From: Methylacidimicrobium sp. AP8
GTDB lineage: Bacteria > Verrucomicrobiota > Verrucomicrobiia > Methylacidiphilales > Methylacidiphilaceae
Assembly (NCBI RefSeq): GCF_903064525.1
Contig: NZ_LR797830.1
Location: 1,426,001 to 1,490,000 of the forward strand
Direction: 5' to 3'
DNA length: 64,000 nt
The notes below the pieces were generated by a model. That model was given only the letters and a program-made list of their open reading frames with translations. It was not told where the DNA came from and ran no database searches. Made by a program: the position numbers and the translations under genes. Below are positions 1 through 64,000 of this stretch, piece by piece. Position 1 is the stretch's first letter. The number at the start of each line of letters is the position of its first letter.

Positions 1-27
1 GACGCGCGTTTGTCCTATCAAGGGATT

Positions 28-612
28 ATGAATCCGGACACGACGGATGCGATCCTCTTTCAGGAGCTCTTTTCCACATGGGAGAGCAAGCTCCTTCTCT
101 ACACGAAATCCCTCGTCGACGATACGGAGTCCGCCCGCGACATCGTCCAAGAGAGCTTCCTCAAATTAGCAAAAGCCCTGCGCCAGCGGGAGCACCCGCC
201 GGCGGGCGACGCCGACGGCGAGGGAGGAGAACATCGGCGACGCTGGACCGCCTGGCTGTTCACGGTCGCGCGCAACGGGGCTTTGGATCATCTGCGGAAA
301 CGCAAGCCGCTGATCCGGGAAGAGGCGTTGATGAGCCTACCATCGGTCGGGCCGACGCCCCGAAGAGCGCTCGAGCGGGCGGAGCTGGTCGACCGGGTGC
401 TCCAGTGCCAGAAGCGGCTGACGCGGTCGCAACGGGAGGCGATCCGGCTGCGGTTTCAGGACGAGCTCTCCTACAAAGAGATCGCTCAAGTCATGAATAT
501 TTCGGTCACCAACGTCGGCTTTCTGCTCCATGTGGGGCTCAAGCGGCTGCGGGAGCTGCTGAAGGAGGAGCTTCAGGCGGTTCCCTTCGGCAACGACGGA
601 GGAAATCTATGA
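28..612 (+). CDS. ECF-type RNA polymerase sigma factor
   Basis: A 194-residue sigma-70 family factor of extracytoplasmic-function size. Region 2 sits at about residues 20-60, where LVDDTESARDIVQESFLKL matches the core-binding and -10 helices. Region 4, about residues 130-180, has a helix-turn-helix (SYKEIAQVMNISVTNVGF) for the -35 element. Regions 1.1 and 3 are absent, as is usual for ECF factors. I chose the ATG at 28, three bases after an AAGGG; an in-frame TTG at 10 is possible and the window edge hides anything further upstream. The stop overlaps the next start (ATGA, 609-612), so it is translationally coupled to the VWA protein, which may control its activity (inference). Confidence 0.93.
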   Translation: MNPDTTDAILFQELFSTWESKLLLYTKSLVDDTESARDIVQESFLKLAKALRQREHPPAGDADGEGGEHRRRWTAWLFTVARNGALDHLRKRKPLIREEALMSLPSVGPTPRRALERAELVDRVLQCQKRLTRSQREAIRLRFQDELSYKEIAQVMNISVTNVGFLLHVGLKRLRELLKEELQAVPFGNDGGNL

Positions 613-2897
613 ACGCGGACGATCCGAGAATCACGGCCTTTCTTTTAGGAGAAAGGGAAATCTTCACGCCGGAAGAGATCGAGGCGTTGGAAGGCATCCT
701 TGCCGGCGATCCCGAAGAGAAGGAAATCCGCAAAGCGGTTCGGCTGCTTCGCGAAGGGTTCTCCCGAGAGGAGATCCTCCTGCGGGAGGAGCAGGAACGC
801 AGGCAAGAAACCGCGCGGAGCCGCTTCCGTTTGGATCAGGGCAAAAGGCTGCGGTTCGGCCGATGGATTCCCTCGCTCCCGTGGCGCCTGCCGGGCCCGT
901 TTCCTATACCCGCGCTGGCGGGTCTTTTCTTCTGCGTGCTTGTCGCCGGCCTCCTCCTCGGCCTTCTCGGCTCCTTCCCTCCCTCGCTTTCCCAACGAAG
1001 GGAGGATCCGGCGCATACACCGCACGTGCCGGCCGCGGCGGCGGAAACGGAGAGGAGTCCGAGCGGCTCGGTTTCTTCCCCGTCCCGGGCGACGGCGGCA
1101 ATCACCGGTCCGCCGGCGCCGGCTGTCCGGGCGCGGTCCGGGATAGCCGCGGCTTCCGCGACCTCGCCCCCGCAGGCGGCGGACTCCGGGAGGGGCCGGA
1201 ACCGGCGGGCGCGGCAGCCGGACGAAGGGAAAGTCGCCGAGGCAGAAGGGTTCGCCGGCGCGACCACCGAAGGAGCAATGACATCGTCCATGGTGCCTTT
1301 TGTTGCGGGCGTTCTAGGAAGCGCCAGGGCCTTGCCTGGGCATCTCGGTGCGGGTCAAGCTCCCGTTCCCCGCGCGCGTCCCGGCGTGCTTGCGGCCGGG
1401 CAGGAGTCCGACCATGGGGAGGGGGTGAATCGGAATGCCTTCGACGCGATTGCGGAGAACCGGTTCCTGCAGGTCTACGACCACCCGCTGTCGACCTTCA
1501 GCGCCGATGTCGACACGGCCAGCTACTCGATCGTCCGGCGCTATCTGCTCGACCGGAAGCATTGGCCGCCGAAAGGAGCGGTTCGGATCGAGGAGCTGAT
1601 CAACTATTTTCCTTATGATTATCCCGGCCCCAAAGGAGACGAGCCTTTCTCGGTCAACGTCGAGTCCGCCTCCTGCCCCTGGGCCCCGGATCACCGGCTC
1701 GTCCGGATCGGGATCAAGGCCAGGGAGCTACCTCGGGAATCGGTTCCGCCCAGCAACCTCGTTTTCCTGATCGACGTCTCCGGCTCGATGGCCATGCCCA
1801 ACAAGCTTCCCCTTCTGCGGCAAAGCCTCGACTACCTGGTCGATCAGCTCGGGGAGAAGGACCGGGTAGGGATCGTGGTCTACGCGGGGGCCGCCGGCTG
1901 CGTCCTCCTGCCCACCGGCGACAAGGAGAAGATCCGGCGAGCGCTCGGCACCCTGGAAGCGGGGGGCTCGACCAACGGGGCTTCGGGCATCGAGATGGCC
2001 TACGATCTGGCGGAACGGAGCTTTCTTCCGGAAGGAAACAACCGGGTGATCCTGGCGACCGACGGAGATTGGAACGTCGGCATCACCAGCCAGAGCGAGC
2101 TGCTCGATCTGATCGCCAAGAAGGCGAAAAAGCGGATTTATCTTACCGTCCTCGGCTTCGGCATGGACAACCTGAACGACTCGATGCTGGTCAAGCTCGC
2201 CGACCGGGGCAACGGCAACTACGCCTACATCGACACCCTGGAGGAGGCGCGCAAGGTTTTCGGAGCGGACCTGCACAAGACTCTCTACACCGTGGCCGAG
2301 GACGTGAAATTCCAGGTGGAGTTCAACCCCAGGAAGGTCTCGGCCCACCGCCTGATCGGCTACGAGAAGCGGCGATTGGCCGAGGAGGAGTTCAACGACG
2401 ACACCAAAGACGCGGGCGAGATCGGCGCGGGCCATACCGTGACCGCCCTCTACGAGATCATTCCCGCGGACGGCAAGGCGCCGTCCCGTTCGGAGGTCGA
2501 TCCGCTCCGGTATCAGCCCAATCCGCCGGAAAAGGGAGGGGCGGGCGGAGCGGCCGTCGATCCGGCCGTTTCGAACGAGCTGCTCACGGTCAAGATCCGG
2601 TACAAGCAGCCCGGCGAAAAGAAGAGCCGGCGGCTGGAATTCCCGTTCACGGATCGCGGACAGTCGTGGGAGGCGAGCTCCGAAGAGTTCCGCTTCGCCG
2701 CCGCCGTCGTCGCCTTCGGGCAGATGCTGACCAAGTCGCGCTGGAAAGGCCGGAGCAGCTGGCCGCTGGTGCGGAGGCTCGCGCTCGAGGGCCGGGGCAA
2801 GGATCCTTACGGCTACCGGAGCGCGTTCCTCGCTCTGGTGGAAGCCGCCAGCGCCCTGCCGGCGGATGCGCAGGAGGAAGAGGAAATGGAGGACTGA
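609..2897 (+). CDS. YfbK-like von Willebrand factor A domain protein with membrane anchor
   Basis: 762 residues. The first 90 are charged and helical (begins MNADDPRITAFLLGE), followed by one membrane segment at about 98-122 and a long Pro/Ala/Ser/Arg-rich linker to about 270. The rest is the YfbK-type module: an N-terminal VWA-associated part (FSADVDTASYSIVRRYLLD) and a VWA domain with the metal-site motif DVSGSM near residue 388 and a later ATDGDWN. The fold is therefore probably outside the membrane with the N-terminus in the cytoplasm. Coupling to the ECF sigma gene suggests the cytoplasmic part acts as an anti-sigma or sensor arm; that is inference, since no zinc anti-sigma motif is visible. 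Molecular function of YfbK proteins is not settled. Confidence 0.85.
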   Translation: MNADDPRITAFLLGEREIFTPEEIEALEGILAGDPEEKEIRKAVRLLREGFSREEILLREEQERRQETARSRFRLDQGKRLRFGRWIPSLPWRLPGPFPIPALAGLFFCVLVAGLLLGLLGSFPPSLSQRREDPAHTPHVPAAAAETERSPSGSVSSPSRATAAITGPPAPAVRARSGIAAASATSPPQAADSGRGRNRRARQPDEGKVAEAEGFAGATTEGAMTSSMVPFVAGVLGSARALPGHLGAGQAPVPRARPGVLAAGQESDHGEGVNRNAFDAIAENRFLQVYDHPLSTFSADVDTASYSIVRRYLLDRKHWPPKGAVRIEELINYFPYDYPGPKGDEPFSVNVESASCPWAPDHRLVRIGIKARELPRESVPPSNLVFLIDVSGSMAMPNKLPLLRQSLDYLVDQLGEKDRVGIVVYAGAAGCVLLPTGDKEKIRRALGTLEAGGSTNGASGIEMAYDLAERSFLPEGNNRVILATDGDWNVGITSQSELLDLIAKKAKKRIYLTVLGFGMDNLNDSMLVKLADRGNGNYAYIDTLEEARKVFGADLHKTLYTVAEDVKFQVEFNPRKVSAHRLIGYEKRRLAEEEFNDDTKDAGEIGAGHTVTALYEIIPADGKAPSRSEVDPLRYQPNPPEKGGAGGAAVDPAVSNELLTVKIRYKQPGEKKSRRLEFPFTDRGQSWEASSEEFRFAAAVVAFGQMLTKSRWKGRSSWPLVRRLALEGRGKDPYGYRSAFLALVEAASALPADAQEEEEMED

Positions 2898-3077
2898 GAA
2901 TGGCCGGCGGCGGACCTTTCTCCTGGATGAGAACAGGAAGAGGGACGAAGCGACCCGACACCGGCTCCGGCTTTCGGCTCTCATCCGCTCCCCGTGCACG
3001 CGCGCCCGTGCTTCTCGGGCGGACCTCCCGGAACGCTCCTTCTGCCTCCGCTCGCGACGGGAAAGGCAGGAAGCCGG

Positions 3078-3162
3078 CGGACAGGGTGGGATTCGAACCC
3101 ACGAGCCCTTGCAGGCTAGCGGTTTTCAAGACCGCCGCATTCAACCCCTCTGCCACCTGTCC
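3078..3162 (-). tRNA. tRNA-Ser (anticodon UGA)
   Basis: Read on the minus strand this is an 85-nt class II tRNA. The acceptor stem pairs GGACAGG with CCTGTCC, the discriminator base is G as expected for serine, the anticodon stem-loop is GCGGT-CTTGAAA-ACCGC with anticodon TGA, there is a long variable arm, and the T arm contains GTTCGAATC. No CCA is encoded, so the end must be added by nucleotidyltransferase. It reads UCA codons. Confidence 0.97.
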
Positions 3163-3550
3163 CCCTCGGGTCCGCGGCGCCGGCGCCGGGAAATTCCGCC
3201 GGGAGAGCGGACAGCAAACGAGGGTACGTTTCCCGCGGCGGAACGACAACCGGGATTTCGCGCCGGCTGTCCGCGGCCGGCTCTTCCTTGCCCGGTAGGA
3301 AAATGGTCCACGTCCGGGGAAATGCCGCAGTTGCTCCTGGGGTTACCCCGGCGACTTCCGGCTTGCGGCGAGCGAGCCTTTTCTTAAGAATAGCCGAGTC
3401 AGCCGTTGGTAATGAACAGTTACTTGCCGCGCGCCGGCCTTCGGACCGGCGCGGAAAAGGTAACGGCTCGCGCGAAGCGGCCGGCCGGCGCCTCTACCCG
3501 AAATTCCGGAGGGAGCCGGAATTCTGTCTTGCTCGTGGAGTCCTCCCGTC
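3163..3550. other. gap between tRNA-Ser and the HupH-like gene
   Basis: No open frame here looks like a gene. The second half contains the nested inverted repeats listed at 3401-3468 and then a GGAG about 10 bases before the ATG at 3551. No convincing -35/-10 pair was found by eye. Confidence 0.6.
3401..3468 (+). promoter_or_regulatory. structured leader candidate with alternative stems
   Basis: Three perfect pairings are visible. AGCCGTT (3401-3407) pairs with AACGGCT (3462-3468). CGCGCCGG (3430-3437) pairs with CCGGCGCG (3446-3453) around a TTCG tetraloop closed by a C-G pair. GTTAC (3419-3423) pairs with GTAAC (3460-3464). The first and third pairings share bases 3462-3464 and exclude each other, which is the layout of an RNA switch. 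The element ends 82 bases before the HupH-like start. I could not match it to a known riboswitch class. Confidence 0.4.
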
Positions 3551-4387
3551 ATGCCTCCTGCAAAAAAACCCTCGACCCCGCCGGCGGACGGCGGCGATAA
3601 GCTTCCCCCGCGGCGGCAAAATGCCGGGACGGCAAAGCAAAAGGCCTTGCCTCGGCAACCCGCGATGCCCTCCCCGGATTCGGTTTCGCAAATCGAAAAG
3701 GTGTTGTTGGCCCTTGAGCAGGCGCTGCTGAGCCAGCGCCTATGGGAGCGGCCCGCGCAGATCCCGCTCGCGAGCCTCGCTCGCCGGGAGCAGGAGTTGC
3801 TGCGGGGAATCCTGGGAGAGGGCGCGACCGTGGTGGAGGCGCCGGGAACCGACGCCCGGACGGCCGTGGCCACGAGCTTCAGCGGGGTGTGGCTCACGGG
3901 GAAGCAGAGCGGAGCCGAAGGTCTCTCCTATACAATCGACGTGGGCCTCCTTCCAGCATTCGTGGGCGAAAAGACGGCCGCCCTTCCCGCCTTGGCCCTC
4001 CCGCCCTCCTCCCTCGCGTCCGAATCCGTCGCCGCTTGGGCCGTTCTCCGGGAGCTGGTCGAAAAGGCGCGCGCCTGGGAACAGGAGCTCCGCCCCTGCG
4101 AGATCAACCTGCTGCTCCACCCGCTCTCGCCGGCCGACTACGAGCAGCTCTCCGGCTTCCTCGGCCGGGGGCCCGTGATCGGCTGGATGGAGGGATGGTG
4201 CCGGTGGTGGCTCTTCGCCACGCAGTGGCGCAATGTCTGGCGGATCGAGGTGCGCTCTTCCGCAGGAAGATGCGAAGCTTCTCTTTTGGAGATCGGGCGT
4301 TGCCCCGCCGTGTTGACCTTTCCCCAGTCGGCTTTCCTCGTGAGCGCACGGCGGGTGCGGCGGCTCCTCGAGCTTTACGGGGAGTAA
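3551..4387 (+). CDS. HupH/HyaF-like hydrogenase expression/formation protein
   Basis: 278 residues. After a Lys/Pro/Arg-rich start of about 40 residues there are two related modules. In the first (about 65-140) EQELLRGILGEGATV and FSGVWLTGKQ resemble the first HupH half. In the second (about 175-265) INLLLHPLSPADYEQL, FLGRGPVIGWMEG and ATQWRNVWRIEV match the HupH C-terminal domain. In NiFe-hydrogenase operons such proteins assist small-subunit or FeS-cluster maturation in the cytoplasm. No hydrogenase gene is in this window, so the partner must be elsewhere. An ATG at 3665 would give a form without the low-complexity start. The assignment rests on motif resemblance only. Confidence 0.66.
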   Translation: MPPAKKPSTPPADGGDKLPPRRQNAGTAKQKALPRQPAMPSPDSVSQIEKVLLALEQALLSQRLWERPAQIPLASLARREQELLRGILGEGATVVEAPGTDARTAVATSFSGVWLTGKQSGAEGLSYTIDVGLLPAFVGEKTAALPALALPPSSLASESVAAWAVLRELVEKARAWEQELRPCEINLLLHPLSPADYEQLSGFLGRGPVIGWMEGWCRWWLFATQWRNVWRIEVRSSAGRCEASLLEIGRCPAVLTFPQSAFLVSARRVRRLLELYGE

Positions 4388-4411
4388 GCTGCGGCGCGAT
4401 CCGCCGATCCG

Positions 4412-5542
4412 TCAGCCGCCGAGGCGGGCGAGCCGCCGCAACGCTTCAGTCTTTTCGGTATGGCCGAGGCGCGCCTTGCGGACCGCGTCGGTGACAACGG
4501 CGATATCCTGGTCGTAGAGGCGCCGGTCGACCGGAAAGGGGTGCCCGTCCTTGCCGCCATGCGCGTAGGCATAGTCCGCCCAGCGGGGCGAGCGGGCCGG
4601 ATCGCGGCGGGAAACCGGAGTCCCGTAGATGAGCTCGGCCGTCAGCGCCAGGCTCCGAATCGCCTTGGGGCCGATCTGCGGGGTCCCGAGCAGCGTTTCG
4701 AAGTCTTGCGGCCCCGCCTGGTGGGCTGCGGAGAGGATTCGGCCGAGCCTCGGCAGGTCGACATCGACGGGAAGAAGGGCGTGGCGGGCCGGCGCAAAGA
4801 GGGTAGGACCTTCGATCGCCGCCCGCAGGGTCTCGAGGAGCCGCGCGGGATCGTCCCGGACGAGGGCTGCGCTCGCCTCCCGATTGGGTCCCGCCTCGGC
4901 GGCGATCATGTTGAGAAGGACTTCCGGCACCGGACAGGAGGCATCCCGGGACGCGCCGGAGAGGTCGCGGATCGCGGCATGCGGCTCGCAGACGAAGTCG
5001 GCGACCGATTCGCCGATCCAGTGGTAGCGGCGGGCTCTGCCGCACTCTGCGTTCATCCCTTGCTGGACCACGCACCAAGCCCCCGCGGGGGTGAAGAAGA
5101 AGCTGTGATGGTAGAGCGTGTAGCCGTCCTGGAGCGCGGCGGAATCGACCTTGGCGCTCATCCGCGAGGCGTAGACGAGCCGCTCCCCTTGGGCGATGCC
5201 GAGGCGATCGGCAGCGCGGGCGATCTCCTCCGGCGCCTTCCGGCCGCTTCCGCCCTTCCCTCCGGCGGCCACGATGCCCAGCTCGCTCCCATAGATCCGG
5301 TACGCCTCCTTGAGCGCGCCGCAGGTCACCGTCGTCACGCCGGAGGAGTGCCAGTCGAAGCCGAGCAGGCAGCCGAAGGCCTGGAACCACCAGGGGTCGG
5401 CGAGGCGGCGGAGCATCTCGTCCGCACCATGCTCGTCGACGATCGCCATCACGACCGCTCCGGCTAGGCGCACCATCCGCTCGAAGAGGGCGGCGGGCGC
5501 CTTTCCGTCGTGCAGCGGCAGCTCGGCGCAAGCCCGTTTCAT
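4412..5542 (-). CDS. DUF763 family protein
   Basis: 376 residues. The N-terminal signature is clear: LPLHDGKAPAALFERMVRLA, then DPWWFQAFGCLLGFDWHSSG and TTVTCGALKEAYRIYG. About residue 290 the stretch LLGTPQIGPKAIRSLALTAE resembles a helix-hairpin-helix, which suggests nucleic-acid contact (inference). The C-terminus has YAHGGKDGHPFPVDRRLYD, also typical of the family. DUF763 proteins are common in archaea and scattered in bacteria, and their biochemical role is unknown. It diverges from the helicase gene across 166 bases. The last 30 bases of the HupH-like gene's downstream region separate the two convergent genes. Confidence 0.86.
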   Translation of the reverse strand: MKRACAELPLHDGKAPAALFERMVRLAGAVVMAIVDEHGADEMLRRLADPWWFQAFGCLLGFDWHSSGVTTVTCGALKEAYRIYGSELGIVAAGGKGGSGRKAPEEIARAADRLGIAQGERLVYASRMSAKVDSAALQDGYTLYHHSFFFTPAGAWCVVQQGMNAECGRARRYHWIGESVADFVCEPHAAIRDLSGASRDASCPVPEVLLNMIAAEAGPNREASAALVRDDPARLLETLRAAIEGPTLFAPARHALLPVDVDLPRLGRILSAAHQAGPQDFETLLGTPQIGPKAIRSLALTAELIYGTPVSRRDPARSPRWADYAYAHGGKDGHPFPVDRRLYDQDIAVVTDAVRKARLGHTEKTEALRRLARLGG

Positions 5543-5708
5543 CGCGATCGATCCGAAGGCCCGTCCGATCCGCGTCCGGCGGGTCGGCGCGGGCGATCGT
5601 GGTCCCCTCCCTATTTATTCCCTTGAGCAAAGAAGGAAAAGGCCCGAACGTTCTCCGTGCCGATTTTGCTCTCCCTTCCGCGGCCTTCCAGCCGCGGCTG
5701 ACCCTTCG

Positions 5709-7304
5709 ATGCGTAATCTCTACGGAAAACGGATCGACCTCTATCCGTGGCAAGCCGAGGCGCTGGCGCGCGTGGGCGACAAGAGCGCCCTGGTCGCCGC
5801 CCCGACCGGGAGCGGAAAGACCGTGGTAGCCTATCGCTGGGCGAAGCTCTGGGAGGAGCGGAGCCGCCGGGTGATCTTCACCGCTCCGATCAAAGCCCTC
5901 TCCAACGAACGGTATCTGGAGCTGCGGGCTCTGTTCGGCGACGAGGTCGGCATTCTCACCGGTGACGTGAAGCGGAATCCGGAGGCGCCGATTCTCTGCA
6001 TGACCCAGGAGGTCTACGCCAACCGCTTCTGCGGCCTGCCGCGGCAGCGCGTGATCATCGACGAGATCCACTACATGGTCCACAATCCCGACCGGGCGCG
6101 GGCCTATGCCGAGGGGATCGCCGGCACGCATCCGGAAAGCGATCTTCTTTTCCTATCGGCGACGGTCGATGCCCGCCGCTTCCTCGGCTACCTTTCGCAG
6201 CTGGCGGCGCGGCCGCTCGAGCTGGTCGAGCAGAGCCGCCGGCCGGTTCCGATCCACTATCTGGACCGGGAGCCTTCCGCACGGCGGCTCTGGGAAGAGC
6301 TGGCACCGGTGCTTGTCTTCGCTTTCTCCTATAAAGCGGTGATGGGGCTGGCGGGGGAACTCTACTCGGCCGCCCACGGGCGGATGCGGGCGCCGCAGCG
6401 GGAGCGGGTCCGGGAGCTGGCGAAGCGCTACCGGGTCGACCGGCCCGATCTTCTCCGGATGGCGACCGGCGGAGTAGCCATCTACCACGGCACCCTCCTC
6501 TACAAGGAGAAGCTCTTCGTCGAGCGGCTGGCCCGGGAAAACCTGCTCCTGGCCGTCGCGGCGACCGATGCGCTCTCCCTGGGCATCAACCTCCCGGTGC
6601 GGACGGTCCTCTTCGCCCAGCTGGCGCGCTACGTAACCGGCCCGATCGCCAAGATGGAGTTTCTGCAGATGGCCGGGCGCGCCGGACGCCCCAACCTCCA
6701 GGAAGCCGGCTATGTCGGTTACCTGGAAACGCCGTTCGAGGCGCGCGGCTACGACACCGAGCGGCTCTACCGCTCGCTGCGGAAAAAACCGCTCGAGCCG
6801 TTGCGCGTCCGCCCTCTCCCCTCGATCAAGCGGATCCTCAACCGGACGCCGATCGAGGAAGAGCTCGGGCAGGTGGCCGCCCTCTCCTTTCCGGGCCTCC
6901 ATCCGCAGGAGCTCCTTGCCTTTCGCCGGATGGTCGAGATCGCAATGGAGGAGATCGAGCGGAGCTGCCGGCTTCTGCAAAGACGGGCGCGAGCGGGCGG
7001 GCGGCTGCTCGAGGTCCTGCGGCGGATCTATTTCGACGAGTTCACCGTCGCCGAGAACCTCGGCTTGGCCAAGACGCTCGTCCTGGAGGGGAAGATCGAC
7101 GCCCGCCGGGAGATCCGGCGGATTCGGGAATCGGTCCGAAGCGAGGGGGAGGCCTTGAAGGCGCTCCTCCAGTTCCGCCGCTTCCTCCACTCCCTCGATC
7201 CCCAAGAAGTGGAGGGAGCCGAGGCGGTGGAGCAGGCGATCGTCAGCCTCGATGAGTTCGTGCTGCACCCGGAGGCTCTCGAAGCTTCGCGGCCCCCGGC
7301 GTAG
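5709..7304 (+). CDS. Ski2-like DEAD/DEAH-box helicase
   Basis: 531 residues with the superfamily 2 motifs in order: Q-motif-like LYPWQAEAL, Walker A APTGSGKT (near 35), Ia TAPIKALSNERY, Ib TGDV, II DEIH, III SATVD, and VI QMAGRAGR. The spacing and the LSNERY and TGDV signatures are those of Ski2/Mtr4-type ATP-dependent RNA helicases. The usual long C-terminal arch and winged-helix parts are short. The open frame extends upstream to 5310, but the helicase homology starts right at the ATG chosen here and the upstream part overlaps the divergent DUF763 gene. Substrate is unknown; RNA unwinding in decay or processing is the family expectation. Confidence 0.88.
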   Translation: MRNLYGKRIDLYPWQAEALARVGDKSALVAAPTGSGKTVVAYRWAKLWEERSRRVIFTAPIKALSNERYLELRALFGDEVGILTGDVKRNPEAPILCMTQEVYANRFCGLPRQRVIIDEIHYMVHNPDRARAYAEGIAGTHPESDLLFLSATVDARRFLGYLSQLAARPLELVEQSRRPVPIHYLDREPSARRLWEELAPVLVFAFSYKAVMGLAGELYSAAHGRMRAPQRERVRELAKRYRVDRPDLLRMATGGVAIYHGTLLYKEKLFVERLARENLLLAVAATDALSLGINLPVRTVLFAQLARYVTGPIAKMEFLQMAGRAGRPNLQEAGYVGYLETPFEARGYDTERLYRSLRKKPLEPLRVRPLPSIKRILNRTPIEEELGQVAALSFPGLHPQELLAFRRMVEIAMEEIERSCRLLQRRARAGGRLLEVLRRIYFDEFTVAENLGLAKTLVLEGKIDARREIRRIRESVRSEGEALKALLQFRRFLHSLDPQEVEGAEAVEQAIVSLDEFVLHPEALEASRPPA

Positions 7305-7315
7305 GCTCCCCGCGC

Positions 7316-8959
7316 CTACTGGCCGAAAAGCTTGGCGAGCATCGCTTGCGCCTCCTCCTGGATCCGGCGGAGGTGCAGCGCGTTCCGGAAGCTCTCCGCG
7401 TAAAGCTTGTAGACCTCCTCGGTTCCGGACGGACGGGCCGCAAACCAGCCGTTTTCCGCGACGACCTTGATTCCACCGATCTCGCCTCCGGAGGGGGCGC
7501 GGACGAGGATGGCCGTCACGGGATCCCCGGCGAGGGTCGGCATCGCGACCTCCTCGGGGGTCAGCGCCAGCAGCTTCTTTTTCTGCTCGTGCGTGGCCGG
7601 CGCATCGATTCGCTCGTAGAAGGAAGGTCCGAGCCTGCCGGTGATCTCCTGGTAGAGCACCCCTGGATCCTTGCCGGTCCGCGCGGTGATCTCCGCCGCC
7701 AAAAGCCCCAGGACCATCCCGTCCTTGTCCGTCGTCCACGGGGTGCCGTCCTTCCGCAAGAGCGTCGCCCCCGCGCTCTCCTCGCCGGCGAATCCGAGCT
7801 TGCGCGAGAGAAGCCCTTCGACGAACCACTTGAAGCCGACCGGGACCTCGAAGAGCGGCCGCTTGGCGGCTTGGGCCACCCGGTCGAGAATGCCGGAGCT
7901 GACCACGGTCTTCCCCAAGGCGGCATCGGGGCTCCATCCGGGACGTGCGCCTCCGAAGAGGTAGGAGGCCGCCACGGCCAGGAAATGGTTCGGATTGAGG
8001 AGGCCGCAGCTCGGAGCGACGATCCCGTGGCGGTCGTGGTCGGTATCGCACCCGAAGGCGACGTCGAACTGCCGGGCTCGCCCGATCAGTCCGGCCATCG
8101 CATAAGGCGAGGAGCAGTCCATGCGGATCCGGCCGTCCCAATCGACGGTGAGAAAGCGAAAGGTGGCGTCGACCGCCTCGTTCAGGACGGTGGCGTTCCA
8201 GCCGTAGCGCTCGGCGATCGGCTTCCAGTAGTGGACGCCCGCCCCCCCGAGAGGGTCGATGCCGATCCGGATCGAGGAGGAGCGGAGGAGATCGCAATCG
8301 ACCACCGAGGGGAGGTCGCCGGCGTACCGGTCGAGATAGTCGTGGCGCCGGACGCAGGAGGCGCGGAGGGCCCGCTCGTAGGGCATCCGGCGTATGGCCG
8401 AGCCGTTTCCGCGCAGGAGGGAGTTGGCCCGCTCCTCGATCACCCGCGTGACCGAAGTGTCGGCCGGGCCGCCGTGGGGCGGATTGTATTTGAAGCCGCC
8501 GTCGGTCGGAGGATTGTGGGAAGGGGTAATCACGATCCCGTCGGCCCGTCCGGACCCGCCGTCTCGGTTGTGGGTCAGGATCGCGTGGGAGATCACCGGA
8601 GTCGGCGTATAGCCAAGATCGGGATCGATGCGGACCTCGACCTCGTTGGCCGCCAGGACTTCCAAGGCGGTGGCGAAGGCGGGCTCGGAAAGCGCATGGG
8701 TGTCCTTCCCCAGGAAGAGCGGGCCGGAAATCCCCTGCTCCCGGCGGTAGTCGCAAATCGCCTGGCTGATTGCCAGAATGTGCGCCTGGTTGAAGGAGCC
8801 GCGGAGGCTCGAGCCGCGATGGCCCGAGGTGCCGAACTCGACCCGCTGGTCTTCGTTCTCCGGGTCGGGAACAATCTCGTAGTAGGCGGAGGTGAGCTTC
8901 GCCAAGTCGGTGAGAAGGGATTGAGGCGGCGGCTTGCCGGCCAGGGGGCTGACCTCCAT
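7316..8959 (-). CDS. pgm: phosphoglucomutase (alpha-D-glucose phosphate specific)
   Basis: 547 residues, almost the same length as E. coli Pgm. It interconverts glucose-1-phosphate and glucose-6-phosphate. Visible landmarks are the N-terminal substrate loop FGTSGHRGS, the phosphoserine loop ITPSHNPPTDGGFKYNP, the metal-binding loop DTDHDRHG, the sugar-binding EESAG, and a C-terminal phosphate-binding RPSGTEEVYK. The start has AAGGAG nine bases upstream. It ends 11 bases from the convergent helicase stop. With glgP at the other end of the window it would link glycogen breakdown to glycolysis. Confidence 0.97.
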   Translation of the reverse strand: MEVSPLAGKPPPQSLLTDLAKLTSAYYEIVPDPENEDQRVEFGTSGHRGSSLRGSFNQAHILAISQAICDYRREQGISGPLFLGKDTHALSEPAFATALEVLAANEVEVRIDPDLGYTPTPVISHAILTHNRDGGSGRADGIVITPSHNPPTDGGFKYNPPHGGPADTSVTRVIEERANSLLRGNGSAIRRMPYERALRASCVRRHDYLDRYAGDLPSVVDCDLLRSSSIRIGIDPLGGAGVHYWKPIAERYGWNATVLNEAVDATFRFLTVDWDGRIRMDCSSPYAMAGLIGRARQFDVAFGCDTDHDRHGIVAPSCGLLNPNHFLAVAASYLFGGARPGWSPDAALGKTVVSSGILDRVAQAAKRPLFEVPVGFKWFVEGLLSRKLGFAGEESAGATLLRKDGTPWTTDKDGMVLGLLAAEITARTGKDPGVLYQEITGRLGPSFYERIDAPATHEQKKKLLALTPEEVAMPTLAGDPVTAILVRAPSGGEIGGIKVVAENGWFAARPSGTEEVYKLYAESFRNALHLRRIQEEAQAMLAKLFGQ

Positions 8960-9098
8960 GAGGATTCTCCTTTTTTTCTTGGGGCCGGCAGGGGACGCCG
9001 GCCGCCGCGGCGCGGCTTACTTTCCTTTCTCTCTATCCGCCGGCCTTCCTCCGGTCAAGGAGGATGGTTCCGGCCGCCTCTCCCGCCGCAGCCGGCAA

Positions 9099-9953
9099 TC
9101 AGGAAAAGACCACCGTCTTCCGGCCGTAGACCAGGATCCGGTTCTCCACCTGCCAGCGGACCGCGCGGGAGAGGACGACCTTCTCGAGATCCTGTCCCTT
9201 CCGCACTAGGTCGGGAACCTGATCGCGGTGCGAGATGCGGACCACGTCCTGCTCGATGATCGGCCCGTCGTCGAGGATTTCGGTGACGTAGTGGCTCGTG
9301 GCTCCGATCAGCTTCACCCCGCGCTCGTAGGCCTGGTGGTAGGGCTTGGCCCCCGAGAAGGCCGGAAGGAAGGAGTGGTGGATGTTGATGATCCGGTTCG
9401 GGAAACGGCCGACCATCGCCGGCGAGAGAATCTGCATGTAGCGGGCGAGCACGACCAAGTCGATCCGGTGCGCCTCCAGAAGCTCGATCTGGCGGGCCTC
9501 GGCCTCCTCCCTGCGTCCGGGCACAATCTCGAAACGGTAGTAGGGGATGCCGCAAGCGGCGGCGATCCACTCGCCCTCGGAGTGGTTGCTCACGATCAAG
9601 GGGATCTCGCAGGCGAGCTCGCCCGCTCGATGCCGGTAGAGCAGGTCGACAAGACAGTGGATCTGGCGGGAGACGAAGACGGCGACCCGGGGCCGCTGGA
9701 AGGAAGAGGCGAGGCGCCACTCCATGCCGAAGCGCCGCGCAATCGGTCCGAAGCGAGCGGGGACCTCCGAGAGATCGAGAGAAAACCCTTCGAGATCCCA
9801 TTCGACCCGCATCAGAAAAAGACCCAGCTCGGCGTCCTGGTGCTGGTCGGCGTGGAGGATATTGCCCCCATGCTCGAAAAGAAAGTCGGCGATCGCCGAA
9901 ACCAGGCCCTTTTGGTCCGGGCAGCTGATCAAGAGCACGGCGCTTCCGGCCAT
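9099..9953 (-). CDS. purU: formyltetrahydrofolate deformylase
   Basis: 284 residues. The N-terminal ACT domain (LISCPDQKGLVSAIADFLFE) is followed by the formyltransferase fold with IPYYRFEIVPGRREEAEARQ, RYMQILS, and the active-site run INIHHSFLPAFSGAKPYHQA with ATSHYVTEILDDGPIIEQD. It hydrolyses 10-formyl-H4folate to formate and H4folate, feeding formate to purine synthesis or to formate oxidation. The ATG at 9953 starts exactly at the ACT domain; the open frame upstream to 10100 is low-complexity and is rejected. It lies upstream of pgm on the same strand with 139 bases between. Confidence 0.97.
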   Translation of the reverse strand: MAGSAVLLISCPDQKGLVSAIADFLFEHGGNILHADQHQDAELGLFLMRVEWDLEGFSLDLSEVPARFGPIARRFGMEWRLASSFQRPRVAVFVSRQIHCLVDLLYRHRAGELACEIPLIVSNHSEGEWIAAACGIPYYRFEIVPGRREEAEARQIELLEAHRIDLVVLARYMQILSPAMVGRFPNRIINIHHSFLPAFSGAKPYHQAYERGVKLIGATSHYVTEILDDGPIIEQDVVRISHRDQVPDLVRKGQDLEKVVLSRAVRWQVENRILVYGRKTVVFS

Positions 9954-10080
9954 TCGGCTGCTTTTCCTCTTTCGGAGCAAACGCGAAAGGGGGGCTCGTC
10001 GCCCCCCGCTTCCTTTTTGCCGGAAACGACTCGCCGCCGCCAAGCAAAATGGCGGCCTCGCCGACTTTTCTTCTTTTGGG

Positions 10081-11757
10081 CTACTTCGCCGCCTCCTCAT
10101 CCGCGGTCGCGCGGCGGAGCCGGCTCGGCAAAAGCTCTCCCGCCCGTTCCAGAATCGGATACGCCGCGGAGGCCACGATCAAGCCGTTGATCCGCTTGAG
10201 CTGCCGCACCACCTTCACTTCGAGGGCGCCCGCGGGATCCGGATCGGCGGGGTTGGCCCGCATCCTTTCGAAATGGGCTGCGGAAGCCCTCGCTTCCAGA
10301 CCGCGAAAGGCGTCCTTCTCCTCCGCGAGCATCCGCGCGACGCGCAGGTCCGGGGTGACGAAGAGCGCAGCGGCCCGCTGCAGATTGGCGAGAATGCGGT
10401 CGAGGATCGAGGAGAGCTCGGCTTGGGCGTCCGGAGGGAGCACGAGGTTCTTTTCGATCCGCTCCACGGCGAGGGCCAGCAGCTCCTTGTCGGCGACTCC
10501 CGCGGCCTGCTCCAGGCTGGCCGAGAAGAAGAGGATATCCTCGAGCTTGGAACGCTCCGCCTCGCTCATCATGTCGCGGTCCACGGCGCTCAGATAGCTC
10601 CGCGTCGCCTGGTGAATCTTGTCGACGGCCTTGCCGATGCGCTTGATGGAAGCCGGCTGGAGGCGATCTCCCCGCAGAAAGATATCCCGGGACCTTTCGA
10701 GCATGCCCTTGAGGAGATCGGCCAGGCGGAGCGCCTCCCGCGCGGCGTTCCCCAAGGCGACGGCGGGGGTGCCCAGGAGCGCCGGATCCAAATAGAGCGG
10801 CTGACCCAAGGACTCCTTGTCCTTCCGGTCGGGGAACCACGCGGCCAAGAGCCGTCCATAGGTGGAGAGCCAAGGGAAGAAGAGCAAGGCCAGAGCGAGA
10901 TTGAAGAAGGTATGAAAGTCGGCGACCGCCCGCGCCGGGTTCGGCTCCCAGGCGGCCAGCCAGGCGGCGGCCTGCGGCAGGAAAAGGAGCCCGCCCACAA
11001 AGCCGAACAGACGGTTGAGAAGATTGCCGATCGGCAGCCGCCGGAACGCCGGATCGGTCCCCGTAGTGCTTTCGAAGACCGGGTTGATCGCCGCACCTAA
11101 GTTGGCTCCGACGGTCAGAGCCAGGGCGGCGGGAAGCGATACCACTCCCTTCGCGGCGAAGGAGGCAACCAAGAGGATCGCCGCCGCGCTCGAGTGGGCC
11201 GCCCACGAGAAGGCGGCCCCGCACAGCGCTTCGAGGAGCGGCTGCCGGGAGGCCGCTTCGAGAAAGCTCCGGAGCGCCGGGGCATCGGTGTAGGAGTCGG
11301 CCAGATGCACCATCTGGTGGAGGGCCGAGAGGATCAGGCCGAGCCCGATGAAGACCCGCCCGAGGTCGTGCGCGGTCGTGTTGCGGGATCCGAAGAGAAG
11401 GTAGCCCGCCAGAACCGCGGCGGGGGCGGCGGCAAACACCGGGAAGGAGAGAACCTGGACGATGAGGGTCGTTCCGACGTTAGCCCCCAGCATGACCGCA
11501 AGGGCGGGGACCAAGCCGACTACCTTCTTGGCGACGAACCCGGTGGCCATGAGAGCCGTCGCGGTGCTGCTCTGCAGGAGCGCGGTGATCAGGATTCCGC
11601 CCAGGAACGCGCGCCAGCGGCTACCGAGCGCCTTCCCCATCAGAAGGCGGAGCCGCGGGCCGAACGCGCGCTGCAGACCGGTGCGCACCATCCGCACCCC
11701 CCAGAGCAGCAGCGCGGCCAGACCCGCGAGGTCGATGAGGGCGAGGGGGAGTCCCAT
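10081..11757 (-). CDS. Na+/phosphate symporter family protein with PhoU-like domain
   Basis: 558 residues. The N-terminal two-thirds is hydrophobic with two related repeats, each carrying the QSST-type motif: LLQSSTATALMATGF in the first and the related AHSSAAAILLVASF in the second. The GANVGTT and GANLGAAINP motifs also belong to the NptA/YjbB family of sodium-coupled phosphate transporters in the inner membrane. From about residue 340 the protein becomes soluble and helical, matching a PhoU-like regulatory domain. I chose the ATG at 11757, where hydrophobic sequence begins. It follows a 127-base gap after purU and diverges from the glycosyltransferase gene. Confidence 0.9.
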   Translation of the reverse strand: MGLPLALIDLAGLAALLLWGVRMVRTGLQRAFGPRLRLLMGKALGSRWRAFLGGILITALLQSSTATALMATGFVAKKVVGLVPALAVMLGANVGTTLIVQVLSFPVFAAAPAAVLAGYLLFGSRNTTAHDLGRVFIGLGLILSALHQMVHLADSYTDAPALRSFLEAASRQPLLEALCGAAFSWAAHSSAAAILLVASFAAKGVVSLPAALALTVGANLGAAINPVFESTTGTDPAFRRLPIGNLLNRLFGFVGGLLFLPQAAAWLAAWEPNPARAVADFHTFFNLALALLFFPWLSTYGRLLAAWFPDRKDKESLGQPLYLDPALLGTPAVALGNAAREALRLADLLKGMLERSRDIFLRGDRLQPASIKRIGKAVDKIHQATRSYLSAVDRDMMSEAERSKLEDILFFSASLEQAAGVADKELLALAVERIEKNLVLPPDAQAELSSILDRILANLQRAAALFVTPDLRVARMLAEEKDAFRGLEARASAAHFERMRANPADPDPAGALEVKVVRQLKRINGLIVASAAYPILERAGELLPSRLRRATADEEAAK

Positions 11758-11992
11758 AGCGGGAAAAAAGGAGCGGTATCGGCTTGGCGGCCGGAGCCAT
11801 GCTGGTCTATGAACCACCGTCAGGGAGGACCGCAACTCTATTCTGCGGCAGAAGGACTTTCGGCGGGGGAAAAATGCGCTTCTTGGATCGGAAGGTTTCT
11901 CTTGATCGCGGTAATTCGATCAGAAAAGATTCGGCGCCTTCCCGCCGCCCGGAGGGGCCCCGCGCGGCCGTCGGCGTCCCCGGAAGCGAGCG

Positions 11993-12028
11993 CCGGCTAG
12001 CGGCGGTGAACGGGACTTCCGCTACCGG
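11993..12028 (+). promoter_or_regulatory. hairpin in the glycosyltransferase leader
   Basis: CCGGcTAGCGG pairs with CCGCTACCGG, ten base pairs with a single bulged C and a 15-base loop. It ends 18 bases before the ATG of the glycosyltransferase, directly upstream of the purine-rich ribosome-binding stretch. There is no T tract, so it is not a simple terminator. A role in translation control or mRNA stability is inference. The rest of the 11758-12046 gap shows nothing recognisable. Confidence 0.35.
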
Positions 12029-12046
12029 AAAAGAGGCAAAGAGCGT

Positions 12047-13507
12047 ATGATCTGGGTCATCTTGTCGGTTATTGCGGTCGCTTTGGCGCCCCATGCGGCA
12101 CACCGCCTATCGCTTTTAATCCGCCTGCGCCGTCTGCGCAACGAACCTCCCCCTCGCCCGGCCGGTGCGCCAAGCCCCATGGTCACGGTGCAGCTTCCGA
12201 TCTACAACGAGCGGTTCGTCGTCGAACGGCTGCTCCGTTCGGTCGCCGCGCTCGATTATCCACGCGACCTGCTGGAAATCCAGGTTCTCGACGATTCCAC
12301 CGACGCCACGAGCGAGGAGATCCGGCGGATCATCGCGGATCTTCTCCCTTCCGGCGTCTCGATCGCCCACATCCGCCGTCCGGCTCGGGCGGGCTTCAAG
12401 GCCGGCGCGCTCCAGTACGGCCTGGAGCGGGCCCGAGGAGAGTTCATCGCGATTCTGGACGCCGACTTCGTCCCGCCCGCCGACTTCCTCCGCAAGGCCG
12501 TGCCCTATTTTGCCGACCCTCGCGTAGGAATGGTGCAGGCCCGTTGGGGCTTCCTCAATCGCGAGGAAAATCTCCTCACCCGCTGCGAGGCGCTCTTTCT
12601 CGACGGCCATTTTCTCCTGGAGCAGGCGGTGCGCGCGCAAAGCGGCCTCTTTTTCAACTTCAACGGAACCGCGGGCCTCTGGCGCAAATCCTGCATCGAG
12701 GACGCGGGGGGATGGGACGGCGGGACCCTCACGGAGGATCTCGATCTGAGCTACCGTGCCCAGTTCCGCGGTTGGCGTTTCGTCTACGCGCCGGAAATCG
12801 TAGTGCCAAGCGAGCTTCCCGCCCCGATCACCGCCTTCCGGACCCAGCAGCATCGTTGGGCCAAAGGGGCGATCCAGACCGCACGGCGGCATCTGCCCAC
12901 GCTCTTCACGGGCGCTTTCTCCTGGCGCCACAAGATAGAAGGAGGCTTCCACCTCCTCGCCCATACGATCCATCCCCTCGTGGCCGCCTTAGCCCTCCTC
13001 AACCTAGCCGTTCTGCTCGCTCCCTGTCCCTCCTCCTCCCTGCAGCCGGTGGTTTCCTATCTTTTTACGGGCCTCTCTTTCTCCTTCTTGCTCTATCTGC
13101 TGGCCGTCCAACGCCTGGAGAAGGGGAAGCTCGACCAGAACGCATGGGCGCTCCTGCCGGCTTCCCTCGCTCTCTCCATCGGCATGAGCTTCGCCAACAC
13201 CCGCTCGGTGATCGAGGGGATGCTCAACATTCCCAGCGGATTCGTCCGGACCCCGAAACGGGGGGACGGCGCCGCTCGGCCCCCCGGGTGCTCCTATCCG
13301 GCCCGTCATGGCTGGCGATTGCCGCTCCTGGAAACCTTGGTCGCCGCATCATTTCTCTGGGCGCTCGTGGTCACGATCCGCCACGGCTGGTGGCTCGCGC
13401 TGCCAGGCTGCCTTCTCCACCTTTTCGGCTTCGGCTTCGTCGGCGTCGGCACCTTGACCGCGATCCTCAAGGAGAAACAAGAGAGCGCCGCGGCGACCCT
13501 CGCCTGA
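12047..13507 (+). CDS. membrane glycosyltransferase family 2 (cellulose-synthase-like)
   Basis: 486 residues. One membrane segment at the N-terminus (about 1-20) precedes a GT-A catalytic domain with all processive-GT2 landmarks: VTVQLPIYNERFVVERLL, DDSTDATSEE, the metal-binding ILDADFVPP, TEDLDLSYR and the QQHRW form of QxxRW. From about residue 290 there are several membrane helices. It would transfer a sugar from a nucleotide donor to a lipid or growing polysaccharide at the inner membrane. It resembles CsbB/BcsA-like and ceramide glucosyltransferase-like enzymes, but no cellulose operon partner is nearby, so the product cannot be named. Confidence 0.92.
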   Translation: MIWVILSVIAVALAPHAAHRLSLLIRLRRLRNEPPPRPAGAPSPMVTVQLPIYNERFVVERLLRSVAALDYPRDLLEIQVLDDSTDATSEEIRRIIADLLPSGVSIAHIRRPARAGFKAGALQYGLERARGEFIAILDADFVPPADFLRKAVPYFADPRVGMVQARWGFLNREENLLTRCEALFLDGHFLLEQAVRAQSGLFFNFNGTAGLWRKSCIEDAGGWDGGTLTEDLDLSYRAQFRGWRFVYAPEIVVPSELPAPITAFRTQQHRWAKGAIQTARRHLPTLFTGAFSWRHKIEGGFHLLAHTIHPLVAALALLNLAVLLAPCPSSSLQPVVSYLFTGLSFSFLLYLLAVQRLEKGKLDQNAWALLPASLALSIGMSFANTRSVIEGMLNIPSGFVRTPKRGDGAARPPGCSYPARHGWRLPLLETLVAASFLWALVVTIRHGWWLALPGCLLHLFGFGFVGVGTLTAILKEKQESAAATLA

Positions 13508-13513
13508 GGCTCG

Positions 13514-14179
13514 TCACTCCGGCGGTCGGCACGCTTTCCCCCGGCGGGCGAGCCGCTCCAGCAGCAGCTCGGCCAGGGCTTCCCGGTCGGGGGCCGCGGC
13601 CCAGCTCCCGTCCCGCGCCAGAAGCCCGAAACCGCTCCCGTACGCCGGCCCGTTGACGACGCACATGTCGGTTCCCGCCGCAAGGAGCTGCTGCTTGCCC
13701 CGGGCGAGGGCGGCGGCGCGGTCCCCGTCCACCTCGAACTTCCAACCCGTCAGGAGCGCCCGGGGAAAGAGCGGGCGCAACTGCGGCAGCAGCTTCGGCG
13801 CGGGAAGGAGGAGGAGCCGGTAGGAGGAGTCGCTGCCCAGCTTTCCGGCGGCGACGGATCGCCCGCCCGCGTCCTCGATCGAGCCGACGCGGAAGTCCGA
13901 CAGCGCGGCGGCGTGAAAAAGCGCATCGACCGGCTGCTCGCGCGCCAGCGCTCGCAGCTCCCGGGCGAGATCCTCCGTCGTGGTGAACGGCCGGATCGGG
14001 AAATCCGGCGCGGGAGGCTGGGCCGCGGCTCCCGTCCCCCGGAAGCAGACCACTTGGTGACCGGCCTTCGCAAAGACCGCGGCCAGAAAGAGGCCCAAAG
14101 AGCCCGTCGAGGCGTTCGTCAGGCGCCGAACCCGGTCGATGGGTTCGGAGGAAGGTCCGCAGGTCACGACAATCCGCAT
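13514..14179 (-). CDS. CoaB-like phosphopantothenoylcysteine synthetase domain protein
   Basis: 221 residues. It starts with the flavoprotein-like nucleotide-binding MRIVVTCGPSSEPIDRVR followed by TNASTGSLGLFLAAVF, the pattern of the CoaB half of CoaBC. FHAAALSDF and the GWKFEVD region are also CoaB-like, with the Lys in the latter typical of the CTP-using enzyme. CoaB joins 4'-phosphopantothenate and cysteine in coenzyme A synthesis. The CoaC decarboxylase half is missing, so this is either a stand-alone CoaB or a diverged relative. It converges with the glycosyltransferase gene with six bases between stops and diverges from lipA. Confidence 0.82.
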   Translation of the reverse strand: MRIVVTCGPSSEPIDRVRRLTNASTGSLGLFLAAVFAKAGHQVVCFRGTGAAAQPPAPDFPIRPFTTTEDLARELRALAREQPVDALFHAAALSDFRVGSIEDAGGRSVAAGKLGSDSSYRLLLLPAPKLLPQLRPLFPRALLTGWKFEVDGDRAAALARGKQQLLAAGTDMCVVNGPAYGSGFGLLARDGSWAAAPDREALAELLLERLARRGKACRPPE

Positions 14180-14246
14180 GATCCCGTTATCCTATCCGCA
14201 GAATGCGGGCTTGCGCCAAGGGCAATCGTCCTTCATCTAGGGAGAG

Positions 14247-15119
14247 ATGGATGACCCTACCCGGACTTCGGCTTGGCCCACCGATCGGAAGCCCCCGTGG
14301 CTCCGCGCGAAGATCCCTTCGGGGGCCCGCTATGAGGCCCTTCGCCGGCTCGTGGCGGAAAAGAGGCTCCATACCGTCTGCGAAAGCGCGCGCTGCCCCA
14401 ACCTGGGCGAGTGCTGGTCTCAGGGGACCGCGACGTTCATGATCTTGGGGGAGATCTGCACGCGCGCCTGCCGGTTCTGCGCGGTGTCCACCGGGCGGCC
14501 CGGGGGGGTCGATTGGGATGAGCCTCGGCGCGTGGCCGAAGCGGTGGCCGCGATGGGGCTGCGTCACGCCGTGCTCACTTCGGTGGCCCGCGACGAGCTG
14601 CCCGACGGGGGTGCGGCGGTCTGGGAGGCGACGATCCGGGCCGTGCGCGAGCGGAACCCCGGCACGCGCATCGAAGTCCTCATTCCCGATTTCCGCGGCA
14701 GAAAGGAGGATCTGCTCCGGGTCCTGGCGGCCGCGCCCGACATCCTCAATCATAACATCGAGACCGTTCCGCGGCTGCAGAAGCTCGTGCGTCCGCAAGC
14801 CCGCTACGAACGGTCCTTGGGGATCCTGCGCACGGCGAAGCAGGAAGGCTTTCCGACCAAGACCGGGCTTATGCTCGGCATCGGCGAGCGCGAAGAAGAG
14901 ATCGCCTCGACCCTGCGCGAGCTGGCCGCCGAGGGTGTGGACATCCTCACCCTGGGCCAATACCTGCGGCCTTCGGTCCATCACCTTCCGATCGATCGCT
15001 GGGTCACGCCGGAGGAGTTCGCCTCTTGGAAAGCGTTCGCACTCGACCTGGGCTTCCGCTTCGTCGAATCCGGACCGCTGGTCCGCAGCTCCTACCATGC
15101 GGAAGAGCAGCTGATTTAG
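14247..15119 (+). CDS. lipA: lipoyl synthase
   Basis: 290 residues. Both iron-sulfur motifs are intact: the auxiliary cluster site CESARCPNLGEC (C-x4-C-x5-C) and the radical-SAM site CTRACRFC (C-x3-C-x2-C). The C-terminal serine ligand motif RSSYHAE is present. The enzyme inserts two sulfur atoms into protein-bound octanoyl groups to make lipoate for 2-oxoacid dehydrogenases and the glycine cleavage system. No lipB lies beside it. Its 3' end converges with secY across 46 bases. Confidence 0.98.
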   Translation: MDDPTRTSAWPTDRKPPWLRAKIPSGARYEALRRLVAEKRLHTVCESARCPNLGECWSQGTATFMILGEICTRACRFCAVSTGRPGGVDWDEPRRVAEAVAAMGLRHAVLTSVARDELPDGGAAVWEATIRAVRERNPGTRIEVLIPDFRGRKEDLLRVLAAAPDILNHNIETVPRLQKLVRPQARYERSLGILRTAKQEGFPTKTGLMLGIGEREEEIASTLRELAAEGVDILTLGQYLRPSVHHLPIDRWVTPEEFASWKAFALDLGFRFVESGPLVRSSYHAEEQLI

Positions 15120-15165
15120 CCTCTCTTCCCCTGCGGGCGGACCCGGAGCGGAGGCCGCCTCGCGG

Positions 15166-16662
15166 TTAGTGCTTGGCCAGTGAGATCGTCACGCCGGCGA
15201 TGACCAGCAGGCCGATCAAGGTGTAGAGCCAGACGAGGGTGCGTTCTTGGACGGGACCGGACCGGCTGCCGGGCCCGAAGGCCGACTGTCCCCGAAGCTT
15301 TCCTCGCTTGAGGAAGCCGTCGTAGCGGCGCTGGAGGAGGTAGGTCTCGGTCTGCCGCATCGTGTCGAGCATGACGCCGACGACGATGAGAAGGCTCGTT
15401 CCACCGAAGAACTGGGCGGTGATCGCCGGAATGCCCAGCAGGCTCTGCACGAGCATGGGGAGGACCGCCAGCGCCGAGAGGAAGGTCGCTCCCGCGAGGG
15501 TCAAACGGGTCATCGAGAAGTCGAGGAACTCGGCTGTGGGCTGTCCGGGACGGATCCCGGGGATGAAGCCCCCATGCTTCTTCAGGTCATCGGCGATCTG
15601 GACGGGGTTGAACTGGGTCGCCACCCAGAAATAGGAGAAGAAGAAGACCAGCAGCACGGTGATGCCGTAATAGAGCCCTCCGGCGGAAAGAGACGTGGCG
15701 AACCGGGCGGCGGCCGGCGAGTTCGGGAAGAGGAAGCCGATAATGGTCGAGGGAAAGAGGAGAATCGCCTGGGCGAAGATCAGCGGCATCACCCCCGCGT
15801 AATTGACCTTGAGGGGCAAAAACGTGCTCTGGCCTCCGTAAACCTTGTTGCCGCGGACCTGCTTCGCGTAGTGGACGACGATCTTGCGCACCCCTTGGGT
15901 CATCGCGACGGTGGCCGCCACGACCCCGAAGAGGAAGAGGAGGAGCAGCGCGACAAGCAGCGGACTGGAAGCCGAGAGGCTCGAAGGAGAGACGAGCTTC
16001 GACCACCCTTGCAAAAGCGCGGCGGGAAGCCGCGCCAGGATGCCGATTGTAATGATCAGCGAGACGCCGTTGCCGATCCCCTTTTCGGTGATCTGCTCTC
16101 CGAGCCACATGAGCAGCATCGTTCCGGTCGTCAGGCTCAGCACCGTGACCAGCCGAAAGGCCCAACCCGGATCGGGCACCAGAGGGACGCCGAGCCGCTC
16201 GATCACCGAGGTGATGCCGTGCAGGAGCGGGATGCTTTCCGGATTTTCGAACCCGACGGCGAGCAGATAGCCCTGAAAGAGGCAGAGCAGCCCGGTCAGG
16301 ACGCGGGCGTACTGGGTAAGCTTCTCCCGCCCTCCTTCTTCCCGAGCGAGCTTTCCCAGGGTCGGAATGACCGTGGTCAGCAGCTGGATCATGATGCTCG
16401 CGCTGATGTAGGGCATGACGCTAAGCGAGAAGAGGGCGCAATTTTCCAGCGCTCCCCCGCTGAAGAGATTGAGCATGCCGACCACCGAGCCTTGCGCTTG
16501 TTGATCGATAACCGTGCGGAAATATTCGCTCAGCACGTTGGGATTGACACCGGGACAGGGCACCGCCGAGCCCAGGCGGACGACGACGATCACCGCAAGG
16601 GTGAACAGAATTCTTTGCCGCAGCTCAGGGATCTTGAAGCAGTTGACAAACGCGGAAACCAT
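15166..16662 (-). CDS. secY: protein translocase subunit SecY
   Basis: 498 residues, somewhat longer than E. coli SecY. About ten membrane helices are visible, beginning LRQRILFTLAVIVVVRLG. Landmarks are the plug-side stretch NLFSGGALENCALFSL, ISASIMIQLLTTVIPTL, and the C4-C5 and C5-C6 loops with VRKIVVHYAKQVRG and FNPVQIADDLKKHGGFIPGI. It forms the inner-membrane export channel with SecE and SecG. The ATG at 16662 is the one that begins the family homology; the frame runs on upstream without support. It closes the ribosomal block. The gene that commonly follows (adk, map or infA) is not here: the convergent lipA comes instead. Confidence 0.98.
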   Translation of the reverse strand: MVSAFVNCFKIPELRQRILFTLAVIVVVRLGSAVPCPGVNPNVLSEYFRTVIDQQAQGSVVGMLNLFSGGALENCALFSLSVMPYISASIMIQLLTTVIPTLGKLAREEGGREKLTQYARVLTGLLCLFQGYLLAVGFENPESIPLLHGITSVIERLGVPLVPDPGWAFRLVTVLSLTTGTMLLMWLGEQITEKGIGNGVSLIITIGILARLPAALLQGWSKLVSPSSLSASSPLLVALLLLFLFGVVAATVAMTQGVRKIVVHYAKQVRGNKVYGGQSTFLPLKVNYAGVMPLIFAQAILLFPSTIIGFLFPNSPAAARFATSLSAGGLYYGITVLLVFFFSYFWVATQFNPVQIADDLKKHGGFIPGIRPGQPTAEFLDFSMTRLTLAGATFLSALAVLPMLVQSLLGIPAITAQFFGGTSLLIVVGVMLDTMRQTETYLLQRRYDGFLKRGKLRGQSAFGPGSRSGPVQERTLVWLYTLIGLLVIAGVTISLAKH

Positions 16663-16782
16663 CGTGTCTTTCTCTTTTGCAGGCTTCCCCGGGCGCATGC
16701 GCCCACCGCCCGCCGCCTCCATCCGACCTCTACACGGCCGGGGCGGTCGCCCTTTTCCGCTCCCCCCGTACGGAAGCGCCGC

Positions 16783-17226
16783 TTAGGAAAGAATCTCGAC
16801 CTTTCCTCCGGCCGCTTCCACCTTCGCCCGCGCCGCGGCGCTGGCCGCATGCACGACGACCGTGACGGCGCGCGCAATCTCGCCGCCTGCCAGCAGCTTG
16901 ACCCCCGCCCACCGGCCCTTGACGATTCCGGCCGCCCGGAGGCTTTGCTCATCGATACGGTCGCCCGCGACCTTCTCCAGGTCGCGGAGGTTGACCGGGG
17001 CGTAGTCCGCGGAGAAAGCGGCGTTGTTGAACCCTCGGCGGGGCACCCGGCGGATCAGAGGCATCTGCCCGCCTTCGAATCCGATCCGGATGCTTCCTCC
17101 GGAACGGGCCTTCTGGCCCTTGTTCCCTTTGCCGCTCGTCTTTCCGTGCCCCGAGCTCTCGCCGCAACCCAGCCGCTTCCTCCGGTGACGTTCCCCTGGC
17201 CGTAGACGCAAATCATGCAATCTCAT
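16783..17226 (-). CDS. rplO: 50S ribosomal protein L15
   Basis: 147 residues. Starts [20 protein letters not shown] and contains [19 protein letters not shown] and [17 protein letters not shown], all signature L15 stretches that bind 23S rRNA late in assembly. Its ATG overlaps the rpsE stop (ATGA), so no rpmD (L30) gene lies between them as it does in many bacteria. A 120-base gap without visible signals separates it from secY. Confidence 0.98.
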
Positions 17227-17936
17227 AAGGACCCCTCCGCTTTGGTTTCTACCGCCCGCTCCTGTTCGTTCCTTGCGTTCCGCTTCCCGCGCAACTGCAG
17301 CACTTCGTCCGGCGAACGGAGTTGTTGAAGCGCGAAGAGAGTCGCCTTGGCGACATTGTAGGGATTGCTCGAACCGAAAGACTTCGTCAAGGCGTCTTTC
17401 ACTCCGGCCGCTTCGAGAACCGCGCGGACGGTGACTCCGGCGATTACCCCCGTTCCCGGGGAAGCCGGCTTGATCAGCACCCTGCCGCCGTCGAACTCCC
17501 CGATCGCCTCGTGCGGGATGGTCTGCCCGCGGAGCACGATGGTATCCATCCGCTTGCGCGCGCTTTCGGTGGCCTTTTTGACGGCGTCCGCGACTTCATT
17601 GGCCTTACCGAACCCGACACCCACCTTCCCTTGCCGGTCTCCCACCACGACCAGGGCCCCGAAGCTGTAGCGCCGCCCGCCCTTGACCACCTTGGCGCAC
17701 CGGTTGACGTAGACGACCCGATCCATCAGTTCCCCGGCGACCGATTCGCGGCGCTGGCCCTCCGAACCGCCGCGACGCGTCCTTCGCCTTCCCCGCGGGG
17801 CGGGTCGTTCCGGCGAGCGCCCGAGCCGCTCCTCGGTCGAGGAGGTGAGAGGCGCCGCCGTGGCCACGCCGGTTTCATTCTGCGGGACGACCTCTTGCTC
17901 GTTGCCGCCGCCCGCTCGCGTTTGTGTTGTTTCCAT
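17223..17936 (-). CDS. rpsE: 30S ribosomal protein S5 with N-terminal extension
   Basis: 237 residues. The S5 core begins near residue 70 with [20 protein letters not shown] and continues through [36 protein letters not shown] and [15 protein letters not shown]5 sits at the mRNA entry site and matters for decoding accuracy. The first 65 residues are Gly/Arg/Pro/Glu-rich and probably disordered, an extension absent from E. coli S5 (166 residues). An internal start at MDRVVYV is possible but the frame uses the ATG at 17936 without interruption. Confidence 0.97.
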
Positions 17937-17994
17937 GCCGTCCCTGATCTAATCCGGTCGCAGATTCCTTCGACCGCTCCGCTGCCGTTTCCCT

Positions 17995-18348
17995 CTAAAA
18001 TTCCAATCCGGCTCCCCGCGCCGCGTCGGCCAACGCCGCAACCTTGCCGTGATACAGAAAGCCTCCCCGATCGAATACGACCTTTCGGATGCCCTTCGCC
18101 TTCGCCTCTTCCGCCAGCCGCGCCCCCACCTTCGTCGCTCCCTCGATATTGGCGCGCAGCCCCGCCAGCGCCTTCTGGCGCGTGGATGCATACGCCAGCG
18201 TCCTGCCCTCCCGGTCGTCGATCACCTGCGCGTAGATGTGCTTCCCGGTGAAGCAAACCGAAAGCCGCGGCCTTTCCTTCGAACCCACGACCTTTCGGCG
18301 CGTGCGCAGGTGGCGCCTCTTCCGCATCTCTCTTCGTCCCAGCCGCAT
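17995..18348 (-). CDS. rplR: 50S ribosomal protein L18
   Basis: 117 residues, the usual size. [20 protein letters not shown] and the 5S-rRNA-binding HIYAQVIDD region are visible, with a C-terminal [14 protein letters not shown] typical of L18. It binds 5S rRNA with L5. Order in the block is the standard rplF-rplR-rpsE. Confidence 0.98.
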
Positions 18349-18379
18349 TTGGTGCTCCTCCGTCCTCTATGCGCCCGGC

Positions 18380-18922
18380 CTACTTGCCCTGCGCGGTCTT
18401 GCCCGCCTTCCGCCGGATCGCCTCGCCCGCATAGCGCACGCCCTTTCCTTTATAGGGCTCGGGCGGATAGAAGCGGCGGATCTCGGCGGCAACCTGGCCC
18501 ACCAGGCACTTGTCAATTCCTTCGATCAACAACTTGGTGTTTTCGCTTACCGTGATCCGGATACCGTCCGGAATCCGGTAGACCACCGGATGCGAAAAGC
18601 CCAGGCTCAGCGTCAGCTCCTTGCCTTGCACCGCGGCGCGGAATCCCACCCCGTGAATCTCCAGCGCCTTCCGGAAGCCGGTATGGACCCCCGTCACCGC
18701 GTTGTTGAGCAAGCTTCGGTGGAGTCCGTGGAGCGCACGGCTCTTCCGGTCTTCGCTGCGGTTCTCGATCCTCAGCATGCCGTCGCGGAGCGTGGCGGCC
18801 AAGAATTCCGGGAGCCGATGCGCCGCCTTTCCCTTCGGGCCTTCCACGGCGACCGCCTCGTCCTGAATCGCGACCTTGACTCCGGGGGGTACCGGAATCG
18901 GCATTCTTCCGATGCGTGACAT
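18380..18922 (-). CDS. rplF: 50S ribosomal protein L6
   Basis: 180 residues. Starts MSRIGRMPIPVPPGVKV, the standard L6 opening, and carries two repeated RNA-binding folds ending in the conserved YPPEPYKGKGVRYAGE with a KTAQGK tail. L6 lies near the GTPase-associated centre and the sarcin-ricin loop. It follows rpsH by 48 bases. Confidence 0.98.
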   Translation of the reverse strand: MSRIGRMPIPVPPGVKVAIQDEAVAVEGPKGKAAHRLPEFLAATLRDGMLRIENRSEDRKSRALHGLHRSLLNNAVTGVHTGFRKALEIHGVGFRAAVQGKELTLSLGFSHPVVYRIPDGIRITVSENTKLLIEGIDKCLVGQVAAEIRRFYPPEPYKGKGVRYAGEAIRRKAGKTAQGK

Positions 18923-18970
18923 ATTCGGAGCGTTTCCTTTCTTGCTGACTCGATTTCCTGGGCCGGAGGC

Positions 18971-19357
18971 CTATTCGACCGCGAGCAGAAGCTCCCCTCC
19001 CACGTTGGCGCGCTTGGCGCGGTGGCCGGCTAGGATCCCCTTGGGCGTCGAAAGCACGCAGACGCCCAGCCCTCCCAAAATCCTCGGCACCTCCTTGGCT
19101 CCGACGTAGCACCGGCAGCCGGGCCGGCTGATCCGGCGCACCTTCTGAAAAGGACTCACTTCCCGCAGCAGGAGGCGAAGCTGCCGGATCCCTTTCCGAA
19201 CCGTCACGACCTCGATCTTCTCCAGGTACCCTTCCTCCACGAGCACGCGGGCGACGGCCTCCTTGATCCGGGAATGGGGAAGCACCACGACCGGCTTCCT
19301 GGCCCGGTTGGCATTTTGCAGCGCGGAGCAAAAATCGGCTAACGGATCGGTTTGCAC
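18971..19357 (-). CDS. rpsH: 30S ribosomal protein S8
   Basis: 128 residues. MQTDPLADFCSALQNANRA and the C-terminal GLGVCVLSTPKGILAGHRA match S8, a primary 16S rRNA binder that organises the central domain. The C-terminus normally contains the STSKGIM stretch; here it is STPKGIL. In E. coli S8 also represses the spc operon by binding its mRNA; no such site was identified here. Confidence 0.97.
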   Translation of the reverse strand: MQTDPLADFCSALQNANRARKPVVVLPHSRIKEAVARVLVEEGYLEKIEVVTVRKGIRQLRLLLREVSPFQKVRRISRPGCRCYVGAKEVPRILGGLGVCVLSTPKGILAGHRAKRANVGGELLLAVE

Positions 19358-19378
19358 GTCGATCGATCTCCCGGCCGC

Positions 19379-19564
19379 CTACCAGCTGGCCTTGGTGACC
19401 CCGGGGATTTCCCCCCAGGATGCGAGCTCCCGGAACACGATGCGGCTCACCCCGAACTTGCGCAGATACGCGCGCCGGCGGCCCGAAATCCGGCAGCGGT
19501 TGTATCGGCGCACGCGGAACTTCGGTGGCCGCTTCTGCTTTGCTATCCAAGCCTTTGTCGCCAT
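19379..19564 (-). CDS. rpsN: 30S ribosomal protein S14, short form without zinc site
   Basis: 61 residues, the exact length of the zinc-binding short S14 (type Z), with the matching ends (AKQKRPPKF and IPGVTKASW). The four zinc cysteines of that type would be at 24, 27, 40 and 43; only C24 remains, and the others are Ser27, Ser40 and Val43. So this is a short S14 that cannot form the Cys4 zinc ribbon. The known cysteine-free S14 is generally a longer protein of about 100 residues. It still probably assembles in the small-subunit head. It lies between rpsH and rplE as usual. Confidence 0.95.
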
Positions 19565-19579
19565 ATATCTTTTCCCTCC

Positions 19580-20158
19580 TTAGGCCGTCGCCGCCCGCTG
19601 TTCCCGCCGCATGCCCGCAAACGGGAGGCCGATGCGGGCCAGCAGATCCCGTGCTTCTTCCACCGAGCGCGCGGTCGTCACCATCGTGACGTCGAAGCCG
19701 AACATCCGCTTGACGTTTTCGATCTCGATTTCCGGAAAGACGGTATGATCCCGGATCCCGAACGTATAGTTGCCCATCTTGTCGAATCCGTGCGGCGAAA
19801 GCCCGCGGAAGTCCCGGACGCGCGGCAAGGCCGCCCAGATCAACCGCTCGACGAACTCGTACATCCGCCTGCCGCGAAGCGTCACCTTGCAGCCGATCTC
19901 CTGACCCTTCCGGAGTTTAAAGTTCGAGATGCTCTTCTTGGCCTTCGTCTTCACCGGACGCTGTCCGGTGATGGCGGCGAGGTCGGTCATCGCCTCCTCC
20001 AGTGCAGCCTTGATGTCCGGAGCGGAGCCGACACAGCAGTTGATGACCACCTTCTCGAGGCGGGGCACCTCGTTCACATTGGCGTAGCCCCGCGCCGCCC
20101 GCATCTCTGGCCGGATCCTCTCTCGATACGTCTTTTCCAAAACCGACAGTTCGCTCAT
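19580..20158 (-). CDS. rplE: 50S ribosomal protein L5
   Basis: 192 residues. LEKVVINCCVGSAPDIKAAL, GQRPVKTKAKKSISNFKLR, FRGLSPHGFDKMGNYTFGI and FDVTMVTTARS are hallmark L5 stretches. It binds 5S rRNA and the P-site tRNA. The C-terminus has a short Ala/Arg extension. Its ATG overlaps the rplX stop by four bases, so translation is coupled. Confidence 0.98.
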   Translation of the reverse strand: MSELSVLEKTYRERIRPEMRAARGYANVNEVPRLEKVVINCCVGSAPDIKAALEEAMTDLAAITGQRPVKTKAKKSISNFKLRKGQEIGCKVTLRGRRMYEFVERLIWAALPRVRDFRGLSPHGFDKMGNYTFGIRDHTVFPEIEIENVKRMFGFDVTMVTTARSVEEARDLLARIGLPFAGMRREQRAATA

Positions 20159-20481
20159 GAGCCCGAGCCCTCCGTCGGGAGCGACGGCTTGGCGCCGCGG
20201 CGAACGCTCTTCTGGAATTTAGCCAAAAGCATCACCTTCGAAATGGCAATCGGCGCCTCGCGCTCGGTGAAGCCTCCCTGCGGGTTCTCCTGGCTGGGGC
20301 GCGTCGCTCTCTTGACCACGTTCACCCCTTCGACCAGCACGCGGTTCTGCTTGCGCAGCACGCGAAGCACCTTGCCGGTCTTGCCCTTCTGCGTCCCGCT
20401 CAGAATCACGACCTCGTCGCCCCGCTTGACGTGAAAGGAGCGCTGCGGAGCGGATGGCTTTCGGCTTCCGAATGGCTTCAT
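20155..20481 (-). CDS. rplX: 50S ribosomal protein L24
   Basis: 108 residues. The KOW motif ([20 protein letters not shown]) and [20 protein letters not shown] identify L24, an early 23S rRNA assembly initiator. An 18-residue Lys/Ser/Pro start precedes the KOW motif and the C-terminus is a short extension. It overlaps rplN and rplE by four bases each. Confidence 0.98.
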
Positions 20482-20843
20482 ACGACCTCGGGGGCTAAGG
20501 AAATGATCTTAATAAAGTTCTTGTCGCGCAGCTCGCGCGCCACCGGCCCGAAGACGCGCGTCCCCCGCGGATTCATGTCCTTGTCCACGATGACCACCGC
20601 GTTCGTGTCGAATCGCAGGTAGGAGCCATCCGATCGACGGATCGGGTGCTTGGTTCGCACGACGACCGCCCGCACGACTTCGCTCTTCTTCACGGTCCCG
20701 TCCGGTGCCGCTTCCTTGACGGTGGCCGTGATCAGGTCGCCTACGCGGGCGGTAAGGCTCTTTCGCCCGATCACCCCGATCATCGTCGCGCGGCGGGCGC
20801 CGGTGTTATCCGCAACTTCCACCCAGGAACGGATCTGGATCAT
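20478..20843 (-). CDS. rplN: 50S ribosomal protein L14
   Basis: 121 residues from the ATG at 20843, which gives the standard opening [53 protein letters not shown] and the [18 protein letters not shown] end are standard. The open frame runs 32 residues further upstream but overlaps rpsQ and has no L14 homology, so it is rejected. L14 contacts the small subunit in bridge B8. Confidence 0.98.
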
Positions 20844-21190
20844 AGGGCAGCCTTCCCTTCTTGGGCCGGGCGCAGGATCTCCACCAGCCGCCAGCGTTTC
20901 AGGCGGCTCAGCGGCCGGGTTTCCTGTATCTTCACCCAATCTCCCGTCTTGGCCGCTCCCGCCTCGTCGTGCGCGTAGAGCTTCTTGTGCTTGCGGACGA
21001 TTTTCCGGTAGAGCGGGTGGGCCACACGCCGCTCCACGCTGACGACGATCGTCTTCTCCATCTTGGTGGAGATCACCCGCCCGGTCCGCGTTCTCCCCTT
21101 CGGCGACGGTCCCGGCCCCGCCGGCTCCGCCTCCCCGGCGGCCGTCTGCCCCTCCGGGGCACCGGTTCGTTTACGGCTTTGCCTCTTCAC
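20840..21190 (-). CDS. rpsQ: 30S ribosomal protein S17 with N-terminal extension
   Basis: 116 residues against about 84 in E. coli. The core starts near residue 36 ([20 protein letters not shown]) and continues through [19 protein letters not shown] and the [19 protein letters not shown] end. The first 35 residues are Gly/Pro/Ala/Lys-rich and likely disordered. It overlaps both rpmC and rplN by four bases. Confidence 0.97.
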
Positions 21191-21438
21191 GCTTTCTCCT
21201 TCTTCTTCCGATCCTTCTTCTCTCCTGCCGGCTTCACCGCCCGCTCGATGCCGAGCTCCGCTTCGCGGAGCAGCGTCTCCACGCGAGCGACCAGCTTCCG
21301 CAATTCCAGCAACCGGCTCGGCTTCTCCAGCGAGCCGCTCGATTGCTGGAGCCGAAGCCGGAAGATCTCCTCGCGCGCATCGGCGCCCTTGGCGATCAGC
21401 TCCTCCCGGGAGAGTACCCGAAGTTGACTAGTCTTCAC
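21187..21438 (-). CDS. rpmC: 50S ribosomal protein L29
   Basis: 83 residues from a GTG at 21438 that overlaps the rplP stop (GTGA). The L29 core, [20 protein letters not shown] then [17 protein letters not shown], is present and is followed by a Lys-rich tail of about 20 residues. L29 sits at the peptide exit. The longer open frame starting at 21582 runs inside rplP and is an artefact. Confidence 0.95.
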
Positions 21439-21860
21439 GCTCGCAGAGTCCTTTCCCGGGTGATGAAGCGGGTGTGCACCGGCAGCTTGGCCGCCGCGAG
21501 CCGAAACGACTCCCGAGCGACATCCTCGGTCAAGCCGTCGAGCTCGAAGAGCACGTTCCCCGGGCGCACCACGGCGACCCAAAATTCGGGCTGCCCCTTT
21601 CCCTTGCCCATCCGGGTTTCCGGAGGACGCGCGGTCACGGGCTTATCCGGGAAGATCCGGATCCAGAGCTTTCCCTTCCGTTTCGCATAGCGGGAGATCG
21701 CCACGCGCGCCGCTTCGATCTGGGTGTTCTTGATCCATGCCCGCTCCAAGGATTGGAGTCCATAGGCGCCGAAAGCCAGGGAAACCCCCCGGCTCGCATT
21801 TCCAGCGCGGCTGCCCCGCTGCGCCTTCCGGTATTTTACGCGTTTTGGTAGAAGAGCCAT
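21435..21860 (-). CDS. rplP: 50S ribosomal protein L16
   Basis: 141 residues. [16 protein letters not shown] opens the protein; [39 protein letters not shown] and [18 protein letters not shown] are hallmarks of L16, which contacts the A-site tRNA. Length and motifs are standard. Confidence 0.99.
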
Positions 21861-21875
21861 GTTCCGCCGCTGCTC

Positions 21876-22523
21876 CTAGAATCCGACCCCGGCCATTTCT
21901 TCCTTCCGGCAGAGCCACACCTTGACACCGATCTTTCCAGCGACCGTGCGGGCTTCGGCAAAGCCGTAATCGATATTGGCGCGGAGCGTGTGGAGGGGGA
22001 CCTTCCCCTCCCGGTAGCCTTCAACCCGGGCGATCTCCGCTCCGCCCAGCCGCCCGGCGCACCGGACGCGGACGCCCAGGGCTCCGGCTTCCCTCGCCAT
22101 CTGCATCGCCTTCTTCATCGCGCGCCGGTGGGAAATCCGCCGTTCGATCTGAAGGGCGATGTTTTCGGCCACGAGCTGCGCATCGAGCTCCGGCCGCTTC
22201 ACTTCCTTCACGTCAACGAGCACCTCGCGGTCCTTCGGCACCAGCTGCTGGATCTCCTCGCGCAGCTTGTCGAGCTCGACCGCCTTCCGGCCGATCACCA
22301 ATCCCGGACGGCCGGTATGGATGTTGACCCGCACCCGGTTGCCGGCCCGCTCGATCACCACCTTCGCGATCGCCGCAGCCGCCAGCTTCGTCTTGATCAG
22401 ACGGCGGATCTGAAAATCCTCGTAGATGTATTCCGGAAACAACCGTTTGTCGGCGTACCAGATCGACCGCCATTGGCGGTTCACCGGCAAGCGAAAACAG
22501 ATCGGATTAACTTTTTGCCCCAT
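21876..22523 (-). CDS. rpsC: 30S ribosomal protein S3
   Basis: 215 residues. MGQKVNPICFRLPVNRQWRS opens the protein. The KH domain carries HTGRPGLVIGRKAVELDKLR, and the C-terminal domain has SHRRAMKKAMQMA, GVRVRCAGRLGGAEIAR and the end KIGVKVWLCRKEE. S3 is at the mRNA entry tunnel. The C-terminal tail is short compared with E. coli (233 residues). Confidence 0.98.
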   Translation of the reverse strand: MGQKVNPICFRLPVNRQWRSIWYADKRLFPEYIYEDFQIRRLIKTKLAAAAIAKVVIERAGNRVRVNIHTGRPGLVIGRKAVELDKLREEIQQLVPKDREVLVDVKEVKRPELDAQLVAENIALQIERRISHRRAMKKAMQMAREAGALGVRVRCAGRLGGAEIARVEGYREGKVPLHTLRANIDYGFAEARTVAGKIGVKVWLCRKEEMAGVGF

Positions 22524-22532
22524 ATCCGTGCC

Positions 22533-22880
22533 CTATTCCTCTTCCTTTGGTTCCAAGACGATGCGTATGTGGCTCGTCCGCTTGCGGATCGGGCCGGCGC
22601 TTCCCCGGGCCTTGGGCTGGAAGCGCTTGATGGTCGTCGCCTCTCCGATCCGTGCTTCCTTTACCAGGAGATCACCCCGGTGCAAGCCATGGTTGTTTTC
22701 CGCGTTGGCCAGCGCGGAGGCCAATGTCCGCCGGATGTGGCGCGCGCCTTCCTTAGGAAAGTGGGCGAGCACCGCCAACGCCTCTTCGGCGCGCATGCCT
22801 TGAATGCATCGCGCTACGTCCCGGAGCTTGAAAGCCGACATGCGCACGAACCGGTTGATCGCCTTCACCTGCATAAGCAT
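22533..22880 (-). CDS. rplV: 50S ribosomal protein L22
   Basis: 115 residues. It begins MLMQVKAINRFVRMSAFKLR (a second ATG two codons later is equally possible) and contains ALANAENNHGLHRGDLLV and KARGSAGPIRKRTSHIRIVL, the L22 globular domain and the tunnel-lining hairpin tip. Standard length. The C-terminus ends in an acidic EPKEEE. Confidence 0.98.
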   Translation of the reverse strand: MLMQVKAINRFVRMSAFKLRDVARCIQGMRAEEALAVLAHFPKEGARHIRRTLASALANAENNHGLHRGDLLVKEARIGEATTIKRFQPKARGSAGPIRKRTSHIRIVLEPKEEE

Positions 22881-22906
22881 TCCTCGATACGGATTGGTCG
22901 TCCTCC

Positions 22907-23188
22907 CTACTTCGCCGTCGCCTTCTCCGTATGCGCCCCATGCCGCTTGAAAACGCGCGTGGGCGAAAACTCTCCGAGACGATGGCCGACCATGTTTTCG
23001 GTGACGTAGACCGGGTGGAAGATCTTTCCGTTATGCACCAGGAAGGTCAGCCCTACGAAATCCGGGATGATCATCGACCGGCGCGACCATGTCTTGATCG
23101 GCTTCTTCGACCCCGACTTAAGGGTGGTACTCACCTTCCGAAGAAGGTGTTCATCGACAAACGGCCCTTTTTTTAAGCTACGACCCAT
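22907..23188 (-). CDS. rpsS: 30S ribosomal protein S19
   Basis: 93 residues. [39 protein letters not shown] and [17 protein letters not shown] are standard S19 stretches in the small-subunit head. It follows rplB by nine bases. Confidence 0.99.
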
Positions 23189-23197
23189 GGCAGCTCC

Positions 23198-24046
23198 CTA
23201 CTTCTTCCGTTTCCGCGTCCGCCGCTCGAGGATGAACCGATCCGATGGCTTGTTGCGCCGCCGGGTCTTCTTCCCCTTGGCCAGCTTGCCCCAGGGCGAC
23301 TTGAGCTGCTGCCGACCGCCGCCTCCTTTGCTCTTGCCTTGGCCGCCGCCGTTGGGATGGTCAACGGGGTTCATAGCGACGCCCCGGACGTGGGGGCGCC
23401 TTCCGCGCCAGCGGCTCCTCCCCGCCTTCCCGAGCGAGACGTTGAAGTGGTCGGGATTGCTGACCTGACCGACGGTAGCGTAGCAGGCGGCCGCGATCCG
23501 CCGCACCTCGCCGGAAGGAAGCCTGACGACGGCATACCCTTGATCGACACCCAAGAGCCAGGCGCTCGAGCCGGCCGCGCGGACGAGCTGGCCGCCGCGG
23601 CCCGGCGTCAGCTCGATATTGTAGATGGCAGTCGCCGCCGGGATCCGCTCCAAGGGGAGCGCATTCCCCGGCTTGGCCGGAGCCTCCGGCCCGCTCGTCA
23701 CCGTGTCGCCCACTTTGAGCTCTTGCGGAGCGATGATGTAGCTCTTTTCCCCGTCGCTGTACCGAAGGAGCGCGATCCGGCTCGTTCGATTCGGGTCATA
23801 TTCGATGGCCTCGACCGTCGCCGCCATTCCGTGGCGTTGCCGACGGAAGTCGATGAGCCGGTACCTTCTCTTATGTCCGCCCCCGCGGTGGCGGGCGGTG
23901 ACCCGGCCGTACGCATTCCTGCCTCCGCTCTTCCGGAGGGGCACGGTCAAGGAACTCTCCGGCTCCGACTTGGTGATGTCGGAAAACGAGTCGGTCTGCG
24001 TAAAGCGCAGCGAGGGCGTCAGCGGACGAAATTGTTTCAACCCCAT
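23198..24046 (-). CDS. rplB: 50S ribosomal protein L2
   Basis: 282 residues. The N-terminal [20 protein letters not shown]-type stretch (here [19 protein letters not shown]), [12 protein letters not shown] and [19 protein letters not shown] are clear. L2 is needed for subunit joining and peptidyl transferase activity. The loop normally written DHPHGGGEG reads DHPNGGGQG here; that second histidine position also varies in other bacteria. The C-terminus ends in a Lys/Arg-rich tail as usual. Confidence 0.98.
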
Positions 24047-24074
24047 GACCTTCTCTTCTCCTTAGCCCCGAAGC

Positions 24075-24362
24075 TCACGCCGTGAAATCGAGCTTCTCGC
24101 CCGGGGCGAGCGTCACGATCGCCTTTTTCCGTGTCGGCGTCTTCCCCATCCTCCCCACTCGGCCCCGCCTGGCTTTCCCCGGGGAGAACAACGTGTTCAC
24201 CGCGACCACCTTTTTGCCGAAGGCCGTCTCCACCGCCTTCCGGATCTCGAGCTTGGTCGCATCGCGGGCGACCTCGAACAGATACTGGTTGCCCCGCTCG
24301 CCGAGGAGGGTGGCCTTCTCGGTCATCCAGATATGCCGCAAAATCCTCCGATGATCCCTCAC
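24075..24362 (-). CDS. rplW: 50S ribosomal protein L23
   Basis: 95 residues from a GTG at 24362 that overlaps the rplD stop (GTGA). WMTEKATLLGERGNQYLFEV, TKLEIRKAVETAFGKKVVAV and RRGRVGRMGKTPTRKKAIVT identify L23, the docking site for trigger factor and SRP at the tunnel exit. The upstream open frame to 24512 is inside rplD and is rejected. Confidence 0.96.
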   Translation of the reverse strand: MRDHRRILRHIWMTEKATLLGERGNQYLFEVARDATKLEIRKAVETAFGKKVVAVNTLFSPGKARRGRVGRMGKTPTRKKAIVTLAPGEKLDFTA

Positions 24363-24982
24363 GACCCATTCCCTCCTTTGGCCAGCCGCGTGTCGAAGAC
24401 CCGGAGCGCAGGCTCCTCCAGCACGATCCGATCGGGCCAGAGGAGATCCTCCGCATTGGCATCCGCAGCGGTGACGACGGCAATTAGCGGGTGATTCCGC
24501 GCCGCGAGCCACACCGGCGACTCGTGCTTCTCGACGACAAGCAGGAGCGTCTCCCTCCGGTCCCAGGAGTCAAGGCGCCGAAGCAGCTCCTTGGTCTTGG
24601 GTTGCGGCAGCTCGATCCTCTCCGAGACGAAGACCGCCCCTTCGGCGATCCGGGCGCTCAAGGCCTTTCGTAGCGCTAGCCGCTTCATTTTTTTGGGCAG
24701 CTTCTTCGAAAAGTCCCTGGGCTGGGGCCCGAAAACCACCCCGCCTCCGCGCCAAATCGGAGAAGAGACGTAGCCCGCCCGGGCCCGGCCGGTCCCTTTC
24801 TGCGCCCACGGCTTTCGGCCCGACGCGCGCACCGTCCCCTTGGTCTTGGTCGCCCGCGTACCCCGGCGGCGATTCGCGCGGTAAGCCACGACGGCCTGGT
24901 GAACCGCCTGGCTCCCGCGCCCGTTCCACAAAAGGGGAGTCCGGATCTGCTGCTGGGCCTCCTCGACGGTTAAAACTCTCAT
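24359..24982 (-). CDS. rplD: 50S ribosomal protein L4
   Basis: 207 residues. The extended loop region shows RRRGTRATKTKGTVRASGRK and the hallmark KPWAQKGTGRARAGYVSSPI, followed by GGGVVFGPQPRDFSKKLPKK. L4 lines the exit tunnel and, in E. coli, represses the S10 operon; no leader hairpin of that type was recognised upstream of rpsJ. It follows rplC by 29 bases. Confidence 0.98.
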   Translation of the reverse strand: MRVLTVEEAQQQIRTPLLWNGRGSQAVHQAVVAYRANRRRGTRATKTKGTVRASGRKPWAQKGTGRARAGYVSSPIWRGGGVVFGPQPRDFSKKLPKKMKRLALRKALSARIAEGAVFVSERIELPQPKTKELLRRLDSWDRRETLLLVVEKHESPVWLAARNHPLIAVVTAADANAEDLLWPDRIVLEEPALRVFDTRLAKGGNGS

Positions 24983-25011
24983 GATCGCTCTCCGGCTTGC
25001 CGGTTCCCGCC

Positions 25012-25716
25012 CTACTTCTTCTTAGCCGCTTTCGCCGGCGCCGGCTTTGCGCTCTTGGCTTGCGGCTGCGGCTTCTGCCGCGGCTTCGGCTGCCCTTTGA
25101 TCGCGCTGCGGATGAGGACAAGTCCGCCGCGCGCCCCGGGGACACTCCCCTGGATCAGGAGCGCGCGGTCCTCCTCGCGCACGGCTACGACCGCAAGATT
25201 CTGCACCGTCACCCGAGCATGGCCCAAGTGTCCCGCCATGCCCTGGTTGCGAAAAATCCGCCCGGGGGTCGACCGGCAACCGACCGCACCGTTGCGCCGA
25301 TGCATCTTCGAGCCGTGGGCGGCCCCTTGGCCCGAAAAGCCGTGCTTTTTCATGACCCCCTGAAATCCCTTGCCCTTGCTCACCCCGATCACGTCCACCC
25401 GCTGCCCGGGGCGAAACAGCGTCACGCCGATCTCCTGGCCGGGCTTCCACTCTTCCGACCCATCCACCGGAAACTCCCGCAGAAAGCGCCTCGGCGTGAC
25501 TCCAGCCTTCGCGAAATGGCCGCGCAAAGGTTTGGAGATCCGCGTTTCCGGAACGGATTCAAAACCCACTTGCACGCTCTTCCTGCCGTCCGCATGCTCC
25601 TGGAGACGGACCACCACGTTCGGCTCCGCCCCGACCACGGTCACGGGAATCAGATTCCCGTCTTGGTCGTATACCTGGGTCATCCCCAGCTTCCTGCCTA
25701 ACAGTCCCATGCTCAT
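25012..25716 (-). CDS. rplC: 50S ribosomal protein L3 with C-terminal extension
   Basis: 234 residues. MGLLGRKLGMTQVYDQDGNL, GVSKGKGFQGVMKKHGFSGQ and RNQGMAGHLGHARVTVQNL are classical L3 stretches; the Gln of GRIFRNQGMAG is the residue methylated by PrmB in other bacteria. The last 30 residues form a Lys/Pro/Gln/Ala-rich tail absent from E. coli L3 (209 residues). Start is at MSMGLL; the second ATG would remove two residues. Confidence 0.98.
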   Translation of the reverse strand: MSMGLLGRKLGMTQVYDQDGNLIPVTVVGAEPNVVVRLQEHADGRKSVQVGFESVPETRISKPLRGHFAKAGVTPRRFLREFPVDGSEEWKPGQEIGVTLFRPGQRVDVIGVSKGKGFQGVMKKHGFSGQGAAHGSKMHRRNGAVGCRSTPGRIFRNQGMAGHLGHARVTVQNLAVVAVREEDRALLIQGSVPGARGGLVLIRSAIKGQPKPRQKPQPQAKSAKPAPAKAAKKK

Positions 25717-25752
25717 CAGCCTGGTCTCCCTTTCCCGCAGGCGCGATCGCCG

Positions 25753-26061
25753 TCAGATGCGGATCGTAATATCCACCCCTGCCGGCAAATTGAGCTTCTT
25801 GAGCTCGTCCACGGTTTTCGCCGTCGGCTCGATAATTTCGACCAGCCGCTTGTGCGTTCGGAGCTCGAACTGGTCCATGCTCTTCTTGTCCACGTGAGGC
25901 GACCGGTTCACGGTGAACCGCTCGACCCGTGTCGGCAGCGGGATCGGTCCGGACACCGCGGAACCGGTCCGGCGCGCCGTTTCGGAGATCTCCGAGGCGG
26001 CTCGATCCAACAGCCGATAATCGAAGGACTTCAAACGAATCCGAATTTTGCTCGCTGCCAT
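25753..26061 (-). CDS. rpsJ: 30S ribosomal protein S10
   Basis: 102 residues. [40 protein letters not shown] and [15 protein letters not shown] are standard S10. It sits in the small-subunit head and doubles as NusE in antitermination. It follows fusA directly after 15 bases: the tuf gene often found between them is not here. Confidence 0.99.
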
Positions 26062-26076
26062 GGCGTCCCGAAGTCC

Positions 26077-28245
26077 TTACTTCCGCTTCTGCTCGACGAT
26101 CTGCGCGACGATGGGCGCGGGCACCGGCTCGAAATGCGACGGCTCCATCGTATACGCGGCCCGTCCCTTCGACATCGATCGGATGTCATTGACATAGCCG
26201 AACATTTCCGCCAAGGGCACCTCGGCGCGCACGTTTGCGGTCTTTCCTTTGGTCTCGACGTTAAGAATCTTTCCTCTCCGGCGTGTCAAGTCGGCCAGAA
26301 TATCCCCCTGGTATTCTTCAGGTGTGGAGACTTCGACTTTCATGATCGGCTCCAGAAGGATCGGATTGGCTTTCTTGAGCGCGTCCTTCATCGCGAAGAT
26401 CGCGGCCATCTTGAAGGCGAGCTCGTTCGAGTCGACCTCGTGGTAGCTCCCGTCCAGAATGTGGACCTCGAGGTCGATCACCGGGCTGCCGTGAATCAAG
26501 CCGGCGCCCAAGGCTTCCTGGACCCCTTTGAAGCAGGCGGGGATATACTCCTTGGGGATGTTTCCGCCGACAACCTGGCTTGTGACCACGGTGCCCTTGC
26601 CCCGCTCCAGCGGCAGGATCTCGAGGATAACGTGCCCGTACAGCCCGCGTCCTCCGCTCTGCTTGATCAGTTTGCCTTCGCCTTGGGCCGGCCGCGTGAT
26701 GGTTTCCCTGTAGGCGATCTGCGGAGCGCCGGCGTTGGTCTCGACACCGAATTCCCGGCGGAGCCGATCGCGGATGATGTCGAGGTGGAGCTCGCCCATT
26801 CCGGCGATGATCACCTGCCCGGTCTCCTCGTTGGTGCTGACGCGGAAGGTCGGATCCTCCTCCATGAGCCGCTGAAGGGCTAGGCTCATCTTCTCCCGGT
26901 CCGCCTTGGTTTTGGGCTCGATCGCCATCGAAATGACCGGCTCTGGAAAGACGGGCGGCTCCAGGATCACCTCGAAACCTTCGGCGACCAGGGTGTCCCC
27001 CGTGGCCACATCCCGAATTCCCACCAGTGCTGCGATGTCCCCCGAGTGCACCTCCTGGATGTCCTTCCGCTCATCGGCCTGCACTTGGACGATTCTGCTG
27101 ATTCTCTCCCGCTTGCGTGTCCGCGGATTATAGACGGTCATCCCCTTTTGCAGCGTGCCGGCATAGACGCGGAAGAAGACCAGCTTGCCCACAAAGGGGT
27201 CCGACCAGAGCTTGAAGACCAAGGCGCAAAACGGGGCTTGATCGTCGGGCTCGATCAGAATCTGCTCTCCGGTGACCGGATGCTGGCCCTTGGCCGGCTC
27301 GATGTCGACCGGGCTCGGCAGATAATCGATGACCGCATCGATGAGGAACTGAACCCCCTTATTCCGGAAGGCGGCGCCGGCGATGACCGGGACGAACTCA
27401 TTGGCGATGACCGTGCGCCGGATCGCCCGCTTGATCTCCTCGGCGGTGGGCTCCTTTTCGGCGAGGAAGATTTCTCCCATCTCCTCGTCCTTGTCGGCAA
27501 GCGCCTCGATCAGCTTCCGCCGCGCCGCCGCCGCCGCCTCCCGGTACTCTTCCGGAATATCCACGACCTCATAGGTCGACCCGAGCCGGTCGCTGTCCGA
27601 GTAGACCACGGCCTTCCGGTTGATCACATCGATCTGGCCGCGGAATTGATCTTCCTTGCCGAGCGGAAGCAGAATCGGCCAAGCGTTGGCCCCCAGCTTC
27701 TCCCGGATCTCGCGCACCGCATTCTCGAAGTCGGCCCCCACCCGATCCATCTTGTTGATGAAGGCGATGCGGGGCACCCGGTACCGGTTCGCCTGCCGCC
27801 AGACCGTCTCGGACTGGGGCTGGACCCCGGCTACCCCGCAGAAGACCGCGATCACTCCGTCGAGCACGCGCAACGAGCGCTCCACCTCCGCCGTAAAATC
27901 CACGTGTCCCGGGGTGTCGATGATATTGATCCGAAACTTCTCTCCCGGGAAGAGCTTGACGATACCCTCCTCGTGCCGCACCGGCCAGAAGCAGGTGGTG
28001 GCTGCCGAGGTGATCGTGATCCCCCGTTCCCGCTCCTGCTCCATCCAATCGGTCACGGTGGTGCCCTCGTGGACCTCGCCCATCTTATGGATGGTACCGG
28101 TGTAAAAGAGGATCCGTTCGGTCAAGGTCGTCTTCCCGGCATCGATATGGGCGGCGATCCCGATGTTCCGCGTCCTCTCCAACGCATACGGTCGGTGGGC
28201 GGAGTTCCGGACTGCCGAAACACTCGCAGACGTCGTTGTCGTCAT
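26077..28245 (-). CDS. fusA: elongation factor G
   Basis: 722 residues. The GTPase domain shows AHIDAGKTT (G1), DTPGHVDF (G3) and NKMD (G4), with the effector-loop region [19 protein letters not shown]. Domain IV and V stretches such as [13 protein letters not shown] and [20 protein letters not shown] follow. It drives tRNA-mRNA translocation and, with RRF, ribosome recycling. About 20 residues longer than E. coli EF-G, mostly at the N-terminus before the G1 loop. It lies between rpsG and rpsJ in a fused str-S10 arrangement; the 151-base gap on the rpsG side holds no clear signal. Confidence 0.98.
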
Positions 28246-28396
28246 AGAAAAATTCCTTTTCCGTTACGCCCGTCGCCGCCGAGCAGGCCGGCTACGAACG
28301 CGCGGGAGCGCCCCTTGGCGCCCCAAAAACTCGGCACGCCCCTTACGGTTTCGCGCCGTCGCTTTTTTTTCCTACCGCTTTTTTACCGAAAAATCC

Positions 28397-28861
28397 CTAA
28401 TACCGCAAATGAGCGAAGGCTCGGTTCGCCTGCGCCATCTTGTGCACCTCATCCCTCTTCTTCACGGCCATCCCCTGGCCGGCCGCCGCTTCCCGCAGCT
28501 CATTTTGCAGCGCGACCATCATCGGAATTCCTTTGCGCGAGCGCGCAGCCCGCAAAATCCAGCGCAAAGCCAGAGACACCTGGCGATCGGGAGGCACTTC
28601 GACCGGCACCTGATAGGTCGCCCCGCCCACCCGCCGCGACTTGACCTCCAATCGGGGTTTGACGTTTTCGATCGCTTTCTGCAACGTCTCCAGCGGATCG
28701 TCAACCTTGCCCTCCATTCCCTCGATCGCTCCATAGACGATCCGCCGGGCGAGCGCTTTCTTGCCTCGCGAGAGGACCACGCTGATCAACCGCTGCACGA
28801 GCACCGATTCGTACTTCGGATCCGGCAGGGTCTGGCGCTTCTCGGCTCTTCTCCTTCGCAT
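28397..28861 (-). CDS. rpsG: 30S ribosomal protein S7
   Basis: 154 residues from the ATG at 28861, giving MRRRRAEKRQTLPDPKYES. LVQRLISVVLSRGKKALAR, VEVPPDRQVSLALRWIL and the C-terminal KRDEVHKMAQANRAFAHLRY identify S7, which starts assembly of the 16S 3' domain and contacts the E site. The longer open frame upstream to 29209 runs through rpsL and is an artefact. Confidence 0.98.
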   Translation of the reverse strand: MRRRRAEKRQTLPDPKYESVLVQRLISVVLSRGKKALARRIVYGAIEGMEGKVDDPLETLQKAIENVKPRLEVKSRRVGGATYQVPVEVPPDRQVSLALRWILRAARSRKGIPMMVALQNELREAAAGQGMAVKKRDEVHKMAQANRAFAHLRY

Positions 28862-28878
28862 ACCTCGCCCTTTTGCCC

Positions 28879-29307
28879 CTACTTCTTGGCCTTGGCGGTG
28901 GCCGCAGCCCCTTCCTTCGGCCGCTTGACCCCGTACTTGCTCCGGGAGACGTTCCGGTTGGCTTTGTTGGTGTTGCTCGGCCCGACGGCGCCCGCCGCAT
29001 CGAGAACACCCCGGACGATGTGGTACCGCACCCCCGGCAGGTCCTTCACGCGGCCGCCGCGGATCAGCACGATCGAATGCTCCTGGAGCGAATGCCCTTC
29101 CCCGGGAATGTAAGCGATCACCTCCTTGCCGTTGGTCAGCCGAACCTTGGCCACCTTCCGCAAGGCCGAGTTGGGCTTCTTCGGCGTCCTCGTCATCACC
29201 TGGATGCACACCCCGCGCCGCTGCGGGCAGCCATCCAGCGCGGGCGCCTTGGTTTTCCGCGCCAGCTCTTCCCGTCCTTTCCGGACCAACTGATTAATCG
29301 TCGGCAT
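28879..29307 (-). CDS. rpsL: 30S ribosomal protein S12
   Basis: 142 residues. [34 protein letters not shown]-type stretch (here [20 protein letters not shown]) and [20 protein letters not shown] are standard decoding-centre sequences; the lysines altered in streptomycin resistance are intact. The C-terminus has a short Lys/Ala extension. It is the first gene of the translation block and has its own promoter candidate at 29343-29371. Confidence 0.98.
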
Positions 29308-29342
29308 TGCTTATCTCGCACCAAACCGAATGAAAGGCATCA

Positions 29343-29371
29343 ACTATCGCTAAGAGAAGCCTCCCTGACAA
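29343..29371 (-). promoter_or_regulatory. sigma-70 promoter for the rpsL ribosomal operon
   Basis: On the minus strand TTGTCA (5 of 6 to the -35 consensus) and GATAGT (4 of 6 to the -10) are separated by exactly 17 bases. The -10 ends 35 bases before the rpsL start codon. Nothing else in the 251-base gap to the lipid kinase gene is as good. Confidence 0.65.
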
Positions 29372-29558
29372 GCCCTTTCCACGAGCCGGGACCACTTTTT
29401 TCGGGATCCTGCGCACCTCTCCCGTTCCGGCACCTCGCCCTTCCCGGCAAAGCGTCCTCCGGTTCCCGCGCCCAGCCCACGGACCGAGCGAAAGCGCCGG
29501 CTCCGGCCCCCTCTCCGGCCGCCGATGGGTTCGCCGCCGGGAGGAGGCTTCCCCCCCC

Positions 29559-30419
29559 TTACGGCACGATCACCTCCAGCGCGGCCGGCGAGAGCGAGAA
29601 GGCGCACGGGGTATGACCGTAGATCTCTCCATCGACCTCCACGGGCACCGGGCGATCGGATCGGACCGCCAGCTTCTTTGCTTGAAAATAGAACACATCG
29701 GAAAAGCGCGTGTGCCGCCGAGAGATCACCCCCTGCACGTAGCGCGCGACGGCTGCGGCGTTGAGCTCGGCGAAAAGACAGCCGTCGAGCAGGCCGTCGT
29801 CGAGCTTGGCATCGGGGAATACGGCAAAGCGGCCGCCGTAATAGCGCCCGTTGCCGACCAGCAGAAAGCGGCCGTGCTGCTCCTCCCTTTCATCGATTGT
29901 GACCGTCAACACCGGCGCCGGACGCCCCAAAAGGCCGACCGCGGTGAGCAGATAGCTCAGAGGACCGAAGGTCTTTCGCGTCCACCAGTGGGTCCGGGCC
30001 AGGATCTCCGCATCCAGGCCGACGCCCGCCAACTGGACGAAGCGCTGCTCCCCCGCGCGGGGCAGGTCGACCTTCCGGGTCTTCCCTCTCCGGATGACCG
30101 CCCACGCGGCCTCGAGCTGGATGGGGATGCCCAGCTCCATCGCAAAGACATTGATCGTGCCCAGCGGCAGGATCCCCAGCGTAGCCGCGGCCCCATTGAG
30201 GCCGTTGACGACCTCATTCACCGTCCCGTCTCCCCCGGCGGCTACCACGGTCCGATATCCATGTTCGAGCGCCCGCTCCGTTTGCGCTTCCGCGTCCCCC
30301 GGAAACTGCGTGACGCGGATCACCGCATCGTTGCCGGCCGCACGGCGCAGCCTGTCGAAGATCCTCCGGGCCTTCTCGCCACGCGCCGCCGGGTTGAAAA
30401 TTATGCAGACGCGATTCAT
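29559..30419 (-). CDS. YegS/BmrU-like diacylglycerol or lipid kinase
   Basis: 286 residues. The catalytic-domain signature is clear: MNRVCIIFNPAARGEKARRI, then VVAAGGDGTVNEVVNGL, and GTINVFAMELGIP. The C-terminal beta domain has AGVGLDAEILART, LVGNGRYYGGRF and DAKLDDGLLDGCLF. Such enzymes phosphorylate diacylglycerol, sphingoid bases or related lipids on the inner leaflet. The ATG at 30419 starts the domain; the open frame goes on upstream without homology. It diverges from the AsmA-like gene with 41 bases between starts. Confidence 0.92.
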   Translation of the reverse strand: MNRVCIIFNPAARGEKARRIFDRLRRAAGNDAVIRVTQFPGDAEAQTERALEHGYRTVVAAGGDGTVNEVVNGLNGAAATLGILPLGTINVFAMELGIPIQLEAAWAVIRRGKTRKVDLPRAGEQRFVQLAGVGLDAEILARTHWWTRKTFGPLSYLLTAVGLLGRPAPVLTVTIDEREEQHGRFLLVGNGRYYGGRFAVFPDAKLDDGLLDGCLFAELNAAAVARYVQGVISRRHTRFSDVFYFQAKKLAVRSDRPVPVEVDGEIYGHTPCAFSLSPAALEVIVP

Positions 30420-30460
30420 TTGCTGGAAAATCTTTAAGAATTCTTGCGTAATTACGAACA

Positions 30461-31804
30461 GTGCGCCTCTTGCGGCATATCGGCGAGTTTGCGATCGGCC
30501 TCCTCTTGGCGGCAATCGTCTTTTTTGTCCTGGCCGAACAAGCCCTCAAGCAGTGGGTATCCGGCCGGCGCGCCGCCGTCTATCTGGAGTGGGCGATAGG
30601 GGAGGCGCTAGGCGGCTCCGTGCGCTTCTCTTCGGCGGAATGGAAGCCCCCCGCCGAAATCACCTTGGACGATCTCCGGATCGATAACCCGGCGAGCGAG
30701 AGCGCTCCCGCGCTCCTCGCCGCCAGGCAGGCCCGCTTCGAATATTCGCTCGCTAGCCTTCTTACCAAAGGATTCTACCTGCACCGCGCGCGCCTGGAAG
30801 CCCCGGTCTTCGCCTTGCAGCTTGACAGGAACGGCAGGCTTCTGCTGCCCCTCGTCGACGAGGATCCGGCCAAGCCCGGTTCCCCGCTGCTCCTCTCCCG
30901 TGCCCGCTTGTTTCCCTGGCGTGTCGGCTCCCTGGACATCGCCGACGGCCGGCTCGTTCTGCTCTCCCCGGATCGGTCACCCTTCCTCGAGATCGGAGGG
31001 ATGTCCGCCAACGGCCCTCTCGAGGAAAAGCGAGGCCTGCTCTCCGGGAGGGGCACCGTCACCGCCGACTCGTTACGGATTCTCGACCGCGTTTCCTGCC
31101 AGCAGCTCCTCGCCCAGTATGCGATCGAAGCATCCCGGCTGGTCCTTTCCCATTTCCAGGCGACCTCCTTCGGGGGACGCCTGGAGGGCTCCCTCACGCA
31201 GCTACCTTCGGATTCCGGGGCCGGGTACTTTCGCGCACGGCTGGCCGCGAACGGCCTCGATTTGCGGGCGCTCCTTTCGGCCATCTGCTACAACCGGCAG
31301 ACCGCCCAGGGCCGGCTCTCCGCCGAGCTCGACTCCTGCGGCCGGTTCTTCTCTCCCAAAACCTTGGCCGGGCAAGGGTCGTTTTCCGTGAAGGACGGAT
31401 GTGTCGAAAATATTGCTCTTTTCTCAGCTCTGGCGGCCGCTTTGCGGCAAAGCAGCATCGCGCGGCCCGACTTCTCCGAATGCACCGGGCAGTTCCGCAT
31501 CCAAGAGGGGACCGTCACCTTCGCCAACCTCCTGTTCCGGTCCCCGAACTTCTCGCTCTCCGGGGAAGGCTCGGTGGCATTCGACTCCTCCTTGCGGCTC
31601 GTCCTGCGCGTGCATCTGCAGGATTCCCTCCTGCACCAGCTTCCCGAGATGATCACCCGTCAGCTCCGCTTTCTGCAGGATCGCTCCCAGGCCATCGTCC
31701 TTTCGATGCAGGGGACGATCCAGAACCCGGAGGCACATCTCTTCGAAAACCTGGCGCTCCGGTCGGACGCCCCGTTCCGCCTTCCCTGGACCGTGGTTCC
31801 ATGA
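30461..31804 (+). CDS. AsmA-like envelope protein
   Basis: 447 residues with a GTG start. One N-terminal membrane segment (about 8-28, IGEFAIGLLLAAIVFFVLAE) is followed by a beta-rich region with the LDDLRIDNPASES pattern of AsmA/TamB-type proteins. The C-terminal part (about 325-420) has GQGSFSVKDGCVENIALFSA and FRIQEGTVTFANLLFRSPNF, as in the AsmA C-terminal domain. Proteins of this class bridge the periplasm and are linked to lipid transport to the outer membrane. It is divergent from a lipid kinase, which fits a lipid role (inference). Confidence 0.75.
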   Translation: MRLLRHIGEFAIGLLLAAIVFFVLAEQALKQWVSGRRAAVYLEWAIGEALGGSVRFSSAEWKPPAEITLDDLRIDNPASESAPALLAARQARFEYSLASLLTKGFYLHRARLEAPVFALQLDRNGRLLLPLVDEDPAKPGSPLLLSRARLFPWRVGSLDIADGRLVLLSPDRSPFLEIGGMSANGPLEEKRGLLSGRGTVTADSLRILDRVSCQQLLAQYAIEASRLVLSHFQATSFGGRLEGSLTQLPSDSGAGYFRARLAANGLDLRALLSAICYNRQTAQGRLSAELDSCGRFFSPKTLAGQGSFSVKDGCVENIALFSALAAALRQSSIARPDFSECTGQFRIQEGTVTFANLLFRSPNFSLSGEGSVAFDSSLRLVLRVHLQDSLLHQLPEMITRQLRFLQDRSQAIVLSMQGTIQNPEAHLFENLALRSDAPFRLPWTVVP

Positions 31805-31832
31805 GCTCCGGCACGGGAGCTGCTTCTCGCAC

Positions 31833-32381
31833 ATGGCCCTTCGGGTGATTTCCGGCACAGCCGGCGGACTCCGCCTGGAAATTCCGCGCGGTGTGGAGAT
31901 CCGACCGGCGCTCGACCGGGTCAAGGGGGCGATCTTCTCCTCGCTCGGGGATCGGGTCGTCGGCAAGCGGGTCCTCGACCTCTACGCCGGCACGGGCTCG
32001 CTCGGCATCGAATCCTTAAGCCGGGGGGCTGCCGAAGCGACATTTGTCGATCTGGCGGGCGCCTGCTGCCGGGCGATCCGGAACAATCTGGCCAAGACGG
32101 GATTCTCCGGAAGAGTGGTCGAAGCCGACGCCCTCCGTTTTCTTTCGCGGGATCCGGGTCGGTACGACCTCGTCTTCGCCTCCCCCCCGTACGAGAAGCG
32201 GGAGATCCGGATCGACGACCATCCGTTGCTCACTTTGCTGCCGCCGCGGATGGCTCCTCACGGGCTTTTCGTCTGGGAGTTTTTCCGCCGCAACCGGCTC
32301 GAGCAGCTCGGCGCCTGGAGCGAGCGGTGGCGGCGAAGGGCCGGAGAAACCCTCGTCGTTATGCTGGAGTGGAAAGGCTGA
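31833..32381 (+). CDS. rsmD: 16S rRNA (guanine-N2)-methyltransferase RsmD-like
   Basis: 182 residues. LRVISGTAGGLRLEIPRG and RPALDRVKGAIFSSLG form the RsmD N-terminus, and the SAM site is KRVLDLYAGTGSLGIESLSR. The catalytic motif, normally DPPF/Y in RsmD, reads SPPY (Ser117). Amino-methyltransferases accept D, N or S there, so it may be active, but Ser is unusual for this enzyme. RsmD methylates G966 of 16S rRNA. It lies 28 bases downstream of the AsmA-like gene and may be co-transcribed. Confidence 0.9.
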   Translation: MALRVISGTAGGLRLEIPRGVEIRPALDRVKGAIFSSLGDRVVGKRVLDLYAGTGSLGIESLSRGAAEATFVDLAGACCRAIRNNLAKTGFSGRVVEADALRFLSRDPGRYDLVFASPPYEKREIRIDDHPLLTLLPPRMAPHGLFVWEFFRRNRLEQLGAWSERWRRRAGETLVVMLEWKG

Positions 32382-32752
32382 CGGCGGCGGCCGGGCTCCG
32401 CATCCGTGTTTTTTTCCGTGCTCCCGCAACCGGCCTGCGCTGGCATGCAATCTGCTTTTCCCACCGCGGTGAAAGAAGAATTGCTGGAGCGACTGCCACA
32501 GGAAAAGCCCCGGGGCCGGAAGAGTCCCGCCGAGACCGCGCCCGCCGGAAACCTGCGAAGAGACGCGAGCGCAAAACGCCCGCTGCCGGCCTGGCCGCAT
32601 CCTTTCCGCCGGTACGTGGAGTAGCTTGCGGCCGCAGGCGGGGAACGGCAGCCGACGGCTTCTCCGTCCGCGGTGCTTTTCCATTCGCAGCCCCTCCTGT
32701 CCGGCTCGGTCGGCTTGACTAGCGCGAGGGGGGCCTGTTACCCTCGCCCTTG
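32382..32752. other. gap between rsmD and the sulfite dehydrogenase genes
   Basis: No frame in these 371 bases has protein homology that I recognise. A weak promoter for the sulfite dehydrogenase is possible near the end: TTGACT (32715-32720), 18 bases, TACCCT (32739-32744). It would place transcription start on or next to the ATG at 32753, so the message could be leaderless. Confidence 0.5.
32715..32744 (+). promoter_or_regulatory. weak sigma-70 promoter candidate for sorA
   Basis: TTGACT matches the -35 box in 5 of 6 positions and TACCCT matches the -10 in 3 of 6, with 18 bases between. The ATG follows eight bases after the -10 box, and no Shine-Dalgarno sequence fits in between. Confidence 0.3.
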
Positions 32753-34066
32753 ATGTCATATCAAGAGCATCGATACTCCGATGCGGGCGAGCCTGCCGCT
32801 TCCCTCTACTCCCGCCGGCAGGCCATCCGGATCCTGACCGGGCTGCTCGGCACCGGCTTTCCGCTGGCACGCGCGATCGGCTCTGAGAACAGCAGCGCCG
32901 ATCCTTCCGATCCGCTTCTCCCCGATCCGCACTGGAATCCGGCGCTTCCGCTGGCGCAAATGCCCCAGAAACTCCCGCTCGTTCGCTTCAGCGACCGGCC
33001 GATCGTTTTGGGAACCCCGCGCCCCTTCTTCGAATCGATCCTCACGCCCAACGCGGCCTTCTTCGTCCGCTACCATCTCGACGTGATCCCCAATGCGATC
33101 GATCTTTCCCGCTGGCGGCTGTCCATCCGCGGCAACGTCTCCCGGCCGCTCGAGTTTTCTTTCGAGGAATTGGTCTCCCGGTTCGAACCCGTCTCGGTGG
33201 TCGCCGTCAACCAGTGCACCGGGAACTCCCGCAGCCGCTTCTCCCCCCGCGTCCCGGGAACGCAGTGGGGAAACGACGGAATGGGCAACGCCCGCTGGAC
33301 CGGGGTTCGGCTCATGGATCTGGTCCGCCGGGCGGGACTGCGGGCGGGGACGGTGGCTCTCCGCTTTCAAGGGCTGGACTCCGGCCGGAGCCCGGAAGGC
33401 ACCCCGGCTCACTCCTTCGCGAAGTCGCTCGACACCGACGACCCGATCCTCGAGGAGTGCATCCTCGCCTACCTGATGAACGGAGAGCCCCTCCCCATGC
33501 TCAACGGCTTCCCGCTCCGCTTGGTCGTGCCCGGCCGCTTCTCGACCTGCTGGGTCAAGCATCTGAGCTCGATCGAAGCCCTTTCCGAACCCGATCGGAG
33601 CCACTGGATGGTGGACGCCTATCGGCTTCCCGACAATCCGCTCCATACCACGACCCCGGCCGAGGTCGCCGCCGGAAAGCTCCTCACCATCGCGGCCACC
33701 AGCACGCCGATGCCCGTCCGCTCGTTTTTCGTCCGGCCGGACGGCTCGTCCAAGCTGGTGGCTCGCCTCCCGATCGAGATAAAGGGGATTGCGTTCAGCG
33801 GCTGCGGCGGCATCCGGTCGGTCGAGGTCTCGACCGACCGCGGGCGGAGCTGGCGGACCGCCCGTCTCGATTCGGAGCTGGGCCCCTACTCCTTTCGCGG
33901 CTGGCGCCTTTCCTGGACCCCGCCGCGGCCGGGGGTCTACGAGCTCCGATGCCGGGCGACCGATAACCAAGGGCAGACGCAGCCGGCGGAGCCGATCTGG
34001 AATCCCGGGGGATACGCATGGAATGCGATCGAGACACAAACCGTTTACGTGGGGGAGGCCGCATGA
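32753..34066 (+). CDS. sorA: SorA-like sulfite dehydrogenase, molybdopterin subunit
   Basis: 437 residues. A twin-arginine-type signal (SRRQAIRILTGLLG, about residues 20-40) points to folded export to the periplasm. The sulfite-oxidase fold has the molybdenum-ligand Cys in VNQCTGNSRSRF and the neighbouring GNARWTGVRLMDL, typical of SorA. The C-terminal dimerisation domain starts near 310 (LLTIAATSTPMPVRSFF) and includes GCGGIRSVEVSTDRGRSWR. It oxidises sulfite to sulfate. A TTG just upstream could be the start, but the ATG is preferred. The stop overlaps the cytochrome start (ATGA), strongly linking the two. SoxC-like sulfane dehydrogenase is the main alternative. Confidence 0.82.
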   Translation: MSYQEHRYSDAGEPAASLYSRRQAIRILTGLLGTGFPLARAIGSENSSADPSDPLLPDPHWNPALPLAQMPQKLPLVRFSDRPIVLGTPRPFFESILTPNAAFFVRYHLDVIPNAIDLSRWRLSIRGNVSRPLEFSFEELVSRFEPVSVVAVNQCTGNSRSRFSPRVPGTQWGNDGMGNARWTGVRLMDLVRRAGLRAGTVALRFQGLDSGRSPEGTPAHSFAKSLDTDDPILEECILAYLMNGEPLPMLNGFPLRLVVPGRFSTCWVKHLSSIEALSEPDRSHWMVDAYRLPDNPLHTTTPAEVAAGKLLTIAATSTPMPVRSFFVRPDGSSKLVARLPIEIKGIAFSGCGGIRSVEVSTDRGRSWRTARLDSELGPYSFRGWRLSWTPPRPGVYELRCRATDNQGQTQPAEPIWNPGGYAWNAIETQTVYVGEAA

Positions 34067-34530
34067 GCCGGCGCCGGATTTTGGCGTCCGCGGCGGTGCT
34101 CCCGCTCCTTTGGTGCTTGTCGGCCGGCGCCGACTCCGGCCCCGCAGGCGGAAACGGGCTTTCCGAAGCCGGGGTCTACACCCTCGATTCCAGCGGGCTG
34201 ATCGCTCCGATCTGCCCGTATCCGGGGAATACGGGTCCGACCTACTCGGTGGGGGCTTATCCCCTGGCGCCCACCCCCTTGCGGCGCGGGAAAGGGCAGG
34301 AGCTGGTCGAAAGCTACTGCTCCATCTGCCACAGCGTCACTCTTATCAGCGCCCAGCCCCGCTTCCCGGCCGAAATTTGGAAGAAGGAGGTCGAGAAGAT
34401 GATCCACCTGGGGGCTCCGATTCCCCCGGAGCTGGCCGCGCAGATCGTCGATTATCTCCAGCAGAACTACGGGCTAATGCCGAATAAGGAGGATCCTCCG
34501 CGGGATCCTGCGACGAAGCCGGCTCCCTGA
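34063..34530 (+). CDS. sorB: SorB-like monohaem cytochrome c
   Basis: 155 residues. The N-terminus MSRRRILASAAVLPLLWC is a signal peptide and the single haem site is CSICH near residue 86, in ELVESYCSICHSVTL. Later residues KMIHLGAPIPPELAAQIVDY fit the Met-ligand region of small c-type cytochromes, though a distal Met (IHLGAP preceded by KM) can only be guessed. As the partner of SorA it would take electrons from sulfite and pass them to the respiratory chain. Haem count of one favours SorB over dihaem SoxD. Confidence 0.78.
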   Translation: MSRRRILASAAVLPLLWCLSAGADSGPAGGNGLSEAGVYTLDSSGLIAPICPYPGNTGPTYSVGAYPLAPTPLRRGKGQELVESYCSICHSVTLISAQPRFPAEIWKKEVEKMIHLGAPIPPELAAQIVDYLQQNYGLMPNKEDPPRDPATKPAP

Positions 34531-34538
34531 ATCCCTCG

Positions 34539-34554
34539 GCCGATCCCGATCGGC
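34539..34554. terminator. possible hairpin between convergent sorB and ahcY
   Basis: GCCGAT-CCCG-ATCGGC is a perfect 6-bp stem with a 4-base loop in the 66-base gap between converging stops. No T tract follows on either strand, so it would be a weak or factor-assisted terminator. Confidence 0.25.
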
Positions 34555-34596
34555 GGACCGCGACGCGGTTCGGGTCGGCTCCCGTCGCCCTCCCGC

Positions 34597-35943
34597 TTAG
34601 TACCGGTAGAAATCCGGCTTGTACGGCCCGTCGACGGGGACGCCCAGATATTCGGCCTGCTCTTCGGTCAAGCGGGTGAGCTTGATCCCCAAGTGCTCGA
34701 GGTGGAGCCGCGCAACGCGCTCGTCGAGGTTCTTGGGAAGCACGTAGAGGCGGCCCCGCGCATAGCGCCCGCTCTCCCGTTCCCTCCAGAGCTCCATCTG
34801 GGCCAGCACCTGATTAGTAAAGCTCGCGCTCATCACGAAGCTCGGATGGCCCGTGGCGCAGCCGAGGTTCACGAGCCGCCCTTCGGCCAGGACGAAAAGC
34901 CGCTTGCCGTTCGGCCAGACGAAGAGATCCACTTGCGGCTTGATCTCGACCCGCCGGAGGGTCGGATCGCCGTAGAGGGTAGCCACGTCGATTTCGCTGT
35001 CGAAGTGGCCGATGTTGCAGACGATCGCTCCGCTTTTCATCCGGTCCATGTGCTCCCGCCGGATCACGTGGATGCAGCCGGTCGCGGTGACGAAGATGTC
35101 CCCGGTCGACACGATGTCCTCGAGCACGGTCACCTCGTATCCTTCCATCGCCGCCTGCAAGGCGTTGATCGGGTCGATCTCGGTGACGACGACCCGCGCC
35201 CCCATCCCCCGGGCGGACCGGGCGCACCCCTTGCCGACGTCGCCGAACCCGCAGACGACGACCGTCTTCCCCGCGATCATCACGTCGGTCGCCCTCTTGA
35301 TCCCGTCGAGGAACGACTCCCGGCAGCCGTAGAGATTGTCGAACTTGCTCTTGGTGCAAGAGTCGTTCACGTTGAACGCCGCAGTACCCAGGGTCCCCTT
35401 GGCCGCGCGCCGGGCCAAGCGGTGGACTCCGGTCGTGGTCTCCTCGGAGATGCCATAGATGCCCGGCAGCAGCTCGGGATGCTTCTCGTGCACCAGCTCG
35501 GTCAGATCCCCTCCGTCATCGAGAATCATGTTGAGCTGCGAGCCGTCCGGCCAGCGCAGCGTCTGCTCGATGCACCAGTAGTATTCTTCCTCGGTCTCGC
35601 CTTTCCAGGCGAACACGGGGATCCCTCGGGCCGCGAGCGCGGCCGCCGCGTGATCCTGCGTCGAGAAGATGTTGCAGGAGCTCCAACGCACCTCCGCGCC
35701 GAGAGCGATCAAGGTTTCCACGAGCACCGCAGTCTCCACCGTCATGTGGAGGCAGCCGGCGATGCGCGCGCCGCGCAGGGGCTGGGCCGGGCCGAACTCC
35801 TTGCGAAGAGCCATCAGCCCCGGCATCTCCGTTTCGGCCACCTCGATTTCCTTCCGGCCGAAGTCGGCCAATCCGATGTCCTTGACTCGGAAATCCCCGG
35901 CGCGGGAGAGCTGCTTTTCCTTCGTTTCCACGGTTGTCGTCAT
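34597..35943 (-). CDS. ahcY: S-adenosylhomocysteine hydrolase
   Basis: 448 residues. The NAD-binding Rossmann motif [20 protein letters not shown] is intact, and [20 protein letters not shown] and [17 protein letters not shown] are catalytic-domain stretches. The C-terminus ends YKPDFYRY as usual. It splits S-adenosylhomocysteine into adenosine and homocysteine, removing the inhibitor of methyltransferases. It sits 30 bases after metK on the same strand, so the two probably form an operon controlled by the divergent SahR-like regulator. Confidence 0.98.
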
Positions 35944-35973
35944 GGCAAATCCTTTCTTCGCTTCTTCCGTTGT

Positions 35974-37152
35974 CTAGAGGTTGAGCCGCTTTTGGAGGAT
36001 CACGGCACGATCAGTCCGCTCCCAGGTGAACGTATCCAGCTCGTCCACGCGCCCGAAGTGGCCGTAGTTGGTCGTCCGCCGGTAGATCGGCCGCAGTAAG
36101 GCGAGCTCCTCGATGATTTCCGCCGGCTTGAGCCGAAACGTCTCCCGGACCGCGTCGACGATCTTCTGCTCGTCCACCTTCCCGGTCCCGAACGTATCGA
36201 CGGCGATCGAAACCGGATCCGGATGGCCGATAGCGTAAGCTAGCTGCACCTCGGCGCGATCGGCCGCTCCCGACGCCACCACGTTCTTGGCGATGTATCG
36301 CGCCATGTAGGCCGCGCTCCGGTCGACTTTGGAGGGGTCCTTCCCGCTGAAGGCCCCGCCGCCGTGGCGACCCATCCCGCCGTAGGTGTCGACAATGATC
36401 TTCCTTCCCGTCAAGCCGCTGTCGGCCTCCGGCCCGCCGATCACGAACCTCCCGGTCGGATTAATGAAATAGCGGGTCGATCGATCCAGGAGATCGGGCG
36501 GGATCGCCTTGGCGATCACCTCGGAGAGGATGACATCGCGAATCGTGTCCTGTCCGACCTCCCGGGCATGTTGGGTCGAGACGACTACCGTCTCGACACG
36601 GATCGGCCGATAGCCTTCGTAGAGGAGGGAAACCTGGGCCTTCCCGTCGGGGCGGAGCCAGGGCACCACCCCCCGATGGCGAAGCTCGGAGAGCCGGCGG
36701 CAGAGGCGGTGGGCGAAGATAATGGGAGCGGGCATCAGCTCGGGCGTCTCGCGGCAGGCAAAGCCGAACATCATTCCCTGATCGCCCGCCCCCTGTATGC
36801 CGGGAGTCGCGGTGTGGGTGCCGTCCACCCCCTGGGCGATGTCCGGGCTCTGTTGCGTGAGCGCGTAGACGATCTGGAGCTTGTCGGCGTGGAAGATCTC
36901 GGCCGGCTCGTCATAGCCGATCTCCCGGACCCGCTCCCGGGCGATCCGGACATAGTCGAGCTTCGCCCGCGTAGTGACCTCCCCGGCCAGAACCAGGAGA
37001 TTGCTCTTGACAAGCGTCTCGCAGGCGACCCGGCTGTCCGGGTCTTGCTCCAGGCAGGCATCCAGGACGGAATCCGAAACGGCATCGCAGACCTTGTCGG
37101 GATGCCCTTCGGTCACCGATTCCGAAGCGAATACGTGTTTTCGAAAAGTCAC
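35974..37152 (-). CDS. metK: S-adenosylmethionine synthetase
   Basis: 392 residues. [52 protein letters not shown] and [14 protein letters not shown] are the standard active-site stretches. It makes SAM from methionine and ATP. I chose the GTG at 37152 because GGAG lies nine bases before it and the protein then begins [12 protein letters not shown] as in the family; the ATG 36 bases upstream (37188) adds 12 residues with no homology. The promoter and operator candidate lie between it and the divergent regulator. Confidence 0.97.
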
Positions 37153-37193
37153 GCCGCCACTCCTACAAAGAAAGGGAAAGGTTGGCAAGCCAT

Positions 37194-37207
37194 TTATTGA
37201 TTGATAA
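37194..37207. promoter_or_regulatory. operator candidate for the SahR-like regulator
   Basis: TTAT-TGATTG-ATAA is an inverted repeat of 4-bp arms around six bases, in an AT-rich island inside GC-rich sequence. It covers part of the -10 box of the metK promoter candidate, so a bound repressor would block it. The match to any published SahR site cannot be checked here. Confidence 0.35.
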
Positions 37208-37228
37208 GCATATTCCGATGCATGACAA
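37201..37228 (-). promoter_or_regulatory. metK promoter candidate
   Basis: On the minus strand TTGTCA (5 of 6) and TATCAA (4 of 6) are 16 bases apart, which predicts a start near 37194 and a leader of about 40 bases before the GTG. It overlaps the first codons of the divergent regulator gene and the inverted repeat at 37194-37207. Confidence 0.45.
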
Positions 37229-38261
37229 ATCCTATCCTGCGCCCGCCGGTCGCGGCGACCGTCTTCGCCGCCTCTGGTCGCTGCTCGGGGATCTCACCCG
37301 ACTGCGCATCCTGGCCCTCTTGCAGAAGCAGGAACTTTCGGTGGCCGAGCTGTGCGAAATCCTCCAGGCGAGCCAGCCGGCCGTCTCCGGCCATCTCGCG
37401 CTGCTGCGCGCCGAAGGCCTGGTCCGGGTCCGCAAGCAAGGCCGAAAGGCTTTCTATTCCCTCCCGGCCGAACGGAGAGAGGATGAAGCCCGCCTCTCCG
37501 CGACCGCCCTCCTGCTGCTGGAGGAGTCGGAGGAGGCCGGCCGCGATCCCGAGCGGCTGCGCAAGGTGATCGAAAGGCGCAAGCGGCAAACCCGCGCCCA
37601 TTTCAACCGGATGGCGGGACGCTTGGGCGGAGCCGGCGGCTGCCCCGGCCGAGGATGGGCGGCCGTGGGCCCCCTCCTCGCCCGCCTCCTTCCTCCTGCA
37701 GTAATCGCCGATCTCGGCTGCGGGGAAGGATGGCTTTCGCAGCTGCTCGCCGAGCGGGCGAAACGGGTGATCGCGGTCGACATTTCCCCGCGGATGGTGG
37801 CTTTCGCTACCCGGGAAGCCAAGAAGAGGAGCTTTACGAACCTCGAGTTCCGCCTCGGGGATCTCCAAGACCCTCCCATCCCGCCCTCGAGTGTCGATGT
37901 CGCCGTCCTCAGCCAGGCGCTCCATCATGCCCCGAGCCCCGATCAAGCCGTGGCGGCGGCGTTCCGCATTTTGCGGCCGGGGGGCATCCTCGCCGTTCTC
38001 GACCTCTGCGAGCACTCCTTCGAAGATGCCCGCACGCTCTACGGCGACTACTGGCTCGGCTTCGCGGAGAGCGACTTGGAAAAGTGGTTGCTCGCCGCTG
38101 GGTTTACCGAAATCCGCATCCAGCCCCTCGAGCCCGACGCCGACCCTCCGCACCTCCGCGCCCTCTTGGCGAGCGCGACGAAGCCGAGCCTCCTCCCTGC
38201 GGAGGCCGGCGGTCGGCCACCGCAGCAGGTCGGCGAAAACAGCCGAGGCATCAGCGGCTGA
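37218..38261 (+). CDS. ArsR-family regulator fused to a SAM-dependent methyltransferase domain (SahR-like)
   Basis: 347 residues. The N-terminal winged helix (about 10-85) has [20 protein letters not shown] and [20 protein letters not shown]; no metal-binding cysteines are seen. From about 130 the C-terminal part is a class I methyltransferase with the SAM motif [19 protein letters not shown], then [11 protein letters not shown] and [13 protein letters not shown]. This is the architecture of SahR, which in Proteobacteria senses S-adenosylhomocysteine and controls methionine-cycle genes. The divergent metK-ahcY pair is exactly the expected target. Function here is inferred. The 3' end overlaps the convergent ACT gene by 11 bases. 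Confidence 0.87.
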
Positions 38262-38712
38262 TGTCCTTTTGCGAAAGCACCCGGAACTGATTGCGGATCA
38301 GAACCGAGGTGGCCAGCTCGTCGTCTTCCACCCGTAGCGCCAGAACCGCCTTCCCGTAGGGGCGCGTCATCAGCGGATAGCTGAAGTAGATGTTGATCTC
38401 CGCCTGCAGGAGGGTCGCCAGCAGCTTCCGCAAGTCTTCCGCGCTTTGGGGAAGCTCGACGGCGACCAGGGTCGACTCGTTGAAGGCGATAGTATGCTCC
38501 TGCAGAAGCGAGCGGGCATTGGTGGGATCGTCGACGACCAGCCGGATCACCGCGGCGTCGATCGAATCGAGGATCGTGAAGCCGACGATGTCGACTCCGC
38601 CGCCGGTCAGGATGCGCACCAGATCGAGCAACCGACCCGCCTTGTTTTCGACATAGACAGAGAATTGGGTGATTTTCTCCCTCTCTCCTTCCCGAGCCGT
38701 TTGCAATCCCAC
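38251..38712 (-). CDS. ACT-domain protein, tandem
   Basis: 153 residues made of two ACT-like units. The first begins TQFSVYVENKAGRLLDLVRI and the second ELPQSAEDLRKLLATLLQAE with INIYFSYPLMTRPYGKAVLA. ACT domains bind amino acids and regulate enzymes in amino acid metabolism. No catalytic domain is attached, so the partner is unknown. It is the last gene of the aminotransferase-side run on the minus strand, 131 bases after the aminotransferase. Confidence 0.85.
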   Translation of the reverse strand: MGLQTAREGEREKITQFSVYVENKAGRLLDLVRILTGGGVDIVGFTILDSIDAAVIRLVVDDPTNARSLLQEHTIAFNESTLVAVELPQSAEDLRKLLATLLQAEINIYFSYPLMTRPYGKAVLALRVEDDELATSVLIRNQFRVLSQKDISR

Positions 38713-38843
38713 AGCTGTCCCTCTCCGTTACCGCTCCTCTCGCCGGCCTATCCCGGACTCTTCGAACCGGAACGGGAGGCGGAAGTGCCTCTTTTGGAAG
38801 CTAGTATGCAAGGCACTGATCCCCAAGGCAAGCAGCGCCGCTT

Positions 38844-40115
38844 CTATCCCGTTCCTCCCCGATCCTCCGCGGCCAGGCTCTTCCTCGGGAAGTTCTTCCG
38901 CATCCACCAGGACATCCTTCCGACAGCCTCCTCCAGATCCTCCATCCGCGGGCTGAAGCTGCACCGGAGATACCCTTCACCGGAAGGTCCGAAAGCCGTC
39001 CCGGGAACCACAGCGACCCGCGCCTCGCGCAGGAGGCGCAGGGAGAACTCCTGGGAAGAGAGGCCGAAAGGAAAGACCGCCGGGAAGAGATAGAACGCTC
39101 CTTCCGGACAATGGCAGGGGAAGCCCAAGGAAGTGAGGGCGCGCCGGAGGTAATTCCTCTTGCGCCGGTAGGCCCGGCGCATCGCTTCGACTTCCCCCGC
39201 CCCGCGCTCCAGCGCCTCGATGCCGGCCTCTTGGCTCACGATCGGCGCGCAAAGCATCGCATATTGATGAATCTTGACCATCGCGGCGATCAAGTGGGCC
39301 GGGCCGCAGGCCCAGCCGAGACGAAAGCCGGTCATCGCGAAAGCCTTGGACAACCCGTTGAGCACGATCGTCCGGTCCTTCATTCCCGGAAGGGCGGCCA
39401 CGGAACGATGGCTCTTCTCATAGGTCAACTCGGCATAGATCTCATCCGAGAGAACCACCCAATTCTCCTTCCGGGCGATCGCCGCAATCTTCTCGAGGTC
39501 GTCCGCTTCGACGATCGACCCCGTAGGATTCGCCGGAGAATTGAGCAGCAACGCTTTGACTCCGGGTGCCGCCTTCTCCGCCACCTGTTCCGCCCGCAGC
39601 CGGAACCCGTCTTCGAACTGTGTCGGAATCCCGACGGGCACCCCGTGGGAGAGCACGATGCCGGGGGAGTAGGCGACGTAGCCGGGCTCGGCGAAAAGAA
39701 CCCTTTCCCCCGGGTTGAGGATCGCGCGCAAGGCGCAGTCGAGGGCTTCGGAGACTCCGACCGTCACCAGGATTTCCGCTTCCGGATCGTAGCGCACCCC
39801 GGTCAGCCGCTCCATGTAGGTGCTGATGGCCCTCCGCAGGCGAAGCAGGCCGAGATTGGAGGTGTAGCCGGTCTTTCCCGACTCGAGGGCGAAGATCGCC
39901 TGCTCGCGGATGCTCCAAGGGGTCGCCTCCCCCGGCTCTCCGATCCCGAGCGAGACAACGTCTTCCATTGACTGCACAAGGTCGAAAAAGTCGCGGATTC
40001 CGGAGCGAGGAAGATCGCGCACATGCCGCGCCACCAGCTGCTCCCCGCTGGGGAGGAACGGGAGGATGTTTTCCCCGCGGGCTTCAGGGGCTGGTCGCAT
40101 CAGGTTTCCCTTCAC
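38844..40115 (-). CDS. class I/II pyridoxal-phosphate aminotransferase
   Basis: 423 residues. SLGIGEPGEATPWSIREQAI, the cofactor-contact NSPANPTGSIVEADDL, LSDEIYAELTYE and the Schiff-base lysine region LNGLSKAFAMTGFRLGW follow fold-type I order. Typical of aspartate/aromatic aminotransferases; substrate cannot be fixed from sequence. Its ATG overlaps the stop of the Lrp-type regulator (ATGA), which suggests the regulator controls this pathway. Confidence 0.92.
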   Translation of the reverse strand: MKGNLMRPAPEARGENILPFLPSGEQLVARHVRDLPRSGIRDFFDLVQSMEDVVSLGIGEPGEATPWSIREQAIFALESGKTGYTSNLGLLRLRRAISTYMERLTGVRYDPEAEILVTVGVSEALDCALRAILNPGERVLFAEPGYVAYSPGIVLSHGVPVGIPTQFEDGFRLRAEQVAEKAAPGVKALLLNSPANPTGSIVEADDLEKIAAIARKENWVVLSDEIYAELTYEKSHRSVAALPGMKDRTIVLNGLSKAFAMTGFRLGWACGPAHLIAAMVKIHQYAMLCAPIVSQEAGIEALERGAGEVEAMRRAYRRKRNYLRRALTSLGFPCHCPEGAFYLFPAVFPFGLSSQEFSLRLLREARVAVVPGTAFGPSGEGYLRCSFSPRMEDLEEAVGRMSWWMRKNFPRKSLAAEDRGGTG

Positions 40116-40612
40116 GGGCTGACCGGCAGCCGCTCCGGGTTCGGGGAGTCCCCAACGAGCACTCCCTGCTCCTTATAGGTCCGCAACATGAAATGCGTCG
40201 CCGTGGAGGTCACTCCGCGCAGGGTCGCCAGCTTCTCCGAAACGAAGAGCGCGATATTCTGCAAGGTCGAACCTTCCAGGAAGACCAGCAGATCGTATCC
40301 CCCGCTCATCAGAAAGCAAGACGTGACCTCCGGATAGCGGGCAATCCTCCGGGCTAGCCGATCGAATCCTCCTCCCCGCTCCGGAACGACCTTGACCTCG
40401 ATCACGGCCTTCACCGTCCGGCGCTGCGCCTTCTCATCGTCGACGATCGCCTTGTAACCGAGGATCACCTTTTCTCTTTCCAGCCGGGCGATCTCCTCCC
40501 CGACGGCGGCCGGCTCGCAGTCCAAGAGCTTCGCCAAGGCTTCCGGCGAGCGCAGAGGGTTTTCCTCGAGCAGGCCGAGCAGCTCGGCCGAAAAGGAAGG
40601 GGCCTTGCTCAT
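40112..40612 (-). CDS. Lrp/AsnC-family regulator
   Basis: 166 residues. An N-terminal winged helix (about 8-60, RSPEALAKLLDCEPAAVGEE) and a C-terminal RAM domain with YPEVTSCFLMSGGYDLLVFL. Lrp-type proteins bind amino acids and regulate amino acid genes as octamers or higher oligomers. It overlaps prs at its start and the aminotransferase at its end, four bases each. Confidence 0.92.
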   Translation of the reverse strand: MSKAPSFSAELLGLLEENPLRSPEALAKLLDCEPAAVGEEIARLEREKVILGYKAIVDDEKAQRRTVKAVIEVKVVPERGGGFDRLARRIARYPEVTSCFLMSGGYDLLVFLEGSTLQNIALFVSEKLATLRGVTSTATHFMLRTYKEQGVLVGDSPNPERLPVSP

Positions 40613-41580
40613 AGGAACACCATCTTTCCGTCCACACGGAAGAGCGAAGAAACCGATTGACCGTTGTGGATCCGCTTGATCGCCTCGCCCAGCAGGGGAG
40701 CGACGTCGAGAACCGTCACCTTCAGCCCTTCGACCGGATGAATCGGCACGGTGTTGGTGGTAATGAGCTCCTCCAGGCAGGATTCTTGCAGCCGCTTGAT
40801 TCCCAGCGGGTTGAGAACCGCGTGGGAGATGCCGGCGAAGATGCGCCTGGCCCCCCTCTCCTTGAGGATCCGCGCCGCCGCGGTCACCGTCCCGGCCGTC
40901 TCCGTCAGGTCGTCCACGATGAGCACATCCCGGCCCTCCACCTCACCCACCAGGAATTGCGCCTCGGTATGCTCCGCGTCGACGCGGCGCTTGACGACCA
41001 GCGCCAGCCCGGCTCCCAGCAGCTCCGCGTAGCTCGACGCCAGCTTGATCCCGCCCACGTCGGGAGAGACGACGACCAGGTTGGACAGGCCCTTGGCCGC
41101 TAAGTACCGGTAGAGCACGGGCGCCGCGTAGAGGTGATCGACCGGGATATCGAAAAACCCCTGAATCTGCTGGGCGTGCAGATCGACGGTCAGCACGCGA
41201 TTGACCCCGGCGGCGACCAGCAGATTGGCTACCAGCTTCGCGGTGATCGGCACCCGCGGGCGGTCCTTGCGATCCTGCCGGGCGTAGCCGTAGAACGGGA
41301 TGACCGCCGTGACCCGGGCCGCGCTGGCTCTCCGGGCCGCATCGATCATGATCAGCAGTTCCATGATGTTGTGGTTGGTCGGCGGGCAGGTCGGCTGCAC
41401 CAGGAAAACATCCCGCCCCCGGATGTTTTCGTCGATCTTCACGAATGTCTCCCCGTCGGGAAACGAGGAGATCGTGGCCACCCCTAACGGGATGCCGATC
41501 GACTCCACGATCCGTTCCGCCAGCGGCCGGTTGGCGCTTCCCGAAAAGACCAGGAGCGGATTCCCTTTTTCTCCGTTCAT
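40609..41580 (-). CDS. prs: ribose-phosphate pyrophosphokinase
   Basis: 323 residues. LVFSGSANRPLAERIVESIG and SSFPDGETFVKIDENIRGRD start the protein, ARQDRKDRPRVPITAKLVAN contains the regulatory-flap residues, and the PRPP loop reads VLIVDDLTETAGTVTAAARI. It makes PRPP for nucleotides, histidine, tryptophan and NAD. In the same strand run as nadE further upstream. Confidence 0.98.
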   Translation of the reverse strand: MNGEKGNPLLVFSGSANRPLAERIVESIGIPLGVATISSFPDGETFVKIDENIRGRDVFLVQPTCPPTNHNIMELLIMIDAARRASAARVTAVIPFYGYARQDRKDRPRVPITAKLVANLLVAAGVNRVLTVDLHAQQIQGFFDIPVDHLYAAPVLYRYLAAKGLSNLVVVSPDVGGIKLASSYAELLGAGLALVVKRRVDAEHTEAQFLVGEVEGRDVLIVDDLTETAGTVTAAARILKERGARRIFAGISHAVLNPLGIKRLQESCLEELITTNTVPIHPVEGLKVTVLDVAPLLGEAIKRIHNGQSVSSLFRVDGKMVFL

Positions 41581-41909
41581 CGGTGACCGGGCCTCATTGT
41601 GCCGAGGTACGTCGGGGGCTTTTCCCCGAGACCCGGGTCATGACATCCAGCCGGAGAAGCAAAGGCCCGGGGCTCATGGCCGGCCGTTCTCCTCGGTTAC
41701 GCCGGCGAAGGGAGAAAAATGCTCGACTACGGCGAAAAAAGCCGTGCGGGCCTTCCCCCGGCCGGCCGGCCGCTTGCCCGTCCCTCCCATGCCGATCCGA
41801 GCGGCTTCCAGGATCTTGACCCATTCGGGCATAGGCGCCTGCATGATTGTTGGCCGGTCGCCGCTTTCCGGGGGCTTCCGGGCTGTTCGGACGTGCCCGA
41901 GGACCTCCT
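41581..41909. other. gap between prs and efp
   Basis: No gene is recognisable in these 329 bases. On the minus strand an imperfect GC hairpin (GCCG and CGGC arms with an inner CCC-GGG pair, about 41741-41762) is followed by six T (41735-41740 as A on the plus strand). It may be a terminator after efp, which would give prs a promoter of its own. Confidence 0.4.
41735..41762 (-). terminator. possible terminator downstream of efp
   Basis: A short imperfect GC stem is followed by TTTTTT then CGCC on the minus strand. The stem is interrupted, so confidence is low. Confidence 0.3.
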
Positions 41910-42467
41910 CTACGCGCGGCTCAAGTACTTCCCCTCGGCCGTGCTCACCTTGATCTTCTCCCCCTCCTTGATAAAGAGGGGAACCTGGACGCTCAAGCCG
42001 GTTTCGACCTCGGCCACCTTCATCACATTGGTCGCCGAATCCCCGCGGACCCCTTCCGGAGAGCTGACCACCTTCAAGGTCACCGTGGGCGGCAGCTCGA
42101 CGGCGGCCACCGCATCGTCGGTGAAGAGGAGATCGACCACCTGGTTTTCGGTCAGATAGTCTTTCGCCCTCCCGACCAGCTCCTCCGGAACCGATATGCT
42201 CTCATAGGTCTCCGGATCCATGAAGACGTAATCCTTGCCTTCGCGGTAGCTGTATTCGCACTTCTTCCGCGTCACCGTGACCAGCTCGACCTTGTCCGAG
42301 GAGCTGAACCGCTCCACCGAGGACCTTCCGGTCTTCAGGTTGCGCAAGGTCATCTGGACAAAAGCGCGCAGATTCCCCGGAGTCCGGTGCTGGGTTTCCA
42401 ACACGAGGCAGACCGCACCGTTGTGCCGGATCGCCTGCCCCTTGCTGACATCGCTTGCGTTCGTCAT
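41910..42467 (-). CDS. efp: elongation factor P with Asn at the modified-lysine position
   Basis: 185 residues with all three EF-P domains: KOW-like N-terminus, central OB domain ([18 protein letters not shown]) and the C-terminal [16 protein letters not shown] with [13 protein letters not shown]. The tip loop that reaches the peptidyl transferase centre, PGKGQAF in E. coli, reads PGNLRAF, so Asn32 stands where Lys34 is modified by EpmA/EpmB or where Arg32 is rhamnosylated. EF-P relieves stalling at proline runs; proline-rich proteins are common in this window. The modification state here is unknown. Confidence 0.96.
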
Positions 42468-42495
42468 ATGCGATCTTTTTTCTACGATCTTTTCT

Positions 42496-43467
42496 CTACA
42501 TCAACTTGTGCATGGCCAGATCCCGGGAATCGACCATCCCTACCGGCCGATTCTCCGCGTCGACCACGATCAGATCGTCAATGCGATGGGCTTCGAAAAG
42601 ATTGAGCACTTCCACCGCAAGCTTGTCAACCCGCACCGTGACCGGATGTCGGGTGATCACCGCCGAAAGCGGCAGATCCCCCACTCGGGGATCCCGCTCG
42701 TACCCGCGCACGAAATCTCCGTGCGTGAAGATCCCGGCCAGCACTCCGGCTCCGTCGACGACGACGGCCGCCCCCGCCCTCTTGCGATTCCACTGGTGCA
42801 ACGCTTCCTTCACCGAGGCCCCCTCGGACAGCACCACGATCTCCTCGCGCGAACGCATGATATCGCCGACGCGGAGCAAGAGATGGCGCCCCAAGGTTCC
42901 GCCCGGATGCAGGCGGGCGAAGTCTTCCTTTTGAAACCCCCGCTTTTCCAGAAGGACCATCGCCAGCGCGTCGCCGAGCGCCAACATCGCCGTCGTGCTC
43001 GACGTCGGCGCCAGATTGTGGGGACAGGCTTCCTTCTCGATCCGGACGTCGAGCACGGTGTCTGCGTTCTGCGCCAGAGTCGAGCGCAGATTGCCGGTAA
43101 TCGCGATCACCGAAACCTTCATCCGCTTCAGATAGGGAAGCAGGCGGACCAGCTCCTCGGTCTCGCCGCTGTAGCTCAGGGCCAAGGCGGCGTCGCCTTC
43201 GCAGGCGATGCCCAAGTCCCCATGAAAGGCGTCTACGGCGTTGAGCACCACGCTCGGCGCTCCCGTGCTCGCCAAGGTCGCCGCGATCTTCTGGCCGATA
43301 TGGCCCGATTTGCCGACTCCCACCACGATGATCTTGCGGTTGGCCGCCACCGCGTCGCACAGGCGCTGCACGGCCTCGGCAAAAGAGGCGCTCAGCTTCT
43401 TTTCCACCAGCCGGAGGGCGTCGATTTCGATTTCGAACACCCTCCTTCCCATCGCTACCAGGTCCAT
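42496..43467 (-). CDS. kdsD: D-arabinose-5-phosphate isomerase
   Basis: 323 residues, close to E. coli KdsD (328). The SIS domain has [40 protein letters not shown] and [20 protein letters not shown]; two CBS domains follow ([20 protein letters not shown] and [19 protein letters not shown]). It converts ribulose-5-phosphate to arabinose-5-phosphate, the first step to Kdo, so it indicates lipopolysaccharide and an outer membrane. The frame runs far upstream into mgtA, but the homology begins at [14 protein letters not shown] (43467). Confidence 0.96.
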
Positions 43468-43520
43468 GAAGGGGCTTGATCGTACGGCCTGGCGGCCGGA
43501 AACACAACGGCCAATTCCGC

Positions 43521-46283
43521 TCAAAGCCACTCGCCGAAGCGGCGCACGTACCAGTTCTTCACAATTTGGGTCAGCACGCAGTAGGAGAGGAGAATGGCCC
43601 AGAGCCAGAAGTAGAAGGAGATCGGCAGCGGCACCAGCCCCGCCGCCGCGCCGAACGGAGTGACCAGGATCAGTTGCCCGAGAATAAAGACGAGGATCGT
43701 CGCCACGACCAGCGGCCAGGCGGCCACGCTTTGGAGAAAGGGAATCTTTCGTGTCCGGATCATGTGGACGATCAAGCTCTGGGAAAGGAGGCTCTCGACA
43801 AACCAACCGGATTGAAAAAGGGCTTGGCGCTCGGGGGAGTTCGCCTGGAAGACGAACCAGAGGACCGCAAAGGTGACGTAGTCGAAGATCGAGCTGATCG
43901 GCCCGATGAAGGCCATGAAGCGGCCGATGCTTTCGGCTTCCCATTTCCGCGGCTTGGCGAGGAACTCGTCGTCCATCCGGTCCCAGGGAATGAGCGTCTG
44001 CGACAGGTCGTAGATCAGGTTGATGATGAGAAGCTGAAGCGGCTTCATCGGAAGGAAGGGAAGGAGCAGCCCGGATCCGAGGACGCTCAAGACGTTGCCG
44101 AAGTTCGAGCTGGTCGTCATCTTGATATACTTGATGATATTGCCGAACATCCTCCGGCCCTCGATCACCGCCTCTTCGAGAATCAGGAGGCTCTTCTCCA
44201 AGAGGATGATGTCGGCCGACTCCTTGGCGATATCGACGGCGGTGTCGACGGAAATGCCGACGTCCGCCTCGCGGAGGGCCGGAGCGTCGTTGATGCCGTC
44301 CCCGAGAAAGCCGACGGCATGTCCGCCCGCCCGAAGCGCCCGGATCACCCGGGCTTTCTGCAGTGGAGCCATCTTCACGAAAGCCGTCGTCTTTTCGGAG
44401 GCGGCGATCAACTCCTCGTCGGAAAGCTTCTCGATTTCGAAGCCGCGGAGGATCCCTTTGATCTCCAGCCCCACCCAATCGCAGATGCGGGAGGTTACGA
44501 TCTCGTTGTCCCCCGTGATCACTTTTACCTCGACCCCCGACTTTTGCAGCGCCCGGATCGCCGGTCCCGCATCGTGCTTCGGCGGGTCGAGAAAGGCGAT
44601 GAAACCGCAGAAGGTAAGGTCCTTTTCGTCGGCGGCCGTGACCGTCGCGCTGTGCGCCGGCAGCTCCTTGTAGGCGACCGCGACCACCCGCATCCCGTCG
44701 CTGTTGAGCTCGTCCCGCATCGCCAAGGCACGGCGCTTCATCTCCTTGGAAAACGGGATGACCTCCCGCCCCTTTTTCACGTGGCTGCAGATCCGAATCA
44801 TCTCCTCCACCGCCCCTTTGGTGATCAGCCAGTCCACTCCGGTAGAGACCTGCCTGGCCACGACCGACATGCGGCGGCGCTCGAAATCGAACGGGATCTC
44901 GTCGACCTTCTGGAAATGCGAGACGAGGCGCAGCCCGACTTCGCGCTGCTCGAGCACGGCCGCGTCGAGAAGGTTGCGCAGGCCGCTCTGATAGTAGCTG
45001 TTCAGGTAGGCGTACTCGAGCACCTCCGGGCTCTCCTCCCCGTCCACATCGAGGAATCGCTCCAGGATGATCTTGTCATGAGTCAAGGTGCCCGTCTTGT
45101 CCGTGCAGAGCACGTCGATCGCTCCGATGTTCTGGATCGCGTTGAGCCGCTTGGTGATCACCTTCCGGCGCGAAAGGCTGATCGCGCCCTTGGCCAAGGC
45201 TCCGGTGACGATCATCGGCAGCATCGCCGGTGTCAGACCGACGCCGATGGCCAGGGCGAAAAGAAAGGCCTCGGTCCAGTTCCCCTTCGTCAGCCCGTTG
45301 AGCAACAAGACGATCGGTATCATGGTCCCGATCACCTTCACCAGAAGCCAGCTCACGCGGCTGACGCTCTGATCGAAGCTCGTCGTCGCCCGATAGCCGC
45401 GAACCCCCTTGGCAAGAGCCCCGAAATAGCTCGAGGAGCCGGTTCGCAAGGCTACGGCGGTCGCGGTGCCGGAGATCACGTTGGTTCCCAGGAATGCGAT
45501 ATTCGGCAGGCTGAAGACATCGACGGGGCCCTCGGCTCCGCCGCCGGGCGCCATCGGAGAGTCGAATTTCTCCACCGGGAAGGCCTCTCCGGAAAGGGCT
45601 GCTTGGCTGACGAAAAGATCGCGGGTCGAGAGGAGCCTGACGTCGGCGGGGATCATGTCCCCGGCGGACAGATAAATGATGTCCCCGGGGACGATCATCC
45701 GGAGCGGAATTTCCCGGCCCCGGGCCATTTCCGGCGCCGGCAGATCGCTTTCCGTCTCTGTCCACCGCCGCCGGACCATCGCGGTCGTGCGAACCATCGC
45801 CTTGAGCTTTTCCACCGCTCGGCTCGACTCGAACTCCTGGAAGAAGCGGAGCAGAACACTGACCCCGATCATCATGGACATGATGAAGACCCCGTACCAC
45901 TCTCCCAGCCACCCGGCCATGACGGCCATGACCGAGAGAAGGACGGCGAACGGGTTGAGGTAGCTCCAGAGAAGCATCTGCGCCCAGCTCGGGGGCTTCT
46001 CGGAATGGACCTCGTTGTACCCGATCTCTTCCAGCCGCCTCTCCGCTTCCTCCTCCTCGAGCCCGGCCTCGGATGTGCCTAATTCCTGCAGGAGTTCGGG
46101 GATCGGAAGGCAGCTCAAGCGCCAGAGATCCCGGGCGATCGCCTTTTCGGTCTCCCGCAGGGCGGATTCCCTGGCACGCTCCTTACTTTTCCTCCGCTCG
46201 AGCACCCAGCGCCAGAGCCCCAGCGGGAAGCCGGCGAGGCTCCTGTAGAGCGAATCGGTGGTGTTGGCCGGGGATCTGCTCAT
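43521..46283 (-). CDS. mgtA: magnesium-importing P-type ATPase (MgtA family)
   Basis: 920 residues. The P-type core has the phosphorylation motif CTDKTGTLT, actuator ALSGEAFPVEKFD, VITGDNEIVTSRIC, and GDGINDAPALREADVGISVD. Overall sequence is P3B, the Mg2+ importers. The membrane-helix-4 motif, TPEMLPM in MgtA/MgtB, reads TPAMLPM: the conserved ion-pathway Glu is Ala (residue 353). Start at MSRSPANTTDSLYRS, as in the family; the frame upstream to 46568 runs into nadE. It may import Mg2+ or have changed selectivity. No magnesium riboswitch was recognised in the 145-base gap upstream. Confidence 0.93.
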   Translation of the reverse strand: MSRSPANTTDSLYRSLAGFPLGLWRWVLERRKSKERARESALRETEKAIARDLWRLSCLPIPELLQELGTSEAGLEEEEAERRLEEIGYNEVHSEKPPSWAQMLLWSYLNPFAVLLSVMAVMAGWLGEWYGVFIMSMMIGVSVLLRFFQEFESSRAVEKLKAMVRTTAMVRRRWTETESDLPAPEMARGREIPLRMIVPGDIIYLSAGDMIPADVRLLSTRDLFVSQAALSGEAFPVEKFDSPMAPGGGAEGPVDVFSLPNIAFLGTNVISGTATAVALRTGSSSYFGALAKGVRGYRATTSFDQSVSRVSWLLVKVIGTMIPIVLLLNGLTKGNWTEAFLFALAIGVGLTPAMLPMIVTGALAKGAISLSRRKVITKRLNAIQNIGAIDVLCTDKTGTLTHDKIILERFLDVDGEESPEVLEYAYLNSYYQSGLRNLLDAAVLEQREVGLRLVSHFQKVDEIPFDFERRRMSVVARQVSTGVDWLITKGAVEEMIRICSHVKKGREVIPFSKEMKRRALAMRDELNSDGMRVVAVAYKELPAHSATVTAADEKDLTFCGFIAFLDPPKHDAGPAIRALQKSGVEVKVITGDNEIVTSRICDWVGLEIKGILRGFEIEKLSDEELIAASEKTTAFVKMAPLQKARVIRALRAGGHAVGFLGDGINDAPALREADVGISVDTAVDIAKESADIILLEKSLLILEEAVIEGRRMFGNIIKYIKMTTSSNFGNVLSVLGSGLLLPFLPMKPLQLLIINLIYDLSQTLIPWDRMDDEFLAKPRKWEAESIGRFMAFIGPISSIFDYVTFAVLWFVFQANSPERQALFQSGWFVESLLSQSLIVHMIRTRKIPFLQSVAAWPLVVATILVFILGQLILVTPFGAAAGLVPLPISFYFWLWAILLSYCVLTQIVKNWYVRRFGEWL

Positions 46284-46428
46284 GGGTTCCCTTCCGTTCC
46301 CCCGGCTCGCCGTGCGCCGCGGCACCCGCTCATCCCGTCCCGTCGCGGAGCCGCCAGGGGAGGCCGCAGAAGCACCCCTCTTATCCAATCCCGCCCCGGG
46401 AGGAAAGCAAAAGTCTTCTTCCCGCGCC

Positions 46429-48492
46429 TCAATCCAGGCAGGAAGAGGAAGGCTCCCGCTCCGGGATCGCGTCGCAAGCGGCCAGCCAGACCGTGGCCGG
46501 ACTGTCGCTCGGCGCTCGGTAATCCCCGCGGGGAGAGAGGGAACCGCCGGTGCCGACCTTGGGAGCATTCGCGATGCAGCTGCGCTTGAACTGGCTCTCC
46601 GCGAAGAAGCGGCGCAGGAAGAGGCGCAGCCACTTCTTGATCTCCGCGATCGAATACTGCGCCCGCGGCTCCCCCCGCGGCCATTCCCCCTGCGTGCAAT
46701 CGTGCCAGGCCGTCCAAGCCAGGAAGGCGACCTTCGCCGGCTCGTACCCGAAGCGGAGAATGTAATAGAGGTGGAAGTCTTGCAGGGAAAAGGGCCCCAC
46801 GACGTCTTCGGTCCGCTGCGCCGGCTGGCCGTCGGTCCTTCCGGGAATCAGCTCGGGGCTGATCTCCGTGGCCAGGATCTCCCGCAGCAGCGCGCTCGTC
46901 TCCTCCCCCAGCGCCTCCCGCTCGGCTTCGGAGGCGATCAGATGCCGGATCAGGGTCTTGGGGACGCTCGCGTTGACATGATAATGCGCCATCTGGTCTC
47001 CCACGCCGTACGTGCACCAGCCCAGGGCCAGCTCGCTCAAGTCGCTCGTTCCCACCACCAGCGCGCCGTTGGCGTTGGCCAGCCGGAAAAGGTGGCTGGT
47101 CCTCTCCCCGGCCTGGACATTCTCGAATGTCGTATCGTAGACCGCCGCCCCCTGCGCGGCCGGATGGCCGATGTCCCGGAGCATCTGCCGACAGCTCGGC
47201 CGGATATCGATCTGGTGCGCCGTGCAGCCCAGGGCCTTCATCAGCCGGTGCGCCTGCGCCAGGGTGCGCTCGCTCGTCCCGAAAGCGGGCATCGTGTAGG
47301 CCAGGACGTTGCTCCGGGGCAGCCGGAGCTGATCCATCGCCCGACAGGCAACCAGAAGCGCTTGCGTCGAATCGAGGCCGCCCGAAATCCCCAAAACCGC
47401 CTTTTGGAGACCAGCGGCCTGAAGGCGCGTGGCCAGACCCTGGACCTGGATGCGGTAGATCTCCCGGCAACGCTCTTCGTTTTTGCGCAGGTCGCTGGGC
47501 ACGTAAGGGAAGCGGTCGTAGCGGCGCGCAAGGAGCAGAACCCCGTCCCGGGCGAGCTCCGCCCGGAAGGAAATGCTCCGAAAAACCTCGATCTGGGCCA
47601 GATGCTGCAAGCGGCACTGGGTGAAGCTCCCTTGGCGACGGCGATCGGCCGCCAGCCGCTCGAGGTCGACCTCGGCGGTGACAAGCTGGTCCCGGTCGAG
47701 GAAACGCTCCGTTTCGACCAGCCGCGTGCCGTTTTCGTAGATCATCCCGTGCCCGTCCCAAGCGAGGTCGGTGGTCGATTCGCCCCAGCCGGCCGCGGTG
47801 TAGACGTAGGCGGCCAGACAGCGGGCCGACTGGTTGCCCACCAGCTCCCGGCGATATTCTTCCTTTCCTACCGTAATGTTGGAGGCCGAGAGGTTGACCA
47901 GCACGGTGGCTCCGGCCAGCGCCGCGTAGCACGACGGGGGAATGGGAACCCAGAGATCCTCGCAGATCTCCACCGCAAACGCAAAGAGCGGCTCGTCCGA
48001 AGCGGCGAAAAGCAGGCGGCTTCCGAACGGGACCGTCTCTCCGCCCAGGAGAATCTCCCGTTCGTGCGCGCACTCACCCGAAGCGAACTGCCGCAGCTCG
48101 TAGAACTCCCGGTAATTCGGCAGATAGGTCTTGGGGACCACCCCGAGGATCCGGCCGCGATGGACCACCGCGGCGCAATTGTAGAGGGCCCCATCGAGCT
48201 CCAGCGGCAGCCCGACGACGGCCACCACGGGCAAGCCGGCGGACGCCTCCCGAACGCGCAGGAGCGCTTCGCGAGCGGCCCGAAGAAGAGCGGATTGAGC
48301 AAAGAGATCCTCGCACGAGTAGCCGCAGAGGCCGAGTTCGGGGAACGCCGCCAAGGCGACCCGCCGGGCCGCCGCCTCTTTTAAAAGCTCGATCGTCCGC
48401 TCCGCATTCGCAGCCGGATCCGCGATGCGCACCACCGGAATTCCGACGGCGAGGCGGACGAACCCGTGGTTGTAGAAATTAAAAAATTCCAC
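46429..48492 (-). CDS. nadE: glutamine-dependent NAD+ synthetase
   Basis: 687 residues. The N-terminal glutaminase of the nitrilase fold supplies Glu ([13 protein letters not shown]), Lys ([13 protein letters not shown]) and Cys ([10 protein letters not shown]). The C-terminal synthetase has the ATP P-loop [34 protein letters not shown] and [15 protein letters not shown]. It amidates deamido-NAD with glutamine nitrogen. The GTG at 48492 is chosen because GAGGAAG precedes it by about seven bases and the protein then begins [16 protein letters not shown]; the frame runs upstream without homology through the broken tail of the FecR gene. Confidence 0.97.
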
Positions 48493-48513
48493 GCTTCCTC
48501 GGAAGGAGGAAAC

Positions 48514-48666
48514 ATGGCAAAGGAGCGAGCCGGGCGAAAGCGATTTTTCCCCGAGCGGCGGCCGATTCGGTCCCAGGCCTACCGGCGGCCGCCGCCGTGG
48601 AATCCGCCGCCGTGGAATCCGCCGCGGAATCCGCCGAATTGGCCGCCGCGGAATCCGCCGCCATAG
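48514..48666 (+). CDS. possible small proline-rich ORF, antisense to the FecR tail
   Basis: 50 residues, starting five bases after a near-perfect AAGGAGG. The second half is Pro/Trp/Asn/Arg-rich ([16 protein letters not shown]). It lies antisense to the glycine-rich tail, so its repeats are simply the complement of Gly/Phe codons. The Shine-Dalgarno-like sequence is one arm of a hairpin whose other arm serves nadE. Probably a shadow, listed because of the ribosome-binding site. Confidence 0.15.
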
Positions 48667-49211
48667 GCACCCCGGAAGCCGCCCCTCGGAAGCCCCGGTT
48701 CCCGATCGGTGCGCCGTGGAAGGTCCCGCCCCAACCGCGCATCCCTCCGGCCCGCCCACCTGCGCCTCCGCGCCACGTACGGCCGCCCGCTCCGGCGAAC
48801 CCGCGCCCGGCCGTGCCGTGGAAATGGGAAACCCTCCCCGCCCGGACCACCCCGCCAGGAGCCCGATTCGCTGCGAAAGCCGGCGGCGCCGAACCGGCTC
48901 CAGGAACCGGCCCGGGCTCCCGAGAAGCTTCCTCCCTCGGCCCGGCTTCCCGCGCCGCCCCCAAAATGCCTCCAGCCCCCATTCCCGCTTCCCGCAGCTC
49001 CCGCGAACGAGCGCGAAGCCCCGCCGTTCCGGCGGCTCCGGCCACCCCGCCGAAGTGCCTCCATCCTCCCGCAGCCCCGCCTCCGGCATGGTCGGCGGCT
49101 CCCGGCCCGTGCCCGGTTCCGACCGCGGCTCCCGTGCCGCTCCCCGCATGACCGCCGGCCGCGGGGTGGCTCCCAAGCGGGAGGCTTCGCGGGCGCCGCC
49201 GGCGGTCGCTT
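48579..49211 (-). pseudogene. frame-broken glycine-rich tail of the FecR-domain gene
   Basis: These 633 bases lie directly after the FecR-gene stop. Translation in the minus frames gives Gly/Ser/Arg/Phe/His-rich segments that continue one another only if the frame is changed several times, ending in [17 protein letters not shown] before a stop at 48579. The octapeptide GGWRHFGG appears twice (49046-49069 and 48957-48980), 89 bases apart and so in different frames. The two copies differ at six bases, all third codon positions, which is strong evidence that both were translated. Frame changes fall next to G runs. Either the gene is decaying or the sequence has indel errors. The full gene would end about 86 bases before nadE. 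Confidence 0.55.
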
Positions 49212-50381
49212 TCACCCCGGAGCGCCGCCGGGTCCGGCAGCCCCGCCGTGGATGCCGGCGACATGTCCGGCCGCCGCCGACCCGCTTCGGCTCATGACAT
49301 TCCGCATGTTGTTGATATTGTTGATATTGTTTATATTGCTTATGTTATTTATATTTGTGATGTTCGTCCGGTTATAGAATGCCATTCCGCCCCAGCCCCA
49401 GCCGAACAAGGGCCAGCCGAAACCGAAACCAAACAGCGGCCAGCCGAAACCAAACAGCGGCCAGCCTATACCGATACCGATCCCGATGCCGGGCCAGCCG
49501 AAACCGAAACCCAAGCCGAAGCCCAAGCCCCAGCCCCACGGGTAGCCCCAGCCCCAGGGGCCCCAAAACGGGTAGTAAGGCATGAAGGGGGCGGCCGCAT
49601 AGTAGCCCAATCCCACGCCAGGCCAGCCGGCGTAGCCGTAGGACCACGGGGGCACGGTGGCTCCCACGAAGATGTTGGTCACGTTACGGCCGACGTCGTC
49701 GGAATAGCCGTGGTAGACCGGGTAGTCATCCCACAAGGCGGAAGAAGGAGTCGCCTCCGTCTTCGCGGCCGCCATCTCGTCCGCGTCGCGCTTCTGGTTC
49801 CACCGGTCCCACGCATCCGTCGCCGGAGCATCCAGGATTTGATATTCCGGATCGGTCGTTCCCTGAATCACCATCATCTTTCCCGCCGGCAGGTCCTCCG
49901 ATCCCTGGGCGGAGACGACCCGCGCATCCCCCTTGCGCACGATCGCCGTCGCGGTCTCGCCCTCCACCTTCACCCGGTAGTCCCCTTCCTGAACGGGCTG
50001 GACGCTCGCCCCGGGCGTCCGGATGGCGATGTCGCGCCGGTTGCCGCTGAAAACCGAATAGGTCGCCGTCCCCCGGACCAACTCCACCTGGATGGCGGAA
50101 GGACTCAGGTTGCCGATTCGCAGCTCGCCCTCCTCTCCCAGCCGGACGAAGTTGTTGGAGTCGATGCGCACTTCGGCCCGTGAACCGGGTCCGGTCCGAA
50201 TGCGATCGCCGGGATGGAGCACCTCGCGGGGGGAACCCGGTTCCCAGCGCTCCGATCCCGCCTTCTGCACCGAGAGGGAACCCTGGTAATAGGAAAGCCG
50301 GGCGGTCTCCGAGGAGGGCGCGCCGGCGAGGGATAGGCTCGATACGGCTAAGAGTATGCCGACCAGCGGCAGGCGCTTCAT
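49212..50381 (-). CDS. FecR-domain secreted protein with Gly/Trp and Asn/Ile repeats
   Basis: 389 residues. A signal peptide ([20 protein letters not shown]) is followed by a FecR-like domain: [45 protein letters not shown] and [17 protein letters not shown]. Residues about 255-332 are rich in Gly, Trp, Phe and Pro (three copies of GWPLFG), and about 337-360 is an Asn/Ile repeat ([16 protein letters not shown]) encoded by an AT-rich patch. The stop at 49212 may be premature, since coding-like sequence continues (see 48579-49211). FecR domains mediate signalling in the periplasm, but stand-alone versions of this sort have no known role. Confidence 0.82.
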
Positions 50382-50512
50382 AGCACTCTCCTTTGCCCTC
50401 CAGAGGGTATCAGGCTGCCGCCGATTGCAAAGAGAAATACGCTTTCCCCAGGGAGCAATCCGGCGGGCGCGATCCGGTCTCTCCCCTCTTCCGGTTCCCC
50501 ATCCGAAGGCGA

Positions 50513-51370
50513 TCAGTCGATCCGGAGAGGCGTCTTTTTCCAGACCAGGTGAATCAGGCCGAAGAGCTCCCATCCGAATGGCGGATATCCCAAGTAGCCC
50601 GGCAGCGGCATGGCGAAGAGGTGCCAGAAGTCCAAGAAGGGGATATGATACACCCAGCGGGGATTCGATCGGCTGTTCCAGAGCTCCCAGAAGAAGCCGC
50701 AGAAGAGCGCGGCCAAGCCGAAGACCACGATCGGCCGCCAGTCCCCCCTCCCTATCGCGACCAACAGCGACGGTCTCTTCCTGCCGGCGTTGAGGGGATC
50801 GATCAGGCAGACGAGCGATGTCCAGAGAAACGGAAAGAAGATCCCCGGAAAGAGGAGGAAGAGAGCGAGCATCGCGACACCCCCGAAAAAGACCGCCGGC
50901 AGCCACCGGTCGACCCGGAACCCGGCTCCTCTGCTGCGGAAGCGGCGGAGCCAGGAAAAGCTCCCGATCCATTCCGCCGTGACCAGGACGGCGGGCAGCA
51001 CGGTCGAAAAGCTCAGGGAAGAGCAGAGGAAGTAGAGCCAGGGGGGGAAACCCTCCAATCCGACGTATTCCCAATTCCGGCCGCGGAGGTTGAGGAGCTC
51101 GAAGAGCCACCAGATTGCGGCGGATAGGGGGAAGAGTGCCGCGAACCAGCGCCGGTCGCGGGCGAGTAGCGAGCTGCCGGTCCTCCGGTGGACCAGTCCG
51201 TCCATCGCCAGGATATAGCCGAACCAGAGCGGAAAGAAGAGCCAAGCGGTCCGGGCTCCCGGCAGCGACCAGTCCAGAGGCCAAAACACGCCGATCAAGA
51301 GCAGGCCGACCGCCAGCTCCCTGCGTCCGATCGCCGCCGGCCCACCTTGCGTCCCCCTGCGCTCCTCCAT
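50513..51370 (-). CDS. multi-pass membrane protein of unknown function
   Basis: 285 residues, not recognised. About seven or eight hydrophobic segments are visible, for example LAVGLLLIGVFWPLDW, TAWLFFPLWFGYILAM, WWLFELLNL and WLPAVFFGGVAMLALFLLF, with many aromatic residues and short Arg-rich loops. It sits between two secreted-protein genes on the same strand, 131 bases upstream of the FecR gene and six bases after the next gene, so a shared envelope role is plausible but unproven. Confidence 0.72.
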   Translation of the reverse strand: MEERRGTQGGPAAIGRRELAVGLLLIGVFWPLDWSLPGARTAWLFFPLWFGYILAMDGLVHRRTGSSLLARDRRWFAALFPLSAAIWWLFELLNLRGRNWEYVGLEGFPPWLYFLCSSLSFSTVLPAVLVTAEWIGSFSWLRRFRSRGAGFRVDRWLPAVFFGGVAMLALFLLFPGIFFPFLWTSLVCLIDPLNAGRKRPSLLVAIGRGDWRPIVVFGLAALFCGFFWELWNSRSNPRWVYHIPFLDFWHLFAMPLPGYLGYPPFGWELFGLIHLVWKKTPLRID

Positions 51371-51376
51371 TTCCGC

Positions 51377-52186
51377 CTATCGCGGCCCGCTCTTCCGGTG
51401 ATGACTCCTTTTCCGGCCGGCACGCGCCGACGGGAAGCTTGCCTGCTCGCTGGGTGCCCCGTCCTTCGCCTTGATCGCCTGGTAGAGGATGGCCTCTTCC
51501 AAGTAGGTGATCCATGGGCCCGGGGGGACGTCCCGCCGGTCGACGAAGCGCCAGTTGACCTTGTCCCGGCCCCGCAAGCCCAGATACTCCTTGACCGCCG
51601 GAGAAACATCGATGCCCGCGGAAGCCCGCGGCCGTTGGTTTCCGAAGACGTAGGCCGCATCGTCGGTGACGAACGGCCCTGCGTCCATCCATTGGGCGAA
51701 GATCCGCTTTCCGTTCGGTCCCTCGATCTCGACCCAGCGCCCTTGGCAGCGGGATTTCCCGTCCGGAGCTTCCGAATCGTTCCAGGGAACCCACCTCCTG
51801 GCCAGCCCCGGATGGGCTAAGTCGTTGAAAGGCAGGGCTACATAAAAAGGATTCAGGGTCGCCGCATGCGTGCCGGGCAACAGCCCCGCCCGCGCCTCCG
51901 GGCTGTCCTCCCCCCCGTAATGGCGCACCCAGTGGGCGTCCCAGGAGCTCCGGAAATTTCCGCTGGGGCTCTGCGGCGCCCAGTCCGTTCCGATCCAAAA
52001 CACGGTCGCGATGATGCCGCGGTGCCACGGATAGCCCGAAGGACGCCGGGACACCTCCTTTTCCGGTCCCTTTCCGGCGTGCGCCGGCTGGGCCGTCTCC
52101 GTTGCGCAGAGAAGCAGAAGGCTCCAGAAAAGGACAACAGCTCCTTTCGGCCACCGCGGCGCCGGCTTGATTCGTTTCGGACTCAT
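51377..52186 (-). CDS. secreted protein, possibly double-psi beta-barrel
   Basis: 269 residues. A long positively charged start and hydrophobic core (VVLFWSLLLLCATETAQPAHA) form a signal peptide. After a variable region, WVEIEGPNGKRIFAQWMDAG and AGIDVSPAVKEYLGLRG resemble the conserved parts of the RlpA-type double-psi beta-barrel (a D-x-GP turn and an I-D-x-S-x-A turn). The family assignment is tentative. The C-terminus is Lys/Arg/Ser-rich. The neighbouring membrane protein starts six bases after its stop. Confidence 0.68.
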   Translation of the reverse strand: MSPKRIKPAPRWPKGAVVLFWSLLLLCATETAQPAHAGKGPEKEVSRRPSGYPWHRGIIATVFWIGTDWAPQSPSGNFRSSWDAHWVRHYGGEDSPEARAGLLPGTHAATLNPFYVALPFNDLAHPGLARRWVPWNDSEAPDGKSRCQGRWVEIEGPNGKRIFAQWMDAGPFVTDDAAYVFGNQRPRASAGIDVSPAVKEYLGLRGRDKVNWRFVDRRDVPPGPWITYLEEAILYQAIKAKDGAPSEQASFPSARAGRKRSHHRKSGPR

Positions 52187-52266
52187 GGAAAAAGGAGCTT
52201 TTTCCCCTGGGAAAAAGCCGCGGAGGACGGGCTAAACGACCCGGGAGCCGCGCTCCGGCCGACGTT

Positions 52267-53880
52267 TCATCCGCCGATCAAGTTCGCAATCTGCCGGCGC
52301 ACGCGATGGATCCCCCGAATCACCTCTTCCTCGACAGAGGAGCCGCCGCGCCGGTGACGGACCGCCTTTCTTTTTCCCTCGACCGTCTTGTTTGTGCCGC
52401 TTCCCCGATTCCGGGCGGCCGTTGCCGGCCGCTCATCCGGTTGCTCTTCGGCGGTCTCCTCCGGTGCCGGATTGAACGGCTCCTCCGTGGCCGGAGCATG
52501 GCCTGTGGAAGCGGTCCAGGCCGTCCGGCTGCTCGGAGGCGGTTCCGCCTCCTCCCGGGCCGCCGCTCGTCCGCCGGCCCCCGCTCCGGCGGAAGCCGGC
52601 TGCGTCGATCGGCTCCGGTTCATCTCCGCCTGCAGGTCCGCCACCCGGGCCTGCAGATCGTTGCGCTGGCTCGTCACGGAGGTCAACAGCCGCTCCTCCC
52701 GTTGCCTCGTCCGGGCCAGCTCGTCCTCGAGCTTCCGGACCCGGTCCTTGAGGGCCGCCACTTCCGAGCTGTTTGCCGTGGTCGTGGTCTCCAAGCGGCG
52801 AATCTCCTTTTTCGCTTGCAGCCGCGTCAGCTCCGCCTGCAGGCGCTCCATTTGGGAACGGAGCTGCGCCACCTCCTGGAACTGCGCGACCTGCGGGCTT
52901 TCCGCCTGGAGTTGGCGCTGCTCTTTCTGAGCCTGGGCCAACTGGCTCTCCAGCCGCTGGACCGTCGCCTCGAGCTGAATGACCCGCTCGGCTCCCTGCC
53001 CACCGCCCCCGGCCGCCTGGGCGGCCGCCTCCTGAGCGGCCTTCACCCGGGACAGCTCCGCCTGCAGCGTGACCACCTGCCCGCCTAGCTCCTTCATCTT
53101 CTCTTCGACCGCCCTCCGCTCCTTCGCCTTCTCTTGGGCCGTCCTCGCTCGGGCCAGCTGTCCCTCGAGATCCTCCAGCCTCTTTTGCAGCCGGGCGCTC
53201 TCCTCCCGGTTCTTGCCTTCCTTGTTGAGCTCGGCGAGCTGCGCGCGCAGCGCGGCGACCTCCCCCGAGAGCGAGCCGATCTTCGCAATCTCGGCTTGGA
53301 TGGCCGCATCCTCGGCGAGCTGCTTGGCCCGGGCCGCCTTCAGCTCGGAAAGCTCTCCCTGGAGGTTCCGCAAGAGATCGCGAAGCTCGAAGAGCTGCCG
53401 GTTCACCGCGGCCTTGTCGGCGATGTTTTCCTGGCTCGCCTCGAGCTTCGCCAGCTTGTCCTCCAGCTCCTGGAGACGTCCCTCCACGGGCGAACCCGGC
53501 GGGTTGGCGGAAGCGGCGGGCCCCCCCGCCATCCGCTTCTCCACCTCGGCGAGCTGCTTGCGCACGTATCCCAAGCGATACTCCACGATCTGCCTTTCCC
53601 AGTTCGGATACGCCTCCTGGAGCTTCTCCAGCGCCGCCTGCGCCTCCCGGTATTGTTGCGCCGCCTTCGTATAGTACCCCTGCCCGGCGGCGCGGTCGGC
53701 GTTTTGGATCTCCACGTAAATCTGCAAAAAGCGATCCTGCGGCGAGTTGCCGGCCGTCGCGGGCAGAGCCCTCAGCGGCCATACGGCCGCGAAGCCGGCG
53801 GCGCCGAAAATTACCAACAGGCTCCCGAAACGCCGTCCCTGCTGCCTCATGTGGCGACCGATCCCGCTCCCTTTGCCCAT
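52267..53880 (-). CDS. exported coiled-coil protein
   Basis: 537 residues from the ATG at 53880, which has GGGGAG eight bases upstream. An N-terminal hydrophobic segment (SLLVIFGAAGFAAVWPL) is followed by a short helical repeat resembling a TPR (YYTKAAQQYREAQAALEKLQ). From about 150 to 435 the protein is a long coiled coil with alternating Leu/Ala heptads and few breaks. The last 100 residues are Pro/Glu/Thr-rich and then Arg/Lys-rich. A structural or scaffold role in the envelope is inferred. Not recognised as a named family. Confidence 0.75.
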   Translation of the reverse strand: MGKGSGIGRHMRQQGRRFGSLLVIFGAAGFAAVWPLRALPATAGNSPQDRFLQIYVEIQNADRAAGQGYYTKAAQQYREAQAALEKLQEAYPNWERQIVEYRLGYVRKQLAEVEKRMAGGPAASANPPGSPVEGRLQELEDKLAKLEASQENIADKAAVNRQLFELRDLLRNLQGELSELKAARAKQLAEDAAIQAEIAKIGSLSGEVAALRAQLAELNKEGKNREESARLQKRLEDLEGQLARARTAQEKAKERRAVEEKMKELGGQVVTLQAELSRVKAAQEAAAQAAGGGGQGAERVIQLEATVQRLESQLAQAQKEQRQLQAESPQVAQFQEVAQLRSQMERLQAELTRLQAKKEIRRLETTTTANSSEVAALKDRVRKLEDELARTRQREERLLTSVTSQRNDLQARVADLQAEMNRSRSTQPASAGAGAGGRAAAREEAEPPPSSRTAWTASTGHAPATEEPFNPAPEETAEEQPDERPATAARNRGSGTNKTVEGKRKAVRHRRGGSSVEEEVIRGIHRVRRQIANLIGG

Positions 53881-53929
53881 CGTCGTCTCCCCGGCAAACA
53901 TTACTTTAACGATCCGGAGCCATCCTTGG

Positions 53930-56296
53930 CTATGCCCGAGGCGCATCCGATCCTACCGTTTTTCGTGGCATTGCGGAATCCGTGGCTGCGCCTGGCCGCC
54001 GCGGGCCCCTCTCCGGAAGGCGCCGCACGGTCAGGAGCTCGGTTCCCCGCTCGTCGATCGTCTTGACCGCGATCCGCCGATGCGTTCCCGGCTCGAAGAA
54101 GGCGCTCCGCCTCGCCTCCGGACCCTCCTGCCGCTCGGCCTCCGCCGTTTTCCGCAGCAGACGCCGCACCTCCGCCCACGCATCCGTCCGCGGAAAGACC
54201 GCCTCCCCCGGCCGGAAGCAGACCCCGTCGTAGTCGGCGTCGAGGAACCACGCAGGCAACTGTTCGCCCCGGCAAATCTCGCATGCGCCCGTCAGCGGGT
54301 CGATCCGTTTCATGCCGAGCAGATCGACTCTCCACCTCTCCGGATCACCCGCTCGCGGGGCGCGCCGCAGCCGGATCTCGGGGACCCCGCTCAAGCTGAA
54401 GAGCTGGCTGGCGCGCGTCGCCTTGAGCCGCCCGCCCATGAGCAGATCGAGGCTCGCCTGCACGTAGGAGAGCCGCCGTCTTCCCCGGCTCTCCTTCCGC
54501 AGCCGCTCCAAACCGCCGGCGTCGATCGCAAATCCTACCAGGAAGAGAATCCGGTATCCTTTTCGCGCCGCTTCCCGCGCGGCGTCCCGCACCAAAGCCT
54601 CCCCGACCGGGTCCTTTTCCGTCCCGAAGGCGATCCCCACCCGCTCGCCCGCCAGCTCGGCCTCTGCTCCCAAAACCGAGGGCCGGTCGGGGGCGCGGAT
54701 CTTTTCCAGAACGATTCTCTTCCGGCCGGCAGCCTCGAAGACCGGGGAGCGGCGGAGCGCCTCCCGCATCTGTTCGGCAAACAAGCGGTCCGCTCCGGTC
54801 GGCTCCCGGCACGGCGCGCTCGCCGGCAGGATCCCCTCCACCGAAAACGGTCCGGAGAGCCGGATTCCGGACGCCCGCTCCGGCCGGTCGACCAGCAGCT
54901 CCTCCGCCGCCGGCCGGCCCTTGGCGAGCGCTCCCAAGGTCAGGTGGGGCACGATTCCGCCGACCTCCTCCCCTTCCGGTTCCGCCGCCGCGCGTAGACG
55001 AATCCCCGCCGGCCCCCGCTCGGGCAGGCGCAGCGCGTAGTCCGGATGGGCGGCCGTCAGCAGGCGCATCCGGATGAGCGCGATGGAAACCGGAGCCGCG
55101 TCGATGCAGATCCAGCGCCGTCCCCAGCGCTCGGCGACCAGCGCCGCCGTCCCGCCGCCGCCGGTCGGATCGAGAAGAAGATCTCCGGGGTCGCTCGTCA
55201 TGAGCAGGCAGCGTTCCACCACCCTTGCGACCGTCTCCACGACGTAGCCGCGGTTCCGCTGAAAGCTCGGCCGCACATCCGACCAGTGATTGGTCAGGCC
55301 CGCCATCGGGAAATCAGACAGATAGCGCTTGTACATGAGCGTCCGGCCGCTCACTACGAGCCGCCCCATTTCCGCCAGCCGCTCCATCCCTTCCCGCGTC
55401 GTCTTCCAATGGCTGTTCGGGTAGGGCCGGAACGTCCGGCCGGCGAAGGAGAACGCGAAGCTCCCCCGCTCGCTGGCTCCGGCGCTCCGCAAGTCGCCGA
55501 GGGCGAACACCTTTGCTCCCGGCGGCAGGAGTCCGGGATGGGCCTCCTCGGCCGGGGAGAGCTTGCGGTGGCTTCCGTCGGGCAGCTCCACCCAGCGGTA
55601 GTGCAAGGCCCCTTCGGCCCCTGGTCGCTTTGCCCGGTACAGGGGGCGGTATTTGACCAGCTCCTTCCGCTTCGCATACCAGAGCAGATAATCCGACACC
55701 CCGGGCAGAAGGTTTCCGGGGAAGGCCGAGGTCTTCCGAAACGAGATGAGGCTCACAAAGTTCTTCTCGCCGAAGACTCCGTCCAGCACGAACCGCACGT
55801 GGTGGAGATTCTCCTCGCCGATCTGGAGAAAGAGGCTGCCCGTCGGGTGGAGCAGATCCCGACAGAGAAGGAGCCGTTCCCGCAGGTGGTCCAAATAGGA
55901 GGAAAGTCCGTATTGCCACGCATCGCGGTAGGCCTTCACCCGCTCCGGGCCGCGCTCGGCTTCCCCGTCTTTCCGGGCAAACGGCTCGAAGCAGGAAGAG
56001 AAGTTCACCCCGTACGGAGGATCGAAATAGATCGTCTGCACCTCACCTTTTCGCCCCTCGCGCAGGAGAAGGGATTCCATGACGCGCGCCGAGTCCCCCC
56101 AGATCAGCCGGTTCTCCCAGCCGCCGGGAAACCGGTAGCTTCGGAGGGCCGGGCGCGATCCCTCGGCAGCCCCTCCCCGGAACCGGCCCGCCACGATCCG
56201 CTCGGCGGAGATCCGTTCCCGGCAAAAGAGGGGGCAGGACTCTCCAGGGCCGCAGCCGATCGGCGGCCGCACGACAGGAAGAACATCGCTCTGCAT
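53930..56296 (-). CDS. orphan DNA (adenine or cytosine-N4) methyltransferase, beta class
   Basis: 788 residues. The catalytic DPPY motif (TIYFDPPYGVNF, near residue 95) precedes the SAM motif (DPTGGGGTAALVAERWG, near 380), the order of beta-class enzymes such as type III Mod subunits. A region between them with FRKTSAFPGNLLPGVSDYLL serves as target recognition. The C-terminal third is unlike the catalytic core and ends with LDADYDGVCFRPGEAVF and RIAVKTIDERGTELLTV, a module I recall from methyltransferases paired with helicases. No restriction or helicase gene is next to it. N6-adenine or N4-cytosine specificity cannot be told. Confidence 0.85.
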   Translation of the reverse strand: MQSDVLPVVRPPIGCGPGESCPLFCRERISAERIVAGRFRGGAAEGSRPALRSYRFPGGWENRLIWGDSARVMESLLLREGRKGEVQTIYFDPPYGVNFSSCFEPFARKDGEAERGPERVKAYRDAWQYGLSSYLDHLRERLLLCRDLLHPTGSLFLQIGEENLHHVRFVLDGVFGEKNFVSLISFRKTSAFPGNLLPGVSDYLLWYAKRKELVKYRPLYRAKRPGAEGALHYRWVELPDGSHRKLSPAEEAHPGLLPPGAKVFALGDLRSAGASERGSFAFSFAGRTFRPYPNSHWKTTREGMERLAEMGRLVVSGRTLMYKRYLSDFPMAGLTNHWSDVRPSFQRNRGYVVETVARVVERCLLMTSDPGDLLLDPTGGGGTAALVAERWGRRWICIDAAPVSIALIRMRLLTAAHPDYALRLPERGPAGIRLRAAAEPEGEEVGGIVPHLTLGALAKGRPAAEELLVDRPERASGIRLSGPFSVEGILPASAPCREPTGADRLFAEQMREALRRSPVFEAAGRKRIVLEKIRAPDRPSVLGAEAELAGERVGIAFGTEKDPVGEALVRDAAREAARKGYRILFLVGFAIDAGGLERLRKESRGRRRLSYVQASLDLLMGGRLKATRASQLFSLSGVPEIRLRRAPRAGDPERWRVDLLGMKRIDPLTGACEICRGEQLPAWFLDADYDGVCFRPGEAVFPRTDAWAEVRRLLRKTAEAERQEGPEARRSAFFEPGTHRRIAVKTIDERGTELLTVRRLPERGPRRPGAATDSAMPRKTVGSDAPRA

Positions 56297-57236
56297 CCCG
56301 GCTCGTCTCTGGCTGCCTACTCCCTCGGCAGCCGGGGAGCAACGTTTTTCGTTAGGATTGTCGTAAGCAGACCAGGCGAAGACCGCGAGGAGGGGTGAGG
56401 CTATCGCTGGCGCTGCCCGGCCGCGGTGCCGAACCGCCGGCCGATCCTCCCCCTCGCCGGTCGACTCCCCGTCGGGGGGCGGCCCGGCGGACCGCTTCTT
56501 CCCCAGGCGCCGCTCCCGGTCCGTCCCGAGGGAAAGCAGGGGTTGGGCTTCGCGAGGCCCCGAGCAGGCCTGAATCGCTTCCGACCGCCCGATCCCGGGA
56601 TACCGGGCGGGGGACGGAAGGAGCGGCGCGCTGCCTCAAGCCTCGGAAGCTTTCCCGGCAGGCGAATCCCCGAGCGCTTCAGGGTGAGGGGGCGTCGGCG
56701 GGGAGTCCGCCCTCCCTCGATCCGCAGACGGCTTCCCGGCCAATCGCATTCGGTGCCGAAACGGGGGAGGGGTCGGCGGGGACCACCGGATCGCCGCATA
56801 AGAGACGACGCCGACGTACCGGATGCGGTAGGGCGTCGCGAGAGCCACCGCTTCCGTTCTCGGCGAGCCGAAACCGCCGCTGCGGGCAGAAATCAGCCCG
56901 ACTACCTTTACTAGGGCTTGGCGGGGGCGGTGCGGGAAACCGCCATCCCTTTTCCCATGCAGTCCTCACCGGAGCCCGCCTTTCCTTCCGTCGGCTACCG
57001 GAGCGGTTGCCGGATGGCTCCGACAGCGGCCGCGCCGGGCGTCCCGGCAACCGCCCCGCATGCCGCCGGAAGCGCGAGGAGCGCGCCATTCCGGAGGGCC
57101 ATAAATTGGCGCGGCCTTGATCGCCCACCAAGAATCGGGCCGCGAATCGGCGGAATGCTTTCTTGTTTTCTAGGCATTCGACGTGCCGGCGGAAAAGGCG
57201 TCTGGCTTGCCGGGACGGAGCGGATCGTTCTCCGGG
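56297..57236. other. 940-base gap without a recognised gene
   Basis: Open frames exist on both strands but none has a protein pattern I can support; composition is GC-rich with short self-complementary runs such as CGATCCCGGGATACCGGG. No tRNA, SRP RNA, tmRNA or RNase P signature was seen. An RNA gene of unknown type or a decayed gene cannot be excluded. Confidence 0.5.
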
Positions 57237-57317
57237 TGCGCTCGAGAGGATTTGAACCTCCACGGGTTGCCCCACTAGAACCTGAATCTAGCGCGTCTGC
57301 CGTTCCGCCACGAGCGC
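57237..57317 (-). tRNA. tRNA-Leu (anticodon CAG)
   Basis: Minus-strand class II tRNA of 81 nt. Acceptor GCGCTCG pairs with CGAGCGC, discriminator A as for leucine, anticodon stem-loop CTAGA-TTCAGGT-TCTAG with anticodon CAG, a long variable arm and a T arm with GGTTCAAATCC. No encoded CCA. Confidence 0.97.
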
Positions 57318-57545
57318 GAAGCTGAAAGATAGCTTGGCGCGGAAGAGAGCCTCCGTCAACCCTTTCTCGGGCGCCTTTTCCCGGTCGCTTCCGGCATGAG
57401 TCCTGCTATCCGATGCCCAGACCATGTGCGTCCCAACAGCGAGGGCGATCCGGCATGGGAGGCCGAAGGAGCTTCCGTTCGGCCGACGCGCCGCCCTCGA
57501 TTGGGGCTTGACCGCCCGCGGTTGCCGCCAAAGATTTCTCCTTTC

Positions 57546-60002
57546 ATGACCTCCTGTCCCGGATCCTTCCGTTTCGTCAAGGAAACCACCCCGGACGCGA
57601 TCCGCGAATGCGCCATCGCCCACCTACGCTTCACCCTGGCCCGCTTCCCCAAGAGCGCGACGCCGCGGGACTGGTGGCTGGCCACTTCGCTCATGGCGCG
57701 CGATTTCCTGGTGGAACGCCTGCTCGCGACGCAGGAAGCGCACAGGGCGAGCGGCGTCCGCCGGGTCTACTACCTCTCGCTCGAATACTTCCTAGGCCGC
57801 CTGCTGCGCCAGAATCTGCTCAACTTGGGCCTCTGGGACCTCACCTCCGAGGCGCTCCGGCCGGTCGGCGTCGACCTCGAGGAGATCTGCCAGGAGGAGG
57901 CGGAGATGGGGCTCGGGAACGGCGGCTTGGGCCGGCTCGCCGCCTGCTTCCTCGAGTCGCTGGCCACCCTGGGGCTGCCCGCGATCGGCTACGGGATCCA
58001 TTACGAGTTCGGTCTCTTCCAGCAGGACTTTCAACGGGGCTACCAGATCGAACGGCCGGATGATTGGCACCGGTTCGGGACTCCGTGGGAAATCCTCCAT
58101 CCGGAGCTCTCCCAGACGGTCCACCTCTACGGGAGGACCGAACACCGGGAGGGAGGCTGTTATTGGACCGACTACCGCGACATCCTGGGCCTTCCCTTCG
58201 ACATTCCGATCGTCGGCTACGGGGGAAAGACGGTCAACTTCCTCCGCCTCTGGAGCGCCAAGTCGACCAAGGAGTTCGACCTCGAAGCATTCAACCGGGG
58301 AGGCTACTTCGAGGCGGTCGAGGAAAAGAGCTTCGCCGAATCGATCACCAAGGTCCTCTACCCGAACGACAAGACCGAGAACGGCAAGGCGCTGCGCCTG
58401 GTCCAGCAATACTTCTTCGTCGCCTGCTCCCTTCGGGACATTCTGCGGCGGTTCGAAGCGGAGCATCGCGACGGGACTCTTCTTCCGGACAAGGTTGTGA
58501 TCCACCTCAACGACACCCATCCGGCCCTCGCCATCGTCGAGCTGATGCGGATCCTGATCGACGAGAAGCGGATGGCATGGGAGAAGGCGTGGGATTGGGT
58601 CACCCGGATCTTCGCCTACACCAACCACACGCTGCTTCCGGAAGCGCTCGAAACCTGGCCGGTCCCCCTCTTCCACCGAGTCCTTCCCCGCCATCTCGAG
58701 ATTCTCTACGAGATCAACCGGCGGCTGCTCGACACCGTTTCGGAGACGGGCGAAGCCGCGGACGCCCGGCGCCGGGCGATCTCGCTCTTCGAGGAGAGCC
58801 ATCCCAAGGCGGTCCGGATGGCCCATCTAGCCGTGGTCGGAAGCTTTTCGGTCAACGGCGTCTCGGCTCTCCACTCGGAGCTCCTCCGGAGCCGCCTCTT
58901 CCCCGAGTTCGCGGCTCTCTTTCCCGGCAAGTTTCGGAATGTGACCAACGGGATCACCCCTCGGGTCTGGCTCCTGGGGGCCAACCCGGGGCTGGCCTCC
59001 CTCTTGACGGAGACCCTGGGAGAGGGGTGGATCACCGATCTCTCGCGCCTCGAGGGGCTGCGGACGTTCCTTGACGACGCCTCCTTCCGGGAGCGGTACG
59101 CCGCGATCAAGCGGGCAAACAAGCTCCGGCTCGCCGACCGCCTGCGCGACTGGTGCGGCCTCGACGCCGACCCGAACGCGCTCTTCGATGTGCAGGTCAA
59201 GCGGATCCATGAATACAAGCGGCAGCACCTCAACCTCCTCCACATTCTCTGGCTCTATCGGAGGATCCTCGAGAACCCCAGGGAGGAGTTTCCGCCCCGC
59301 TTATTCCTCTTCGCCGGCAAGGCCGCCCCCGGCTACGACCTGGCCAAGTGCATCATCAAGGCGATCCACGCGGTGGCGGACCGGATCAACGGCGACCCCT
59401 TAGCGTTCGGACGGCTGCAAGTCGCCTTCGTCCCGAACTACGGCGTCTGGCGCGCCTCCCTCATCATCCCCGCCGCCGACCTTTCCGAGCAGATCTCGAC
59501 TGCGGGCAAGGAAGCCTCCGGCACCGGCAACATGAAGCTGGCCCTCAACGGAGCGGTCACGATCGGCACCTTGGACGGAGCCAACGTCGAGATCCGGGAA
59601 GCGGTCGGCCCGGAGAACATCTTCATCTTCGGGCTAACGGCCGAAGAGGTCGCCGACCGGGTACAAAAGGGGTACAACCCCTGGGAGATCTACGAGGCTG
59701 ATCCGGAAATCCGGGCGATTCTCGACTGGATCGGCTCTGGCGACCTGACCCCAGGGGAGCCGGCCTCGGTGCTGGCCCCTCTCCGATCGAGCCTCCTCGA
59801 GGGGGGGGACCCCTTCCTGGTGCTCGCCGATTTCGCGGCCTACCTGGCCGCCCAGCGTCAGGCCGAGCGCGCCTACCGCGATAAGTCCCGGTGGCTCTCG
59901 ATGGCCGTGCAGAACACCGCTTCGGTCGGGCGGTTTTCGAGCGACCGCGCCATTCGCGAGTACGCGGAAGGCATCTGGCGGATCGCCCCGGCGGCCGGTT
60001 AA
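57546..60002 (+). CDS. glgP: glycogen phosphorylase
   Basis: 818 residues. RVYYLSLEYFLGRLLRQNLL, EEAEMGLGNGGLGRLAACFL, NFLRLWSAK and the PLP-lysine region GKEASGTGNMKLALNG are standard. It releases glucose-1-phosphate from alpha-1,4-glucan with phosphate. The ATG at 57546 precedes the family homology; the frame runs 50 codons upstream without support. Shine-Dalgarno is weak. The stop overlaps that of the convergent MFS gene (TTAA, 59999-60002). Pgm at 7-9 kb would handle the product. Confidence 0.98.
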   Translation: MTSCPGSFRFVKETTPDAIRECAIAHLRFTLARFPKSATPRDWWLATSLMARDFLVERLLATQEAHRASGVRRVYYLSLEYFLGRLLRQNLLNLGLWDLTSEALRPVGVDLEEICQEEAEMGLGNGGLGRLAACFLESLATLGLPAIGYGIHYEFGLFQQDFQRGYQIERPDDWHRFGTPWEILHPELSQTVHLYGRTEHREGGCYWTDYRDILGLPFDIPIVGYGGKTVNFLRLWSAKSTKEFDLEAFNRGGYFEAVEEKSFAESITKVLYPNDKTENGKALRLVQQYFFVACSLRDILRRFEAEHRDGTLLPDKVVIHLNDTHPALAIVELMRILIDEKRMAWEKAWDWVTRIFAYTNHTLLPEALETWPVPLFHRVLPRHLEILYEINRRLLDTVSETGEAADARRRAISLFEESHPKAVRMAHLAVVGSFSVNGVSALHSELLRSRLFPEFAALFPGKFRNVTNGITPRVWLLGANPGLASLLTETLGEGWITDLSRLEGLRTFLDDASFRERYAAIKRANKLRLADRLRDWCGLDADPNALFDVQVKRIHEYKRQHLNLLHILWLYRRILENPREEFPPRLFLFAGKAAPGYDLAKCIIKAIHAVADRINGDPLAFGRLQVAFVPNYGVWRASLIIPAADLSEQISTAGKEASGTGNMKLALNGAVTIGTLDGANVEIREAVGPENIFIFGLTAEEVADRVQKGYNPWEIYEADPEIRAILDWIGSGDLTPGEPASVLAPLRSSLLEGGDPFLVLADFAAYLAAQRQAERAYRDKSRWLSMAVQNTASVGRFSSDRAIREYAEGIWRIAPAAG

Positions 60003-61525
60003 GAGGACGGGGGGCGCTTCTTGGCGAGCGGGGTGCAGACCAGGATCGCCAGGCCGAGGAAGCACCAGGAGCAGAACCGGAAAACGTCCTCGGTGGCCAG
60101 GATTGCGGCATGGCTCGCGGCATAGCGGCCCAGGAGCCCGATCGCCTGCAGCGGGGAGGCCCCCGTCTGAAGAAGCCGGTCGGCCGCCCAGCCGAAGGCG
60201 GGGTCGCCCCAGGGCGCGGTTTCGACCAGGCGGGTCTGCTGGAAGGCCGTCCTATGGGTCAACAGGGCTCCCAGGAGGCCGGGCCCCCAGCTCATCGCGT
60301 ACGTGCGCACCAGGACCAAGGTTTGGCTCGCCGCGCTTTCCCGGTGGCGAGGAGTGCCTTGCAGGGCGACCGCGGTCAGGGTGGCGACCCCTCCTAGACA
60401 GAACCCCTGCAGGACCTGCGATCCCAGCAGGTAGGTATACCAAGATCTCCTTCCGAAGTAGTCATAGGTGCTCACCCAGTAGGCGTAGGCGGCGAAGCCG
60501 GCGAGATAGAACGCCGAAGGCCAGCGCGGATCGACGTGGCGGTTGAGATAGGTGGCGAGAATCCAGCCGGCGGGAGCTAAAAGGAACACGGAGAGCATCG
60601 AACGGGCGGCCAGATCCGGGGTATAGCCTTCGAGGGTCTGGAGATTGCCCAGGAGCAACGAGAGCATGCCGAAGGCGAGCAGGAGCAGGGTCGAGCCAGC
60701 CAAGACACCGATCGTGTAGTGCGGCTGCAGGAAGATCCGGACGTCGATGAGCGGCTCCTTCTCCCCCAGCTCCCAGATCGCGAAGGCGACCAGGGAAAGC
60801 ACGCCCGCCGCGGCCAGCGCGACCACGAAGGTCGAGTTGTACCAGTCTTCGTCCTGCCCCCGGACGATCAGGGTTTGGAGGGAGAGCATCGAGATGAGCA
60901 GCAGCCCGAGTCCCACCCCATCGAACCGGTAGGGGACGGGCTCCTCCCGGCGCCGGGGCAGAACCGCCCAGAGAAGGCCGCCGAGGAAAAGATGGAGAAG
61001 CGCCGCGATGAAGAAGAACCCGCGCCAGCCCACCGCTTCCTCCAAAACGCCGCCGACGTTGGGGCCGAAGGCGAAGGTGCTCCCCAAGAGCAGGCCGAAG
61101 CCCGTGATCACGTTGGGCCACCGTTCGGGGGGATGGAAGCGCAACGTGAGGAACTGGGCGAGGATCATCGCCGTTCCGGAAAAAAAGCCGAGCACCAGCC
61201 GGAGCACGAGAAAGAGGTAGAAATCGCCGGTCAGCCCGCAGAGGAAGGAGACCGCGCTGAGGCCGTAGCAGGAGGCCAGGAGCGACGGAACGCTCCGGAA
61301 GCGGCGGGAGACAAAGGGCGCCAGGAACATCCCCAAGCCCCTTCCGGCGAAGAAGACCGCCGAGGTCCAGGTCGCATGGCTCGGGCTCTGCCCCATATCG
61401 CCCACCGTGTAGAGGGTGAACGCCGCATAGGAGGAGGAGCCGTAAAGGGCGAGGAGGAACTCCAAGGGGAGGACGAGATGAACGGCCCAGAAGCGCCATC
61501 CGCGCAGAGGGATTTCGGGCTTCAT
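59999..61525 (-). CDS. MFS drug transporter, DHA2/EmrB-like
   Basis: 508 residues with about 14 hydrophobic segments, the DHA2 count. Motif-A-like RFRSVPSL and the GTAMILAQFLTLRF, GFGLLLGSTFAFGPNVGGVL region are as in EmrB-type proteins. It lies 12 bases after the HlyD gene and would form the inner-membrane pump of a tripartite efflux system. Substrate cannot be inferred. Confidence 0.88.
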   Translation of the reverse strand: MKPEIPLRGWRFWAVHLVLPLEFLLALYGSSSYAAFTLYTVGDMGQSPSHATWTSAVFFAGRGLGMFLAPFVSRRFRSVPSLLASCYGLSAVSFLCGLTGDFYLFLVLRLVLGFFSGTAMILAQFLTLRFHPPERWPNVITGFGLLLGSTFAFGPNVGGVLEEAVGWRGFFFIAALLHLFLGGLLWAVLPRRREEPVPYRFDGVGLGLLLISMLSLQTLIVRGQDEDWYNSTFVVALAAAGVLSLVAFAIWELGEKEPLIDVRIFLQPHYTIGVLAGSTLLLLAFGMLSLLLGNLQTLEGYTPDLAARSMLSVFLLAPAGWILATYLNRHVDPRWPSAFYLAGFAAYAYWVSTYDYFGRRSWYTYLLGSQVLQGFCLGGVATLTAVALQGTPRHRESAASQTLVLVRTYAMSWGPGLLGALLTHRTAFQQTRLVETAPWGDPAFGWAADRLLQTGASPLQAIGLLGRYAASHAAILATEDVFRFCSWCFLGLAILVCTPLAKKRPPSS

Positions 61526-61537
61526 CGAACCGGCGTC

Positions 61538-62833
61538 TTATGGTCTTCCTTGCGGCGCCGCCGCGGGAGCCGGCGTGCCGGAAGGTTCCCTGTTCTCCCG
61601 AATGCCTTCGGCCGAAGGATGGGCTGCGTGCCGGTTGGCGGCGATGATCCGCGCGATCCTCTCCTCGGCTCCCTGCAGCTCCTGTTCGTAAAAGGGGGCT
61701 TCGTATTTTTCCTTGGGAAACTCGGTGAGCGACGCAAGCACCGGGCTGCCCCGTTCGCTCACGTGGATCGCGGTGACGGCGGAGAGCCCCGGGCGCAGCG
61801 GATGGGCGCGCAGCTCGTTTTCGGAGATCCGGATTCGGACCGGCACCCGTTCGACGATGTGGATGTAATTTCCGGTCGCGTTTTCCGGCGGGAGCAGCGC
61901 GAAGACGCTCCCGGTCCCCGCGCCGATACCCTCGACCACGCCGTGATAGCGGAGGCGGCGGCCGTAGAGATCGATCGAAATACCCACGCTTTGGCCGGGC
62001 CGGACCCGCCGGAGCTCCCTCTCCCGGTAATTGGCTTCCACCCAGAGGTAGTCTAGCGGCACGACGGCCATGAGCGCCGTGTCCGGGTGAACCTCGTCTC
62101 CGGGCTGCACGCGGCGGTTGGCGATGAACCCGGTGACCGGAGCCCGAACTTCCCGGCGGACGAAATCGAGATAGGCCTTCTTGAGGACGCTCGCCGCTTC
62201 GAGCACTTCCGGATGCGTCTCGACGGTGGTTCGGCTGATTTGGGCTTCGGCCGACTGGAGATCCGCCTCGGCTTCCCGGACGCTCGCCTCGAGTTCCCGG
62301 ACCTGACACTCGGTGTCATCGACCAGCTGAGCCGGGATCGCCCCGTAGGGAGCCACCTGCCGGTATCGCTCCAGGTCGTGGCGGAGCCGTTCCAGCCGCG
62401 CCTTCTGGGCCAAGATGCGCTGCCGGTCCAGAGCCGCCTGGCTGAAAAGCGTCTCTACCCGCCGGACCGCCTCCCCGAGTCTCGCTTCGGCTCCCTCCAA
62501 GGCTACCCGGGAATCGAGGCCGTCGAGCCGGACGAGCACGGCCCCTTGCCGGACGAACTGCGTGTTCTCGTAGCGCACCTCGACGACCCTGCCGTTGACT
62601 TGGGACTTCACCGGCACGAGATTGCCGGTCACATAGGCGTCGTTGGTCACCACCCACCGGCTGGCGAAAAGCCACCACCACAGGAAGAGGACTACCGAAC
62701 CCAAGGCCGCGAAGCCCCCGAAGAGAAAGAGCCGCCGGTTCCGGAGCACCCGCCGCCGGAAGCGCGGGGGCGTGCTGGAGAGCAGCCGGCGGGAGAAGGC
62801 CCTTTCCCACCGTTCCCAAAGCATGCCGCTCAT
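61538..62833 (-). CDS. HlyD/EmrA-family membrane-fusion protein
   Basis: 431 residues. One membrane segment (about 34-56, LFLFGGFAALGSVVLFLWWW), then the lipoyl-like part TNDAYVTGNLVPVKSQVNGR and VVEVRYENTQFVRQGAVLVR, a helical hairpin, and the return ANRRVQPGDEVHPDTALMAV. It would link the MFS pump to the outer-membrane channel. Its ATG overlaps the stop of the upstream TolC-type gene (ATGA), so the operon order is channel, adaptor, pump. Confidence 0.93.
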   Translation of the reverse strand: MSGMLWERWERAFSRRLLSSTPPRFRRRVLRNRRLFLFGGFAALGSVVLFLWWWLFASRWVVTNDAYVTGNLVPVKSQVNGRVVEVRYENTQFVRQGAVLVRLDGLDSRVALEGAEARLGEAVRRVETLFSQAALDRQRILAQKARLERLRHDLERYRQVAPYGAIPAQLVDDTECQVRELEASVREAEADLQSAEAQISRTTVETHPEVLEAASVLKKAYLDFVRREVRAPVTGFIANRRVQPGDEVHPDTALMAVVPLDYLWVEANYRERELRRVRPGQSVGISIDLYGRRLRYHGVVEGIGAGTGSVFALLPPENATGNYIHIVERVPVRIRISENELRAHPLRPGLSAVTAIHVSERGSPVLASLTEFPKEKYEAPFYEQELQGAEERIARIIAANRHAAHPSAEGIRENREPSGTPAPAAAPQGRP

Positions 62834-64000
62834 AACCGCTTGTCCGGGAACTCCGGCGTCAAGGGGGGCTCGAAGCCTCCGCCCAGAGCGACCAGAAGAG
62901 AAACGGCGGCATCCACGTGCTGGGCGCGGCGCGTGCTGAGCCGGCTCTCCTCTTCGGCCAACCGGTACTCCATCTCGAGCAGATCCTGGCGCATGTTGAG
63001 CCCGGAGCCGAAGAGCCGGCGGGAAAGCTCGAGGTTGGCGGCGGCGGCCGCCACCGCCCTCTCCTGCGCTTCCAGGTCCTGGATCGCTTCCTGCCAGTAG
63101 GCGAGCGCGTCGGCGACCTGCTGCAGCGCCGAGAGGAGGACGCTGTTATACCGTTCCACGGCGATATGATACTCTTCGGTAACGGCCTCGAGCTGGGCCG
63201 TCAGCCGCCCGCCTTCGAAGATCGGCAGCGTGAGCGCGGGCCCGGCCATGTACATGAGCGGGACTCCAGGGGAAAGGAAGAGCGTCGGAAAATTGAGGGT
63301 CTGGAAGCCGAACCAGGCGACCAGGTTGAGATTCGGGTAGAAGGCGGTCTTGGCCACCTTCACCCGGTTGGCGGCCGCCTGCGCCCGCCATCGGGCGACG
63401 GCGACGTCGGGCCGATGGCCCAGCACATCGAAGGCGATCCGCTCCGGCAGGGGAAAGCGTCGGGGAAAGCTCGCCTCGGCCACCGCCAGCGACCGGCCCC
63501 AGTCCGGTCCCTGTCCGGCGAGCCGGGCGATCTCATTCCGCAGGCTTAGGCTCTCCCGCTCGAGCCCGGCCGCCTCCTGGCGCGCCGCCTCCACCCTTTC
63601 CTCCGCCGTATGCACCGGAATGAGGCTGTCGATTCCCCGGCCGCCGCGCACCCGCGAGAGGGAGAGCAGCTCTCCGGCGATCGCCTCGCGCCGCCGCGCC
63701 AGCCGGAGCTCGTCTTCGACCGCGGCAAGACGAATGAAGCGGCGGGCGACGGTCGCGGCGAGGAGCAGCCGGGCCACGGCGACTTCGGACTCCGCCGCGC
63801 GCGCCTCCCCGCGGCCGCGCGGATCCGGGCCCGATCCTCTCCCCAGAGATCGACGTGATAGCTCGTGAACATGGGGAGGATATCCCAAAAGAAGAACGAG
63901 TTCTCGCCGAAGGGGCCGAAGAAGCTCGAGCCCGGAAAGCCCCAGACCCCGAAGATCGAATTGGCTAGCCACGGGCGCACCTGCGCCGAGGGAAGATAGC
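62830..64000 (-). CDS. TolC/NodT-family outer-membrane efflux protein, partial and frame-shifted
   Basis: The 3' part (about 62830-63815) is in one frame and gives AESEVAVARLLLAATVARRF, FDVLGHRPDVAVARWRAQAA, KTAFYPNLNLVAWFGFQ and GSGLNMRQDLLEMEYRLAEE, the repeats of a NodT-type channel. The 5' part, running to the window end, is in another frame and reads FTSYHVDLWGEDRARIRAA, the standard stretch that should join it. A single missing base in the GC run near 63805-63820 would restore the frame. So the gene is either broken or hit by a sequencing indel. The start lies outside the window. Confidence 0.85.
   Translation of the reverse strand, partial: LSSLGAGAPVASQFDLRGLGLSGLELLRPLRRELVLLLGYPPHVHELSRRSLGRGSGPDPRGRGEARAAESEVAVARLLLAATVARRFIRLAAVEDELRLARRREAIAGELLSLSRVRGGRGIDSLIPVHTAEERVEAARQEAAGLERESLSLRNEIARLAGQGPDWGRSLAVAEASFPRRFPLPERIAFDVLGHRPDVAVARWRAQAAANRVKVAKTAFYPNLNLVAWFGFQTLNFPTLFLSPGVPLMYMAGPALTLPIFEGGRLTAQLEAVTEEYHIAVERYNSVLLSALQQVADALAYWQEAIQDLEAQERAVAAAAANLELSRRLFGSGLNMRQDLLEMEYRLAEEESRLSTRRAQHVDAAVSLLVALGGGFEPPLTPEFPDKRL

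Follow-up and report, generated by a model that had tools for sequence, protein, structure and literature searches.

The Gly-rich tail of a conserved FecR-domain gene in Methylacidimicrobium sp. AP8 is split by five frame breaks that probably stem from uncorrected sequencing indels

FecR-domain proteins are regulators of sigma factors and have FecI/FecA-like partners; a literature search returned no paper combining FecR, glycine-rich and Verrucomicrobia. Nanopore reads, in the available portions of PMC6325685 and PMC11649196, are described as carrying deletion errors in runs beyond 4–5 bases and at high G+C, Nextera libraries as strongly biased at 74% GC, and frameshifts as left behind after Canu plus Pilon. 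According to the accessible part of PMC7907005, the genome of AP8 (Methylacidimicrobium thermophilum) rests on Nanopore reads base-called with Albacore, which went through Canu and Racon and then two Pilon rounds that drew on Nextera XT reads; between the Canu contig and the final version it gained 2,733 bases. Among the described members of the genus, only AP8 grows best at 50 °C, as far as the available excerpts of the literature tell.

The locus lies in a stretch of 64,000 nucleotides (the window; NZ_LR797830.1 positions 1426001–1490000) of the AP8 genome, which is a single contig of 2,300,970 bases. In window coordinates, three features make up the locus:

49212–50381, minus strand, one-frame part of the gene for a FecR-domain (PF04773), Gly/Trp/Pro-rich protein, 389 residues by translation
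48579–49211, minus strand, Gly-rich tail, the same gene continued in three frames as placed by frame-aware alignment with five orthologues
46429–48492, minus strand, nadE-type NAD synthase with a CN-hydrolase domain (Pfam PF02540 and PF00795), conserved downstream neighbour

The FecR-domain gene starts at 50381 and meets an in-frame stop, TGA, at 49214–49212. Its protein, with a Pfam query begun three codons upstream of the gene start, matches PF04773 at 38.6 bits (E 1.5e-9) against a gathering cut-off of 24, and the G005 orthologue reaches 21.3 bits, just under the same cut-off. A match to the NCBIfam adhesin model Lsa33 (16.1 bits against a cut-off of 420) is far below threshold and was left unused. 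Of the neighbours of the gene, three were scanned with Pfam; nadE is identified as NAD synthase, and neither of the remaining ones hits any family. The N-terminus appears signal-like by eye, which together with the FecR domain, the W/G/F-rich stretch and the Gly/His tail suggests an exported surface or matrix protein.

Past the stop at 49212, all three minus-strand frames hold Gly-rich segments. The first-pass annotation had proposed that these segments join only by changing frame, and that they end at GGFHGGGRR plus a stop situated 86 bases before nadE. Both proposals hold, with the segments linked via five frame changes and the last one reading ...GGFHGGGRR followed by TAG at 48581–48579 (minus strand), 86 bases, counted by eye, from the nadE start, a GTG at 48492 likewise picked by eye.

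An orthologue search across 40 genomes (AP8 and 39 others), together with a second search across seven genomes of the genus, finds the whole FecR-domain gene in five of six congeners (G001, which is LP2A; G002; G004, which is M. cyclopophantes 3B; G005; and G006), with 71–82% identity. In all five, the Gly-rich tail is one open frame of 212–314 codons, measured from 35 codons past the start of the NRTNIT motif, with WSHFGG-type repeats and the terminus GGFHGGGG(G)(H/R)R; none ends at a stop of the 49212 type, so that the check for an uninterrupted tail, suggested by the same annotation, comes out in its favour. Compared with this group, AP8 possesses the tail in split form. The sixth congener, G003, yields in the second search only the last 78 tail residues (82% identity), which lie where a 4,610-base contig breaks off. 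Furthermore, nadE downstream and the same two upstream genes accompany the gene in all five congeners, some of them seen only in part because the retrieved DNA stops there. Because the tail is open in the relatives and five breaks appear against each orthologue, 48579–49211 is coding sequence, and the ancestral gene did not end at the 49212 stop. On the alignments, the terminus of the AP8 segments is the orthologous end.

To place the breaks, the AP8 DNA was aligned, with frame changes allowed, to the five orthologue proteins one by one:

49212–49221, minus strand, frame break 1, adjoining a GGGG run
49165–49168, minus strand, frame break 2, at a CCCC run
49004–49028, minus strand, frame break 3, close to a GGGG run (at 49025–49028 in four alignments, at 49004 in the fifth)
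48838–48841, minus strand, frame break 4, at a GGGG run
48671–48686, minus strand, frame break 5, among GGGG runs

Five frame changes are needed against every orthologue, at nearly the same places, with the position of break 3 varying by 24 bases across the alignments. Modulo 3, four of them equal the loss of one base, and break 4 equals either the loss of two bases or the gain of one. Once the five changes are made, no internal stop is left in the AP8 tail segments. When intact relatives are aligned with one another in the same way, not one of the 20 ordered pairs requires a frame change. The median position of each break lies at most 3 bases from a G/C run of at least 4, a closeness that random placement equals in 0.23% of trials; positions from single alignments lie up to 15 bases from such a run. 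The TGA at 49212 is probably a by-product of break 1.

The breaks in the AP8 tail are probably uncorrected Nanopore indels, and the gene of the living strain would then read straight through to ...GGFHGGGRR. Under such an explanation, 48579–49211 encodes the genuine C-terminal tail that belongs to the FecR-domain gene at 49212–50381; early Nanopore reads would leave indels at G/C runs, thereby generating the five frame changes, the first of which would expose the 49212 stop; and polishing would fail locally, where short reads were scarce or badly mapped in a GC-rich, repetitive stretch. Five indels in 640 bases, accompanied by no stop made by substitution, fit error better. Programmed or phase-variable frame changes, through which the tail would be switched or reached via G-run slippage, share with this explanation the location of the breaks at G/C runs, and the protein does look exported and repetitive, traits common among phase-variable surface proteins. 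However, five shifts would be required in one gene, none of the five congeners has any, and the runs are only 4–5 bases long, making this mode of expression very improbable.

The base composition of the tail agrees with residual indels. Its GC content of 0.769 is reached by only 7 of 3834 overlapping 600-base segments in 384 kb of AP8 DNA, one of which overlaps the tail, and the other six form two further patches outside the window. The G/C runs of the AP8 tail are 4–5 long, and among runs of at least 4, those of at least 5 account for 2 of 13, compared with 52 of 98 in the tails of the five orthologues (Fisher p 0.016). Across all GC-rich segments, the shortage of long runs is upheld against G005 (p 0.003) and fails against G001 (p 0.13), which counts against assembly error. 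So does the tail of 3B, a genome known as a Nextera/Illumina-only draft from the part of its description available: this tail is open, though its GC of 0.718 is below that of the AP8 tail. The hallmarks of assembly error, homopolymer indels in GC-rich DNA and shortened runs, are both seen in AP8. Meanwhile, a mean Illumina depth of about 407–813x, computed from the read numbers in the accessible part of PMC7907005, means that a local polishing failure has to be assumed; such a depth should be adequate for Pilon even with bias, which counts against assembly error.

A short repeat in the tail provides a separate view of the broken frame:

49046–49069, minus strand, first GGWRHFGG copy, found by six-frame search
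48957–48980, minus strand, second GGWRHFGG copy, in another frame, with six synonymous third-position differences from the first

Compared by eye, the two 24-mers have six mismatched bases, each in the third position of its codon, just as the first-pass annotation had described; the copies begin at 49069 and 48980. GGWRHFGG has no further copy in the six frames of the 384-kb AP8 stretch. GC-rich DNA does yield Gly/Ala/Arg-rich peptides in several frames, and the segments might in principle be chance products of non-coding DNA unrelated to the FecR-domain gene. Nevertheless, the whole tail aligns with five orthologues, which refutes this origin, and GGWRHFGG never appeared when the tail was resampled 4000 times under a first-order Markov model, so that chance is hardly credible. 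In the same resamples, 20 of 4000 share any 8-residue word with at least four kinds of residue between two frames, a rate of about 0.5% that precedes the demand for all differences to be synonymous. The claim that a single protein was once translated from both copies is supported by the uninterrupted tail in all five whole orthologues; whether "once" or still depends on whether the breaks lie in the chromosome or in the assembly, and the evidence favours the assembly. The case shows that synonymous repeats in two frames can be used to recognize a broken reading frame.

Codon constraint bears on real decay. In the AP8 tail, non-synonymous codon differences exceed synonymous ones in all five comparisons, with ratios of 1.09–1.22, compared with 0.63–0.94 for the tails of six intact pairs treated by the same method. 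This excess is not limited to the vicinity of the breaks and is even near and far from them. The open front part of the AP8 gene has ratios of 0.65–0.90, against 0.51–0.61 in four intact pairs, and since this intact front shows a similar excess, the excess is not clearly special to the tail. It appears to be mainly a property of the AP8 line, and it leaves room for a young pseudogene. In a real recent pseudogene, slippage at G/C runs would have broken the AP8 tail, and the FecR protein would end at 49212. Some non-synonymous excess in the tail points that way, as do the still-open front part and the polishing of the deposited sequence with deep short reads; G/C runs are also natural slippage sites that real indels favour too, and congeners carry many annotated pseudogenes (141 in 3B and 121 in 4AC, in the available part of the records). 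In contrast, the five indels come with no substitution-made stop in the segments, and third positions hold 0.53–0.56 of the AP8–orthologue tail differences, close to the 0.51–0.66 of six intact pairs and to be read against one third without constraint. On account of the ratios of 1.09–1.22, uncorrected indels are held as probable but slightly less so than without them, and the pseudogene as unlikely but slightly less so.

Decay of the tail as a pseudogene is also opposed by breaks of a like kind elsewhere in AP8, in six genes unrelated to this one and in another GC-rich gene. The latter is Pro/Ala-rich and lies in one of the two further ultra-GC-rich patches, outside the window, at about 1506516–1507290 of the contig; one orthologue reveals five breaks in it and another reveals three, the orthologues are open, and all shifts but one fall in DNA of 77–84% GC. 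The other of the two further ultra-GC-rich patches contains no break, so that the expectation of a break in every such patch failed for one of three.

Six further AP8 genes in the 384 kb contain one clean frame break each. Five of the six breaks lie, by eye, at a G/C run of at least 4; four equal one-base losses, and two equal two-base losses or one-base gains. Identity on the two sides is 59–93%, and the mean local GC at the breaks is 0.703 versus 0.651 (P 0.018). These breaks come from a three-genome test with 15 and 14 rows with AP8 as the target (133 and 156 genes), 10 rows with G005 (131 genes) and 4 rows with LP2A (132 genes), from which "STOP" rows (10, 5, 5 and 4) were set aside as a class of probable antisense or start artefacts. 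The AP8 frame-change rows correspond to ten distinct places, six of which were kept as clean after the alignments were read. A place at 9807 in the window was dropped for two shifts and an apparent repeated element, and those at 159568, 272601 and 151978 were dropped because their alignments were ragged and showed stops, additional shifts or low identity. In the same test, G005 shows two candidate frame-change places in 131 genes, 350465 (four AP8 ORFs) and 324500, and LP2A shows no frame-change row in 132 genes. An initial census by tblastn between AP8 and G005 only (55 rows with AP8 as target, 172 genes; 70 rows with G005 as target, 180 genes) was discarded as noisy, many rows probably reflecting over-long ORF starts and antisense ORFs.

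Of these genes, one at about 63822 of the window (minus strand), with 437 residues in G001, has in AP8 one frame change beside a GGGG run, with 59% and 84% flanking identity. Outside the window, the five other single-break genes lie at about 1288053, 1514598, 1515748, 1551994 and 1656175 of the contig and are otherwise like their relatives.

Judged from these comparisons, the assembly rather than the chromosome most likely carries the breaks. That the breaks are real is unlikely; in that case a conserved exported FecR protein would recently have been deprived of its Gly-rich tail in AP8 by clustered G-run slippage, perhaps reversibly. The comparisons restore the true extent of a protein of methanotrophic Verrucomicrobia that is conserved and probably exported. 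GC-rich genes in the AP8 sequence seem to contain indels that were left uncorrected, and gene truncations in this sequence need checking before they are believed.

In Methylacidimicrobium, the orthologues resemble AP8 in the FecR part, the W/G/F-rich middle, the NRTNITNIN motif and the same neighbours, and also in a Gly-rich tail with WSHFGG-type repeats and a GGFHGGGG end; the difference is that their tails form one open frame, whereas the AP8 tail is split by five frame changes. Tail proteins also occur in a sister genus, probably Methylacidiphilum (G010, L011:970-2295; G007, L078). The L011 protein has a W/G/F middle, an NRTTIINN motif and a GGFHGGGGFHR end, matches the G006 protein in the middle and in the tail, and keeps its tail open, unlike AP8. 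A Pfam scan of it gave no match, so that no FecR domain was found; since it shares the middle and tail end of the FecR-domain gene in spite of this, the tail occurs on different front parts. In comparison with the cases in the available portions of PMC6325685 and PMC11649196, the presumed AP8 errors are recognized from relatives. Like those residual frameshifts of Nanopore and Pilon assemblies, the AP8 breaks combine homopolymer indels, shortened runs and broken genes, probably with poor correction where short reads are biased.
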